Shown here piece after piece: positions 1 through 64,000 of a stretch of 64,000 bases of DNA. The first letter of the stretch is position 1. Each line of letters begins with the position of its first letter. The stretch lies in NCBI GenBank assembly GCA_905221615.1, contig CAJNDT010006010.1, positions 121,001 to 185,000 of the forward strand, in the 5' to 3' direction. The notes below the pieces were generated by a model that was not told where the DNA came from, did no database searches, and saw nothing but the letters and a program-made list of their open reading frames with translations. Origin of the DNA: Symbiodinium sp. CCMP2592. Lineage: Eukaryota; Sar; Dinophyceae; Suessiales; Symbiodiniaceae. The position numbers were made by a program, and so were the translations under genes.

Positions 1-25
1 TTGCTCTTGGTGCCTTGAGGACGGC

Positions 26-301
26 ATGAGGTTCTCTCCGGAGGTCTCTTGTTTCAGCTCTGAGAGGTGGACTCTTCAGGGATGGCTGATCCGACGCAGA
101 GATCTCTCTGTTGGAGACCTTCTCTTCTTGGAGGGCCGTCGCTCTTGGCGGGTGCTGACCCAGGAGGATCTCGATGATCTGGGGAACTCTCTGCCTGGCA
201 GTCAAACACACTCTGAAGCTTCTGAGCATGATGAGCACCACTCTGATCATGATGATTGGGAGATGTTAGTTCCTCTCCCTGCCTCGCCCGAAGCGGCCTG
301 A
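26..301 (+). CDS. possible upstream exon, hypothetical acidic protein fragment
   Basis: Open frame of 91 codons starting at an ATG and ending in TGA. The C-terminal half is rich in Asp, Glu and His (a run including EHDEHHSDHDDWEM). I recognise no domain. It shares the high CTCT content of the gene downstream, and a pyrimidine tract ending in CAG follows the stop (about 307-323), so it may be a 5' exon of the same transcription unit. It could equally be the tail of a neighbouring element copy cut by the window edge. No function is proposed. Confidence 0.2.
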   Translation: MRFSPEVSCFSSERWTLQGWLIRRRDLSVGDLLFLEGRRSWRVLTQEDLDDLGNSLPGSQTHSEASEHDEHHSDHDDWEMLVPLPASPEAA

Positions 302-766
302 ACTGAACTCTCTCTCGCTTTCAGCAGAAACAGCCGGCTGCTCGCAGGGTCTCTGTCGCATGTTTGTTGAGCGGCCACTCTGAACAAGTCTTTTGAATAG
401 CCAAGAACTTCTCTTGTGCATTCGCCGCAAGACTCTTTTGAGCAGCCACGCTGAAGAAGGCAGAACTGAAGCAGTGTTCTCTTTTCAACCTTAGCAGAAG
501 CTCGTATCAGCCCCGCTCTGACCGTGTAAGTCCTTTAGAAAGGCATCGCCTCTCCATTGCAATGGCAATGGAGATCTCTTCGGAGGAGGAAGCGGCACCG
601 GATGCCGTCGGCTCTTCCCTCGGTCTTGCAGGAGCTGTCGTTGCCTCTGAGTCCAGCTCTTCCAGCAGACAAGGCACGTTTGGTAAAGTGTCAGCAATGA
701 ACAATGATCCTGCTCTCCTTTCCCTGCTCCTTTGAAAGCCGAAGCTTTCGCAAGCAAGGACATGAA

Positions 767-1740
767 GGCATAGTTTCTGAGGCCCTTTAAATCTGCTGTT
801 TCGGAGTCCCGTGGCTTTGGAAGCTAAAGCTTTCCCAATGCAGGGCTTGGCTTCTAAAGCTTGCTTTCCTTTTGAATCCAAGGCTTTCCCAATGCAGGGC
901 TTGGCTTCTAAAGCTTGCTTTCCTTTTAAAGACACCACCAGAACGGCCCTCCCCGGCGGGAGTTTATAATTGAGGGGGGTTTATAATTCTGCAGAACGGC
1001 TTTTGTTAGTACTCCATCAGGACGGATTGATTTTTGGCTCCGGGAATAAGGAATTTTATTAAGGAAGGCATGGTTTCTGGAGCCCTCTATATCTGCGGTT
1101 TCGGAGTCCCGTGGCTTTGGAAGCTAAAGCTTTCCCAATGCAGGGCTTGTCTTCTAAAGCTTGCTTTCCTTTTGAATCCAAGGCTTTCCCAATGCAGGGC
1201 TCGGCTTCTAAAGCTTGCTGTCCTTTTAAAGGCACCACCAGAACGGCCCTCCCCGGCGGGAGTTTATAATTGAGGGGGGTTTATAATTCTGCAGAACGGC
1301 TTTTGTTAGTACTCCATCAGGACGGATTGATTTTTGGCTCCGGGAATAAGGAATTTTATTAAGGAAGGCATGGTTTCTGGAGCCCTCTATATCTGCGGTT
1401 TCGGAGTCCCGTGGCTTTGGAAGCTAAAGCTTTCCCAATGCAGGGCTTGTCTTCTAAAGCTTGCTTTCCTTTTGAATCCAAGGCTTTCCCAATGCAGGGC
1501 TCGGCTTCTAAAGCTTGCTGTCCTTTTAAAGACACCACCAGAACGGCCCTCCCCGGAGGGAGTTTATAATTGAGGGGGGTTTATAATTCTGCAGAACGGC
1601 TTTTGTTAGTACTCCATCAGGATGGATTGATTTTTGGCTCCGGGAATAAGGAATTGTATTAAGGAAGGCATGGTTTCTGGAGCCCTCTATATCTGCGGTT
1701 TCGGAGTCCCGTGGCTTTGGAAGCTAAAGCTTTCCCAACG
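767..1740 (+). repeat. 300-bp tandem repeat, about 3.3 copies
   Basis: Three near-identical units with a period of exactly 300 bp (for example the ttataattgagggggg motif at about 963, 1263 and 1563), plus a truncated fourth unit ending near 1740. Each unit contains a 54-bp internal duplication (aatgcagggcttgg at 837 and 891). The short ORFs at 1034-1273 and 1334-1573 are simply the same repeat read twice. The array lies immediately 5' of the transposase-like gene and carries the G-rich motif also found 3' of it. This fits a subterminal or promoter array of the mobile element (inference). Confidence 0.9.
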
Positions 1741-1852
1741 AAGGGCTTCGCTCAGTATATAGGCATACGAGGCTTCGCTCTTGCTTGCAAAGCTTGCTTT
1801 CCTCTGACTCATTCGGCATGTCATTGAATCAATGCTTTCTTTCCCTCGTCAG

Positions 1853-4800
1853 GCCTGCAAGCTTCTCTTCGGCGGTTCTTCCAGCCCTCTCACCCAGAAG
1901 CTCAGAAGCCAGTGCGGTTCCTTCCCGGCAAGCAGGGCGGTCGGCCCCTCTCTCGCGAGATGAAGCAGATCATCGCTCAAGTAGCTGAAAAGCAAGCTCT
2001 CGAACAGAAAGCTCTCGACGAAGCTTTGATAGCTCGAGAGAGCGAAGTGCAAAGCAAGAAGCGGTACTACGGAGGCCGCCCCAAAGGCAGGAGCTCTGGG
2101 AGAAGCGATCTCCCAGTTGCCGTGCGGGCAGCTCTCGTGCAGGAGATGGAACTCGCTGTTGCAGGCGACCGCTTCTCTGACGAAACGGAGTTCTTCAGTT
2201 ACTTCGCCAAGAAGTTCGCTCTGCCGAAGAAGCGAGTCAAGACTCTGTGGCTGCAGCGGAGCTTGGTCAAGAAGACCTCTCAAAAGAACAAACTCTCACG
2301 CAAACCCCACCGCTACACTGGTGCCAAGGGCACCAAGAGGTCGCATCTCAAGCGTGCGTACAGAGGCTTTCGTCTGCCAGGAGCGGGTCGGAAGCACTCT
2401 TTCCCCGACTTGGTGGACAAGGCTCGTGAGTGGTTCAACGAGATGCGCTCTTACGGGAACCAGGTGCTTCGAGTGGACCTCTACAACTACTACATCCACC
2501 TCATGGAGATGGACAAGATACGGGTGCAGGCGGATCTCTCTGATCCGAAGCTGCTGCAGCCAAAGCGGACGCCTCTGCAGGTGAGGCTCTCGGAGCTGGA
2601 CAAGCAGCTGGCCTCTCAGAAGAAGAGCGACAAAGCCAAAGAGTCTCTGAAAGGTCGTCTCGAGAAGTGGTGCTCTGCAAGGAACTTGAGGCCTCACCTC
2701 GTCACCAAGCTCACGCCTCTCCAAGAGCAGTCGAGATGCCACTTGACGTGGCAATCTTTCGACAGGGCTCTCTGGCTTGCTGCCTGCTCTGACGAGGAGA
2801 CTCTGGGGAAGCACGTCTCTAAGCCAAAGCAGTTCTTGGAACACAGAGCCTCTCTCGCGATCCTTTTCGCCGATCAAATTCCGCTCTGGGTAAAGGCGGG
2901 TGCCGAGAGGTCTCTCTTCGCCGAGTGGGAGCGAAAACCCACCTCTCAGGCGGCTCTCCGGCAGGACTTGGCTGCTCTGCACGACAAAAAAACTCCGGGC
3001 AGGCGGACGTGGACTCTGGTCTGGTTGTGCAGCACCCAGACTCTTCCGGAGATGCTCAGGGTCAGAGGCAACTCCGCTCACGCCAGGACCTCTCTGCAAT
3101 GTTTTACTTGGGTCGTTTCTGTTATAATTCATAACCTTATTCCTGCCGGCAGGAGCCTCTCGCGGACCGCTTCCGCCTCACTTACGAAGCCCGGCAGGTC
3201 TTGTTGAACTACAACTCTCCGGGAACGCCGCCGACTGGCCTCTGTTACAAAGGTCTCATCATCATCAGCGGGCCTCATGCCAGACTCTCGAACATCTCTC
3301 AGGACGGCAAGTGGCTCTGCGATGAGACCTTTGAGTGGAGAGGGAACCTTGTCTCTCACAAGAAGGGCACCTCTGTTGGCAGGCTCATGGAGCCATGGAG
3401 AGCTCTGCGAGCCCAGAAGCCGCACCTCTTTGAGCACGTCTCTGTGATGATGCAACCGAGCTCTAATGCCGACAGCATCATACTCTCCTGGGTGGCCCAG
3501 GAACTCTCAGAGGCGTTTCCAGCTCTGCTGGTGCAGAGGGACTGCCTGGGAGCCTCTTTCACAGAGTCTGTCTCTGGTGCCCACTTCTTGGGGAACACGA
3601 TCCAGACTCTGGTCGCTCCGAAGATGACGGCCTCTCTCCAGTTGACGGACACAGCCTCTCGCATGCACTGGTCTTTCTGTTTTTGTTTCGAGCTCTCAAC
3701 TCCCAAACCCATTCTGAGGACTTCTCTCGCAGATTCAAGTCTCTGTGCCGCACCTCTATGGCGGAGAGGAGGTCTCTGGGCCAGAAGGCTCTGACAGAGA
3801 GCGGCAAATCCTCTGTCTGGGCTGCCTCTGTGGAGGACATCTGCGAGACCATCGTCTCTGCCCAGAAAGCCTGTGCCGAGGATGCCTCTGACTGGGTGCT
3901 CTCAGGGCTTCGGCGGAATGGCATGCTGGCCTACCGCCCTCTCGACGGCAAGCTCCAGCCGGCGGAGCTCTCCACGCCCTCTTTCAAGGACCTGCCGCAG
4001 GGCTCTGCAAGACTGCGAAGCGAATGGCTGGAACCACGCTTTGGCTGGGTGCAGGATGGAATCCCCTCTGAACCAGACTGGTCTCTGATTCCTGGCACGG
4101 CCGCTGCCCAGGAGCTCTTGGACTGGGACGTCGCTCACGGCGACAAGAACTCTGCATCTCTTCTCAAATCAGCATAGCTGTATGTTCTTGAATTAATTAG
4201 TCAAGTAATTTTGTCAAACGTCCCCTAACCCGATTTTCGAAGCTCTGAACAAGATTCACCATCCAGGAGGAGGACTACTTCTGTGACATGGACTCTCTGC
4301 CACCAACTCTTCGGTGGAACTGCTTCGAGAGCGGCGTTCTCAAGCTCCCGCCAGCTCTCTTGCAGAAAGCCTGGAAGAGGGAAGCTTCTCTCGCGGTGGA
4401 GGAGAAAGCGAGAATCCTCGCAAAGAAAGCTGAGAGACAGCTCGTCTCTCAAGCCAAGCGGTCTGTCTCTGAGAAGTTCAAAGAGGCGATGCGGCTCAAG
4501 CTGAAGGACATCTCTCGCCAGCAAGCTCTCGCTCTCCACGTCCCTGAAGCAGGGAAGGCGAAAGCCAAAGCGAAGCCTGCCTCTGGGAAGGCCGGCTCTC
4601 TGACGAAGGCTCTGAAGAAGGGACTCAAGAAGAGCTCTCTAAAGAAAGCTGCCGCTCTGTTGGCGGGCTCTCAGAAGAAGGTCCAGGAGCTGATCTCTGC
4701 ACCAGAGCCTCCGAAGACTCTGCAAGGCCCTCTCTTCGGCAAGCAGGTCCGCATCGTGGCGGAGCTCTCGCCCTCTCACCTTGTGGGCCAGGAGGGCAAG

Positions 4801-6022
4801 GTCTCTTCGCACCTCTCTCAGAAGCTGACTCTGCCGAGCTTTGGTCTGGCCTGTGCAACTCTGAACCTCTCGGAGAAGGATGTGATGCCTCTCTCCGAGA
4901 GCTGGACAAAGTCTCTGGAGTGGCAGCCTCTGCGGCTCTCCAGACTCTTCAAGAAGGAGGTGCTCTTGAACTGTGGTCTCTGGTGCGAAGACGACTCTTT
5001 CGTGCCGGAGCCCGTGGAGGTTACTCTTGCCAAGAAGCCGAAGATGCTCTTGGACCAGCAAATGAATGCTGCCTGGGCTCTCGTCCGCCACCACTTCGAG
5101 CAGAAAGGACCCTGCTCGTCTGTTTTGTAAGGACTCTGTCGTTGCATTTAGGACTCGTACTTAATGACTGTTTCTGACAGGAGAGAGCCTCTCGGACGTG
5201 TTCTTCGTGGACGCCTTCCTCTCCAGCTTTCTCTTGCAACACGAGAAAAAGGAGTACCTGATCGCTCACCTACAGACGCAATGGCAGGAGCACAACCTCC
5301 TCTTCATTCCGATCTACACACGGAAGCCAGACCACTGGACGCTGCTCGTCCTCCAGAAGGGCTCTGAGGGCGAACCGCCCAAAGCTCTCCTCGCCGACTC
5401 TCTGAAGAAAGACAAAGCTCCGACAGCATGTGCAAATGAGCTGAAGGGTCTCTTAGCCGACGTGGACAAGTCGCCTCTCACCGACTACCCGACGGTGACC
5501 CAGACCTCTGACGACTGCGGCTTCTTCTGTCTCGCCGTGATGGTGGAGTACCTCTCCCTCCGCCGTGGCGAAGGGCCCAAGCAGAGGGGCTCTCAGCACT
5601 CTCTAGTGGCGGATCTGAAGACCAAACTGTCGACCTTCACCTCTCAGCTGAAGGCCGAAGTCAAAAAGCTCTCGGACGAGAAGGAGGAATATCTCATGGA
5701 CCAGGCCGTTCAACTCAAGAAGGCCTCTGACAAGGCGAAACTCTTGGCGAAAAAGGCCGAGGCGGAAAAGGGCGAACTCTCGGCTTTGCAGAAGGCTGCT
5801 CTCAAGGTCCTGAAGGAAGGTGCTCCACCGGATGTCTCTGATTTGGGCAAAGAAGCCCTCGTGGACATCGAGCGGATCAAGACTCTCGGAGATCCAGGGG
5901 TGTGCTCTCGCTGTCACTGGCAGAGCGGCTGTGCCTCTTGCGATGTCTTTAAGTGCACTCGCTTCCACGTGCGAGAGCTCTGCCGCACTCTGGGCAAGAA
6001 GCCCCCAGCTTGGGCTCTCTGA
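1853..6022 (+). CDS. multi-exon transposase-like protein with C-terminal Ulp1-type cysteine protease
   Basis: About 1,200 residues assembled from five exons. Approximate exons are 1853-2964, 3153-3653, 3719 to about 4110-4170, 4267-5107 and 5181-6022. A pyrimidine tract and CAG at 1837-1852 precede the first exon seen; there is no ATG in this frame, so the true start lies upstream. Exon 1 has a coiled, Gln/Lys-rich start, a basic YYGGRPKGRSSGR patch and a segment like the CENP-B/Tc5 helix-turn-helix (AGRKHSFPDLVDKAREWF). Exons 2-3 carry conserved-looking blocks (FRLTYEARQ, ISGPHARLSNIS, VGRLMEPWRAL, QLTDT|DFSRRF, WVLSGLRRNGML) that I recall from a highly repeated dinoflagellate family. Exon 4 is a Lys/Ala-rich linker. 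Exon 5 is an Ulp1/C48 peptidase. Transposase activity is inferred; I cannot place a DDE triad with confidence. A 7-A run at 2984-2990 is a possible frameshift only if the intron begins later than 2965. Confidence 0.7.
2965..3152 (+). other. probable intron 1 (GA-AG, or a shorter GT-AG from 3061)
   Basis: Downstream the good reading frame restarts at 3153 (codons for EPLADRFRLTYEARQ) right after cggcAG. A donor at 2965 (gcag|GActtgg) is in phase, joins ...QAALRQ to EPLADRF and gives AG|G at both borders. A GT donor at 3061 is also in phase. The stretch between contains stops in the wanted frame. The acceptor is well supported; the donor is a choice between two. Confidence 0.55.
3654..3718 (+). 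other. intron 2, GC-AG, 65 nt
   Basis: The upstream frame ends ...SLQLTDT at 3653 and the downstream frame resumes at 3719 with DFSRRFKSLC. The removed segment starts GCCTCTCGC and ends TTCTGAG. Phase 0 is preserved on both sides. A GC donor is non-canonical but common in dinoflagellates. Confidence 0.75.
4111..4266 (+). other. probable intron 3, donor uncertain
   Basis: The upstream frame runs into TAG at 4175-4177 after ...DKNSASLLKSA. The downstream frame is open from 4267 (EEDYFCDMDSLPPTLRW) after atccAG. Several in-phase GA or GC donors lie between 4111 and 4165 (for example cag|GAG at 4111), so the exact exon end is open. The segment 4178-4250 is AT-rich compared with its surroundings, as expected of an intron. 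Confidence 0.5.
5108..5180 (+). other. intron 4, GA-AG, 73 nt
   Basis: A splice from cagaaag|GAccctg to ctgacAG|gagag joins ...VRHHFEQK and ESLSDVFFVDAFL through a split Gly codon in perfect phase. It removes the TAA at 5128-5130. The more obvious GTAAGG at 5127 would put the protease exon out of frame, so the GA donor is preferred. Confidence 0.75.
5181..6022 (+). other. Ulp1/SENP-type protease domain exon with Cys-rich tail
   Basis: The last exon holds the catalytic motifs of SUMO-type (peptidase C48) cysteine proteases in the right order: His in DHWTLLVLQ (codon 5333-5335), Asp in LLADSL (5396-5398), the oxyanion-hole Gln in TQTSDDCG (5501-5503) and the nucleophile Cys in DDCGFFCL (5516-5518). 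A coiled Lys/Glu/Ala-rich stretch follows. A Cys cluster (CSRCHWQSGCASCDVFKC) lies near the C-terminus and probably binds zinc. In known elements such as some CACTA and Mutator relatives, Ulp1-like proteases travel with transposases. Whether this one acts on SUMO or a related modifier is unknown. Confidence 0.8.
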
Positions 6023-6072
6023 TCGCGAAATTTCTCTGCGCAAGATTGAAAATCGCAGCTGAAGCTCTGCAG

Positions 6073-6470
6073 TTTCTCTCTCTCTGCAGACCTCAAACCA
6101 TCGCAGTAGCTGCATTTTCTCTCTCTCTCTGCAGACCTCAAGCCCTCGCAGTAGCTGCATTTTCTCTCTCTCTGCAGACCTCAAGCTCTCGCAGTAGCTG
6201 CAGTTTCTCTCTCTCTGCAGACCTCAAGCCATCGCAGTAGCTGCAGTTTCTCTCTCTCTGCAGTCCTCAAGCTCTCGCAGTAGCTGCAGTTTCTCTCTCT
6301 CTGCAGACCTCAAGCCATCGCAGTAGCTGCAGTTTCTCTCTCTCTGCAGTCCTCAAGCTCTCGCAGTAGCTGCATTTTCTCTCTCTCTGCAGACCTCAAG
6401 CCATCGCAGTAGCTGCAGTTTCTCTCTCTCTGCAGTCCTCAAGCTCTCGCAGTAGCTGCAGTTTCTCTCC
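6073..6470 (+). repeat. 43-bp tandem repeat, about 9 units
   Basis: The motif gcagtagctgca recurs at 6103, 6148, 6191, 6234, 6277, 6320, 6363, 6406 and 6449. The spacing is 43 bp except for one interval of 45. Each unit carries a CT run followed by GCAG (tctctctctctgcag). The array starts about 50 bp after the protease stop codon, so it would lie in the 3' untranslated or subterminal region of the element. Confidence 0.9.
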
Positions 6471-6535
6471 TTTTCTCTCTCTCACACAACAACACACAAC
6501 AAGAAGTATCTAATTTCGGGGATTTTGGGCCGGAA

Positions 6536-6612
6536 GGTTTTGTAATTGAGGGGGGGTTCATAATTGAGTTCCGGGGGTGGGGTTTTGTAATTGAGGGGGG
6601 ATTTATAAAAAG
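6536..6612 (+). repeat. G-rich terminal-like motif repeated at the element's right side
   Basis: Three degenerate copies of a (T)TGTAATTGAGGGGGG or CATAATTGAG motif lie within 75 bp. They echo TTATAATTGAGGGGGG in the 300-bp repeats on the left side. The orientation is direct rather than inverted. This is a plausible element boundary, because the CTCT-rich composition stops here. Confidence 0.5.
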
Positions 6613-6619
6613 TAGGTTA

Positions 6620-9600
6620 ACATTACCACATACTGGTCATTGTCATTGCTGGCAGCCCGACGCATGAGCAAGCAGAGCGATGAACAACCTCGTGTAAACT
6701 CACTCTCGCGGCCGCCACAAGTTTTGCAGCATTTCCGGCTCCAATATACGGGCTCCTCGTCGTATCGAGCGGCCGCCAGCGCTCTGTGAAGCGGAGTGTC
6801 ACCCGCAGTGTCCTGTTGACGGAGTTGGGCGAGCACCTGGCAGGTTGCTGCAATATGACTTGCCAGGCGAAAGACATGACCCAGGCGCCAGAGCACGACG
6901 GCTGAACAGGGAACACTCCACACCAGCGAGCGACCTGGGCCTCAATTGTTTTTCCCTCGCCCTGTCCGCGGCCCTGCACGCAAGCAACATGCCAAGCTGC
7001 CATAGCTGCGGGCAGCTCACGAAGCCTCAGCGGCACCCCGGGCAAAGAGCTTGAATTATCCTAAACCCCACGAGTCGAAGACAAGGTTCTATGGGCGCCG
7101 GGCCGGCAAAAGTAGCCACAACAGGGCAGAAGCTGGTCGTTGCTTAGTAACGTCGTCGTCGTTTTCGTACTAGTCGGCGTCGTATAAGATAACAAAGTTC
7201 CAACTCTTGTGCTCCTCTGTTCTGCTTTATCCTAGTCACGCAAGTTGCTTTGTGCCAGTGTACGAAGCCCGACCAAAACAGAGCCCGTGTGCTATAGAAC
7301 GCAGATGGGGGCACCGATGGCACGCTTGCGAAATGCCTCTGCCGTCGTTCACCTCTACCCACGAACTAAGTACATCAGACACAAAATTTCAAGATCGATG
7401 ATTTCGGAACACCTGCTGCCCAGCGAGCCTTCCCATTTGCAAAAATCATGGGCATGTTGCACAAAAAGCTGAACTGTGACTAATCTTGCAACCGAATACT
7501 GCAACAATCTCCTTCGTGACCAGTGTAGTTGGCATGCTGCCTCTCGAGAAGTGCACCTCTGGAGGTAAATCTCGGAAGCCGTCCACACATCCGAAGAGAT
7601 GTGCATTGCTGAACTGTATTCCAACAGAGTATCCTGACGTGCGCATAGGTGCAGTAGTTCTTCGAAACATGTGGAAAGCTAAGGCCTCTTCTGCAACTTA
7701 AGAGGAGGCCACAAAACGTAGACGGGATGATGGAGGCAGAAACGCTCTTTACTTCGGACCGTTGTTACTAGCAGGATCAATCAGGCTGTATCTCCGAATC
7801 ATGCAAGTTCTGCAGCATGTCCTTGTTGTGCTCGAGCGGTACTAAACCCTATAAGCCTGTGCCAAACCTGTGTCACACGCACAGCACTGTAGCACATGTC
7901 ACACCTAGTTAACGGGGGGATTTGAAAGGGTGGCCGAAGGTTGAAGAGGGAGACCCCGACCTCCTGCTGAATCAATTACATTCCCAATGCCGTGTGAGAA
8001 AGACGGCCTACTGCCGAAGAAATGGGGTGACGCATCAACAAAAAGTTGATCAGCATAAAGCACTTGGGACAGCAGCGTCAGAAGTCCGGGCACGAGGGGA
8101 GCGGGGAGGGGAACGGAAGGTATTGAAAGTTCTTGCAGATGCAAAGCTTTGTTTACAGACAACTCTCGCAAGCTCCGATGCTTTCGTGATCAAAGTTGAC
8201 CTGAACCTCCTCGGTATCTACGTCGAACACGTGGTGGCATGATGCAGTGCTGGCGGAGCTGCAGTGGCATCAGGATCGCAGGCCACGGAGCTGCAAAATG
8301 CAGAAGGGATCTGTCCTCAATTCGAACTTTGCTAGCAACGGTACAGAGCCCGCACGGCCTTGGCTGTGGATGGCTGTGGCTGTTCGATTGCCAGTAGATT
8401 GCAATGCATTGACATGAGAAGGTTTTCAAGATCGGCGGAATTGTTGAAGCAAGGTCAAGGGGTCGATACAATCAGAGTCAAGCGCGCAAACAAACAACAG
8501 CACCTGGCATTCAGCCTGTGATCAAAACATGATGTCCAGCACCGTTGTCAATTACATGAACAATTCAAGAAAGGAATCGCTTCAGCGCCACGGGCCCAAT
8601 TGCAAGTACTGCATGCCCAAATATTACATCTGACTTTGCCCGGCCCTACTGCTGATCCTCGAAATCCGTCACAGAGCGATTGGCGCGAAGACGCAGCAGG
8701 GTCCTGCTGCTGGCTTGTTTGCCAGCTATGTCGGGCTACGGCAGTGGCACACACCTTCTCCCTTTAATTTACGGTTCGCTACAGCGGTCGTGTTGGTTCT
8801 ACCGGAGACGCGAGGTTGGGAATTGATCCCACGGCTCAGGATTCGAACATTCGGTTCTACGAAGCTCCGAAGGGCTAACAACCCCGAAACTTTGAAGCCA
8901 ACTCATGAACAAGGTCGAGAAACTATTCATGCACTCGTTCACCTGTGGAGACCATCAGCTAAGGCCGACGACTCACACAAATTTGCGTTTTACAATCAAG
9001 CAGATCAACTCCTCCACCCAACATGCAACAGTTATCAAGGCACAAACACAACAGGCTCAGGCATCTGTGAATGTAATGGCCTGTGCATCCGTGCGTTTTG
9101 AATAGAAACAACATCTACATGCAGGCTTCAAGCACTCGTCCAAACAAAACTGATATGATACTGTCCTGTTCCTGACATGCTAAACACCATCTACACGCAT
9201 GGAACGCAACGACTTCTTTACGAAAGCAAGGACTTAAGCTGTTCCCTGTACAGCTCAAATTCCAAGGCCAAGCCGCTTCACCAATCAAATGGAACCCTAG
9301 GAACACCCTTTCTACATGACTTTACAAGGAGGCAGAAGGCTACCGTTGCATCTAAGGGCAGTTCACCACTGCATGCAAACAAGGTGGACATGCACGGAGG
9401 GACTCCCTGTCAGCTCGGAGAAGCCCTTCTCGGCGGCCGCCAATAAAGGTGTAGCACCGGAACCTTGGGGGCGAGTTTTGAGGGTTGAAACAAGCTTTGC
9501 AAAAAGGAAACGCAATGCTTTGCCTGTAAAGTGTGGGGATTGTGAGCTTTGCTGCTTCTGACTTCGGGGTTGTCACGGCTCCCGAGAACTTTACAGGGCT

Positions 9601-12584
9601 GAAGAGATGCCCGACCCCCTTCGTGCACGAACACCAGAACGAATGTCGGAAGCTAGGGATCTTGCAAGAACGTCCTTAGCTGCGTAAAGTTCGAACCGTT
9701 GTTAGCGGGCACGCGCTGGAGGTTGAAAGCTTCATGGAGACAAAGTGTCACTGCGTACGAGCTAAACATACGGTCTAAAACTTGAGGGCAGAACAAAACC
9801 TCACGAAATTTCGCGCTCTGGAAAAGCATAAAAGCACAGCCATCTACGCAAGGCAACCGGATGAATCCAGCAGTACCCCCACAACATAGCACGTTGCATG
9901 GTCGGTCGGGATTGTTTTCTTCTCTTCGCGCTGCCGCCGGTAAGAATGCGCACCTTTTCAAATCAAAGCATGAATAGAAAGCAATCATGGCCAGCGGCTA
10001 GTCGGTTAACTAATTACTCTGACTCTAGCTGTCAATGTGGGAAGGGAAAGCATCCGCACGGCAAGCACCCCTGCTGTCCGAGCCCAATCGAGCTGTTGGC
10101 AGGTTCTGAACGTGATACTGGGTGAGACAAAAGGGACTGTGTGGCCTTCGTACCGTGTTTTGAAAACGTGTCCCAATCTGTGAAGGGGCTTGGGCTTCGG
10201 CTGTCTGCACAAACAATAACTACCGGACATGCGCGCCCGATCAACACCACGTTTCTCAATCATGTCTGCCAAACACCGGTCATCATCTCTCAATGCGCCG
10301 AAGTGGAGACATCTACTGCGCCAGAAGTGCCTTCCTTAGCCGCCACGAGCTTACTCTGGCACAGCACAAGGTAAGACTCAAGTGCAGGACACATGTCATC
10401 GGCTCCGGCCTATTAAAGCTGCTGATGCTGTGCAAGCAGCAGTCAACAGTTACATCCTGACCCCGCCCCGGATGAAAAACCGCGAAATCAAGGATTCTGT
10501 CACCGAACTCAACACTGTTGTTGTCATATGCATTTGGACGTGGACCTGGAGTTCCTAGCGAGTTCCTGACGCTCACTCGCAAAACTCTCGCAATTATGCT
10601 TGAACTGGGCAGGATGTGATGCATGTAGGCTCATGACGTAAATCGGGTCTCTCCTCTCCTCCTTGTTGCAGGCCACAGTCAGAAACTCCGAATCGAAACT
10701 CGGCGTCCGCCGTTTCAAAAGAGGCATCTGAACCGGCCAAGAGTCTTAAACTCCAGGACCTCCGCTCCCCGGCGTTCGGGAAATTTCAAGTCGGGCTTGC
10801 TGATCATGCCTCAATGCTGGGCGAAGAAGGCTGCATGGAAGGCTTCCGGGATCGCTCGAATTGTGGACGGCCCGTTTCCATAAGACAGTTCATGAATGTC
10901 CTGACAGTTATGGGAGACTAACTGATCCCTTCATGCATTTATTCAAACTCCCCTCAGTACTTAAAAATGTCACCGGCCGGAAAAATCCCAGCTTCGAGCA
11001 AAAAGAGCAAAAATGAAGTACAGTAAATTATGTTGAACCAGGGGTCAGGTAGGATGGCCAGAATGCGATTGGAACTACCAGGCTAGTGTCGCACGGAAAA
11101 TTGGAACGCGGCCGTCTGAGAACAAACACGCGAGATCTGAAATCTGGAATTCGAGGTCTGGAAGTCCAGACATTGCAGCTCTCAAACTAGGGCCGCCGTC
11201 TAAGAACAGGAACGTGAGGCCTGAAAAAGTCTATGCGCAGGCTTGGGCCAGTAATTACTGTGATTACTGGGACGCTTCCTAGCTTGGGAATTCCTGGCTT
11301 GACTCCAATCTCATCGAATTCCGGACAATTACTCAAAAGATGAAACTACCCGAAACCCCCTCATAACTATTCAAAATTGAAGGCCCCCCAGATAGTGTCT
11401 TATTTTTGCAGATGAAGGGATTACTTCGTTTCGTTCAAGCTGAGGGGAGGTGCCAGTATTGTCAGATAACATGCTTTTGGTGTGGTGGTCGTTACAAAGT
11501 CTACACGGATCCTGGTGCATTGCCATGGGTGACCTTCCAGTTGAAGAAGTCGTAATAGTTTCAAGGCCACCCAACCAAGTACACTCAGAACTGAAGTGCT
11601 TTGGAGTGAGGGTGTTTTCTTCCGCGAGAGGACAAGCGCGGCTCATGAGCAAGCGTGGTCCCAAAAAAATGGCGTTATTTTCAACCGTTTCGAGCAAACT
11701 TAATGCAGCATCGAAAGCTTTCGGTTGAATAAGCCAAGCAGTACACGGTGCTTGGCTCAGCCTGGCGCAGCAACTGCGTTCTCGGGCGAGGCCGTGTCAG
11801 GAGTATAGTTCTTGATTCACGCAATTCAAGATGCTCCTGGTGCTTTTCTCGGAGAATCCCTGCTTTCATTAATGAAACCTATGGTGCTTGGACGTTCAGC
11901 ATCGTAGTCATAGCCTGCTCCGAGTCACACACACCGACACACAAAGAGACACACCGACCGAGGAGGGCGGTCAGTACCTGAAATCGCAGCCTGCCATGCT
12001 TGAACCGCGAGCTTGAACCTCCTCGTCTTCACAACCCTCAACTCAGCAAAGCCGCTCCAGGTCCAGGGATACTGCTTCCGGTGAACCTCGATGATTTTTT
12101 CCAGATCTCGGATTGGAATATCCTGCGCCAGACTTCGGGATGGTTTCGCTACGATGAAGACATAGGGCCCTCAAGTAGGCCAACGGGCACAGCTTCGCAC
12201 AAAAGCCACTTCACGATGCCCTTCAAGACCCAAAGACCTTCCCCAAAAGGATCGGTCCGGCTCCATTGCTGCGAAGTTCGGCCGATCGCTCGAGAAGCAC
12301 TTGATGGAAAAGAAGCCGAAGTCTTCTTGCGACTCTTGGAAGGTCTGGCAGTCGATGCTTCAGGCCGCAAGATAATGGAGGAGCGAAGATGACGACCCTT
12401 CCGACTTCCCATTGAATCCAACCAAGCTTTCTCTTGACATCCCCTGCCTGTTTGTAATAGGGCTCAAAGGCGTTGACGTGTGCAAGTTGTGCTGAACATT
12501 AACGGTGCATTTGGCGCTCGAAAGCTTTCCGTGCTGACTAACGCAAGGACGCTTGGGAGCAGGCGCTTAAACGTTCCAGGCTGG
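6620..12584. other. no gene recognised
   Basis: About 6 kb with only short, compositionally random open frames on both strands. Minor structure: a (CGT)n-like patch at 7148-7160 and a degenerate duplication of about 110 bp at 11105-11230 (ggccgtctgagaacaa and gccgccgtctaagaacag). It could be intronic or intergenic. Confidence 0.5.
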
Positions 12585-13703
12585 TTACCCCCCTCCACAC
12601 GCCTCTATCAACTCCTGGAGCTCCTCCAAGCGAGGCCGCCGAAGCTCGCACAGAAGGCCCCTGCGATTGCTCGGCAAGTCTTGGGGCCAGCCCAGAAAGA
12701 AATCCCTTGTCACTGATCCTTCGCAAATACCAAATTGCCTAGAGGATCCTAGAGGCCTAGAGTGCTCTTCCTCGAACTTGTAGTTTTTCCAGGACATACA
12801 TGACGAAACGCTCACCATGCTCGTCCGAGTGTCGGATCTACGCTCTGCAAGAACAGCCCTCCCTGCATCCTCTATATCCACTGCTAAAGAAACCTGCAGT
12901 AGATGCGGCACATCGTGCCAAGCAGAGGGCCTGATGTCGGCAATCAGCGAATACCGCGGATCCCAGGCCTGCAGCCCAAAGTGCTGCGGTCCTAATTGAC
13001 GGTGCGCCCGCACAAAATGCAGCTGGTAATACTCTGCTTCCAACCTCAAAGATGTAGGTCGGCGGAAGCATGGTACAGGAGGCTTTGTCTGTGGCAACAA
13101 ATCATTCGTGCATTGACCATCGCCAGGGGTCGCAGTGGTCTCCAACTGTAACCGCAGCAAACCCTGACACGTTTTTGAAGCCTCGTCCTGGAAGTGTGCC
13201 CCTCTCCAAGATTCAGCACTGCCCGATGGATCCCAAGACCTTCGAAATCTATGGACCCTGAAGAGCACAAAGGGACGGGATTGTAACAGGTGACGAGCTT
13301 GCAGCAAGGCGGCACTGCCTGTCACCTCCGTGGATATCCTTCGAACGAGCGTGACAGCAGGCAGAGTTGAAAAAGTTGATCTGTTTACTGGTGGCTGATG
13401 GTGGCTGTTGGCCTGTGAGGGGCGTGTGGCAATGGCACTGGGAAGCTTGCCGGTTCGTGATATGACTGACATTCGGGGAGTACAGCCTGCAAGATCCAAT
13501 TTCTGAAAATCAGGGCTGCCGAGCCGGAGCTGGCTGAGACAGGAACAATTCTCTCCAACCCAAGCCAAAAGTCGCCAAGCGAGCACCCATGACATCATCC
13601 AGATGTGCGGCTCCACGACGAGAGCACAGAAACACACGGTCTGGAAGCTCATCGAGCACCTCCATAGCAAAGCAAGCGAAGCGGAGCAAAGAGGCTTCGA
13701 CAT
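12585..13703 (-). CDS. hypothetical protein, 372-codon ORF of unknown origin
   Basis: Continuous minus-strand frame with no recognised domain, rich in Arg, Ser, Leu, Cys and Trp. The end is hydrophilic (EELQELIEACGGG). It is longer than expected from chance in DNA of this composition, yet its residue mix does not look like an ordinary globular protein. Shorter frames overlap it on both strands. It could be a decayed gene, a lineage-specific gene or a statistical accident. Confidence 0.2.
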   Translation of the reverse strand: MSKPLCSASLALLWRCSMSFQTVCFCALVVEPHIWMMSWVLAWRLLAWVGENCSCLSQLRLGSPDFQKLDLAGCTPRMSVISRTGKLPSAIATRPSQANSHHQPPVNRSTFSTLPAVTLVRRISTEVTGSAALLQARHLLQSRPFVLFRVHRFRRSWDPSGSAESWRGAHFQDEASKTCQGLLRLQLETTATPGDGQCTNDLLPQTKPPVPCFRRPTSLRLEAEYYQLHFVRAHRQLGPQHFGLQAWDPRYSLIADIRPSAWHDVPHLLQVSLAVDIEDAGRAVLAERRSDTRTSMVSVSSCMSWKNYKFEEEHSRPLGSSRQFGICEGSVTRDFFLGWPQDLPSNRRGLLCELRRPRLEELQELIEACGGG

Positions 13704-15239
13704 CCCAAGGCTCAGGGAGTCTGTGTGGTTGAGATGGGATGGCTAGTACATGCTTTGATTTGCATAGACCAGCAAGACAGGAGCGGAGATGAGCCCAGGT
13801 TTGAAAGGTTGAACCTAGATCCCGACGACTTGCAGTGTGAACAGAGGTCTCACGGCCGAAGAAACACCAGCAGAAAGTGTGTACGGGATGGCAGCTCCTG
13901 GCGGTCCTAGATTGTCAGCAAGGACTTCGGCCTGCCCCAAAAAATTCTAGCCGGGTCCCGGCCTGAAACCCCCGAAGCGTGAAAGGGACAACCCTTGGAG
14001 TCCCCTGGAGCGAGCGCCTTGTAGCTGCACTCGAAACGATAGGACCAAAGCCTCGCCACAGCAAAGTGTTCTATGCATCTCTGCCTCTCGAAGGCGGGTG
14101 TCCAGGTAATTGCAGGAACTGAGAGGAACTTTCTACTGAGATGTGCGCGAGCCCTATTCTGGCTTGTACTTACGCTGGGCAACTATCGAAGCTTGGACAT
14201 GAAGGACTGCGTGATCATCAGCCCCGGCAAGCTACTGCGTGAGACCGCACAGGCGGACACAAGCTTAGCTCGTCTCAGTGGCAAAGCTTGCTGCCAGCTT
14301 GCATGAACATATCGCCAAACACAAAGTCGACGACAAGTGTCAGAAGACTCATAGCCGAAAACACCTCGGCTTGACTTGAGAGCCGAAGGAAGCGAAACTT
14401 GCGCCTGTGTTCCTGCGTCTTGTTAGTAGCCGCCAATCCTGGGAGCCTCTGACTGCGGTCGGCAGCCAGTCAAGAACTTGATTCAAATCCGGAGTGCGAA
14501 ATCCCCAGATTCCAGATGTAGTTAGAGCACGATCGAAACGAATACGGGAGGTTGAAGAGGCCGGTCACTTGCCCCTCAAACATATCAAGCAGCTGCCAAA
14601 CACGTTGATGCTGTACAGTCCGCGGCTTCTGGGGCCGAAGCAACGACGGAGACAAACTGCGTGAGCTCCATGGTACCTGGGATGACTGAGAGTAACGGGC
14701 TAATTCCAGATCTGCATCCCTTCTGTTTTGCTTCCAACTTCGTCTCTCTTCCTTGTGCACAGGGTCGAGCGATCTGACAATGCTGCTCGGGCAGGTAGAA
14801 ACCAGAACATACCCCACCGGCTTCTGGGCTGCTAAGCTGGTGCCACTAAGTTCCAATCCCTAAAAATTGAGACTGGCAATGCCTTGAATTAGAGCATCAA
14901 GATAACCAAGGATGATGAGTAGGCATCATGCCATCTTTAAAGTGATAAGTACCTCCGTTTAACTTCACGACCAGGTACTTGATTAATATGATGTTATCTA
15001 CTTCAACTCCCGGTCTACGCCCAAATCTCCCAAGGCATTCGTGCCATGCAACTTGATTCACTGATGACAGGGCCGGCCAGTTTAGTGGGGGCCGTGGCTT
15101 GCGGCTTGCCCGGGAAGCGCGCGGCAGCACTACGGGAGCATCGTTGCTTCCGATCTTCCGTCGTGCCAGCGGTGACACCCCGGGGGGGGCTGGGGGCAGG
15201 AACGACGAATCCTGCTTCAAAGATGACATAGTGTTACCA
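13704..15239. other. no gene recognised
   Basis: Only short incidental frames are seen. The 195-codon minus-strand frame at 14897-15484 begins inside the copia LTR and crosses a simple repeat (LLLMLLLLLLPLL), so I treat it as an artefact. Confidence 0.5.
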
Positions 15240-15353
15240 CGACCACTCCAGCCAAAAGCAGCAGAAGCAGCAGAACCAGCAGTAGCAGTGACTAGTTGCA
15301 ACGGTTGAAGCAGCGGCAGCAGCAGCAGTAGCAACATCAACAATAACCCCGAC
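15240..15353. repeat. simple repeat (CAG/CAA/CAT-type), left part of a split tract
   Basis: Runs of gcagcagcag and caacatcaacaata sit directly against the LTR at 15354. The matching right part starts at 22489 beyond the second LTR, so the copia element interrupted one simple-repeat tract. Confidence 0.75.
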
Positions 15354-15528
15354 TGAGAACTCAAGGAACTCAGGCGGCTGCAGCAGCTTCCATCTTTTCC
15401 GTTGTCTACTCTGAGCTCTCCGTACCTAAAGGGGGACCTTGATGGAAAACATCCGAAGCATCGGAACGAGCTGCTTCTGTGCATGTAGATTTCCTATACA
15501 GGTCCCAGACGGTATGCATGATTTCACA
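15354..15528 (-). repeat. 3' LTR (175 bp) of the copia element
   Basis: Partner of 22314-22488. Plus-strand borders are TGAGAACTCAAGG and GATTTCACA. The sequence next to it on the internal side (minus strand CCCTCCCCGGATG) is pyrimidine-rich, so no ordinary polypurine tract is visible. Confidence 0.92.
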
Positions 15529-15556
15529 CATCCGGGGAGGGACATGCACAGAACAC

Positions 15557-16228
15557 CTATGACTTCTTTGAAGTCAATAACTTCATTGCTTCGTCCTCCA
15601 CCAATATGAACGACCCTTCCCTTACAACCCTTCGGAACAAGTTCATTGGCGCACCCTTCTTCGTAAGTACGTCCCCTATCATCTGATTGGTTGCCATCCA
15701 TCGCAAGTTGATGCCGTAGTGCTTTATGTCCTTCTTGAGGAGCAGCATCTCGATGGCCATCCACTTGTCCTTCAGTGACACCGTAGCGCTGTGTGCATGA
15801 TCATACACCGGCTTGCAGTCAATGGCGGCAGTGATAGGCAGCTTATGGCTCCATTTTCCATCCTCCTTGAGGTTGCAGTCGAAGTTCACTGCCTCACACC
15901 ACATCGAACGAACCCATCTTGCCTCCGCTAGTCCACGACTCAAGGCCAGAAGCTCAGCACCAAGGGTGCTGTGAGTCTGACGATCCTGCTTGAAGCTTTT
16001 CCAGCGAAGAACTGAGAACGTTCCCCATTTGCCCTCTGGCAAACGACTGTTACAGCCAGCTATCATGTAACCAGCCTGACTGCAGTATCCTGCAGCATTC
16101 GCCCATGCCGCATCTGTCAGCACACAGAATTGCATCTTCGATATCGGAATGGGTTTCACCCATATGTAGGACCTGCTATGATCTCGAGCAAGGCTTAGCA
16201 GCTTATTCACCTCAATCAAGTCATCCAC
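15557..16228 (-). pseudogene. copia RNase H domain
   Basis: A 223-codon minus-strand frame with the RNase HI-like acid residues in order: LTDAAWANA (D), STLGAELLAL (E), AIDCKPVYDH (D) and QMIGDVLTK (D). The block QDRQTHSTLGAE is diagnostic of Ty1/copia RNase H. This is the best-preserved part of the element, but it is separated from the RT by frame breaks near 16230. Confidence 0.88.
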
Positions 16229-16246
16229 ACATGCTGAAGTGACTCT

Positions 16247-17118
16247 TTACTGCAACAGACTGCACCAAGCTGCAAGATCAGGCCTACTGCTAGAGACTAA
16301 CCAGTTAATCCCTCCCAGAGAGGCACGCATGTCCTGTCTCTCTCCGTCACTGATGCTCTCACCCTTCTGTCTCCTTCTTTCTTGAGTGAGGTCAATGCTT
16401 TTCAGGCTTTGGGCATATTGTCCCTGCGAGATCCTAATGCTTCCATCGTCAAGTTGCTCAAGCCACTTGCCTAGAAACTCTCCTTTCTTGGTTTTCCAGT
16501 GTTTGAAGGGAAACAGTTCACGAAGCTTGTCCTGCACATGTTATTGGAAGTGCTGATTACCCCCCATACACAGATCATCAACATGCAACGCGGTAAAACA
16601 CCGGCTATTTGACCTTCATGATAGTAGTAGTAAATGCAAGGATCAAAAGCCGATGGCCGCGGGCCGCGGTTCCAGCCCTCTCAGCTTACTGTTCAATCAC
16701 AACCACCAAGCCTTAGGAGCATCCGCCAAGCCGTAGACCGTCTTCACGGCTTCCACTAAGCAACTTTCATCACAGCCCTCTCTAATCCTCCCGGTGGGGG
16801 ATCTATGAACAACCGTCCACGACTAGGGCTCAGGTCATCGCCTCTCAAGAAGGCGCCCTCAACATCAGCAATGGTCAGGGACCAATGATGAGTAGCAATA
16901 AGCTGCATAGCTATCGAGAAACCTTCTGCACTCAACGTAGGAGCACTTGTGTCCAGCTCAAGCAAGTCCGGATCCAGATACCCTCGTATCCAACGAGCCT
17001 TGACAACCTGATGTCGCTCGTGAGAGGGCTTGCTCCAGGATCAGCTTTTGTCAACACAAATCTCGGTTTCAAGGTTCTTTTCCTTGGCACGCTCCTTCGC
17101 AAGCGCTCAGCCTCTTAG
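16247..17118 (-). pseudogene. copia reverse transcriptase, frameshifted
   Basis: The N-terminal part reads LELDTSAPTLSAEGFSIAMQ and LTIADVEGAFLRGDD, RLFIDPPPGG (16756-16965). The catalytic box reads LHVDDLCMGG, with the two Asp codons at 16574-16579. The C-terminal part (KKGEFLGKWLEQL, LGGINWLVSSSRPDLA) lies at 16247-16537. Stops and frame changes separate the blocks. The family assignment is firm; function is lost in this copy. Confidence 0.85.
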
Positions 17119-17561
17119 CCTTTATGCACAATGATTGCCCCACTTTGAAGGAGCTTGTTCCACTCCATTGTTTTGGCACGACATAGACCGACTCTGCGCC
17201 CTTCGGCAATCTCACACTCAACCAACTCCTTGCGACCACGCTTTGCAACACCAACTTCAAGGCAATCTGGTTCATCATCGTCCAACCAACCTATTCACTG
17301 AAAGACTCAAAGACAGTGCGACCAGCCAACGCTCACAATGCAACTCCTGTCCTTCCTGGCCCTCCAATCATAATCACCCTTTCGGCCGCGACGATCAAAC
17401 CGGACAGATTGACAGACCGCTTCCACATCATGGTTCCTGGCATGTCAACACTCAAAGGCAACCAAGCACAACTCCTTTCTCAACATGCAAGGTGATCACA
17501 GTGATCTCTGCCACGCCAATGTCAGCTCTGGTCATCCCTGCTCGTCGGAACAGGAATATCC

Positions 17562-19090
17562 TCAGCCAATTGCAAGGGATCCCTGGACGATGTAGCCCTT
17601 CCATGGTCCAACAAGTCCAGGTTTGCACGCGTAGCATGACCAAGCTGCGACACAGCAGGCTCTAGCACCCTTCGACGCTTCCTTGGAGATTCCTCTCCCA
17701 TGCATCTCAGGCGCCTGGGGATGCTCCTGACGCACTGCTCGCTCAACTGGTAACTGCATAGGGCCACTCCTTGACACGTCCATGTTCCCTTCCTCAGGCT
17801 CATTGAGCAGATCATAGGCAGCCTGTCCAGCACGCTGGCTCTTCTGCACGATGTCCTGCATGCGATCGTCTTCTGGCCGATCATCTGGATTTTCCAGCAC
17901 ACTCAGATCATAGCAATTGCCAGCGCCTCGAGCGCTGACTGAAACTCTGACATACACCATATCCGCTGGAAGAAGCCTCACCATAGCCTCCTGCTCAGGA
18001 GAAAGCCGACGGACCTGCACTGGACTGCTTTGTGCCCTTGGCTATCCAAAGCTTGGACTGCCCGGACTTCCCAATCACAACTGCAGGCCCATGCCGATGT
18101 GCCTTCGCCTCAAATCTGCTTTTACGCCAGAAGTACACAAACTGACCTAACTCGAAAGGACCTCGCTCTGGTCGACTCCTGTGCTCCAGCGCCTTGCGGA
18201 TCTTCATATCAGAATCAGCATCACAAAAGGCTCGTCGAGCCGCCTTTCGCAACTCCATCCGCCAGGCACTCTCACATCCCTACCGAACACATGCTGAAAA
18301 GGAGAGAACCCTTCGACCCTCGACATGCTATTCGCAGCGTTGTTCACTTGATCCACCAGTTCCTGGACTTCAGGCTTATTTCGTGGTTGAACCTCCAAGT
18401 GGGCCTTCGAGAAAGCAGTTTTCCACACATCACCTTTCCTTTCCACCATCCCATTCTGCCAGAAAGAATAAGCAGCTGACACGTCACCGAAAGTTCATCC
18501 AGTGACAGCCCATGTTCGAACTCGCCCTCAAACTCCTTGCCTCCATCACACGAGAGTCGAACTGGCGCTCCAGCCCGACGCTTCCAGGATTTCCGATCAC
18601 ATTTTTCGCCTGCATACCTTTCCAAAGAGGAGTGCACAACTGAAACCCCGTAGCCTCATCAACAATGTTGAGAAAATGCATCTTGAGGTTCCTAACCTCC
18701 AGCTCAAAGGTATCAACACAAACCTGCTGATTGAACGCCGTGGCCTTGCGAAGCTGTGCAACGTTATGTGATTTGGGCGGGTCTACTCAAGGCACTGCAA
18801 GTCTCACACTCAAGTCCTCTCGCAAGCTTGATGACTCTCTCACTAGCATGCGCACTCTTCAGCAACATGACCATCCGAGCCGGCGAAGGATGTCCCAAGT
18901 TCTCATGACACTTTCTCAACACATTCATGATCTTTCGGTCGCTCTCGCCCTCCGCTCTCAGATCATCAATGGTGTACACGCAATGCGCCACCATCAGCTC
19001 ATATCTAGCCCGTTTTCGCCCCGTCACAGCCACTGCCACATCCTTTCCAAACCATCGCTCGTCATCTCTCGTATGCACATATGTGGCCAC
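17562..19090 (-). pseudogene. copia integrase, catalytic residues split among frames
   Basis: Zinc-binding N-domain at 18764-19090 (HENLGHPSPARMVMLLK with CETC downstream). The core acid residues are all recognisable but in three different frames: IVDEATGFQL (18484-18681 frame), RLSCDGGKEFEGEF (18344-18637 frame) and NGMVERKGDVWK (18204-18482 frame). A C-terminal region follows (FELGQFVYFWRKSRFEAKAHRHG, 17995-18258; HRHGPAVVIGK). At least two frameshifts inside the core make it inactive. Confidence 0.85.
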
Positions 19091-19677
19091 CCATGTCCCA
19101 GCCTGTTCATCACCTCACGGCTATTGGTCACCACACGAGCACCAACGCCTTCATCACCAATCCACATCTGTCTACATCCTTGCTCACTCTGCACTTTCGC
19201 CCACACCTTCACTCCACTCTTCACACTCTCATTCTCATCAAGCACACAGAACTGTCTACCTTCACAGTCTGCTCACTGCACACAGCTGCAACAAGACGCG
19301 TGAAAGCACAGCGCTGACGTGTCGTCAAGACTCGGCAAAGACCTCTGTCACCTCTAGCGCGAGTCAAGTGATCTGGTGTTCGAATCACAACGACAAGCAA
19401 AGGCTGAAGCTGGCGGACTTTTTGTATGGCTGTAGCCACGGTGTCTGGTAAGCACATGGCTCTGGGATTCAAGAAACCATCTTGGAAAATAGGAGCCGTG
19501 GTGAGTCCAGCTGCCGTGGCAATTGACAACTCCGCTCCAGCTTCCAGGAAAAGCACATCAATGCCAGTTGGCACATCAAGTCGCTCCCTCAGCCGGAACC
19601 TTTACAAATCTCCATGCCACACCTGCACAGCTTTTTCTCACCCTTGCTCATGTGACTGACGTCACATTCTTCATCAT

Positions 19678-20313
19678 CTACTCCTGGTTCTCGGCTTCCA
19701 GCCTCTCCAACTCGTGGCTCAGGATCTCGATCTGCTGCTGGATGAGCATCCTGCGACGCTCCGTTGCCGTCACCGGTGACGGCTCGGCATTCTCCGTCGT
19801 CACAATCAACTCGGCTTCGGCAACCTGTGCTGTCGATGGCCGTGCCTTCGGAGTCGCCTGCATCACCGTGCTTGCCCTTGTGTTCGACTTCGCCTTTGCT
19901 TTTGCCTTGGGCACCGAGCTTGTTGGCAAAGTCGTCACAATGGGCCCGGTGTCGCTCGAGACTCTTTGCGACTTGCGCTGATCCCTCAGCGCCACATACA
20001 GCCTGAACTGCGACATGGTGGGGTGATTTGTTTTCCCCGACGAGGCGCTCCCACTTTTGATGAACTTCCGAACCCATGCCACATACGGCTTGTCCTGGAG
20101 GTACGCTGTTGCGAAGTTCACCGCCAAGCCCGATTTCTGGTACTTGCCCACATTGAAGATCGTTCTTCCGCTTAAGTTTGGCACGAGCCCTTCGGGCGCG
20201 TTTCTTTCGTGATCTGACATCTGATCCAGACTCTGTGGCGACAACACCTGCATCTCCGTTGTCTCCAGCTGTGGCTGCACATCGTGAAGAAGTCCTTCGA
20301 TCAAGGGTGTCAT
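19678..20313 (-). pseudogene. copia polyprotein segment between protease and integrase
   Basis: A minus-strand frame with VGKYQKSGLAVNFATAYLQD and KPYVAWVRKFIKSG, then a Lys/Ala-rich stretch and a heptad-like end (RRRMLIQQQIEILSHELERL) suggesting a coiled coil. The GKY...YVAWV pattern loosely resembles a small domain found at the end of some exonucleases (weak resemblance only). I infer it is an accessory region of this element lineage rather than a separate gene. Confidence 0.45.
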
Positions 20314-20470
20314 TAAAGATCGTTCTTCCGCTTAAGTTTGGCACGAGCCCTTCGGGCGCGTTTCTTTCGTGATCTGACATCTGATCCAGACTCTGTGGCG
20401 ACAACACCTGCATCTCCGTTGTCTCCAGCTGTGGCTGCACATCGTGAAGAAGTCCTTCGATCAAGGGTGT
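20151..20470. repeat. 160-bp perfect-looking tandem duplication inside the copia element
   Basis: 20151-20310 is repeated at 20311-20470 with a single difference seen (cattgaagat versus cattaaagat). Since 160 is not a multiple of three, the duplication shifts the reading frame. The near identity means it arose recently, after insertion. Confidence 0.93.
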
Positions 20471-21713
20471 CATCACGTAGCCGCCCGCATTCTGGTCCAT
20501 CTCGATGTCGCCCATGGTGTAGCTCATGATCCTTCACGAGATTGGCAAGAGCTTCTAGCTGGGGCCTCTGGGAACCAAAAGTCTCTGCGGCACTCACCTC
20601 CTGCGTCTTCTCATGCGGCAACTCAGTCACTTCTGACGTCTCCATGACTCCCATACCCTCGAAGAGCGGTACTGCATAATGCCCTCGTTCCGTTTCCTTA
20701 AGCTTAAGCTTAACCCCGCAACGCTTAATCACCATAACATCACTCTCCATATCCAAGTTAGCCTTCAAACCCCTCAGCAGTTCCTTGGACATAAGCAGTG
20801 GAGTTCCTGCACCACTACCCGGTAGAACAGCTGCCTTTATAGCAAGCTGTTTGTTCCCCAACTTCACTGGGATTACGACTGACTTCTCGGTACGAATTAG
20901 CCCCGCGTTACCGAACTTGAACTCATGACACTCATCAACATATCGCACCTGCAAGCCAGCTCTACCCAGGACCTCAGACATGCGCTGTAACACACTCTCA
21001 CCTATCAGAGTCCTCCTACACGCTGTGTCTGGAACCCCGTGCGTCGCGAGATCAGCCATGTATGCCTCGCTGGACGACGCAAGGTCTTCGTCTTTCTTGG
21101 AAAAACTCAAAGATCTTATTTTCAAGATCCCCTTCACTCCATCACCTCCGGCATCATGCTCCAGAGGATTCGCCAAAACTACATCGACCTGGCCGTCGCG
21201 TTCCGCCAAGAAGATCTCTAGCTTGTCGATGTCTTCCTCTTGGATGAAAAGCTCCTGGCTCAAAGCATCCAGACTGCTGCCTCCCGCCTGGTCCGTCATC
21301 ATCGCATCGCTGGTGTGGTTCGACATGGAACTCGCAGCTGTACTTCCCGTCTTCCTCTTTGGACATTCATGTTTCCAGTGACCCGTCTCATGACAGATGT
21401 GACACTTGCTTCGTGCCTTCAACTGTTCAATCTTGCCCCGCACCGTGCCTGTGAGTGTCCACTTAAAGGGAGCCGCCGACGATCTGTAGCCACGATTCAT
21501 TTTCTTCTGCTGCATCTTCTTTCTGATGTCCTGGTATGTCGTCCTGCTGTTGGATCTGGTCCGCCACGGCTTGGAAGACGTCCTCGCTGCCATCGTCGAG
21601 CTGCTGCGGCTCGGCGCCATCATCATCCACTGCCTCGAAAACCTCCTTGCTCTTAGCACTTCCAGATTTTGAGACTCCCTGTGGAAATCTAGCTTGCACA
21701 GCAGCTGCGACAT
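20313..21713 (-). pseudogene. copia nucleocapsid zinc knuckle and aspartic protease
   Basis: A 466-codon minus-strand frame. A CX2CX4HX4C knuckle (CHICHETGHWKHEC) lies at 21363-21404. A retropepsin-like region follows at about 20739-21050, with the active-site motif written DTA (GVPDTACRRTLIG, Asp codon 21027-21029) instead of the usual DSG or DTG. The later hydrophobic block AAVLPGSGAGTPLLMSKELL is typical of copia proteases. The first 60 or so residues are out of frame with gag. The frame is lost again near 20520 and ends inside a tandem duplication. Confidence 0.75.
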
Positions 21714-22219
21714 CAGTGTACTTCAACGAGCCACGCGTGTGGGTGAGGATCATGGCCTCCGCACTGGACTCCAGTTGGAGTTTCCTCAGAAGAAGCCATC
21801 CACGGACTTCCCCCGGCAACTCCGCGGAATGCTCCTGCAAACGCCTGTAAGCTGTATCCAGTCGCACACCCAGGTTCCTGTACACTGTACGTCTCATTGG
21901 CCTTGATGCTTGTCCCGAAGAAGTACTCGGTGAGATGCTTATGCAAAGCATCCTTTTGCAGCTCTTTGTGCTTTGCGTCAAGTAGCTGAAACACTTGCTC
22001 ATAGCCATCCTCCTTCGTCAGCTTCTCCAGCGACAGTGTCTCACATACCTCCTCTGCTTCACCTGCCAGGTACTCAAGGAGCTTGGCACCCCACCTGTCC
22101 TTGGTGAACGTGTTGGGAAGCGCGAGCAGCATCAGTTGCTCCTTGCGGCGCCACTTCCGATACTGTGACGGCTGCGACCCATCAAACCTCTCAAGTCTGG
22201 GTCTCTCATCCTTTTCCAC
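21463..22219 (-). pseudogene. gag: copia gag (capsid part), frameshifted
   Basis: The minus-strand frame from ATG at 22219 gives a gag-like start (RFDGSQPSQYRKWRRKEQLM, WGAKLLEYLAG, LLDAKHKELQKDALHKHL). It loses the frame near 21880. The continuation (VRLDTAYRRLQEHSAELPGE, GWLLLRKLQLESSAEAMILT) lies in the frame spanning 21463-22008. Together they resemble UBN2/retrotran_gag capsid regions of copia elements. At least one indel separates the halves. Confidence 0.75.
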
Positions 22220-22299
22220 GGCACCACTCCTTAGTCACCAGCTCCAAAGCGAAGGCTGTGCGCTCTCGAATCGCCCGTTGTACAAGCAACTCACCAAGC

Positions 22300-22311
22300 G
22301 CTCCGCTACCA
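22300..22311 (-). promoter_or_regulatory. primer binding site, initiator Met tRNA type
   Basis: Two bases inside the 5' LTR the minus strand reads TGGTAGCGGAGC. This is close to TGGTATCAGAGC, the site complementary to the 3' end of initiator Met tRNA that is used by many copia elements. Position and match together make the call. Confidence 0.7.
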
Positions 22312-22313
22312 CC

Positions 22314-22488
22314 TGAGAACTCAAGGAACTCAGGCGGCTGCAGTAGCTTCCATCTTTTCCGCTGTCTACTCTGAGCTCTCCGTACCTAAAGGGGGACCTT
22401 GATGGAAAACATCCGAAGCATCGGAACGAGCTGCTTCTGCGCATGTAGATTTCCTATACAGCTCCCAGACGATATGCATGATTTCACA
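22314..22488 (-). repeat. 5' LTR (175 bp) of the copia element
   Basis: It matches 15354-15528 at 170 of 175 positions by eye. In element orientation it starts with TG (complement of ...CA at 22488) and ends with CA (complement of TG at 22314). Confidence 0.92.
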
Positions 22489-22858
22489 CCAACCACAAAC
22501 AACCAACGACCAACAACCGACGAGAACAGCAAGAAAGAAGAATAAGAATGATAATAAGAAGAAGAATCACAACATTAATGATACCCACAACACCACCGCA
22601 AGCAACACCACCGCCACCACCAACAACAACAACACCAACAACCACCAACCACCAACCAACCACAACAACCACAACCACAACCACACCCACAACAACGCCA
22701 GCAACAAGCACAACACACACACACAACAAACTGCAAACGACGACACAACAGAACGACAAAATAGCAAACCACCTCCACCACCACCACCACCACCACCGCC
22801 ACCACCACCACCACCACCACAAACAACAACAGCAATAACAACCACAACAGCAACAACA
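22489..22858. repeat. A/C-only simple repeat (CAA, CAC, ACC mixtures), 370 bp
   Basis: The plus strand is almost purely A and C (accaccaccacc, caacaacaac). The long open frames here on both strands are artefacts of the low complexity. It separates the copia LTR from the LINE 3' end and continues on the far side of each element. Confidence 0.9.
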
Positions 22859-23413
22859 ATTATTTATTTATTGGACGCTGAGCGAGCGGGCTCTGCTCAT
22901 TGCGGGCGTGTGAGACTGCCTTTGCACCTGAACAAAGGTCTGAGAGCAGAAATGCTAAGGGCCTGGGCCTGAAAGCGCTGAAACAGGCTACCGTGAAGAG
23001 AGCTACCCTACAAGCTAACTCAAAAGCCGGTTCATGCGTCTCAGGCGTGGGTGAGAACCCTCCGTCACCCTCAGTGTGGACTATGGCGTCCCATGTCCAC
23101 GGACCGATGATTGATGAGCCGTACCCCCTCGGGACCGTCACTCAGAGTGCCTGTTGCGTGGCGTCCCACTCATGGTCACTCTCAATCAAAGGCGATGGGC
23201 CGTAAGGTCGCAAAGGTGATGCGCATGTGGAACGGCTGCTAGTGCTGTTATCTGAGGCCGCTCCGCTTTTGTGGGCAAGCAGATTGCATCGGTGAACGAT
23301 GTGGCACACCCTGGCGGGTAAGCACACTGTGCCTAATAAGGCTAACCTTATTCGTAAGAGGCGTACTCCCCTCCAGAGGCCAGGCTTGCCGGCAATGGCT
23401 TGGGGGCCTCGGA

Positions 23414-23510
23414 CAACCCCCCATTCTCGAGCCGAGAATGGGGGGTTGCAAAACCTTGATTTTTTAGGCCTCGGACAAACCCCCCTTCTCGAGCCGAGAA
23501 TGGGGGTTTG
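23414..23510. other. two tandem stem-loops in the LINE 3' region
   Basis: 23414-23448 is a perfect 15-bp stem (CAACCCCCCATTCTC) with loop GAGCC. 23476-23510 is a second 15-bp stem with one mismatch (CAAACCCCCCTTCTC) and the same GAGCC loop. Both are preceded by GCCTCGGA, so the unit of 62 bp is duplicated. Located 3' of the ORF, they could be recognised by the RT, act in RNA processing or stabilise the RNA (inference). Confidence 0.8.
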
Positions 23511-23769
23511 TAAAGCCGATTTCAGCCATTGGTCAGCTGTGTTGCTGACAGGCATTGCCTTTCTGGGAAAGCAGCATGACAGGTATAGGCCGCTATTGCA
23601 CACAAACGCTGAGTAGTGGAGCTCCGTCAGCTGTACGACTTGAGCAGCAAAACTGAACAACAGCGTTCCTGCTCCCTGCCGTGTAGGCAGGTCGGTCCCA
23701 CAGAGCCAGTAGGTCGCCCCCTTCCTGCAAGGGGAAGTAGGGGCCCCTGGCCTCAGGGGAACCCTCAGC

Positions 23770-26700
23770 TTAATCATCTGAAACTTGGACTGGCATAGGG
23801 CCAGCCTCCGCTGTGTGCGGTATTGAACCAAGTCGCACGAACAGCACATAGCAGCCGTGGCGTGCCTGCCTGAGATCTGAATCTGAGGCCTGAACCGACG
23901 GACGACCATCGTCCGTGCTGAGCCAAGGTTGATCGGGGTTGCTCCTCCAGAGGGAGCGATAATGTCCACTGTGCGGGGTGTCACCTATGTGGAAGATACA
24001 GGACTGAACCCATCCTTTCTCTAGTTGTACGGAGCCCGTCGGGGCCCACTGCGAGAGCTGAAGGGGGTGGTGCAGACCAGTGACAGCATAGCTGAGCTTG
24101 CGGCCTTCAACAAATCGCGCCACTGTGAGAACCACCAGTCGTTGCTGCCCTCGAAAGGCGGTGTGCACCGGCTGGCCAGACCACCGAGAGAGCAGCTCCT
24201 GAAGTGCATGGGATCCACCTGTCGTTGGAGCTGGCAGCAAAGCGAGCGGACCTCCCGCATCGGTGACCTCAGTAGTGTTTACATCCCTGACTTCCCAGGG
24301 TCGTGCAATCGGAAAGGCGGTAATGCCTGCAAATAAGGCCACTAGAAACTCCGAAGCATCTTGTTGTTGGCCATCATAGCGCCAAGCGGGAGTAAGATGG
24401 CGAAGCGTGAAAGAGGCAGTCAGGGTGAAAGGAGAACCAGAGACAGAATCAGCCACTTCCTGATGGAGGGAGGTGCTTGCCCCTCCGTGCTCCAGCAAGA
24501 TGCACGTCGGCACCAGGGCCGAAAGCGTTGAGTTAACATAGCAGTAGTTGGAGATGTTGCGCAGCGAGCGAGGAGCAGCGAGCGCGCCGTCCTTTGATTC
24601 TACTGTCCCTGACTTCGGTGGCAGGGGGCCTGCAGGCGTTGCCTGGCGAGTCTGGGGCGTTGCTCCAACAGCGGTGGTATCGTCCCGTGTGGGTGCGTTG
24701 CCTTGTGTCGTGCCAACCGCTGGCATGTACCTGCGTAACGGTCCGCCCTGGCAGCGGGAAAGTGCATGAACCAAGTCATAAAACAGAATCTGAAAAAGGA
24801 TCGGACATTGTGCCGGATGCTGCCTCTTATCCGTAACAGGCTTGCGGCAGCACGGGCAAGGCATGCCCTTGACAAGGGTCAGGCCTGATTTGCTGCTCTG
24901 AGTTGCAGCTGTAGCGCCATGAGCCGCCCATTCAGGTTTGTGGGCCTGCCGGATGTGAGACTTGAGCTTGGTATTGTCCGGGGTCCAGAACCCACACAGC
25001 AAGCAATGTGACATAAGGTCCTGAGACTCATCAGATCGTCCGAGCTCCACAGCCGTGTGTGTTGTCAGAGTGTCATGCAAGCGCTGCTGCCTGGGATGCA
25101 ATCTGGGCTGATGCTGCGAATCCAAGGGAGGGTGCGCCGCGTCATCCAGCTCCTGTAGCCTAGCTGGCTCCGAGCAGGCACCTGATAGCAAGTGGTCCTT
25201 TAAGCCCTTCATCTGAGGGAATTGCCTGTTGCAGGCCGCACACTTGGGGAGCCCTCCTACAGAGAGGGTGTGGGAGAAGCCTCGAGGGACATATCTGATG
25301 ACCGAGCCTGGATGCTTGCGGGCCTGGTGGGTGCGAAGACCGACCTCAGTGTCGAAGGCCTGAGCACACGTTGGGCACACGAAGGACGGGGGGGCCTCCT
25401 GCTGTGATGTGTCCTTAGAAAGTTGCTGCAGAACGTCTGCATAACTAGTAGAGAGTGCCTCCGCCTGGAGAAGCGCGCGCTGGGTTAAAGAGATGTCCCC
25501 CGCAGGAGTTTTCCGCCGTCGAGCACCTAAGCGCTTGACACGATTGGCCTGTCGCGCCTGCAGCTTACGGACAGGGTCCATGATCTCATGGGAGGCGTAG
25601 AGGTCAGCCGTGGATATGTGTGTCAGGTGCGCTGGCTTGTTCAGGACAGCTCGAATTTTGCGAGCGTGCCAAGCCCGCAACAGTTTAGCTGTCTCTAGGG
25701 TCAAGCCCACATCCACCAATCCAGAGGCTACTGTGGCCCAGACAGTGCTATGCCAAATGTGCAACCGCGATGCAGGCCCCGCCGTTCGTCTGTTGTGAAC
25801 GAAGCGGCGTACCTGCTGCAATTTCACATTGCCCTCCTGCAACCGGAACTTGAGAGTAGCCTTCTCGAAGTTGGAGTAGGAGAGCATGACGCCGAGATAC
25901 TTAAAGGACGTCACCAGCGGAAAGCCCTCGTGAGACTTGGACTCTCCCAGTCTCCACATCTTATGGCGGGTTCCGTCAGGCGCGGTGCGCCAATAAGTGT
26001 GCTTGGAGATGGCGCGTTGCGCCTGTTGGCCCTCGAGTTTGACCATAACAGTGCATTTTGCACCGTTGACAGCAAATCCATGGCGACGGACCAACTGCAA
26101 CAATTGCTCAATCAGAGCATGAGCGCGATCCAGGTCCTCCATTGAGTGGATGTCACGGTGAACCGTAAGGTCATCTGCGTAGCCCGTGAGGTAGTCCACC
26201 ACGGCTCGAACCCCAACAAGAGCTATGAGCTCCCGGAAGATGGTGCCCGTAAGCATGGAAAAAAGTGTGGGGGCAAGCTTACACCCCTGTTTAATGCCCG
26301 CAGTGGACTGGACCGTGTCCTCTTCACCCTGGGTGCGAAACGTGTAAGCACTGCCAGCATGCAATGAGGCAACTAGGTCAATGAGGTCTTGCGGGACTCC
26401 CGCTTCCTGCAGTGTGCTAAGCAAGTCTGTTCTGCTCACCATGTCAAAGGCTTGTGACAAGTCTAGTGCAAAGCAGATGCCACCTACTAGCTGGGGACGA
26501 GTTCGTCCCGAGTGAAGCTGATGCCTGGTTCGTCGGGCCTCCTGGCAGTTATTGCGTACCTGAGTGACATGACCAACGACCCTGCTCAAGGCATCTGAAA
26601 GACCGCGATGTGGCTGGTAGGCAAATTGTGGGAGACCCCGAAGATAGTCAGCCGTGTAGGGAGACAGCTGATCTCTACAAGCCCCCGCCAGGCCCTTGCC

Positions 26701-28692
26701 GTCTGGTCGAATGATGCCGAGGGGACGTAGATTGCCAGGCTTCGTGGCCGGCTTGTTAGGCTTTGGGATAAAACACAAGTCAGCATCCTTTAAGGGCGGC
26801 TGAAGTACCTCAGCAGCCGGCAATGGGCGTTGCCCCCGAGATTGCAGCGATGCTGCTAGCGCCTCTCCCGCAGCCGCCGAGCAGAGCCGCCAGGCAGCCG
26901 CCGGAGCAGAGCCTTGCGGTACCGCCTTGTGCGGTCTGATGGAGCCTATGTGCTTGGCCAGCAGACCAGCCGGGATTTCCGGCAGCGAGTCCACCTGGTG
27001 TGCGAGTGGCGGATGTCTGGCAAAGACCTGTTCCACGTGGTCTCTAAGCAGGCGGAGCTCAGAGGTAGAGTCCAACAGCAGACCATCCGGTCCCTGAAGC
27101 TGTGCCTTAGTTTGGGGTTCCCAAGGTCGGAGCTTCTTTAAGGTCTTATGTGCGATGTAGGAATCGTGTCTGGCACACGCCTCATCGACCTCAGCCTGGA
27201 AAGCTCGGTGTCGTTCCTTCTTGGCTACGTAGAGAGCCTGCTTATGCCATCGATTCAGGTCCTCCAAAGACTGATCTAGGTCGGATAAGGTGGTTATGGA
27301 GTCCTCATGCAAAGAACGAATATGAGCGACTCGACTCCACATTCGCAGCGTCGCACGGTGCTGAGCAGTTTCAGGAGCTTGCTGAGGCCGTGGTTTGGGG
27401 AAAAACAGTGCAGAGGCCTCCAGCAGTACCTGATTAACTTCATCAGGCGTGTGAGTCCGAGAGGACAGACGCTGGCCCACCCAGTCTTGCATGCGACCGG
27501 CTATTGGCAGACCTGAACGGACAGCCGTCTCTAGAGCTTCCTTATGAAAGGTCGTGCAAGGACAAGTAGGCTTTGGCAGATTCCAGTGCTGGGTGGGTCT
27601 GAGTTGAGCCAAGACTGGAAGGTGGCCGCCCCTCTTCCATTTGCCGAGCTGAAGATCCTTGCACGGCCGAGACTGCTTTGCCAGGCCCTTGGCCGAGGCT
27701 TCTGAAGTGAGCAGGAAGTCAATTTGTGATCCCTGACCATTCAGGAAGAAAGTGTGACCTGCACCACTAGACCATGTGTTAAGAGCTACCAACCGATGGG
27801 AGGAGACTAAGGCTTGGAACGATTCATCCTGCATCTGAGTTTGCTCTGGCTTGGTGCTACACTGACCTACCAGACCCTCCTGCGGGGTCAGTCGAGCATT
27901 AAAGTCTCCTGCCAAGAGAAAAGTATCTCGCGCTGGAATGGCCCGTATCGCAGCCGACAGATCGCGGAGCAGGTGTGAGCGGTCATCCTTGTTCTGCTGT
28001 GGAGTCTTCTTAGAAGACCAGGCATGTTGGTAAACCGCTAGTACATGCACACGAGCCCCAAGCCACGGGAAGATGACCTGAATGAGCCTTCCCCGGCGTT
28101 GCTCGCGCCATCTTATCTTCTGCTTGTCTATCTGCGGAGAGAGAAGAACCATGACGCCGTCCGCTCGGCTTGTGTCGTGAACAGCCGGCTGCGTGGCAGC
28201 GCCTTGCTTGGGGCGTTGCCCTGAAGTGGCTTTACCTTTAGGTGCTCGAGCAGCCCCTTTTGTGGCGGAGCTTACGCAGTGCCAGCCTTCGACATCAAAT
28301 TCTGCTGTCTCACTCCAGTGGGTTTCCTGAAGGACAAGAATGTCACAGACTGACTTGGCCTCCGTGCGAAGCCATGTCTTCACTTCTGCCCATTGTTGCA
28401 TGCCAAGGTGCCATGCATTCCAGGAAAGAACACGAAGAGACTTGCTGGCACGACCGCCTCTCGGGCGCGAGCGGAAACTGGCGGAGAAACCTGAGGGACC
28501 TGAAGGAGAAATCGTGGAGCTAGGCTGCACTGGGAGGGGGGGAGGGGAGGGGGGGGTGAGTCCACTGCGACGCAGATGTTCAGGCGTCAACGTACCATTC
28601 CGGTACGGGATGCTTTCTTGTGTTCTATGAACCTTAATGCAAGCCTTGCGAAAGGCCTTCTTGCGAATGCTCTCAAATGAATGCTGGTGCAT
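23770..28692 (-). CDS. LINE ORF: APE endonuclease, reverse transcriptase, zinc fingers and USP deubiquitinase
   Basis: 1640 residues in one frame from ATG at 28692. Residues 84-362 are an endonuclease/exonuclease/phosphatase domain (LSWNAWHLG, LQETHW, LAGDFNARL, SQIDFLLTS; the final SDH is replaced by GGH at 355-357). Residues about 640-880 are the RT (LRPLGIIRPDGKG; motif A FALDLSQAFDMV; GIKQGCKLAPTLF; YADD at 838-841). Residues 1104-1300 hold C2H2, C2HC, C2H2 and CCHC-like fingers. Residues 1376-1620 match ubiquitin-specific proteases: Cys box RNISNYCYVNSTL (C1384), QQQDASEFL and His box GDTPHSGHYRSLW (H1577). The APE-RT portion nicks target DNA and copies RNA. The USP part would be expected to remove ubiquitin, from which substrate is unknown. 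I recall LINE families with OTU-like proteases (Dualen/RandI) but not with a USP. Confidence 0.9.
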   Translation of the reverse strand: MHQHSFESIRKKAFRKACIKVHRTQESIPYRNGTLTPEHLRRSGLTPPSPPPLPVQPSSTISPSGPSGFSASFRSRPRGGRASKSLRVLSWNAWHLGMQQWAEVKTWLRTEAKSVCDILVLQETHWSETAEFDVEGWHCVSSATKGAARAPKGKATSGQRPKQGAATQPAVHDTSRADGVMVLLSPQIDKQKIRWREQRRGRLIQVIFPWLGARVHVLAVYQHAWSSKKTPQQNKDDRSHLLRDLSAAIRAIPARDTFLLAGDFNARLTPQEGLVGQCSTKPEQTQMQDESFQALVSSHRLVALNTWSSGAGHTFFLNGQGSQIDFLLTSEASAKGLAKQSRPCKDLQLGKWKRGGHLPVLAQLRPTQHWNLPKPTCPCTTFHKEALETAVRSGLPIAGRMQDWVGQRLSSRTHTPDEVNQVLLEASALFFPKPRPQQAPETAQHRATLRMWSRVAHIRSLHEDSITTLSDLDQSLEDLNRWHKQALYVAKKERHRAFQAEVDEACARHDSYIAHKTLKKLRPWEPQTKAQLQGPDGLLLDSTSELRLLRDHVEQVFARHPPLAHQVDSLPEIPAGLLAKHIGSIRPHKAVPQGSAPAAAWRLCSAAAGEALAASLQSRGQRPLPAAEVLQPPLKDADLCFIPKPNKPATKPGNLRPLGIIRPDGKGLAGACRDQLSPYTADYLRGLPQFAYQPHRGLSDALSRVVGHVTQVRNNCQEARRTRHQLHSGRTRPQLVGGICFALDLSQAFDMVSRTDLLSTLQEAGVPQDLIDLVASLHAGSAYTFRTQGEEDTVQSTAGIKQGCKLAPTLFSMLTGTIFRELIALVGVRAVVDYLTGYADDLTVHRDIHSMEDLDRAHALIEQLLQLVRRHGFAVNGAKCTVMVKLEGQQAQRAISKHTYWRTAPDGTRHKMWRLGESKSHEGFPLVTSFKYLGVMLSYSNFEKATLKFRLQEGNVKLQQVRRFVHNRRTAGPASRLHIWHSTVWATVASGLVDVGLTLETAKLLRAWHARKIRAVLNKPAHLTHISTADLYASHEIMDPVRKLQARQANRVKRLGARRRKTPAGDISLTQRALLQAEALSTSYADVLQQLSKDTSQQEAPPSFVCPTCAQAFDTEVGLRTHQARKHPGSVIRYVPRGFSHTLSVGGLPKCAACNRQFPQMKGLKDHLLSGACSEPARLQELDDAAHPPLDSQHQPRLHPRQQRLHDTLTTHTAVELGRSDESQDLMSHCLLCGFWTPDNTKLKSHIRQAHKPEWAAHGATAATQSSKSGLTLVKGMPCPCCRKPVTDKRQHPAQCPILFQILFYDLVHALSRCQGGPLRRYMPAVGTTQGNAPTRDDTTAVGATPQTRQATPAGPLPPKSGTVESKDGALAAPRSLRNISNYCYVNSTLSALVPTCILLEHGGASTSLHQEVADSVSGSPFTLTASFTLRHLTPAWRYDGQQQDASEFLVALFAGITAFPIARPWEVRDVNTTEVTDAGGPLALLPAPTTGGSHALQELLSRWSGQPVHTAFRGQQRLVVLTVARFVEGRKLSYAVTGLHHPLQLSQWAPTGSVQLEKGWVQSCIFHIGDTPHSGHYRSLWRSNPDQPWLSTDDGRPSVQASDSDLRQARHGCYVLFVRLGSIPHTAEAGPMPVQVSDD
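23833..24567 (-). other. ubiquitin-specific protease (peptidase C19) domain at the LINE C-terminus
   Basis: Residues 1376-1620. The Cys box NISNYCYVNSTLSAL compares with the family pattern GLxNxGNTCYxNSxLQ. QQQDASEFL matches QQDAxEFL. The His box DTPHSGHYRSL matches GxxxxGHYxxY, and W..DD before the end fits the third catalytic position (W-x-x-x-D/N-D). At about 245 residues it is compact for a USP. It lies in frame with the RT, with no stop between them. Confidence 0.85.
24793..25383 (-). other. four zinc-finger-like motifs after the RT
   Basis: C1106/C1109/H1122/H1127 (classical C2H2), C1151/C1154/H1167/C1173, C1230/C1233/H1246/H1251 (C2H2) and a Cys-rich CPCCRKPVTDKRQHPAQC. Such fingers in LINEs can bind the target DNA or the element RNA. 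Their number here is high for an APE-type element. Confidence 0.75.
26053..26775 (-). other. reverse transcriptase core of the LINE ORF
   Basis: Residues 640-880 contain the RT motifs in order. The metal-binding Asp residues are at 744 (FALDLSQAFD) and 840-841 (YADD). The GxxQGCxLAPxLF block is typical of LINE and group II type reverse transcriptases. Confidence 0.92.
27607..28443 (-). other. APE-like endonuclease domain of the LINE ORF
   Basis: Residues 84-362. Asn and Glu (LSWNAWH, LQETHW), GDFNAR and ID (SQIDFLL) match the EEP superfamily. The usual Ser-Asp-His triad at the end reads Gly-Gly-His (KRGGHLPV), so one catalytic Asp seems missing or displaced. An insertion rich in Lys, Ala and Gln sits at residues 142-172. 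Confidence 0.85.
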
Positions 28693-28730
28693 TGGCGATT
28701 GCGCCGTCCGCTAGTTTCGCCGGAAAGAGA

Positions 28731-28790
28731 GAACTCGAACCGACTCCTTTCACCCTGCGGAAAAGGTGAAAACCACTACCGCTTACCTCA
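28731..28790 (-). promoter_or_regulatory. tRNA-like A/B-box segment in the LINE leader
   Basis: The minus strand reads GCGGTAGTGG (A-box-like, 28773-28782), then a stem TTTCACC/GGTGAAA (28748-28771), then GGTTCGAGTTC (28731-28741). The last matches the B-box consensus GGTTCGANTCC at ten of eleven positions. The spacing is that of a tRNA, but the anticodon-like loop is 10 nt and the acceptor stem does not pair clearly. It is therefore tRNA-derived or pol III-promoter-like rather than a tRNA gene. Confidence 0.4.
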
Positions 28791-28992
28791 TGCCAAGGTT
28801 GTATAACTGCAGACAGAGGTCCGGGAATTGGGACCCGGTAGATCACAGCGACACGCGGCTCCGGGAACAGCTATGGCTCAGTAAGAGGACGGTCCCTTAA
28901 GCTTCGCAGAAGGGGCACGTTGCGAGCCTCTAGCGTTGGTACCCAGAGCCTTGTTAGCAAAGCTACACAGCCTGCTGTGATCCATAGCGGCT

Positions 28993-29121
28993 ACAGCAAC
29001 AACAACAACAACCGCAACAACAACAGCAACAACAACACAGCGAGAGCAACGGAAACAGAAACTGCAACGACAACTACAGCGTAATAGTAGTCGCAGAAGA
29101 AGCGGCAGAAGTAGTAGTGGC

Positions 29122-29153
<32 letters not shown>

Positions 29154-29286
29154 GTAGGAGTACTAGTAGGAGCAGCAGTAGTAGCAGCAGTAGCAGTAGC
29201 AGTAGCAGTAGCAGTAGCAGTACTAGTAGTCGTCGTCGTGGTGGTGGTGGCGGTAGGTAATAGTTGGTAGTAGTTGGTAGCAGTTT

Positions 29287-29351
<65 letters not shown>

Positions 29352-29390
29352 GGCAGGAGTAGTAGTCGTCGTCGTAGTTTGCGACTTAAG
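28993..29390. repeat. simple repeat, right part of the split tract (CAA, TAG, TTG, CGT units)
   Basis: It begins caacaacaacaacaaccgc, passes through (AGT/AGC)n and ends in a run of at least ten TTG units near 29320-29350. Open frames across it (for example 28991-29596 minus) are low-complexity artefacts. With 22489-22858 and 15240-15353 it forms one tract interrupted twice. Confidence 0.9.
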
Positions 29391-29870
29391 ACGAGGCACG
29401 AAGCACGATGCCAGTGGCAGCCACCAGGCGCAAGGGCAGCAGCCAGAGCCGAACCCAGTTGTATTTCTCCTGGGAAAAGATTCGTGTGTGGTGATGGAAG
29501 TCGCTTCCCAGCATTAAGCTGGATAGTCGGTAAGCTTGCGGCTGTCATGGCTTTGGCTAGCCTGTTTGATTGAGGTCCTCTCGCACTATCTTGCATTAAT
29601 TACTACGCACACAACAGGAGCAACTGCACTGCCAGCGTCGTAGATGCTGCCTAGTCTCGGGCGTGTTGTGGGTGTACGTCACGAAGCACATCAGGGCAGT
29701 TGTAACCAACGAAATGCTGACAAGGACAGCATCGCCGGTACAAGCGATAAAGCCTTGGCTCCATGTCCAGTATGTGCGGGCGTGTGTTTGATTCGGATCT
29801 TGTGTGACAGCTATACAGCAATCAGGGCCTTTCATAGCTTCTGGGCATCTATGTGGGTTGATGGAAAAAT
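29391..29870. other. no gene recognised
   Basis: Unique-looking sequence without a convincing coding frame. Confidence 0.5.
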
Positions 29871-29872
29871 CG

Positions 29873-29988
29873 GAAACCAGAACGGCTGATTCCTAAACCA
29901 AAACGGCTGATTCAGGAACCAGACCGACTGATTCGTAAACCAGAACGGCTGATTCGGAAGCCAGACCGGCTGGTTCGGAAACCAGATG
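29873..29988. repeat. 21-bp minisatellite, about 5.5 units
   Basis: Units of the form aacggctgattcggaaaccag repeat every 21 bp with substitutions. On the minus strand this reads as a heptapeptide series (WFxNQPx) without stops, but the frame has no other support and I treat it as a repeat. Confidence 0.8.
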
Positions 29989-30289
29989 CATCCATCCTTC
30001 GGAAACCGGAAGCCGTGATTGGTTGCCAGGAACATTGCGGACCCAAGGGCCGGACAGGGCCAAAATCGCAACGCTGATTAGATTGCACGAGCTTAAATAT
30101 AAGATGTAAAGTTACGGTCGTTTGTACAGTAGTTCGGCCGTACGAAATGAGGCTGCGCTCGTTGCGCTGGACGGCCATCACCGCATCTTGCTACACTAGA
30201 AAGGGAGAAAGTATGTGAGCGGCATAAGACCCTGGTAAATATCGTTTCAATCCAAGTTATTTGGAAGACAAAGATTCTTGTGGTTGGAT

Positions 30290-31020
30290 GATGTTTCCAT
30301 GGAAGTTATCATGGATGGGTCATTGATGGTTTGGGCTCAGAAGAATAAAACCACGGATGTCATCATGATTTGGCCGTGGATGTTCCGTGCTCAGAACGCA
30401 TTAGACCATGGACCTTATCATTGCCCCCCCCCCCTGCATGCTCTTGTCAGATTGCAGCAGACCATGGGCCATGATTCATGATGGAAGCTCTGCTCTCAGC
30501 ATGCACGGATGCATCCGAGCATGGACGTTATCGGTTGGGCACTGAGTGCATGGTGAACGAACGCATTAGACCATGGACATTGTCATGGTTGGGCCCAGGA
30601 TGCTGGTGCTCGGAATGCCTTAGACCATAGACGTTATCACGCCCCCCAACCCCGCCCCATGGAATCAGAATACAGCAGACCATGGTATCACGGTTCGGCA
30701 ATGGTTGCTCTGTTGGACCCCGGATGCTTTGTGCTGAGAATTCATTATACCATGGACGTTATCATCCCCAGCAGCCCCCCCCCATGGAGTCAGAATGCCT
30801 CAAACCACGGTATCATGGTTTGGTCATGGATGCTCTGTTTTGCCCTGGATGCTTTGTGCTCACACTGCATTAGGCCATGGTATCATGGTCCCACCGTGAG
30901 ACGGGCCATGCACGCTCTGTTGGGCCTTGGATGCTTTAGACCATGGACGTCATCATGGCTGGCTCTTCTCAGAGCGCATTAGACCATGCCATTATCATGG
31001 TTGGGCCGCGGATGCTCTCT
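30290..31020. repeat. degenerate tandem repeat centred on gaccatggacgttatcatgg
   Basis: Eight or more copies of a diverged unit of roughly 60-110 bp. Each has attagaccatgg, gttatcatgg and ggatgct(c/t)tgtgctcag, with C-runs inserted in some units (30425, 30640, 30775). No coding potential is seen. Confidence 0.7.
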
Positions 31021-31069
31021 TCTCAGTAGCATTTGCTTTCAAGCTCCCAAACTCCAGTTTCAGATTTCC

Positions 31070-31165
31070 CACCTCCAGTTTCTGATGCGCATTTTCTGAT
31101 GCGTGGCGGTTTCTAGTTTCTGATGCACGGCTGGTTTCTGATGCGCAGTCTCTGATTCAAGGCCC
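31070..31165. repeat. short minisatellite around tttctgatgcgca
   Basis: At least five imperfect copies of (g)tttctgatgcgc(a) occur in under 100 bp. Confidence 0.65.
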
Positions 31166-31189
31166 AGTTTCCGGTTTTGCAATGGCTCA

Positions 31190-34100
31190 CCTATGTATAC
31201 TTGCTTGACAGGCGGCTTCACGCTACGCAGGAGAGTGCAAGGAGACCAAAAGGAGTCTCCACAAGAAGCCGTCAACCATTGCAACCTCTTAAATCCAGAC
31301 CCCTCTCACCGACAGGTGGAACCCATGCCTTGGATTGTACTCTCTCCATTGCCATGTAGCAAAGAAGTCTCTCCGCTTGACGCAAAACTCGGAAACTCGA
31401 AGTAGCTGCTCGGTTCGGTTGAGGCCAAGAAACTCACGTACACTCACTGAGCTTCGGACACGATTAAAGGAAAGATCTGGAACATTCTGAAGCCGAGGCA
31501 CTGATGCACACCATCCACCTGCAACCCAAGATCCAGTCAGAAAAAGCAACTCGACACCCCTCTGTCCAGCATATATCTTGAAGTTCTAGTTGCGGCCTCA
31601 GCCTGGCCTCGCTACTTGAGCAAACCAAGACTGTTCCTGGACCCGTCGTGTGTTGCCATTGGCATGTTGGAGACGACAACACCTAAGACCTTCCGATCTC
31701 CCGCTGGTAAGGGGAGGCAAAAGCTGTTCAACTCTCAGCCAGGATGCAGCATCAGCGGTGAGTGTCGGCCGCTGTTGATGTCGACATCCACGCACTGCAG
31801 CTCCAAGATCCTGCTAGGGGATTCGTCCGTTCTCTCTAAAAGCCGAGAATTCCTTGTGTCTGTGTGCTAGCTGCTAGCTCTTTCTTGTTTTTTTTTTTCA
31901 GGGGGGTGTGCCGCATTTCTGGGAGAGGAGGGTGCGAGTGCAGGATCCTGGTTTTCGTGGTGAATTCCAATCTGCAGGATCCGGCCTTTATGGCTATTAG
32001 CTGAGCACCTCGAAAGAAGGAGCTGAAACATGTCTGATCATATATCACCAAGAACCATGCCATGGTAACTACATTCTTGCATACCACCACAAAGCGTTCT
32101 GTCTGAATGCACAGCCGGCTTTCTGCTGCACGCAAGAACAGGGCCTTCGCTCCTTGCCTTGCTGTCTTGCTCCTCGACTTCTTTGCATTATGTTCTTGTG
32201 TCTGAGTTCTTGTGTCTGTGCGTTTTCCTGCCGGTGAACTTCTTTTCTAGTTTCTTCCTTTCTCTCTTCCTTCCTTGGTTCCTTCCTGCCGCGTCATCCC
32301 TCCAAAACACATCCCGAAAAAGAAGGCGCCTGCACAACCCTAGACCCCCAATCGAAACTGATAAAACAGCTCCCCACGCGCGACAAGACACTTTTTGATC
32401 ATGCCGTTCATTGAATCTTTGGCATTGACAGTCGCCAGCTTGGAGGGATCTTTCGCAAACCTCAGAAGCTTTCTCTGGCAAGTCCTCCAATCCATGACCT
32501 GACCCTCCGTTCGGAAACCTGGAACAACAGACTGTCACTTCTGAAAGCCGCGAAGCAAGTTGCAGCCGGACCAGCTGACTCAGGCTCAGGCTTGTGATAT
32601 ATCCAGGTCCGGTTGGCCATGACATACGGTCTGAAGATATAGTGATCCTGCATCGCATGCTCTTCATTCTCTGTGTTGTGTGTGGAGTCCGGATGCACCC
32701 GCGAGCGAGAGTGGGGAGTCTGGGTTATTGAAAGACGGCAATTGAAAGGTACCCTGACAGTCTGTACGCCCTCAAAGCCGGAACCATAAATCGTGTCAAG
32801 CATTCACGGTTGGTGGTTGCATAAAAGCAGAACCTGCCGGACCCGCAAGCCTCCTCCCAAACAAACCCTGAATACGCCAATCCTCCCACAGCTGCCGAGG
32901 GCTGCCGACGAGCCGGCGCCGACCAAAAATGTCCACTAGCAGAAAGCCGGGCAAATACCTGCCGACAAGGGAAGCTTGCGCCGTTTCATACTTCAGTTTC
33001 GGATCTCGGCTCACAGCCCAACATGCTCTGCACTGCGGCACACTCAAGTTAAACTGCACAGAACATGCAGTTAGATGTTGTTTCGTGCCGGCGAAAGCTC
33101 CCTTTGTTCCAACCCCGCATGTAGTCAAGTCGCATTTCTGGGATGTACGGTACAAAAGCTCCAAGCTGTACTTCTAAGTATCGAGTCGGCGCCTGTCTTC
33201 CTTCATGACAATGCGGCCTGTGACGGAGTTTCTGGTCCTGAACAACGAAGGGACACGTTTGGAAGTCGTCGCTTTTCTGCTATCAGTCTGGTCTGAGCAG
33301 AGTTTAAGCTTCAAGAAACGGCTAAGATTTGGAAGAGCAGCTCCAGTCTTGCGCTGGTCAGTCAATGGAAATGCGCGTGGTTCGCTTGCCATGTGCTTCA
33401 AAGGCACGTGCTACCAAAGAAGTGGCTAAGGCCCATGGAAGTGCCGACGCGCCGGCACTTCACCTGTGGGGCACAGAGCAATTGATCGGGAAACCGATTG
33501 TTGGGAGAAAACCCAGGGAACTGCAACGATCCCGAATCCTCCGTGTACCTGACTGAGATTTTCTACTATAAGGTGGGGACACCCAGAAATAAATGCGCAC
33601 TCCCGAAGCTTTTGAGTTTCACCCCCGCCGGCCTTCTCAATGGTGACCGCTACCAGATCGAGGTCGTCCTCGCCGGAGTCCTGCACACTCGCTGCACGCA
33701 CTTTCGCGATCAGCCTGTCGTAAAAGGGTGTGCAACATTTCGAGCGTGAGCATCCGAGGTGCTGAGTGGACTGCCGACTCCGCATCGCTGAGGGGATTCC
33801 GGTCGTCGTCGAAGAGCAAATCTTGCAGGCCTTGCATGTCGGCCGCATGGGTGTTCAGAAGTTTTGACCCTGGGACTTAGATGCCCTGGATTCATAAGCT
33901 GATTGAAGTGTGGATCCACATGCTTCAGCTGTCCCAGAAGCCAGCAACGCAAGTCTAAGATGGAGGTCACCCAGTGGTGAGGATATTGGAGGACGAACAC
34001 CATGGCAGGCTCAAAATCATGGAGCACACAGTGAATGTGATGATACTAGGTGGTTTAGAGTTCGGGGGGCTCTGCATAGGGAGCTCTCGTTACAAGACCG

Positions 34101-34330
34101 AACAACCTGGCAACAATAGTGATGACGAGCCGGGAACAAACCAATGTACACGACTGCAAGGGTAAGCGTTGTATGCACTATGGTCCGCGATGATACCGTA
34201 GCAGCAGGTCCAGGACATGCGCTAGCAACCATGGCCAACACTACTGCCACTGAGGCGGCGAACTGCAGACGAGACTTGCGAGCACATGTTAACAATACTT
34301 CCTTGTCTAGGTCTCAAGGCTTTTTTAGCA
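31190..34330. other. no gene recognised
   Basis: Only short frames. Pyrimidine-rich stretches at 31881-31898 (T run ending in CAG) and 32147-32300 could be splice-acceptor-like or simply low complexity. Flanking exons could not be identified. Confidence 0.45.
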
Positions 34331-34331
34331 C

Positions 34332-34352
34332 ACACACACACACACACCGACA
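34332..34352. repeat. (CA)n microsatellite
   Basis: About ten CA units followed by cgacacac. Confidence 0.85.
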
Positions 34353-34707
34353 CACTTGTGCTAATCTTACCAGTGCGAGTAGCGGGGCTGGCTACCAAGC
34401 TTTGACACGAATACGAAGTATCTACAGTGCATGATGGTTAAGACTTCAATTCGCCTTATGTGTTGAACAGACTCGGGATGAACGCGTGACAACGATGCAC
34501 TTTGAACCCGCTGCCAACAGTCCAATGCCCAGCTCCAGTGACTCCAGTGCAAGCCATGAGACCAGAGCGCATCTTTGTCTTTTGAGAATGCTTCGATGGA
34601 AGACTTTTGGGGAAAATCGTAGAGTCCTGCATGCGGACAGGACGCACGCAAGTAAAATAACCTCAGGCTATACCGGTAATGCTGGAGGCAATTCGCACTA
34701 CCGCAGT

Positions 34708-35062
34708 CATTGTAGTAGTAGTGGCGGTGGTGGTGGTAGTGGCAGTGGTAGTGGTCATGGTAGAGGTAGTAGTAGTGGTGTCGAAGTGGAGGTCGAAATG
34801 GTAGTAGTGGTTCTAGTGTTATAGCAATAGTAGCAGAAGTAGCAGCAGTAGTAGCAGCAGCAGCAGCAGCAGTAGCAGTAGTAGCAGTAGCAGTAGCAGT
34901 AGCAGTAGCAGTAGGAGCAGTAGCAGCAGTAGCAGTAGCAGTAGCAGTAGCAGTAGCAGCAGTAGTAGCAGTAGCAGTAGTAGCAGTAGCAGTAGCAGCA
35001 GTAGCAGTAGCAGTAGCAGTAGCGTAGTCAGTAGTCGTAGTCGTAGTCGTAGTCGTAGTCGT

Positions 35063-35124
<62 letters not shown>

Positions 35125-35275
35125 CAGGAGTAGTAGTAGTATAAATATAAGTATAAGTATAAGTAAGTAAACAATTCTGTCGTAGTAGCAGAAGACAGGG
35201 AAAGGAGTAGTCGTGGTGGTAGTAGTAGTGTAGTAGCAATAATAGTAGCAGCAGTAGTAGCAGAAGTACTAGTCG
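34708..35275. repeat. 570-bp trinucleotide/hexanucleotide tract (AGT, AGC, TCGTAG)
   Basis: Runs of (AGT)n, (AGC)n and mixtures, with a clean (TCGTAG)n hexamer block at about 35032-35098 and (ATAAGT)n near 35140-35165. The 341-codon minus-strand frame across it is a Thr/Ala low-complexity artefact. Confidence 0.92.
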
Positions 35276-35279
35276 AGCA

Positions 35280-38200
35280 ACAGCATGCATTATGTATGCC
35301 GATGGCCGAAGCACAAAGGAATGTCGTGTCAACTCGCCGAAAGTCTCAAACCACGCCGGACATCCGAGCCAACCCTTCCGCAAAATGTTCACACGCCTCG
35401 TCCGGGATTGTGTCCTTGGACTTGGATCGATCGATGCGTGCCCAAAACCTTGGGGTCACAAGATGACGATCTGCGCCTTCGATCTAACCCTAGTCTTCTC
35501 TGACCCTGAATTTTTCCAATCCTCTGAATCCAAAGCTCTGTAGCTCCTCCAGCCCTAGCACGGACGGAACCTTGACTCACGCGGGAGTCCTTTCACACCG
35601 CGGGAAGCTGACATGGTAGCCATCTTGCTATTCGGTGACAACTCCAGTTAAGAAACGAATGGCCGCTGAAGCAAAGAATGAGGTCAAATACCATGCTTGT
35701 TCACTCAGTTCGAGAACTTGAGCTGCTGAGTTTCTTATTGCAAAGTCTTTTGCCGGGTGAGTTGGGAGGCGGTTGCAAACCTATCCTCTCAAGACTTCGA
35801 GCCGGCGACTTGCACAACAAGAAGCCAAGCCGGTCGTTCAAGGAAACCGAACACCCGGGACGCTTTGGAGATTTTTCGAAAAACGCCGGCAAGCAATGTT
35901 ATGTCTGATTGTGCTTAAAGATTGGACACTCGTCGCTTTGTAACCTAGAAACTTCCTGGCTTCGACTGACCTCGAATCAGTAACATAACCATCACCATAA
36001 CGTCGGCGACGTTACCACAACCGCAACCATTAATGTCAAGCCATCAACACACTAATTGTCATCTTCACCCTCAGTCTTTTCCTCATCGAGCCTGACCAAC
36101 AAGTTCGCAGTCACTCTCAGCCTTGCCAGAATCGCCCTCATCCTGAAACGATGCCTCAATAGCCTAGTCGCCATCGCAACATCATGTTAATATTCATCAT
36201 CAACAGTGAATCAACAGCATCACCATCAGCATCATCATCATCATCGTCATCATCACAGAGAGCACCAACACGACCATTCCCTTGCACATCAGTGTCCTCA
36301 CTCCACCTGCTGCGTTGTCATCATCATCGCACTTGCCACTGCCATCATCGTCGGCAGTGTCATTGCAGGGTCTTCGAGTAGTTCCAGAGATCCTCGTCCT
36401 CCAAGTTCTTGTCTTGTGTGTGGACTGACTGCCCTTTCAAGCGGCTGTAAGGTGTTGACCGGAAGCCTTTCACCCTGAACACTTCACTTTGCAAGCAGGG
36501 GCGCATCTTATGAACCAAACATGCAGGCAGGTCAACATTGGTATGCTGCGCCGACAAGAAACGAGACGTCGCAAAGCGCCAAACTTAAATGGCAGGAAAG
36601 CATAGTTATAGCTTAAAGGTGCCTGTCTGACATTCAGTACCCTTGCTGTCCCCTTCCACGAAGACCGCGCCGTTCCTTCTAGGACCAAGGTTGAAATGTT
36701 CTGAAACTGTCCAATCTGCGCTTCCAGAGCCGGTTCTTGAAGGGACAGGCCTTCACTGAGAATCCTGCATGGGGAGTCTCCATATGATACGTATGTCCCA
36801 ACTCGACTCGATTGAAATCAGCCCATCTGCCAGCAACCGATAGGAAGTGTCACGGAAGTGTGGTACGAGCTGCTGAGAAACTCGCCGCACTTTAATACTT
36901 TCTGAAGTGATCAAAGGTCCAAGGTACCTTCCCGAGATTGCTTCGCGCTTCTGCTGCCGCATTTGCCAGTCCATCTCCTGGGGCGGATCAGTGGAGGTGC
37001 TATGCGGGCCAAGGCGTGGAATGCGTTTGCACTTCTTCGGCGAAGGCGGAGTTGTGCCGAGCATCTGTCTCTTGGATAACCGAAGAGGACAGGTTGCTGC
37101 TGATGCTGCCGACCTTCCGCCCTTGGCCGGCTTGGCCTGCTTGGCCTTGAGTTCTGCCTGCTCAAGCAAATGCAGATGAGGAGTCCGGGCCGTGTTTCGA
37201 GACTTGAAATGTGGACACAATGAGGAAGACTTCGTTGAGCAGCCTAAGGCGAATTACTAGTTGCAACTGAAAATTGGCCCATTGAAACCGATCGGAACGG
37301 GGCCGTCAGGCGGTGACACCAACTGACTAGGCATGCGACATACCTCCATGAACCACTTTCACACAGGCTTGATTGGAGCTCGTCCTACATACCGAGATCT
37401 GGCGCAATGTGATTAGCCCCCAAAAAGCCGAGGAGCCCTGCTAAAGCCAAGAGAGCTTGCCCCGCCACACCCAGAGGAGTCCTGCCTCCAGATCTGGACT
37501 CCCGCCGTCTTTGCTTTGACTCCCAAGCCTGAGCCTTCGAGGTGAGCAGCCGGTTGATCGCCCTTAGAAAGAAGCCAGCTGGTTTGGGCTTCTTTTCCAT
37601 GCCGTTTACTTCGAGAACTTCAGAACTTCGGAGTTGTTTGGGGACGATTCACGCTTTGCACAAGCCAGTTGCCTTTTCGACCAGAGTCGCCTCGCGACCA
37701 CTTCCACACACACATGCCAACGCCAAGTCCATGTCCACTTTCGTCAGGGGCAACAAATGGCGTTGCACGCAGAGCTATGCCCACTTTGCTATCTCTGCTC
37801 TGTTCCCTGCCGCTGCACCCGGGTACACCGCTGCATGTTGGGCATTCTAACTGAAATGGACCTGATCTGCGAGCTTTCAGGCGTCGCAGACAATTGGCGG
37901 CTCTTCAGCTTGCTCCAATGAATGGCAGTTCCCGTGTGCGAGCTGCATTCTCGAATCCGCGGGCAAAAACAAATCTAGTCATTAGCCGACATGGCTTGTT
38001 ATGGGTACGGTGGGTGGGAACATTGCAACAGAAACACCGATGTCTTGTTCGACACACCATGATACACCCTGATTCGCGATCGGCTGCCAGGAAAAATGCA
38101 AGTGTGTGAGTATGTCAATGTCGGCGGGAACCCTCTGGTGTTCACAAGAATTTAAAAACAAGAAAGGACGACCTTCTTATGTGTTGCAGGGAAAACTGTG

Positions 38201-38980
38201 ATGATGATGTGTCTTTCCAGGCCTACGCTTCGGCAGAAGACTTTCGACATTTCAGGCTGCAATCAAAGGGTTCAGCAAACATGCGCAGGATCACGGGAGT
38301 GTCTGACCAATTGTCGTAGAATGTAAATACATTCTAGGGTAGAGCCGCCCGGCGGAGGTGTTGCTTATCGTGTCAAGCGTCTGTGCGAGCCGGATCCCCG
38401 CACATCTTCAACAACTCTTTGTATGAATCCTCCGCCTAAGTGGGCGTCCTCGACATGTCTTACTGGTACTCCCCATTGTGACATTAGCCACGCAACTGCC
38501 TAGCTACGATCACTGTAGCGCAGTATAAGGAAGGCGCCAAAGTCAATGTATGTCTGTCTGTCTGTTTCTTTCTTCGACTGCGTGTTTGTTGATTCCTGTA
38601 TGATCCCTGTCCGACTCGTTCATACCGTATCTGAACTGACTTGAGAAACAAGCATAGTTTGGGAAAATCACGGGGTCAAGAGACGCGATGCGAGGATGAT
38701 ACTTGCGGATAGACGAACAATGCGGGAAACGGTTCGACTGCAGTTCCAGAACTTGCCTGAATTTGGAATGCAGTTCGCTGCCGCCAAAGTAATGAAAGGC
38801 ATACAAACTCTTTGCACCTTTCTGAGGACACGATGAGGCACGATGTGACCCAGAGACTTCCCGGAGATCCTGGAGGCACAAACTCTGGCAGGTGGCTCAA
38901 CACGGGTGCCAGGTCCAGCCGTTGGCTCCTTCGCAATGTGAAGACATGGACATCCCTTGGCACATGCCTGTAGAAGGCCA
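35280..38980. other. no clear gene
   Basis: Includes a CAT/CAC-type simple repeat at 36197-36255 and a 20-nt near-palindrome TAGAATGTAAATACATTCTA at 38317-38336. One minus-strand frame at 36753-37220 (155 codons; basic, with KAKQAKPAKGG and SPKKCKRIPR) is the only mildly protein-like stretch. I do not recognise it. Confidence 0.4.
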
Positions 38981-38987
38981 TCGACCA

Positions 38988-39019
38988 GCACGCACACACA
39001 CACACACACACACACACTG
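38988..39019. repeat. (CA)n microsatellite abutting the first direct repeat
   Basis: About 14 CA units run straight into tgactgattcgg at 39020. Confidence 0.9.
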
Positions 39020-39295
39020 ACTGATTCGGCCAAGAGAGTGAGAAGAGGAGAGTATGTTGTATGTTTCTCTAATCTTGGCACAGGGGCCTTCTAATCTTGG
39101 CACAGGGGCCTTCTAATCGGGCTGGCACAGGGGCCCCAGCTCAAGGTTTTGCAGGTACGCCGAGTTGATCAGACTCGGTATCCCATGACTGTGGTAGCTT
39201 CGTTGAGTGCGGTCCCACAGCCATGCCGCACTCCCCTGCAATCGTGAAGGAGTGACCCTCTGCTCCCATGTGCTAGGGAGGTTCACACACACACA
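39020..39295. repeat. left 276-bp direct repeat
   Basis: No difference from 40362-40637 was noticed. It contains an internal 22-bp triplication (ggcacaggggccttctaatc, last copy altered). Confidence 0.9.
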
Positions 39296-39439
39296 GCCCC
39301 ACCTTGGGGCGGCTGTGTGCAGTGAAATAAAGCCACGCCAGGGCTCCCAGACCTAAACGAACCAAAACTAAACCACAAAACCCTGTGGGCTGCAATGCCC
39401 GCTTGCAAATCTTGTCGGTGTGGTCCGGGATGTTGTGGT

Positions 39440-39945
39440 AGTCCAAGATGTAGTGAGGCGTTAAAGTTAGGGTTTTGGACTGTCCTTCAGCTGGGCACGC
39501 AAGCCCCCAGAAGCGACAGAGGGGAAGGAAGGCTGATCAGCTGCCCTTGCAAGGGCCCAGATCCAGCCGGGGACTGTTCCTCAGCTGGGCGCGACGGCCC
39601 CCAAAGGCAACAGTAAGGAGGGTTGAAGGAAAGACTGCTACCCAGCTACCCTCGAAGGGGTCCAGGGCTAGCAGCTTCTGACCAATGTATTGCACATGTG
39701 TTTGTATGTTGTAATTAGGGGGAGAGATTAGGGTGAGGACACTCCTTCCAGCTGTCACCGAAGACCCAGGAACGGAGTGACTACTGCCCAGCTACCCGAG
39801 CAGGGTCCAAGGCCAGTAGCAGGATTAGGGAACATCCACCCTCCAGCTGTGTAGCAAAAGACACCCAGGAGCGGCGGACCATCCTCCAGCTGTGCAGAAA
39901 AGCACCCAGGAGCAATGGAATGAGAGGTACCACGTCCTGCGTGGT
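39440..39945. repeat. degenerate internal repeat (cagctgg...cccaggag units)
   Basis: Five or so diverged units carry a (c)cagct(g/a) core and ccca(g/a)gag or cccccaaagg endings. They are spaced roughly 60-120 bp apart inside the TRIM-like element. Confidence 0.5.
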
Positions 39946-40361
39946 CCTCAACTTAGGGTGTGGGGTTAGGGGGAGAGAAAAGCGAGAGGCCGAGTACTCT
40001 CCGAAGAGAGCGCTGTTTCACTTGCACTAGACGTCGATTACTGCAACTGCACTCATGTCGGATGCACATGCCCTTGCATTCCCTGAGAAATAAAGAAGCG
40101 GTCGACTACGGGACAGACTAGGGAGGTAGCACCTGCACACTAGACGCACTTACCGCATTAGCCGTCCATTACCGCACCTGCACTCATGTCAGACGCACAT
40201 GCGAGCATCAGAGAGAGAGAGATAAAGTAGCATCGGGAGAATCTGAACGATCTGAACGAAGGCTGAACACCCGGTTCATCACCGGTCTCCCCGGAGGGTC
40301 ACCACGGCGCCATGACGGAAAGCCGTTGCTCTGGAGTCTCAACGACCCACGCTAGTCACAC

Positions 40362-40625
40362 TGACTGATTCGGCCAAGAGAGTGAGAAGAGGAGAGTATG
40401 TTGTATGTTTCTCTAATCTTGGCACAGGGGCCTTCTAATCTTGGCACAGGGGCCTTCTAATCGGGCTGGCACAGGGGCCCCAGCTCAAGGTTTTGCAGGT
40501 ACGCCGAGTTGATCAGACTCGGTATCCCATGACTGTGGTAGCTTCGTTGAGTGCGGTCCCACAGCCATGCCGCACTCCCCTGCAATCGTGAAGGAGTGAC
40601 CCTCTGCTCCCATGTGCTAGGGAGG

Positions 40626-40637
<12 letters not shown>
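40362..40637. repeat. right 276-bp direct repeat
   Basis: Partner of the left copy. It runs out into the long CA tract on its right side. Confidence 0.9.
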
Positions 40638-40674
<37 letters not shown>

Positions 40675-40746
40675 GCGCGCGCGCACACATACACACACCT
40701 GCACACGCACACGCACGCGCACACACATACACACACCCGCACACGC

Positions 40747-40778
<32 letters not shown>

Positions 40779-40816
40779 CTGCACACATAAACACATATGT
40801 ATATATATATATACAC

Positions 40817-40848
<32 letters not shown>

Positions 40849-40872
40849 GTTATACATGCATACATACATACA
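40638..40872. repeat. alternating purine-pyrimidine tract: (CA)n, (CG)n, then (TA)/(CATA)n
   Basis: About 150 bp of CA with a CGCGCGCG core at 40672-40684, then tatatatatata and catatacatatac up to 40850. Such sequence favours left-handed and unwound DNA. The ORFs here are artefacts. Confidence 0.92.
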
Positions 40873-40879
40873 TACGTAC

Positions 40880-43800
40880 ATAGATATACACATACAATGA
40901 TGCCTACATACCTAAGTGCGTACATATGTACACACACATACACACAAATGCATGTGCACTCACATACTAAGTTGCCGAAAACTGTACGACCATAAGGCAT
41001 GGATGTCGAAGCTCGATCACAATCAGCAACAAGAACAGCAGCTACAATCACCACACAAGAGCTCGGCACATTCAGCAAGAATCAATAACGAAGCAGATTC
41101 GACCACAGAACCGGTCAAAGGAGAAACAGCATCAACACCCAGCTTGCCATTAGTCAAGCAAATGTCGCACCTTCAGCCACTCCACAAACAGGAACACTTT
41201 TCAAACTAATTTTAGCGCTCAGGGCTGCGCTGGAAGGCCTCATTGCTGGAGCTCGTGGGTGTGGCATCCCTGCCGCCGACGCTGCCAACAGATCCAGCAG
41301 AAAACGGCCGAAGTTCCCACATGGCAGTGGCTGCTGGATTCAGTGGGCTGCTTAATTATGATGGATTTGACTCGGGTCTGGCTGAAAGGTAAGTACCTTC
41401 TCAGCTCTGTCAAGGGGACATCCCCAGTCGAAGAGTGCGTGGCACACTCTGTGACTCTGTTCTTTCTGGGACATGGGACTTCCATCAAGGAGCGTTTTGG
41501 ATTGATTTTTCGGCTCCGTAACAGGCCTAAAGGACATCACACAAGATACAGTCGCCCCGCATCTGCACTCTGAATTCCTGCACTAACAAAGGTGAGCCGA
41601 GTGGTGCAGCCAGTTGCAAGATAGGTATGGCAGACTGACGCTGCTCCGAGGATGAGGCAAGGACATTTACTTTCAGCAATTCATCCTGCTAAGTCTGCAT
41701 TGAAGGCTGGAGCGTTCTTGGTGCAATTGGGACCGGGACTGGACTGGGTCAACCATTCGTCGAGTCATCAAAAAAGGCATGGCACTGCAAGACTCCGCTC
41801 TCAAGGTCATGCTGTGCTGAGCATGCAGCTGTTCTGTGCAAACAAGCTTGGCGAGGTAGGCGAGAGACTCAACACCTGGGCTCCCAACATGGGCTTAGTC
41901 GCATAACTTCATAAAACTTCACGAAAACTAGAATTAACCAGAACTGTCGAGGCGACAATTCTGGCAGGGAGAAGCGCCAGTCCAACCACCCTCCCGACCG
42001 CCCTTTACAAACTCAAGGAGCTACTAGACACCACGGCAAAGGAACCGCGGGTGCAAAACAACAAAACGCCCCGGGCATGTGCGATCAGTTCTCGATTGTC
42101 CAAGTTCGCCTTTCGCATGCAAGCTGCTACAAGTACGGGAACGACCCCCGCACTGGGAACAGTGGACGGAAGTCTTTCACGTTTTATCGCATCTGTTCGA
42201 ACTGCAGATGCCATCTCCAGAAGAACGCCAAGTTGGGTGCGGCTGTGGTTTGGATGAGGGGTAATCCTGACGATCCACATATCTATCATTCCGCATCCAA
42301 ATCCAATACTCCCGCGACTCCTTCTATCGAACGTATGAGCAACTGATGCCTACAGTAGGTTGCAGGATTCTCGTCGTGTAAGTCTCCGAGATCAGAGCCT
42401 ACCCCACATACCCGTTTGCCAAGTCGAGTCATGCAGTCTCCCGGTGTTGCTGAAGAGCACAAACGCCGTTTGGTGTCAAAGCCCATCGGAGACTGTTTCG
42501 AGAAATGCGGGTGTCTGAGCCCGAACTTTCGGACGACGAATTTCAATCGGGGTTGTCAGGCAGACGATGCCCAGTCACAGTTTTGAATAATAGGACCAAG
42601 CTTGACGGACATGCAGGAAACAGAGCGGCACGGATGGGACAGAGAAATGCCTTCAGAAAATGCTATTTGAGGATCTCCACCGGGTTACCATGAATGAGCT
42701 GTGTCTACCGAGGCCTCGCAGAATGCAGGCAGTGCTCTGAGGTCTCCACCAACGCTTGTAACGTCTCCTTCGATGTTCGAGGTGCTCAGGGGCCAACGAC
42801 ACCTATGCACCTCATCACCTTGTCGCATCTGACGAGTTACAAGGCCGTCTGTGGAGCTCCCGAGCAGCACCCCTTTGATAGATCGAATGAACCCCAAGCC
42901 ACATGAGGCAGGCCAAAATCAAACCTGGTGAAAGCTTTCTTCTGACTATCGCCCGTCTCTATTTGCATGTCCTCGGGGCACCGTTTCAGAGCCATGAAAA
43001 CGAGCAGTTCGCCTGAGACCTCAGAAGCTGTGCACATCAAGGAAAAGCCTGCAAAATTGCGTTGCCCCCTCTCAGAGATCTCTCGACGGACTTCACAAGC
43101 AGAATACCCGACATGCCTACCAGCTGCAACCAAGCCACGTCCTTGCAGTCCATGTTCTCGCCGATGGATGCCTGCTGAATTACTGATTTGTGTGATGTCT
43201 TGCCAGCAGGCAAAGGCACTCCCTGGTTGACCGCGGGCTTGCAAAGCGGTGCACTGCAAGGAATGCCGATTCAGTTCAGAGCTCGCTATGCTCCTTGCGC
43301 GGGTGCCCAAGTTCACAAGTCCATATGTGTACCTACGTGTTTGTTGTGGCAGTGATTGGATCTCGACTGCCCAAGAGCTTGGAAAAGCGGCGCTTGGCCG
43401 CACACTGGAAGCGTATACGCAAGCAAAGGTCCTCCGGTCCAATCGCCATACTCACTTCGCAACACTATCTTGAGCCTTTGTGGGAAGTCGCTAAAAGTCG
43501 ACATTTCCTTAAAACTCTTCGCCGCTCATGGCTCGAACTCTCCGGCCTAAGACCCTCGCAAGCGGTCTTGACACTCAGGTGGCGAAGCGCGGGGTTGCGA
43601 AGTCTCCCATGAATTGAGGCGTATAGTTGCATTAACCCACCTGTTTTCAGACGTTTTGAGGGCTTGGTGCTGAGCTGACTGAGCTGAACTAAGACTTGAT
43701 ATGTGGACATGAAGTGCATAAGGACGTGCATGTGCACAAGAGCGTTTGTCAACAACATGCTACGAGTACCTCACGAAGGACAGACCTGAGGGATTTCACT

Positions 43801-44969
43801 CTGATTGTGGTTCGAACCAACCAAAAAGCAAGGATACATGTCTGGGGCAGGCACGAATCGATTCATCTCTGCAAATAAGTCCTTGAAAAGGCTCAAAGGC
43901 CGAAGCTTATGATGTTGCGAGATGGTTCTGCATTCACACACGCTGCGCAGCAACAGAAACTGCGGACACCTGGAAGACCAAGCCGCGTTTTTGGAGAAGA
44001 ATACGTCTTCCAGCTGACAGCTACTCTCGGCTGCCTACTCCTGGTCTCTCGAAACGGCATCCCAAACGAAATCCCGGAACCCAATTCGGGCAGCATGTGG
44101 GCCATCCATCAACATCTTCGTCAGACGACCCAGAGCGCAGCCGCAGGTTCAGGAACCCCATCGTTTACTACAAGTATCAGTATACCGCAACGGGTGCGTT
44201 TCGAGACCGAGTGGCAGTCTTCACAGCCCGGAGGATGGCAGGGTCGCAAATCGGCAGTGTCAAGGACAATGTGCTCGCATTCTTAGTACAAAGGAGTGGA
44301 CAGAGTGGATAGCACTAAAATGCACAAAACATATCAACGGGGCAGAGCGAAACACACAGGACCAAGCAAACACCGCCTGTTGCACAAGGTCCACTAAGTC
44401 GTTGGAATCTTTTTCAGCACGAAGGCATGTTCCGAGGCTTCTCTGACTTTTGAATGACCTGAAACCTTCGGCGCGCCACATGCACTTACGAAGGTCACGG
44501 CTTACAGAATTGCCCAGATGCCACTACTGGTCGAAGGAAGGTCTGGGTTGTAGACATAGTTGTCCAAGTCCTCAGAAGATCCTATTTCAACTGCCCGTCA
44601 AACAGCATCAGCGCAGGGGTGTTCAGCAGAATCATGGCATCCTTACCCAAATCTATCACTCGAGGTTCTCACTGACTCCACACAATCACATCCAAGCAAA
44701 TCAAAACTATACACTACATATCGGTTGCGGAGCATTGTCAAAGAACGAGTTTGAGATGATGTTGTAGTGCTTGACCTCGTCACCTCGGCTGGCAGAACAT
44801 GCCGGGAAACGGCAGGTCTACTTAGCAATGCGGCCGAGCAAAGTCACAAGCCCGACACGAACAAACACGACCAAGATCTGACCAGAACTTCTTGCAGTCT
44901 TCGAGCAAACGGATTTTGGCTTACAAAACATGCGAAAACAAGGCTTTTGCGGGACCATGGCTTGTACGT
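40880..44969. other. no gene recognised
   Basis: Only short incidental frames. The longest, 201 codons on the minus strand at 42837-43442, has no recognisable motif and a random-looking composition. Confidence 0.45.
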
Positions 44970-44988
44970 GGGGGGGGGGGGGGGGGGG
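44970..44988 (+). repeat. poly-G run of 19
   Basis: An unbroken run of 19 G followed by cggc. It is a possible slippage site and quadruplex-prone. Confidence 0.9.
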
Positions 44989-44989
44989 C

Positions 44990-46535
44990 GGCAACAAGGA
45001 ATGCACCCCCTCAGCCTGAGTCGCCCTGCTGGAAACCCCCTTTGGAATTTGAAGAATGTCCCATTATGATCCATTATGCTCGTGATCAGACCTCGAAGCC
45101 TCAACAATGCTTCCGTCAGTGGGTGGGCATCCGGTTGAAACCTCCTCCTGCACGGCTGAATGCACCGAGATCCTTACATGTTTACCTGCTGCGATATTCA
45201 GGTTTCGGACGGTACCGCAACCGGGACACAAAAAACAAGCTTGCCTTCGGGTTGGGGGGTCACAGCTTACTTGAAAGGTGTAGCTCTGGCTGGCATTGAA
45301 AAAATGCAACGAAGCCCAACAGCTTCCGTATGATTTGTGCAAGTTGCTGACGACAGAGTGCTCGTGGTGGCAGTGCCTGGCCAACTTAGCATCCAGTTGC
45401 TGCTTCGTGAGAGACAAATGGCAAACAAGAAGAAGTGTCAACATAAGTTCCATGTGCATGAACCCACATTTTCGCACATAAACACTTCTACACGCGTACA
45501 TACGGTGAACACGTACAAGCATGCATATATACATTAACCGTGCACCTGTGAGTGTGTGAACTTATTTGCATATATATATATAGATATATTTACACACATG
45601 CAGATGATTGCGCACGCGCTGCAAAAAACATACATGCAGACATAAGTGTATGCTTGAGGGCCACGGGCCGGGACGAAAGCTACATAATGGACAGGGTTGG
45701 CGACAGAGGACTGGGAGAGACACGCAGTCGGCATACAATCGGATCGAGAACTAGGCAACAAAGCATCATGTTCTGAATTTCGCGACATGAGAAAAGACGC
45801 AGTGCTGACGTAACGGCTGTAAACGTTAAGCGGATCCTTTGGCCCGCGTGGTGTTGTTGCAAAATTGCTGCCGAATTCAAAACATCCCAGACAATGCAAT
45901 GCACAAATGCGAATGACGGGAACTGGACTCACAGGCAATGCTGCTGTCGATTCCAAAATATCCTAGACAATGCAGTGCACACATGCCCATGAACTAAACT
46001 GGACTCACAAGAATCCGCATGTCAATGCTGCCCAACATGTGCGAAGAATCTGGGGACCTGTGGAATGTGGAAGCCAACATCAGCTTCAAGAGAGAAGGAA
46101 CCGAAGAAGCCGTGCATCCAGCATCAGCGGCATCAGAACACATCCGTTTCTACCGCAAAAGGACCCGCGCTGGCAGTAGGTACAAGCTAAGAATGTTGTT
46201 ATCGAACGAAGCTCCAAGCTCCGGGGCTTTCGTGAAAAGCCTAAACAATCCGATGCAGAGAACAGGTGATCACCGGACTCCGGCAAAGTGGCTCTGGCCA
46301 GCAGTGTGAAGTGGGGAGAATCCCAGGCTCGCGATGTGAAGCCACCAAAGAAACATTCGTGACAGCCATATGCAACTCTAGGTAGCCATATCTGAATCTA
46401 ATTGCGTATAGCGATGCAAAAATCTAAGTACCTTACTGACTGACTAAATACATGAACAAACGAACTTGACGAATGAGTTCACGAACGAGATAACAAAGCA
46501 GCAAACGACCAAACACCCCAACAAACCAAGTAACT
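44990..46535. other. no gene; about 100-bp duplication at 45845-46030
   Basis: attcaaaacatcccagacaatgcaatgcac and attccaaaatatcctagacaatgcagtgcac, each followed within 40 bp by actggactcaca, form two diverged tandem units. Nothing coding is seen. Confidence 0.45.
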
Positions 46536-46537
46536 AG

Positions 46538-46654
46538 CTCTCTCTCTCTCTCTCTCTCCGTATATACATACATACATACATACATACATACTTCGTACAA
46601 CCATTGGACCATAACACAATAGCTCACCAACAACTAAAACAAAAAAACACAAAA

Positions 46655-46704
<50 letters not shown>

Positions 46705-46726
46705 TGTGTATATATATATATATATA
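46538..46726. repeat. microsatellite cluster: (CT)n, (TACA)n, (GT)n, (TA)n
   Basis: (CT)11 at about 46538-46559, (TACA)7 at 46563-46590, (GT)24 at about 46654-46702 and (TA)8 at about 46709-46726, separated by short unique pieces. Confidence 0.9.
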
Positions 46727-46729
46727 CAC

Positions 46730-49700
46730 ACCCGCACACCACTTATGTAAATGTGCCGACGCATGCATGGGAACGCGCATCTGCATGCTTGTCCACGATG
46801 TGTGCTCGCTCGGTGGTTTAGACATCACAGCACGCAGCGATGAAGACGGTAACTAAAGAATCACAGCTCGAGAACCCGACTGTGCGATGCATAAAACTTC
46901 AAGCACATTTACGTATTACGCAGCAGAAAGCACCGTCTACGACACGTATATGACTCTGCATGACTACCTACACTCTACGCATCGGGCGCAGGTGCCTGTC
47001 GTCGACCGTGTGGATGTTTCCTTGGCGGCGGAAATGTTGATTGCCGCATCCGTGTGCAACTTTCGCCTTTCGGCTGTGGCAATTGGACACCGTCAGGCCA
47101 AGTCTCGGAAAGCGTTGACGTTGCGGAGGCTGTTGACGTCCTAAAAGCCATCAGCAGGAACGTTCTAGGATGTCAGGGAGCAACGATGAAGCAGTTAACC
47201 TATCCAAAATGTAGATACGCATGTACAGATAAATGACTACATGTGTGCACGTTTGCGTTTGCCATACATCCAGTGCTATCAGACTCCGCTACACATACCA
47301 TCAAGGAACTGTAAACCACGTCTGCTCGCATGATCGGGCAGGCACATTCGCTCGAACGGCTTAGCTCGGCTCAGCTCAGTGGAGATGGCAGTCTGGAAGG
47401 CCTTACCCTGGCCTGGTAGGTAGTTGGGTAGGCAAGTCTGTATCGACCTTCTGGCCTGGTGATGCTGCGCACTTTAATTGAGCGAAGGATAGAGAACGTT
47501 TGGAGCCCGTGGTTAACACTGGCTTCTGCTGCTAGTCATGGGGCCATGTTGTTGAACTGGTGGATGAAGTTCCTGTTGTGGTGTTGCCTTAGCCAGTCCC
47601 GCAAGCGCACGTCTGCCCCTGCTGCAGCTTGTGCAAGAAGCTCGCGAAAAGGAAATGGAAACGCAGGAACTTGTGCAGGGCTGGTCATGCCAGCATCTTG
47701 GAACACTAGATTATGATAATTCCTGCTGTCCAGGTACTGCTGATGATCAAACCCGGATGCGTCGTCGAACCGACCATGATTCCGGACAGGTATTGGATAC
47801 ATCTTTTGAAGTCAAGTATGAAAGCATGCAATCAAGACATTCACTTCACACAGTATCAATGCCGCAGCTTTGGAACTCTTTCCTGACTTGCATCCGGCGG
47901 CTTATGTACGGTAGATGTGCCCATGTCCGCTCGTCTGTAAGATGGTATATATGCACAGATGGATGGATGGATGGCTGGATGGCTGGATGGATGCACGCAT
48001 GCGTGTGGTGCATGTACAAGTCATGTTGAAATGCAAGCATGCCAAATGCCAAATCTAACATGCACATGCAAGACTCTATGCGCGAACGCAAAACAGATAG
48101 TTGCATACAGGCAGGGAGCACTTTGTCAGAAACAATGGGATTGTGGAAGCATTGGTTTCAGAGCTTCGACGTAGTGATTTCTGAAGTTGCGGAACTATGA
48201 AATCATGACCATCTATCTTGTGCATTCAGCATTTCCACGAAATTCAAAAGCCTTGCTAAGACGGTAAACACAATACACGACGCATGGGCGAAGCCATGCA
48301 GCAATCAACTCTGATTATACAAGGAACCGATATGCTGAACTCTTCGCAGTCCCTGGGAACTAGTGGTCACAGTGTAATCTTCATCTCGTGTTCCAACCAG
48401 ACTTGACATCTGGCGAAGCACTAAGGGTTTGCGCGACGGTTGTCGAAGAAGCTTCCTTGGCTCTGACTCGAAGCATTCCTAAGTCCTACGCAGGATACAA
48501 AGAGGTCGACTGGCTGACTGGCTGCCATGCTGATCAGGACGTGCCTCCGACATGACGCAAAGCCTGTAAAAAGTATTTGTTCGACGTATCACCGTTCTGA
48601 TGCAGCTTGCAAGCCGGCACTGTACCAACAGCGAGACTGCACAACAAACCTGGCCACGGAAGTAGTTGAGCTGGTCGTAGTGTAACGAGTGGTTGTGCTG
48701 GAGGTGGTTGTCAGCCTCGCGACTCGAGTAACAACAGAAGATCTGCCCACAGGCACAGGTCCCTTTTCAACTGATAGCTACAGCAAGACTGGCAGAAAAA
48801 AGGCAACATGTCGACGTTCATCATCTAACCGTACATGCAGACAAACATTCATGCATTGTATATACATACATATATACATGTACACATATGTATGTGTAAA
48901 TGTTGATGCGTGTAGATGCATGTGCGCGTATATGTATAAATATGTATATGTATAATGATAGATACATCTACAATGTGGCTTCGTTGCTGCTGCACTGTTC
49001 TGCCAAGAAGCGTGGCCGTAGCATTTGTAGCCCAAGCCTGCAGACGGGTTCTCGGTTGCTCAGTATGCTCGAGCCAAATATGAACATGGTTGCCTGTGCC
49101 CCTGCACACAAGAACACAGGAGTCCTGCATGGAGGCAGGGCAGGGCCAATTCAACATCTGGCTATGCAGACCGTTTCGAACTGACAAACTATTCTTCATG
49201 CAACATGCCGGAGTATTCATGCTCGCATGTGCTTGTCCTTTTTGAAGCATATAGGGCGATCTCAAGCGAAATGGATCCCCAATACTGCAGCTGGCGCTTG
49301 CCAACATTAGCCATGCATGTACGTTCTGTGAACATGAGGCTCCTATCTTGCCTGGTATACCCGCAAGACGGATCACATTGAGTTGGTCATGACATGTCAT
49401 GAGCCGGGGTATCCGTTTACCCTATTGCTGGCCGGAAATGTGTCCAAAGTCCCCTGGCGTAGCCTGTCAAGTCAGAAAAAAATCGAGTTCTCACGATTCC
49501 TGACTCAGAATGTTGAGGCTACCCGAGCTTGGCGTCGGCAGATGGGCAACCCATCCCAGCTAGCCTTTATAGCTAGAACCAGGACGGAACTTCTAGAAGG
49601 CTGGATTATATAACCCGACCTTGATCGGCTTGAACTTGAGACCCGATACCGTGCTATCGCCTCGGAGACTCGGAGCTCTTTACCTCCTTAGCCCTCACAC

Positions 49701-52700
49701 ATGGCCTGCCTCCAGCATCAGCTCGCCTGGCAAATGGAGCGTGTGACTGGGTCTAAGGCGCTAAACGGCCAAACTGCATTAACAGTGAAGGGACCTTCAG
49801 CCACTGCGAATCAACAAGATCTCACTGCGGATCTGCGGCAGTTGTGCCGGGGCTCAATGAAAAGGTTCACATCTTCCAGTTTCAAGGCTCATCGTCGTTT
49901 CACTCCAAATTCCACGCTTTGCTCGTGTCGTTTTGCCAGGGACGACAGAGGTCAGATACATAACAAGCAAGCTGTCATGCTGCGCATGTCAAACAGCAAG
50001 AACCCGCGGTGTCCGTATCCTCCCAAGCAAAAAGGTGTGGTAACTTGAACAGGCCTAAACTATCTTGACCATCTTGGCTGTCAACAAGGGCACCTAAGCG
50101 CCGAAGAACAAACAGTGGACTGATACAAGATCAGATATGTTGACCTCGCCATGATCAGTACCGACCACAACTGCTTGAGATGCGAAGGCTACCTACCCGT
50201 CAAGTTTCGTGCATGCTGCAAGGACTCAGTACGCAGCCGGCTGTTAACATCGACAGGCTACTTTTTTGCGAGATGCTCTTTTCTCAAGAAGATACACCCC
50301 CGTCTTGCGGCCACATATTGAGACATTCCTGTTTAGCATCAGATGGTCCAAGGAAAGAGCGCTGAAGCTGCAACCCTTCACTTTGCTACGTCAATGCGTG
50401 AAGTCACTGATCTCTGATCTAAACACAGGTACAAGTACCCGCCTGCCAGCGCGACCAGTATCTGAATCTGCACAAGAGTCCATGGCCCAACCATGTCGAG
50501 ACTGGGTGCAGCTCTGAGCTGGAGGTATTGCTAATTCGACTCTGCATAGGTGGCTGTTTAGTCCATTGCAATTTAATGTTACCGGGCTGTAGTAGAGCTG
50601 ATGCACATCTAATGTGGTCGGATGCCGTGTGCAAGAGTGGCCTATTGCCGCTATCAAGGAGGCTACCCACGGTTTTTGAATCTACCTGCTGCGACGGAGG
50701 ACTTACCCGAAAGGACTTATAGTCGTCTCGGTCACATGGGTCTCCATAGCTGCACAGCGTCATCAAGTTGACTTTGCGGGCGTGCAAACTAGCTCAGACT
50801 TATAAAGCATACATAGCTAAACCTAGCCACGGCCTCCATACTCACACGAGGTCCCCTCGAGCCACACACTGAACACAAAACAAACACTTTGACAGCTGCG
50901 CAGATGCAAGCAGAATCCGCTTCCAGCTCTTCCAGGCCAAGACTCTGCATGTTATGCATGGTTCCACGTCCGATCAGCCTTGGGACCAAACTCCAACAAG
51001 AACACCTGCAACTTGAATTGCCTCAGGGGCTTTCGTAAGCCCAGTCGCATGCTAACCTTGAGCAGCTTGCAAGTCGCTCAATTTCCCGCACACCTGAACA
51101 GAACGAGCCTCGACTCCGACGAGGGCAGCAGTCGCGAGAAACTTCTGGGCAGTCGGCGTTGCCAGCTGCGGCCGAGAATTTCGTGGCATGGGCGGAGGTA
51201 GTGTGGGGCTCTAAGTTTTGGAATGCGTGCTTGCAACATCGTAACAACTGTGTCAACTGTGTCATGGTGACCGTTTCATGGTGAACTCCAGAAACACAAA
51301 ATTCAAGCGTCCTCTACAAAACGAGCTGGAAACAAGCTATAGATCTAGCTTTGCTACACACGTCGAACTGCGGATCTCACGTCCTTCGTCGTATTCTATG
51401 ATCAGGTTGATCGAAAGAAAGTCAACGCGGCGGTCCGTCAGAACTCTTGCCGTCTAGTGATGCAGTGGTGATGTGCTGAAATGCGGCGATTGAAACGAAG
51501 TTTGCTGTGCACGAGGAGCTTCAAGTCCCACACTCAAACTTGAAAGGCCAGCCACAAACGAACGCTTGGTTCTCCAAAGGGGTCAGTACTATAGAGATCG
51601 CCGGGGCCTCAGTAGCACATGGGTGTTTTGTCGGGCTTGTTCCCTGCAATAACAATCCATGTCGCTGGAAGACTCCAAATTCACTAGGAACAAAACACAT
51701 TGTGCCGCAACATCAGGACCGCGGACCCGCGAGAAAACGCGGCAGAATCCAATCAAGTCGTGGCGCGAAAATTGTTCCATAATGTGCGTGCGGCTGGACA
51801 GACACAGAGCCAGAGCCCGCATAATTAGTCCCAGGCGCAGTCGTACCAGTGCATGATCCACAACTCCCTGTGTCGGTCCCAGTCATACTGCACTTGAACT
51901 GCACCTCTGCTCCCAGCCGGAGGATCATCAGAGCCTGCTCGGCACTGCGACGAAACTCACAGAGAGTAGCAAGCTTGCACTGCACAGTACGAGTTTGTGT
52001 GCAGTCTACATGCACAAACATGGTTCTGCTTGGGCGCGTCACCTGTTTTTCTCTCTTGCTGTTAATATCTCGCTTACCTTGCCTTTTACCTATCTCGACT
52101 TGCATTGGCCCCCTCAAGGCTCTCTTGCTCATTCTCTTGCTGGCACTCCCTTCCTGCCATCATTCCTGGCCTCCTGCCTTCCCACTTCGGGTTGGGTGAC
52201 TCTCTCCGTCTCCCACTCTCTCCTTTTCCCTGTCCCTACATCTAGCTGCTAATCTAGCTTCCGAGACCCACACTCTTTGCAGACCGATTCGCATTAGGGC
52301 ATCGTTTCTCGAGCCGACAGAAGTTCGTCCGATTGCTTTGGTCTTTGCCTCGTGCTGTGCGTGGGCGGGTTTCTTCGTTCTCCGTTCTCTGTTTCTTCTC
52401 TTCGGCTCTCCCTCTTTGTCGTGGCTGCATCATTTTTAGTAGTTTTTCTTTCACAACGGGGAAACTACCATTATTGCACAATGGGCTTCTGCAAAAACTA
52501 CGTAACTAGTGGATCGAAATCTGTTAGCACAGCGCGTCTCTTTAGGCATCTCTTGGTCGCGCAGCATCGCCCTGCCTCAATCACTCTTGTGACCGCCAGA
52601 ACATGGGAGCCATTCTGGCCGTGCTCTTGAATCCCGCCAGTGCATGGGGGCACACATTGGTCGCGCAAAATCGCACTGCATGCACGGTGCCGTGACGAGT

Positions 52701-54140
52701 CGTGCTCAAAATGACAACCTTCTATGTGGACTCGCGTGTACAGGAACATTGTAAATTCCAATGCATTGGACTTATGTTGGCTTCGACATCATGCCCGATT
52801 CGGCGGACCCGGCTTGTCCCAACGGTGCGCATGCACTGGAACGTTGATTTTAGCTTCAACTTCATCATGTCTGAATCCCACCAGTGCATGGGGATGTTTC
52901 TGAATCCCGGAGGTACATGCACGAAAGCATTTAACCCGTCAACCCAGCCAGGTACATGGGTGAAGCATGGGGCGATGAATTTTGGTTGTTTGTCTGTTTC
53001 GGGTGGCCAATACATCCAAATAATCGGCGGTGGTGTAGGGAGGGCTTACGGAAGGCTAAAGAGGTGTGAAAAAGGGCGGGGTAATAGACGGCTTTTCTCC
53101 CTCTCGCATGGCTAGAAGCTATGTCCACAGGCGAGGTTAATGCGAACACGATCGATGATGTGCAGAAGCACTCTCTCTCAGAGTAATTTGAAGGCTTCAA
53201 GCATCTTAGATGCTGCCATTTCACAGGATACCAAATTTCAGCATCCCTCAGTTCAAAAGCTCAGCAGCTCTCCCATTTCTGCATCTAATTTGGGGCTCTC
53301 ACACGTATCAATGTTCTTATGACTCGCAATCAATCAGGAATCCATTATTCTCCCTGCTCATCAGGTGCAGTTTACCCACAGCGCTCGAGCAGAGCAGAAT
53401 AACGGGTCCCCAATGCGCAGCTAGTGACTCCCATTGCTGTTTTCCTTCCCATCACGCCAGCTTCTTCACATCCTAAAGCAGAACAAGTAATCGTTGTCTC
53501 AGTTTATGTTGCCGCAGGCACTCAGCAAACTCCGATCGCAGCAACTCCTGCAAGAGCAACCGAAACTTCCGAGATTCTCTGTAGGCGTGATCACGACAGA
53601 GAGCACATTGTCTCTTTTGTAATTTTTCATGGGCTTCTGGCGACGTGCTCAAGTCCTGACAAGCCGCCAGCTGATCAAGGCGCAAGCCGACTGTTGTGAT
53701 GCTTGGTCAGCTCGTAAGCCCTCATATTCGGAGTTTCGTGACATGGTTGTCTGTTGGGCAGGACAGTGTCGAAGAGAAGGTTACCACTCATCCCATCACT
53801 GCGCTCGTGAAGTATGTTGGCAATGCGAAAGTCAGTGTCAGTTTCCTGCTGGAGTACAGCCTCCCTTTCGTTGTCGTCGTCATTGTACGTCGTCCCACTG
53901 GAATTCTGATAGACGGCTTTAGAGACAGGCTTAACTTGAAAGGTTCATGGAGGTGCTTATAGATGGTTTACAGATGGGCTTCTGGACGGGCTGGGGGAAC
54001 TGGGGAGGGTCTATAGAGGGGTCTTGCAGGAGGGTTGATCAACGTAGAAGCGCCTGTAGAAGGTTTTCGGAAAGGGTCTGTAGAAAAAAGGCTTTTAAGT
54101 AAGTGTTTGTAGAAGTGTTTACAATCGGATTATTCAGAAC
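46730..54140. other. no gene recognised; scattered microsatellites
   Basis: Contains (ATGG)n at 47957-47993, CATA/TATG-rich patches at 48850-48960, a pyrimidine-rich strand at 52040-52260 and diverged units containing ccagtgcatgggg at 52630-52960. No frame shows recognisable motifs. Confidence 0.4.
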
Positions 54141-54144
54141 TGAA

Positions 54145-54192
54145 GGGGATGGATGGATCCATGCATACATGCATGGATGGATGGAGGGATGT
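54145..54192. repeat. ATGG/CATG simple repeat
   Basis: ggatggatggatccatgcat, then catgcatggatggatggagg. Partly palindromic. Confidence 0.7.
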
Positions 54193-54705
54193 ACGCTGGA
54201 TGAAGATATGAATGGCTGACAGAATGCTAGGTGGCAGGGTGCCGACTACATCGTATTAAATTTGTCCATCATGCCTTCCATATTCGCGACCATCTCACTC
54301 TGACGTGTACATCCTGAATCTGGGCACCGGGCAGCCTGACTTGGGAGTGCTTGTTGAGACTGTATCATACAGGCAAGGCAAGCCAAAGATAGCCAAAGTT
54401 ACTGGCAACTGCTGCGTGTCTTACTATGCCATTTCATTTGTGTCCCTTGCTCCGCTCATTTCTGAGGAGATTGATCTCCATCAGCAATTCTTGCGGAGTT
54501 AAGTATGATCCGGCTATGATCCAGCATGACTGCGCAGAAGCAGAGCAAAAGCTTGAACAAGGCTTTGAGTTCTGGAGCCAAGGCTTAAGCCGTGGCCGTA
54601 CTCATCAAACGCATCTTATGGGGGCGAGCCTCACAAGTTTGCTATGATTGTTTCGTTGTCCTGGCCGACGGTCGAGCAAGTTGGTATAGTTCCAAGAGCT
54701 ACGTC

Positions 54706-55020
54706 GGTCGCGCGCGGATTCCTTCAACTTTTCGCCGATTATTCCGTCAACCACTGCCCGCGGATTCTGTCAACCCGCCAACGCGGATGCCTTCAACCTC
54801 AAAACCTGATTCCTTCAACCTCAGAACGCAGATTCACTCAACCACGTCCCCGGGAATGATTCCTTCAATCCAAACAACGCAGATTCACTCAACCACGTCC
54901 CCGGGAATGATTCCTTCAACCCAAACAACTGCTTCGTTCAACCTATACAGAAAAAGTCGCTCCAACTACAGACACGCGTGCTACCCCAACCACGAGGACT
55001 TTCTCAACCACAAACACGCG
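54706..55020 (+). repeat. left inverted arm: TTCCTTCAACC minisatellite
   Basis: About ten units of the CGGATTCCTTCAACC type, roughly 20-28 bp apart. They include a clean 50-bp duplication (gcagattcactcaaccacgt at about 54829 and 54881). Confidence 0.75.
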
Positions 55021-55033
55021 GATTCTTGTGCCC

Positions 55034-55720
55034 CGGGTTTGTTTTTCCTACAAAAACAAACTCTGGGGGGAGGATTTTGTTTTCACTAGGAAAACAAACT
55101 CCGAAGGCGGGGTGCAGGGGAGTTTGTTTTTTCCTACAGAAAACAAACTCTGGGGGGAGGGCTTTGTTTTTCCTACAAAAAACAAACTTTGGGGGATGGC
55201 TTTGTGTTTCCTACAGAAAACAAACCCTGGGGGGGAGGGGTTCGTTTTCACTAGGAAAAACAAACTCCGAAAGGGGGGGGGGTCCAGGCGAGCTGGTTTT
55301 TTCCGCAAAAAGAAACAAACACTGGGAGGAGGGGTTGGGTTTGTTTCGCCGGAAGAAAACAAACGTTTGCGGATCATCTTTGGTTGGGTCACGAAGAGCC
55401 AGGTTGGGGAGGAGAGGAAAACAAACCAACTTGAAACTCAGTCTCGACGAGTTTGTTTCAGCGGGTACAAACAAACCCTGACCAGGTGAGTTTGTTTCAG
55501 CGGTGGAAAAAAACTCCTATGGGAGAAGTTTGTTTGTTTCAGTGATGCTAGCGGGAGTGGTTTGGGCGGCGCGGGGGTAGAGGAGGATTTGTTTTTCCTA
55601 CAAAAACAAACTCTGGGGGGAGGGTTTTGTGTTTCCTACAGAAAACAAACTCTGGGGGGAACGGTTTGTTGGTCCAAGGAAAACACACTCCAAACAAACT
55701 CCGAGGGAAGATGAAAACAC
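55034..55720. repeat. hairpin array TTTGTTTTTcctacAAAAACAAA
   Basis: Ten or so units, most of which can fold as a 9-bp stem (TTTGTTTTT/AAAAACAAA) with loop cctac or cctaca, separated by ctctggggggagg or ctccgaaggg. The Phe/Lys/Thr/Gly-rich frames on both strands (for example 54978-55481) are products of this array. Confidence 0.85.
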
Positions 55721-56865
55721 TCGGAAGGTGGAGGTTGTCCTTCCTACAAGGATTAGCCGCACGAAATCGTTTCACGGAGTTACAAGCAAAGAAAAGAAAG
55801 TAAATACTGTATAACCAAAAATTAATTGAAAACGTTATCTCCAACACGAAGAATCCAGCCACACGAAATCGCTTCCGGGGGTTAGAAGCGACGAACAAGA
55901 TTCAACATTGTATAGCAGAACATTTACACAAAAACGTCTTTGCCAACACAAACGAAGAGGCCACATAAAATCGCTTTAGGTGGGCTAAAAGCGAAGAACA
56001 AAGTAATAAACAACATTTCATCAATATGAAGGAAGAAGCCACACAAAACCGCTTCAGAAAGGTACAAAGCTAAACAAAGAAGTGGCGCTTGTCTTTTACA
56101 AAAGAAGAAGAGCCTCACGAAATCGTTTCAGGAAGTCCGAAGCGAACGTCTTTTCCAACACGATCGAAGAGGCCACACGAAATCGCTTCAGGGGCGTGAA
56201 GAGCGAAGAAAAAAACACATGAGGTACAACCGAAAATTAACCCAAAACATTTCATCAACATGAAGGAAGAAGCCACACGAAATTGCTTTAGAAAGGTAGA
56301 GGAAAAGTGAAGCTCGTCTTTCCTACAAGAAGAAGACGAGCCGCACGAAATCGTTTCAGGGGGTTGAAAGCGATTGTCTTTTCCAACACGAACGAAGAGG
56401 CTACCCGAAATCGCTGCAGGGGGGTTAAGAGCGAAGAAGAAAGTAAATGAGGTACAACCGAAAACTAAGCACAAACATTTCATCAGCGTCAAGGAAGAAG
56501 CCACACGAAATCCCTTTAGGAAGGCAAAAAGAGAAGCAAAGTGGAGCTTGTCTTTCCTACAAGAATAAGACATTGAATAAGAAGGAGAGCTGCACGAACT
56601 CGCATCGAGGGGTTAAAAGCGAAGAAAAGAAAGAAAATACTGTATAGCTGAAAAGTACACAAAAATGTCTTTTCCAACACGGAAGAAGAGGCTACACGAA
56701 CTCGCTTCAGGGGGGTCAAGAGCGAAGAAAAAAGTAAATGAAGTACAACGGAGAAGCCATACGAAATCGCTTTAGAAAGGTAAAAAGCTAAGACAACCAA
56801 AATGATATAAAGCGAAAACGACACAAATTTCCAACACAGAAAAAGAAGCCATACGAATTGTGCCT
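55721..56865. repeat. higher-order repeat with cgaaatcgcttcaggggg and agcgaagaaaaaagtaaatg
   Basis: Five or more diverged blocks contain cacacgaaatcg(c/t)tt, ggggttaa(a/g)agcgaagaa, aacatttcatcaacatgaaggaagaagcc and gcttgtctttcctacaag in a fixed order. No coding meaning is seen. Confidence 0.8.
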
Positions 56866-57545
56866 ACCCGAGACTCGGAAAGTGTGTTTTTTCTGTCTTT
56901 AAACAAGACTACGAAAGTTTGTTTTCTGTGTTTAAACTAAATACAACCTATAAAGGGTTTGTTTTCCATGTCTAAACTAACTTGCGCCTACCCGGGACTC
57001 CGAAAGTTGGTTTTTCTGTGTTGAAACTAAATAAACCCAATTCAAGGATTGAATTCAATGTCTAAACTAGCTTGCGCCTACCCGGGACTCCGAAAGTTTG
57101 TTTTTCTGTGTTTAAACTGAATAAACCCTACAAAAGGTTTGTTTTCCATGCCAAACCAACCTGCGCCTACCCGGGACTCCGAAAGTTTGTTTTTCTGTGT
57201 TGAAACTAAATAACCCCTACAAAAGGCTTGTTTTCCATGTCTAAACTAACTGGTGCCTACCCGGGACGTCGAAAATGTGTTTTTCTGTGTTTAAACTGAA
57301 TAAACGCCACAAAAGGTTTGTTTTCCATGTCTAAACTAACCTGCGCCTACCCGGGACTCCGAAAGTTTTTTTTTGTGTCTAAAGTAAATGAACCCTATAA
57401 ACGGTTTGTTTTCCATGTCTAAACTAACTGGTGCCTACGCGCGACTCCGAAAATGTGCTTTTCTGTGTTTAAACTAAAAGACTACGAAAGTTTGCTTTTC
57501 TATGTTTAAACTAAAAAAAACCTACAAATGTTTAAACTAACTTAC
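56866..57545. repeat. 90-bp satellite, about 7 units
   Basis: cctacccgggactccgaaag recurs at intervals of 88-90 bp (gcctac at about 56986, 57076, 57165, 57255, 57345 and 57433). Each is followed by tttgtttttctgtgtttaaact and ggtttgttttccatgtctaaact. Confidence 0.9.
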
Positions 57546-57589
57546 GTCTGCCCTATTTGTCAATGCGAGACTGGCAAAAGAGCGGGCGA

Positions 57590-57826
57590 AATGCTTAGAT
57601 TGCAGTGTAGTGTTGACGGAAGCGGGGGGGGCGGAGTTGACGGAATGAGTTGATGGAAGCGGGCAATGGGGGTTGACAGACTCGGGAGTTGAGGGAAGCG
57701 GGCGATGGGGGTTGAAAGAATCGGCACGATCTGAGTTGAGGGAAGCGGGGAACATGGTTGAAGGAAGCGCGGTTGACGAATCTTGGTTGACGGAACCGCG
57801 CGAAGTTGAGGAATAAGGCTTGTACG
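57590..57826 (-). repeat. right inverted arm: GGTTGAAGGAAGCG minisatellite
   Basis: Units such as gttgacggaagcgggg, gttgagggaagcgggcgatggggg and ggttgaaggaagcgcgg. Their complement matches the left arm units. Confidence 0.75.
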
Positions 57827-57849
57827 GAGCTACGTCACCATCTATACCA

Positions 57850-59400
57850 CAAAGACAGCAATGTCAATTGCAAGACACCACACGGGCATGAAGAGAAACA
57901 AACTGATCACATCGTCCCAAATCAGACCCTGCCTTCCGCTGGCTCCGCGGCAATGCCCTGGCACTGCCCTGGCCCTAAAAGCGGAGCCGACACCCGCTGG
58001 CTTTGCAGAGACAGGGCGCTGCAACCGGGCCTGAATAGGCATGACTAGTACTACGTCGGCCGGCGGGGGGACAAGAAGTCCCTGCTGTAGTGGAGCTTGC
58101 TGTCCCAAGCATGTGCAGCAAGACTTTCTCACCCGCTGCGACCATCTTCAGTGCAAAAACCCAGAAAGAGGTCATGAAAGGCGCATGCGCTCAAGCTGTG
58201 ACTCGGCGAGCGGAAGCGGATACAGTTGTTGTGAAAACCTTCTGCTCTTACTGATATATATATATATATATATATACCGCGGGCCGCACGTGAAACTCAA
58301 GATCGGAGGATTCTGCATGTGCCGTGGATACGCAGCATGATGCAGCATGGCTGCAGGAGCGGAAAGCCATGCTCGAATCTACACGAGTGGCCCGATTGGC
58401 AGTCTGAACAGTTCAGCATATTCGGGCTTGCAGGATTCTCTACTGGTTCTTGTGGTGCGACTTTCTCTTGATGCCGAGCTCATCTCAAACGGCATGCTCC
58501 GGTAGCCTGACTCTATCTGACTCCATCTGCTCTCGCTTTCCATGTCCATTCCGCGCTTCAACTGCTCTGTTCTGTTCAAGACCTTCAGCTTAGTATGACA
58601 TGACTTCGTAGTGCACTTGCTTGAGATAGCTGCTGAAACTGTGCCAAGGAAGTGAATAGCGTTTTTTTTTTTTTTCTCTCTCTCTCTCTCTTTCTTTCAC
58701 AAGGCTCTCTCTCTCTCTCTCTGCAGAGAGGATATCCTTCAATTTGAATACTGCACAGCCCCCAGCCGCGTCACCACGAATTTTCTACCAGTAGTGGGCC
58801 AGAAAAGGGTGCCGGCATGTCAGTCTTGCGCGGCCCAGTAGAGCCACCGGCTCAACACAGCAGACCTGGTGAGGCACTCGGTCGATACACATGGACTGAG
58901 GCTTGCAGTGCGGAACGTTTCGGGCTGCCAGGTCGTTCAAACCACTTTCAACAAAACCTTAAACCTAGCCCGCAGGTTTTGACTACTGATTAACAGGCGA
59001 TGGATGAAGAAATTATAACATAGCTAACGGCCCAACTCCGCTGATGTTCTTTAGATGCCGAAAGGGTTACTGTGGACAGGGTTGCAACCCGTTTACTTCT
59101 TGTCCACCTGATCAGAAGAATAAACCCCACGTCCTCGACCATGCCGAGCCCAGCAAGCCCCAACATGCACACTGAAATCACCAACCGAAGATGGATACCA
59201 AGTGAGTCGAAGCTTAAAATGAAGCTTCCTGGCGGCCGGCTAGCTAGCCTATAGGGCCTAAGGGCATCCCATGCATGGTGCCGAGTCGTAGGCACCCCCC
59301 CCCCACTCCCCATGGTATGCAAGGCCTCTCGTCCCAACAAACAGTCACACATCATTGTCGACGTTATTCACGTATGCCCCCCGCCTCCCGCCTTAGCAAA
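57850..59400. other. no gene recognised
   Basis: Contains (TA)11 at about 58253-58276 and a T16 run with (CT)n tracts at 58662-58722. A further 600 bp has only short frames. Confidence 0.5.
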
Positions 59401-59406
59401 CGGAAG

Positions 59407-60579
59407 CGGGGGCGGGAGGGATGACCCACAACACACGGAACCACAAGACAGGGAACCACGGGGGCGGGGTGGGGAAGGATAACCCACAACACAGGGAACC
59501 GCAGGGCGCCTTCCCCATCCCCTCCCCGGCGACACACAAATGAGAATGATGGCGATGATGGTGTGCACAATGACATTGATCTGCTATTCCCAGTGTGGCT
59601 GATGGAAAATCGGAAAATCGTACTTAGCTTGTGATGTTCTTGCGAAAACTGTAACGACTGTTGTCTTTGCCAGCCAAGTTTCGGTTGGGTTCGTCAAAAG
59701 TAAGCTTGGGCACGCGTTTAAATGTTTTTCATTCGGGACTCTTGAGCACGAAACTGGTGGAGAGTGCGGATGGGCATCATGACCACCATCTTCGTCATCA
59801 TCATCACCATCACTATCATTGGCTTTGGAGAGGAGAGGCAGGGGGGGGCGATACCATGGAGGGGGGGAGGAGCGCTGCACGATGAATGGTGCAGCGCTGC
59901 TAGGCCCCCCCTCCCCCCCCCATCCCATGGTATCGCCCCTCCCCCCCTGTGGTATGGGTTCCCTCCTGCCCCTCCCCCCTGTGGTTGCGGTCGGCTGCGC
60001 CCCCCTTCCATGGCTATTGCTGGTTGGGCGTCCGGTTGCTAAGGGTTTGGACCGTGGGATGTGATACAGTTCCATTGAACTCCGACCTGCCCTGAGCTCC
60101 AAAGCCAATGATAATGATGAGTTCGATGGTGATGATGATGACGAAGATGGTGTGATCCCCATCCGCACTCTCCTCCTGTCCCTTGCTCAAGAGTCCCGAA
60201 TGAAAATCATTCAATCACGTGCTCAAGCTGACTTTCAAAGAACCCAACCGAAATTTGGCTTGGAATGACAACGGTCGATACAGTTTTCGGAAGACATCAC
60301 AAGCCAAGCACGGTTTCAATTAGATAAAGCAATGAACATGTGGTGCCAAAGCCCAGAGCAACATAAGAGCAAAGGTACCACCAACAGCCACACTGGGATT
60401 AGCACATCGACATCATTGTGCGCAACATCATCCCCATATTTCTCATGTGTGTGTCGAACAGAGGGGAAGGGGAAGGAGACCTGTGGTTCCCTGTGTGGAT
60501 TATCCTTCCCCACCCCGCCCCTGTGGTTCGCTGTCTTGTGGTTCCATGGTTGTGGGTTATCCCTCCCGCCCCCCCCCCG
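59407..60579. repeat. nested long palindrome (about 430-bp and 480-bp arms), foldback-like
   Basis: The left arm 59407-59830 and the right arm 60096-60579 are inverted copies. Shared blocks include gggcgggaggga(t/-)...cccacaac, ggaaccacaagacag, ggggcggggtggggaaggat, cccagtgtggctg, agcttgtgatgt, tttcggttgggttc, cattcgggactcttgagca and atcattggctttggag. The centre holds a second palindrome (59849-59936) with CGATACCATGG/CCATGGTATCG and a perfect 10-bp stem AGCGCTGCAC around gatgaatg (59871-59898). No ORF is supported. It could form a large cruciform or RNA hairpin. Confidence 0.8.
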
Positions 60580-62485
60580 GGGTGCATTTACACGGATGAC
60601 GTGTGACTGTGATGTTACAAGAGGCCTGGCTTGGGCGGGGGACGCGGCGATGCGGCACCATATATGGGCTGGGAGTGTGAGGGGGGCTGGGGGGGGTCCA
60701 ACGAAAAACCAAGCATCTGTGCTGTTTCGGTGGTTTCCGAGATTCTCCTGTGGCACCCGCTTCATGTTTTCCGTGAAGCCACCAGCGGAAGAAGCGTTCG
60801 TCACAAACCTCCCCCCCTGAAAGTGCCACGGCATCTGCAGGGCTGCCCGCCACATATGACGTTTGGTTCCTGACTCTGTAGCCATTCCATTGAAGAACTC
60901 CGCCGATCTCCGCATTCAAAGACCCAAGGTCATGTGCTTGCGCAAGCACGCAGCCCACACGACGCTTAAGCAGGAGTTGCCTGGCGCCCTTTAGTACATC
61001 TGGCTCAAAAACGTTTGCGAAGATGTGCAGGAAATCAATTCTGTCAGTTTCATTTCTGAGATACGCGATTGCAGTGATTTCGTCATCCAGAGAGGAAGGT
61101 CTCACCGTGAAGATTCCGCCACCCTTGTGAGTAGTCTTGGCGTAGAAGCCGCCACCATCCACGGATCCAATCAGCTTCGTCCCCGATTGGCCAAGGACTA
61201 CAGCCTTGACCAGCACCTGTGTACCATGGCCTTGAGATGAAATGCCGTTGAGACGAAGGCTCTGCCTTAGGCGCTTCGCCCACTTTGGCAGCGCCTCGAA
61301 AGCCAAACCCCGCAAGCGACCTTCCGGCAAGAGCAAAGCCGACGACAGCATGCACTCCCCGAGAGCTGCCCCGGCATCCACGTAGGTAAAAGTTCTTGTG
61401 GCGGGAAGCTCCAGCAAGATTTCTGAAACCATTTTCAGAAGGTCAATCACAGCATTAGCGCATCTGGCAAAACACCCGCTGCGGATGCTGTCGCTCATGA
61501 CATCTCGATCCAATCCAATGTGAAACATGGTCAGACCTCTCGCAGAGCTTCGGTTGGAAGTACGAGTGGCGGCATAAGCTTCGTCCGGGCCCCAGTGCCT
61601 AGTGCAATGCCTTGCCCTGCACTGAGGGAACACCTCAGACGGCTTCAAGCCGAGTGTCGCAGGGAGGCAAATCTGCACGGCGTCCGGCAGCAGCACCTTG
61701 TCGAGTCCATTCCAAAGGTCCGGTGACTGAGCGTCGATTAACAAAAATGCTGCGATCTGCCTCCGTGACAGGCCGTTCGAAAGAGCTCTTTTGGACCACC
61801 TGCGCAATGCCCCTTCTGCTGCGGCAGCTGCTGCTGCACGGACTGTCCACGACCCGGTCACATTTGTTGCTTGCAATCTGGCAAGAGCAATGGCGAGGAG
61901 TTCAGGCAGTTGTGCGGCAACAGCACGTCGTCGCGTTGTATTTTGCAGCGAAAGCAATTCCTGGAAAGCTTCCTTGGATGGCTGGCCTTGCTTCATCAGA
62001 TAGACTTGGAAAGCCTGAGACAGCCTTGCGATCAAAGCAAAAGTGCTCCAACCACCCAGACTCACGGAAGACCAGGCTGGACCGGCACCCCAAAACAGTT
62101 CTTGAAAAAGTGAACCTTCGCTTCTGCCACCGAAAAATGTCACGAACGGGAAGTTGACATGATTACGTCCAAAACCCTTGGCCAGATCGCTGAAGTCGCT
62201 GTCTGCTTGCTGTCGCGCCATGCCTAGCTCTGCGAGCAGGAGCTCCATCGTCCATCTTGCAGCAGGACATTCGTTCTGATTCAGGAACAGTAAATATCTT
62301 CCCGACATGCTGACCCCAAGAATCCTGGATGGAAGAATGGTGCTCGTTAGCATCACGCCGATCTGTCGTTTAAGCTGCTGCATGGCCGGCCAGTCCACAG
62401 CACCACGACAGCTCCATTGCACGGGGATACGTGGTGCACCTGCTTGTGCAAACGGAAACAACAAGACCAGGAATGCCAGGTGCAT
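60557..62485 (-). CDS. secreted FkbM-type methyltransferase-like protein
   Basis: 642 codons, apparently intronless, starting at ATG 62485 with a signal-peptide-like start (MHLAFLVLLFPFAQAGAPR). Residues 1-320 have no recognised domain (Ala/Leu-rich helices; candidate N-glycosylation sites NTT, NVT, NRS). Residues about 362-540 resemble the FkbM methyltransferase fold: FTYVDAGAALGECML (SAM-binding motif I, where family members usually have D-x-GAN-x-G), LAFEALPKWAKRLRQSL (motif II acidic), then RIDFLHIFANVFEPDVLKGA and VLQWNGYRV. The usual KIDVEG(F/A)E box reads HIFANVFE, so key acidic residues are changed. Such proteins usually methylate sugars or small molecules. Here activity is doubtful. 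The last dozen codons and the TAA come from the palindrome arm. Confidence 0.6.
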   Translation of the reverse strand: MHLAFLVLLFPFAQAGAPRIPVQWSCRGAVDWPAMQQLKRQIGVMLTSTILPSRILGVSMSGRYLLFLNQNECPAARWTMELLLAELGMARQQADSDFSDLAKGFGRNHVNFPFVTFFGGRSEGSLFQELFWGAGPAWSSVSLGGWSTFALIARLSQAFQVYLMKQGQPSKEAFQELLSLQNTTRRRAVAAQLPELLAIALARLQATNVTGSWTVRAAAAAAAEGALRRWSKRALSNGLSRRQIAAFLLIDAQSPDLWNGLDKVLLPDAVQICLPATLGLKPSEVFPQCRARHCTRHWGPDEAYAATRTSNRSSARGLTMFHIGLDRDVMSDSIRSGCFARCANAVIDLLKMVSEILLELPATRTFTYVDAGAALGECMLSSALLLPEGRLRGLAFEALPKWAKRLRQSLRLNGISSQGHGTQVLVKAVVLGQSGTKLIGSVDGGGFYAKTTHKGGGIFTVRPSSLDDEITAIAYLRNETDRIDFLHIFANVFEPDVLKGARQLLLKRRVGCVLAQAHDLGSLNAEIGGVLQWNGYRVRNQTSYVAGSPADAVALSGGEVCDERFFRWWLHGKHEAGATGESRKPPKQHRCLVFRWTPPSPPHTPSPYMVPHRRVPRPSQASCNITVTRHPCKCTPGGGREG

Positions 62486-62489
62486 TGAT

Positions 62490-64000
62490 GTAGCAGCAAT
62501 GCAGGCTTGTTCACAGGTAGAGGTTGGCCTTCAGTTTGCTCACAGCCACAGAGCATGTGCGACATGGCCCAAATCCATGGCAGGGCGGAGGCCATGTCAT
62601 GAGTGTTAGCGTCCACACGAAACGGCCGCTGGTCATGACCGTGTCTCCCTGACGTCCGCCTTCTAAATCTTACTGTAGCTCCGGAAGCCTCTGAAGACTT
62701 GCGCAAACCCTCGACTGCTCTCACAACAACTGCAAAGCGAATCCGGGTTCAAGAAGAACATGCGCTTCCAGGAATCCGAAAGCTCTTCTCCAGGCCCCGC
62801 CAGCACTGTACGTTCCGCAACTCTCGCGCGAATCAGGTGATGGAGGGTTGATAGATACGACAGAATGATGCTAAATTGCCTTGAATGCTGCAAGGCGCAC
62901 GCAGCACAAGTGAACCATTGAAACCCACAGGTCTCAAAAATATGTGAAACACGCACAAGTCTACTGTAGATTAGCTTGTCTGGTGCATGGTCTTGGTTCA
63001 GGGCCTCTTCGCTGGAGGCCAGTCAGGGCTGAACTCTTAGATTCTTACATGCCTGGCACATCCGACCTGCACGACGTCCGCCCCGGGATGCCCAGCACGG
63101 TGCGAGCCCGCTGCACGGCATCATGGGGATGACAGGGGCTTTAGGCATGCTCCAAAGGTGCTTCCAGCTTCGGGTTGCAAAGGAGAGAGGCCAGCTTGGA
63201 TGGTGGTGGCCAGGCTTCCTTTCGTGTCAGTGGCGACCTTGAGCACGAGCGCTGCAAGTAGGACGTAGTGAAGATTCTGGATCGAAACCGGAGCCCTGAC
63301 CTGGATCGTATGCACCAGGCCAATCCACATTGGAGGATTGTTTGCGACGACGGTTGGGAACAAATTGAGTGTTCAAAAACACAAGGAGACCACTCACTCG
63401 CTCGCTCGCTCCCTTCCTGCTCCCTCCCTCCGTGCCTGACCGCCTGACTGACTGAGTGACGCATAACGAACGAATGCAAAACGAACCATGACCAACTACT
63501 TGTCGTTACCTAAATGTCTAGAAACCAACTAACTTGTTTGCTCCCTCCGTGCTCCGTCCTTCACTATACTTGCTTACTTACCATATAGTCTTACTTACGT
63601 GCGTACTTGCTTACCTACTTACCGCGCTCGGAATCGCCAGAAACATGCGATAAGCCGACCAACTCCACAAATCAATGATCAACTAAAAAGATTGCCGTAG
63701 ACAAGGTTGCCGAGGGGAAATGATTCAGGTCTGTTCTGCAAAGACCCTCAGAATTGATTCATAATGTCCTACAAGGTGGTACTGCACAGTACTTTTCTTT
63801 TTGCCCACGCCGCTACACCGCAGCCACTTCAGTCTGCATCAAAGACTGCTAGCTTGCCATCCTGAAGGCCCACAGCCACCAGGGTAGTGCCTCAGCAGTT
63901 CGGCGTTGCATCGGCAACATACCCGCAAACCCCGCGGCAGCCTCGATTTCTCGAAACCATGCACCCTGTGAGCAACGTGACATGCGGCCAAACGGCTGTT
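62490..64000. other. no gene recognised
   Basis: Presumed upstream region of the FkbM-like gene, with only short incidental frames. Simple patches: (CTCG)n at about 63393-63420, CTGA/CTGACTGA at 63437-63457 and (TTAC)n-like at 63565-63620. Confidence 0.5.

Follow-up and report, generated by a model that had tools for sequence, protein, structure and literature searches.

The analysed window, a stretch of 64,000 nucleotides from Symbiodinium sp. CCMP2592, carries on its minus strand a LINE element with a single long reading frame. The frame (23770-28710) runs for 1646 codons from stop to stop, with the first ATG at codon 7 (position 28692), and the 1640 codons and the coordinates given by a first-pass annotation of this DNA proved right when counted from that ATG. 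It joins an APE endonuclease, a reverse transcriptase (RT) and four zinc fingers to a ubiquitin-specific protease (USP, family C19) at the C-terminus. The annotation had proposed this order and an HMM search as its check; the search found Exo_endo_phos, RVT_1 and UCH in the translated ORF, and together with a finger motif scan it confirmed the order endonuclease-RT-fingers-USP. The features, by position in the window, are:

28994..29037, minus strand: (TTG)n-like microsatellite on the 5' side, approximate limits; 28 of 28 5' matches are TTG-like
22860..28993, minus strand: LINE element of ~6.1 kb, 5' TAGCCGCTATGG, 3' ..CCAATAAATAAATAA; ends common to other copies
23770..28710, minus strand: single ORF of 1646 codons, ATG at 28692
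27697..28428, minus strand: APE-type endonuclease, residues 95-338 (Pfam Exo_endo_phos, 2.2e-13)
25885..26769, minus strand: reverse transcriptase, residues 648-942 (Pfam RVT_1, 7.2e-23)
24805..25377, minus strand: four zinc-finger motifs, residues 1112-1302 (motif scan)
24571..24795, minus strand: faster-evolving linker, residues 1306-1380 (dN/dS 0.32)
23821..24570, minus strand: predicted USP (C19) domain, residues 1381-1630 (profile match 2.5e-34; Pfam UCH)
24541..24543, minus strand: codon of catalytic Cys1390, present in all 16 LINE USPs that were read
23962..23964, minus strand: codon of catalytic His1583, present in all 16 LINE USPs that were read
23908..23910, minus strand: codon of catalytic Asp1601, present in all 16 LINE USPs that were read
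22822..22859, minus strand: (TTG)n-like repeat on the 3' side, approximate limits; 24 of 24 3' matches (21 loci) are TTG-like

The element has the makeup of an APE-type LINE, with the APE endonuclease upstream of the RT in one frame (Pfam) and dispersed copies that share common ends. When the window protein was compared with PDB sequences, R2 and LINE-1 chains were matched for the RT. The Cys/His finger motifs, whose first residues are 1112, 1157, 1236 and 1285, lie between the RT and the USP; no C2H2 model rose above the Pfam cut-off in the search of the window protein, and the related proteins P0002-P0004 contain four finger motifs each, as in the window protein. The dinoflagellate spliced leader (dinoSL) was not found in the window at ≤3 mismatches; its sequence had 429 exact occurrences in the own genome (searched as 1.1 Gb in 5383 contigs), and the reversed control had 0, which by itself makes a dinoflagellate host very probable. 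Elsewhere in the window, a 469-codon frame at 20316-21722 (minus strand) gave a weak zinc-knuckle match (0.0054, below the cut-off) and is perhaps part of another retroelement.

We investigated the insertion sites by comparing the ends and flanks of the copies. The copies start at the common TAGCCGCTATGG and end at CCAATAA followed by A-rich bases, and the flanks differ among most of them. The 28 5' matches represent ~26 distinct sites: L012 and L014 have the same 5' flank and probably are one insertion that was duplicated, and the 5' match in L023 is that of the neighboring copy L013, which follows L023 in tandem on one contig, L023 being without its own 5' start. None of 580 random 30-base pieces from inside the element was TTG-like. 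We infer that new copies insert into (TTG)n microsatellites. Alternatively, the (TTG)n could be a tail made by the RT and not the target site, and plant RTE LINEs are described as having (TTG)n repeats at the 3' end (PMC3747384); the repeat on the 5' side, however, favors the target-site reading. With (TTG)n on both sides, any target-site duplications would be hidden.

Pfam UCH matched the window protein at residues 1570-1624 (8.6e-6; score 26.0 bits, cut-off 23.9), and since this match covers only 55 residues of the USP, further profile tests were carried out. A profile of 13 other LINE USPs, with the window excluded, matched the window USP at 2.5e-34 (best of 1000 shuffles, 0.69), and a profile of four Helitron-type and two other USPs matched it at 1.5e-12 (best of 1000 shuffles, 0.94). 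A profile built from the window USP and three other LINE USPs had USP35 as its best match among solved structures, at 4.7e-17; for this profile there were 103 distinct sequences at E ≤ 0.01, and the best 60 of the 103 were all ubiquitin carboxyl-terminal hydrolases. The window protein alone retrieved no USP from the PDB sequences at E ≤ 0.1, and a single-sequence AlphaFold model of the window USP had a pLDDT of 33, too low to be of use for judging the fold.

The first-pass annotation had based its USP call on a Cys box, a QQDA-EFL box and a His box, and the catalytic Cys1390, His1583 and Asp1601 were indeed found in the window USP, together with the Q.D box. All 16 LINE USPs read keep these three residues as well as Q1449 and D1451 of the Q.D box, with the retention being partly by choice in the 13 of the 16 that came from the UCH search; the window, L058 and L059 are the three from outside the UCH list, L044 and L050 are near copies, and L052 was excluded since it equals L040. 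W1472, R1475, D1484, G1486 and W1510 are also common to all 16 and, in a 20-row alignment, are absent from six Helitron-type or other USPs, except for R1475 in one. One or two CxxC pairs were found in each of the four Helitron-type USPs, one each in L042 and L050, and none in the other 14 of the 16 LINE USPs. Ubiquitin binding by the LINE USPs is not assured, because most of them are without the CxxC pairs of the Helitron-type USPs. These results indicate, at the level of sequence, that the C-terminal domain is a USP (C19) with intact-looking catalytic residues.

To the window protein the own genome gave 29 matching rows, the window being one of them and L036 and L037 being parts of one place. 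Sixteen of the 29 rows (window included) are stop-free from residue 7 or earlier to residue 1636 or later, seven hold stops and six end early; the matches of L020, L030, L032, L034 and L035 end in assembly N. Over the aligned stretch, 27 of the 28 non-window rows are ≥99.49% identical to the window copy, and L031, a sister subfamily with 92.2% identity to the window copy, has no stop over residues 1-1609. Across 28 rows, the six active-site codons showed one substitution, at D1451 in L033 (a row with gaps), some or all of these codons being missing for want of sequence in L030, L032, L034, L035 and L037. The window LINE family is one that has recently multiplied. The first-pass annotation had named the lack of the USP segment from other copies as the finding that would count against it; other copies carry the USP, 16 rows (window included) being open through residue 1636, and this rules out a private fusion or an assembly artefact. 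No relatives were found in viral contigs.

The selection acting on the domains was estimated from the window copy and L031, the one subfamily pair on which the whole-protein dN/dS rests. The ratio was 0.048 for the endonuclease, 0.061 for the RT, 0.040 for the fingers, 0.086 (bootstrap 0.038-0.164) for the USP and 0.32 (bootstrap 0.13-0.71) for the linker. For the USP of L038 against that of L042 (77% identical) it was 0.15, and three pairs were not used for the claim (L038-L043, saturated; L044-L050, 0.42 from 13 changes; L040-L052, one change). The codon changes indicate purifying selection on the USP, similar in strength to the constraint on the other enzyme domains and tighter than on the linker. 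Neutral evolution with loss of the Cys and His, which the annotation had considered as the other outcome against it, is contradicted by the low USP ratio and by the active site kept in all 16 LINE USPs.

A Pfam UCH search of the genome gave at least 148 places, many in frames of 1500-3400 codons; the window is absent from the places listed. Three of the families, L038, L039 and L040, were read and contain endonuclease, RT, four finger motifs and UCH, the L039 endonuclease being below the cut-off, with its start falling outside the stretch read. Their UCH matches cover nearly the full profile (2.3e-20, 5.7e-17 and 1.6e-14, respectively), and identity among the window, L038, L039 and L040 families is 26-34% in the endonuclease, 27-33% in the RT and 29-32% in the USP. 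In all, RT and USP were read together in seven families besides that of the window, L038, L039 and L040 among them, with an RT identity of 26-51%, and USP identity between families is 26-39%. Twelve further USP places were fetched, of which 10 are LINE-type and two Helitron-type by similarity, and a same-group RT lies upstream of the USP in all four LINE-type places looked at. A USP was likewise found downstream of the RT (34% and 38% identical RTs; UCH 2.8e-11 and 1.9e-12) in two of two places that were chosen by RT and long frame and do not lie beside a listed UCH place. The search for further copies suggested by the annotation, run here in the own genome, hence uncovered the architecture in many families, more widely than had been thought.

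The pairing of RT and UCH was counted among the places listed (at least 148), an RT row being scored as paired if a listed UCH place followed it at ≤6 kb on its own strand. For L038 RT rows, such a place was present in 27 of 48 at ≥45% identity and in 0 of 50 below, and for L040 RT rows in 5 of 27 and 7 of 71, respectively; when UCH places upstream or on the opposite strand were counted as a control, 1 of 196 rows had one. Altogether, 39 of the at least 148 listed UCH places were assigned to an upstream RT. A missing listed place was not read as absence of the USP, because both unlisted places that were fetched carry UCH. On contig C5201, an RVT_1 place (54729-55496) lies 2.1 kb before a UCH place (57601-58167) on the same strand, as seen by eye, and this pair is perhaps another LINE lineage with a USP. 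Pairs of UCH places whose starts are 2961 bases apart were also noticed among the places listed, on contigs C994 (three pairs), C2844 (two) and C3007 (one), the first frame having 593-594 codons and the second 1822-1837 (1085 in one pair).

Co-divergence of RT and USP over eight families gave a Mantel r of 0.38 (1937 of 40320 permutations as high) and, without L053, of 0.08 (1882 of 5040). An unrooted USP tree was built from 20 rows, comprising 14 LINE, four Helitron-type and two "host" rows, the latter so called solely because no element was seen around them; L002, L003 and L006, being partial, were excluded, and the window row was flagged as a long branch. A branch with support 98/93 sets the LINE USPs apart, and another, at 95/86, does the same for the Helitron-type USPs. 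The tree fits a single capture of the USP by LINEs that would have been kept since, separate from the capture by Helitrons.

In L038, L039 and L040, a +1-frame ORF of 337-445 codons overlaps the stretch between the fingers and the USP:

L038:3449-4459, plus strand: overprinted ORF (protein X), +1 frame
L039:1833-2939, minus strand: overprinted ORF (protein X), +1 frame
L040:4316-5650, plus strand: overprinted ORF (protein X), +1 frame

The three X proteins are homologous (22-28% identity, E 1e-11 to 1e-28), and the main-frame linkers of the same three elements gave no significant match to each other. Pieces of X were also found in L005, L042, L043, L044, L048, L050, L058 and L059; the scan had no match in L045, L046 and L051-L057, where the stretches cover little or none of the position of X, so that this result is not evidence that X is absent; L052, for one, is a member of the X-carrying L040 family. 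X was not found in the window element (best tblastn E of 3.4 in the element; best profile E of 0.38 over the whole window), and protein X had no Pfam match (best E of 0.17). When the X codons were shuffled among synonyms 2000 times, the main frame was open in a fraction of ≤0.0005 for L038, L039 and L040 and, in the parts read, in 15 of 2000 for L058 and 2 of 2000 for L059, whereas the reverse shuffle, with the main frame kept, left X open at 0.0055, 0.0015 and 0.0235 in L038, L039 and L040; all five cases had been picked with long frames in view, which biases these figures. The RT-USP fusion thus appears to have been kept open over another coding sequence, and this favors production of the USP as part of a fusion protein. 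Protein X is perhaps an ORF1-like (RNA-binding) protein. At L040:1-700 (plus strand), the open frame extends upstream, with no Pfam match, into what resembles, to our eye, the last part of a copia-type polyprotein, as would result from in-frame insertion of the LINE into a copia element.

We give an even chance to the USP being an active deubiquitinase that acts in cis on the complex of its own element. This reading is drawn by analogy, because the VTD domains of Helitrons have been shown to cleave ubiquitin chains: zebrafish Helitron VTD domains, when expressed, cleave K48- and K63-linked ubiquitin, and their authors suggest proteasome protection of transposition proteins (passages on VTD in PMC9741609). 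As part of the protein that would bind the RNA of the element, the USP would strip host-attached ubiquitin, most likely degradative chains, from the element's own RNA-protein complex or from its surroundings at the target, and the complex would then last long enough for target-primed reverse transcription. Nothing in the element sequence names a USP substrate. Other LINEs manage without a protease. Being fused to an endonuclease/RT and to fingers that would sit at the target, the USP could instead deubiquitinate chromatin at the target site or repair factors (histones, PCNA or FANCD2) and aid integration or repair; for transposases with OTU or Ulp1, Bao et al. suggest that these domains may serve in the activation of repair factors (PMC2836005). 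The occurrence of OTU, VTD, Ulp1 and USP in unrelated elements, however, fits a general substrate better. Dinoflagellate chromatin is also poor in nucleosomes, and we regard action on chromatin or repair as unlikely.

The USPs diverge between families while their catalytic core stays fixed, a pattern that could fit an arms race of the kind expected if the USP deubiquitinated a host restriction factor or E3 ligase in trans as a counter-defense. There is no sign of such a race, because dN/dS is low across the USP in the window family and the RT diverges as much between families, and we find counter-defense quite unlikely. The C-terminal position in a large polyprotein, and an RGG just before the endonuclease in the window protein and in L031, would suit a maturation protease that cuts its own polyprotein. 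Pfam results, however, contain no ubiquitin domain, and the RGG-like motifs of P0001-P0004, examined by eye as ubiquitin-tail self-cleavage sites, are at no common place, which makes self-processing improbable. Stops in seven of the 29 rows might be expected of a functionless passenger, but purifying selection and the kept catalytic residues rule out a neutral one, and we give the passenger reading hardly any credence.

Few LINEs have a ubiquitin-family protease, and in those known to us it is OTU or Ulp1. Dualen/RandI LINEs carry an OTU-like cysteine protease. The window element resembles them as a LINE with an APE and a cysteine protease and differs in having a USP, with no restriction-like endonuclease (RLE) in the general Pfam result; neither OTU nor Ulp1 had a Pfam match in the window protein at E ≤ 1, and the protease matches UCH. 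Dualen has both APE and RLE, and the NeSL and Utopia-1_TSP LINEs have a Ulp1-like cysteine protease, as described in sections of PMC4640811. The NeSL/Utopia proteins are thus alike in joining to a LINE protein a cysteine protease from a class with ubiquitin-like conjugates as substrates, but theirs is Ulp1-like and N-terminal and goes with a restriction-like endonuclease, whereas that of the window element is a USP, is C-terminal and goes with an APE. Helitrons and Helentrons with OTU or VTD likewise have a deubiquitinase-type domain in the replication protein of a mobile element (PMC9741609, in part); unlike the LINE with its USP, they are DNA transposons with other protease families. The discussion of PMC2836005 mentions one Trichomonas protein, XP_001314237.1, with transposase_11 and peptidase C19, and the text also describes Ginger1 with OTU or Ulp1; the Trichomonas protein shares the pairing of C19 with an element enzyme, a transposase, but both it and Ginger1 are DNA transposons, not LINEs.

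No LINE with a USP was named in the titles and opening abstracts of the open-access literature searched, and the USP class and its C-terminal position in a LINE are new relative to the relevant portions of PMC4640811, PMC9741609, PMC2836005, PMC3747384 and PMC6338049. The suggestion in the first-pass annotation that the fusion is a new architecture therefore stands for LINEs within that literature; it does not extend to C19 in mobile elements at large, for which the DNA transposase in the cited part of PMC2836005 is a precedent.

Because distantly related families in the same genome keep the USP, it probably helps these elements to survive in the cell. A joint reading, which we hold tentatively and at rather less than an even chance, is that of a species-rich dinoflagellate LINE lineage built on a fused USP, in which deubiquitination would be required for retrotransposition, with one ancient capture, many members with an overprinted +1 protein that is perhaps RNA-binding (ORF1-like), and a separate capture of a USP by Helitrons. 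If this is true, the separate Helitron and LINE captures would suggest that dinoflagellates restrain mobile elements through ubiquitin. The LINE fusion, with its USP under selection and kept across families of divergent RTs, makes, together with the OTU, VTD, Ulp1 and C19 captures by unrelated elements, a testable case for ubiquitination as a common brake on mobile elements, and the fused USP offers a cis-acting enzyme for testing it in a group with genomes rich in such elements.

The Helitron-type place at L041:2-4849 (plus strand) encodes a Rep-helicase (P0005) with an N-terminal USP (UCH 3.3e-24; Helitron_like_N 6.4e-7); L008, L047 and L049 were called Helitron-type from USP similarity alone. 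The L041 USP is of the same protease family and from the same genome as the LINE USPs, but it is N-terminal and falls on the Helitron-type branch of the tree and not on that of the LINEs.
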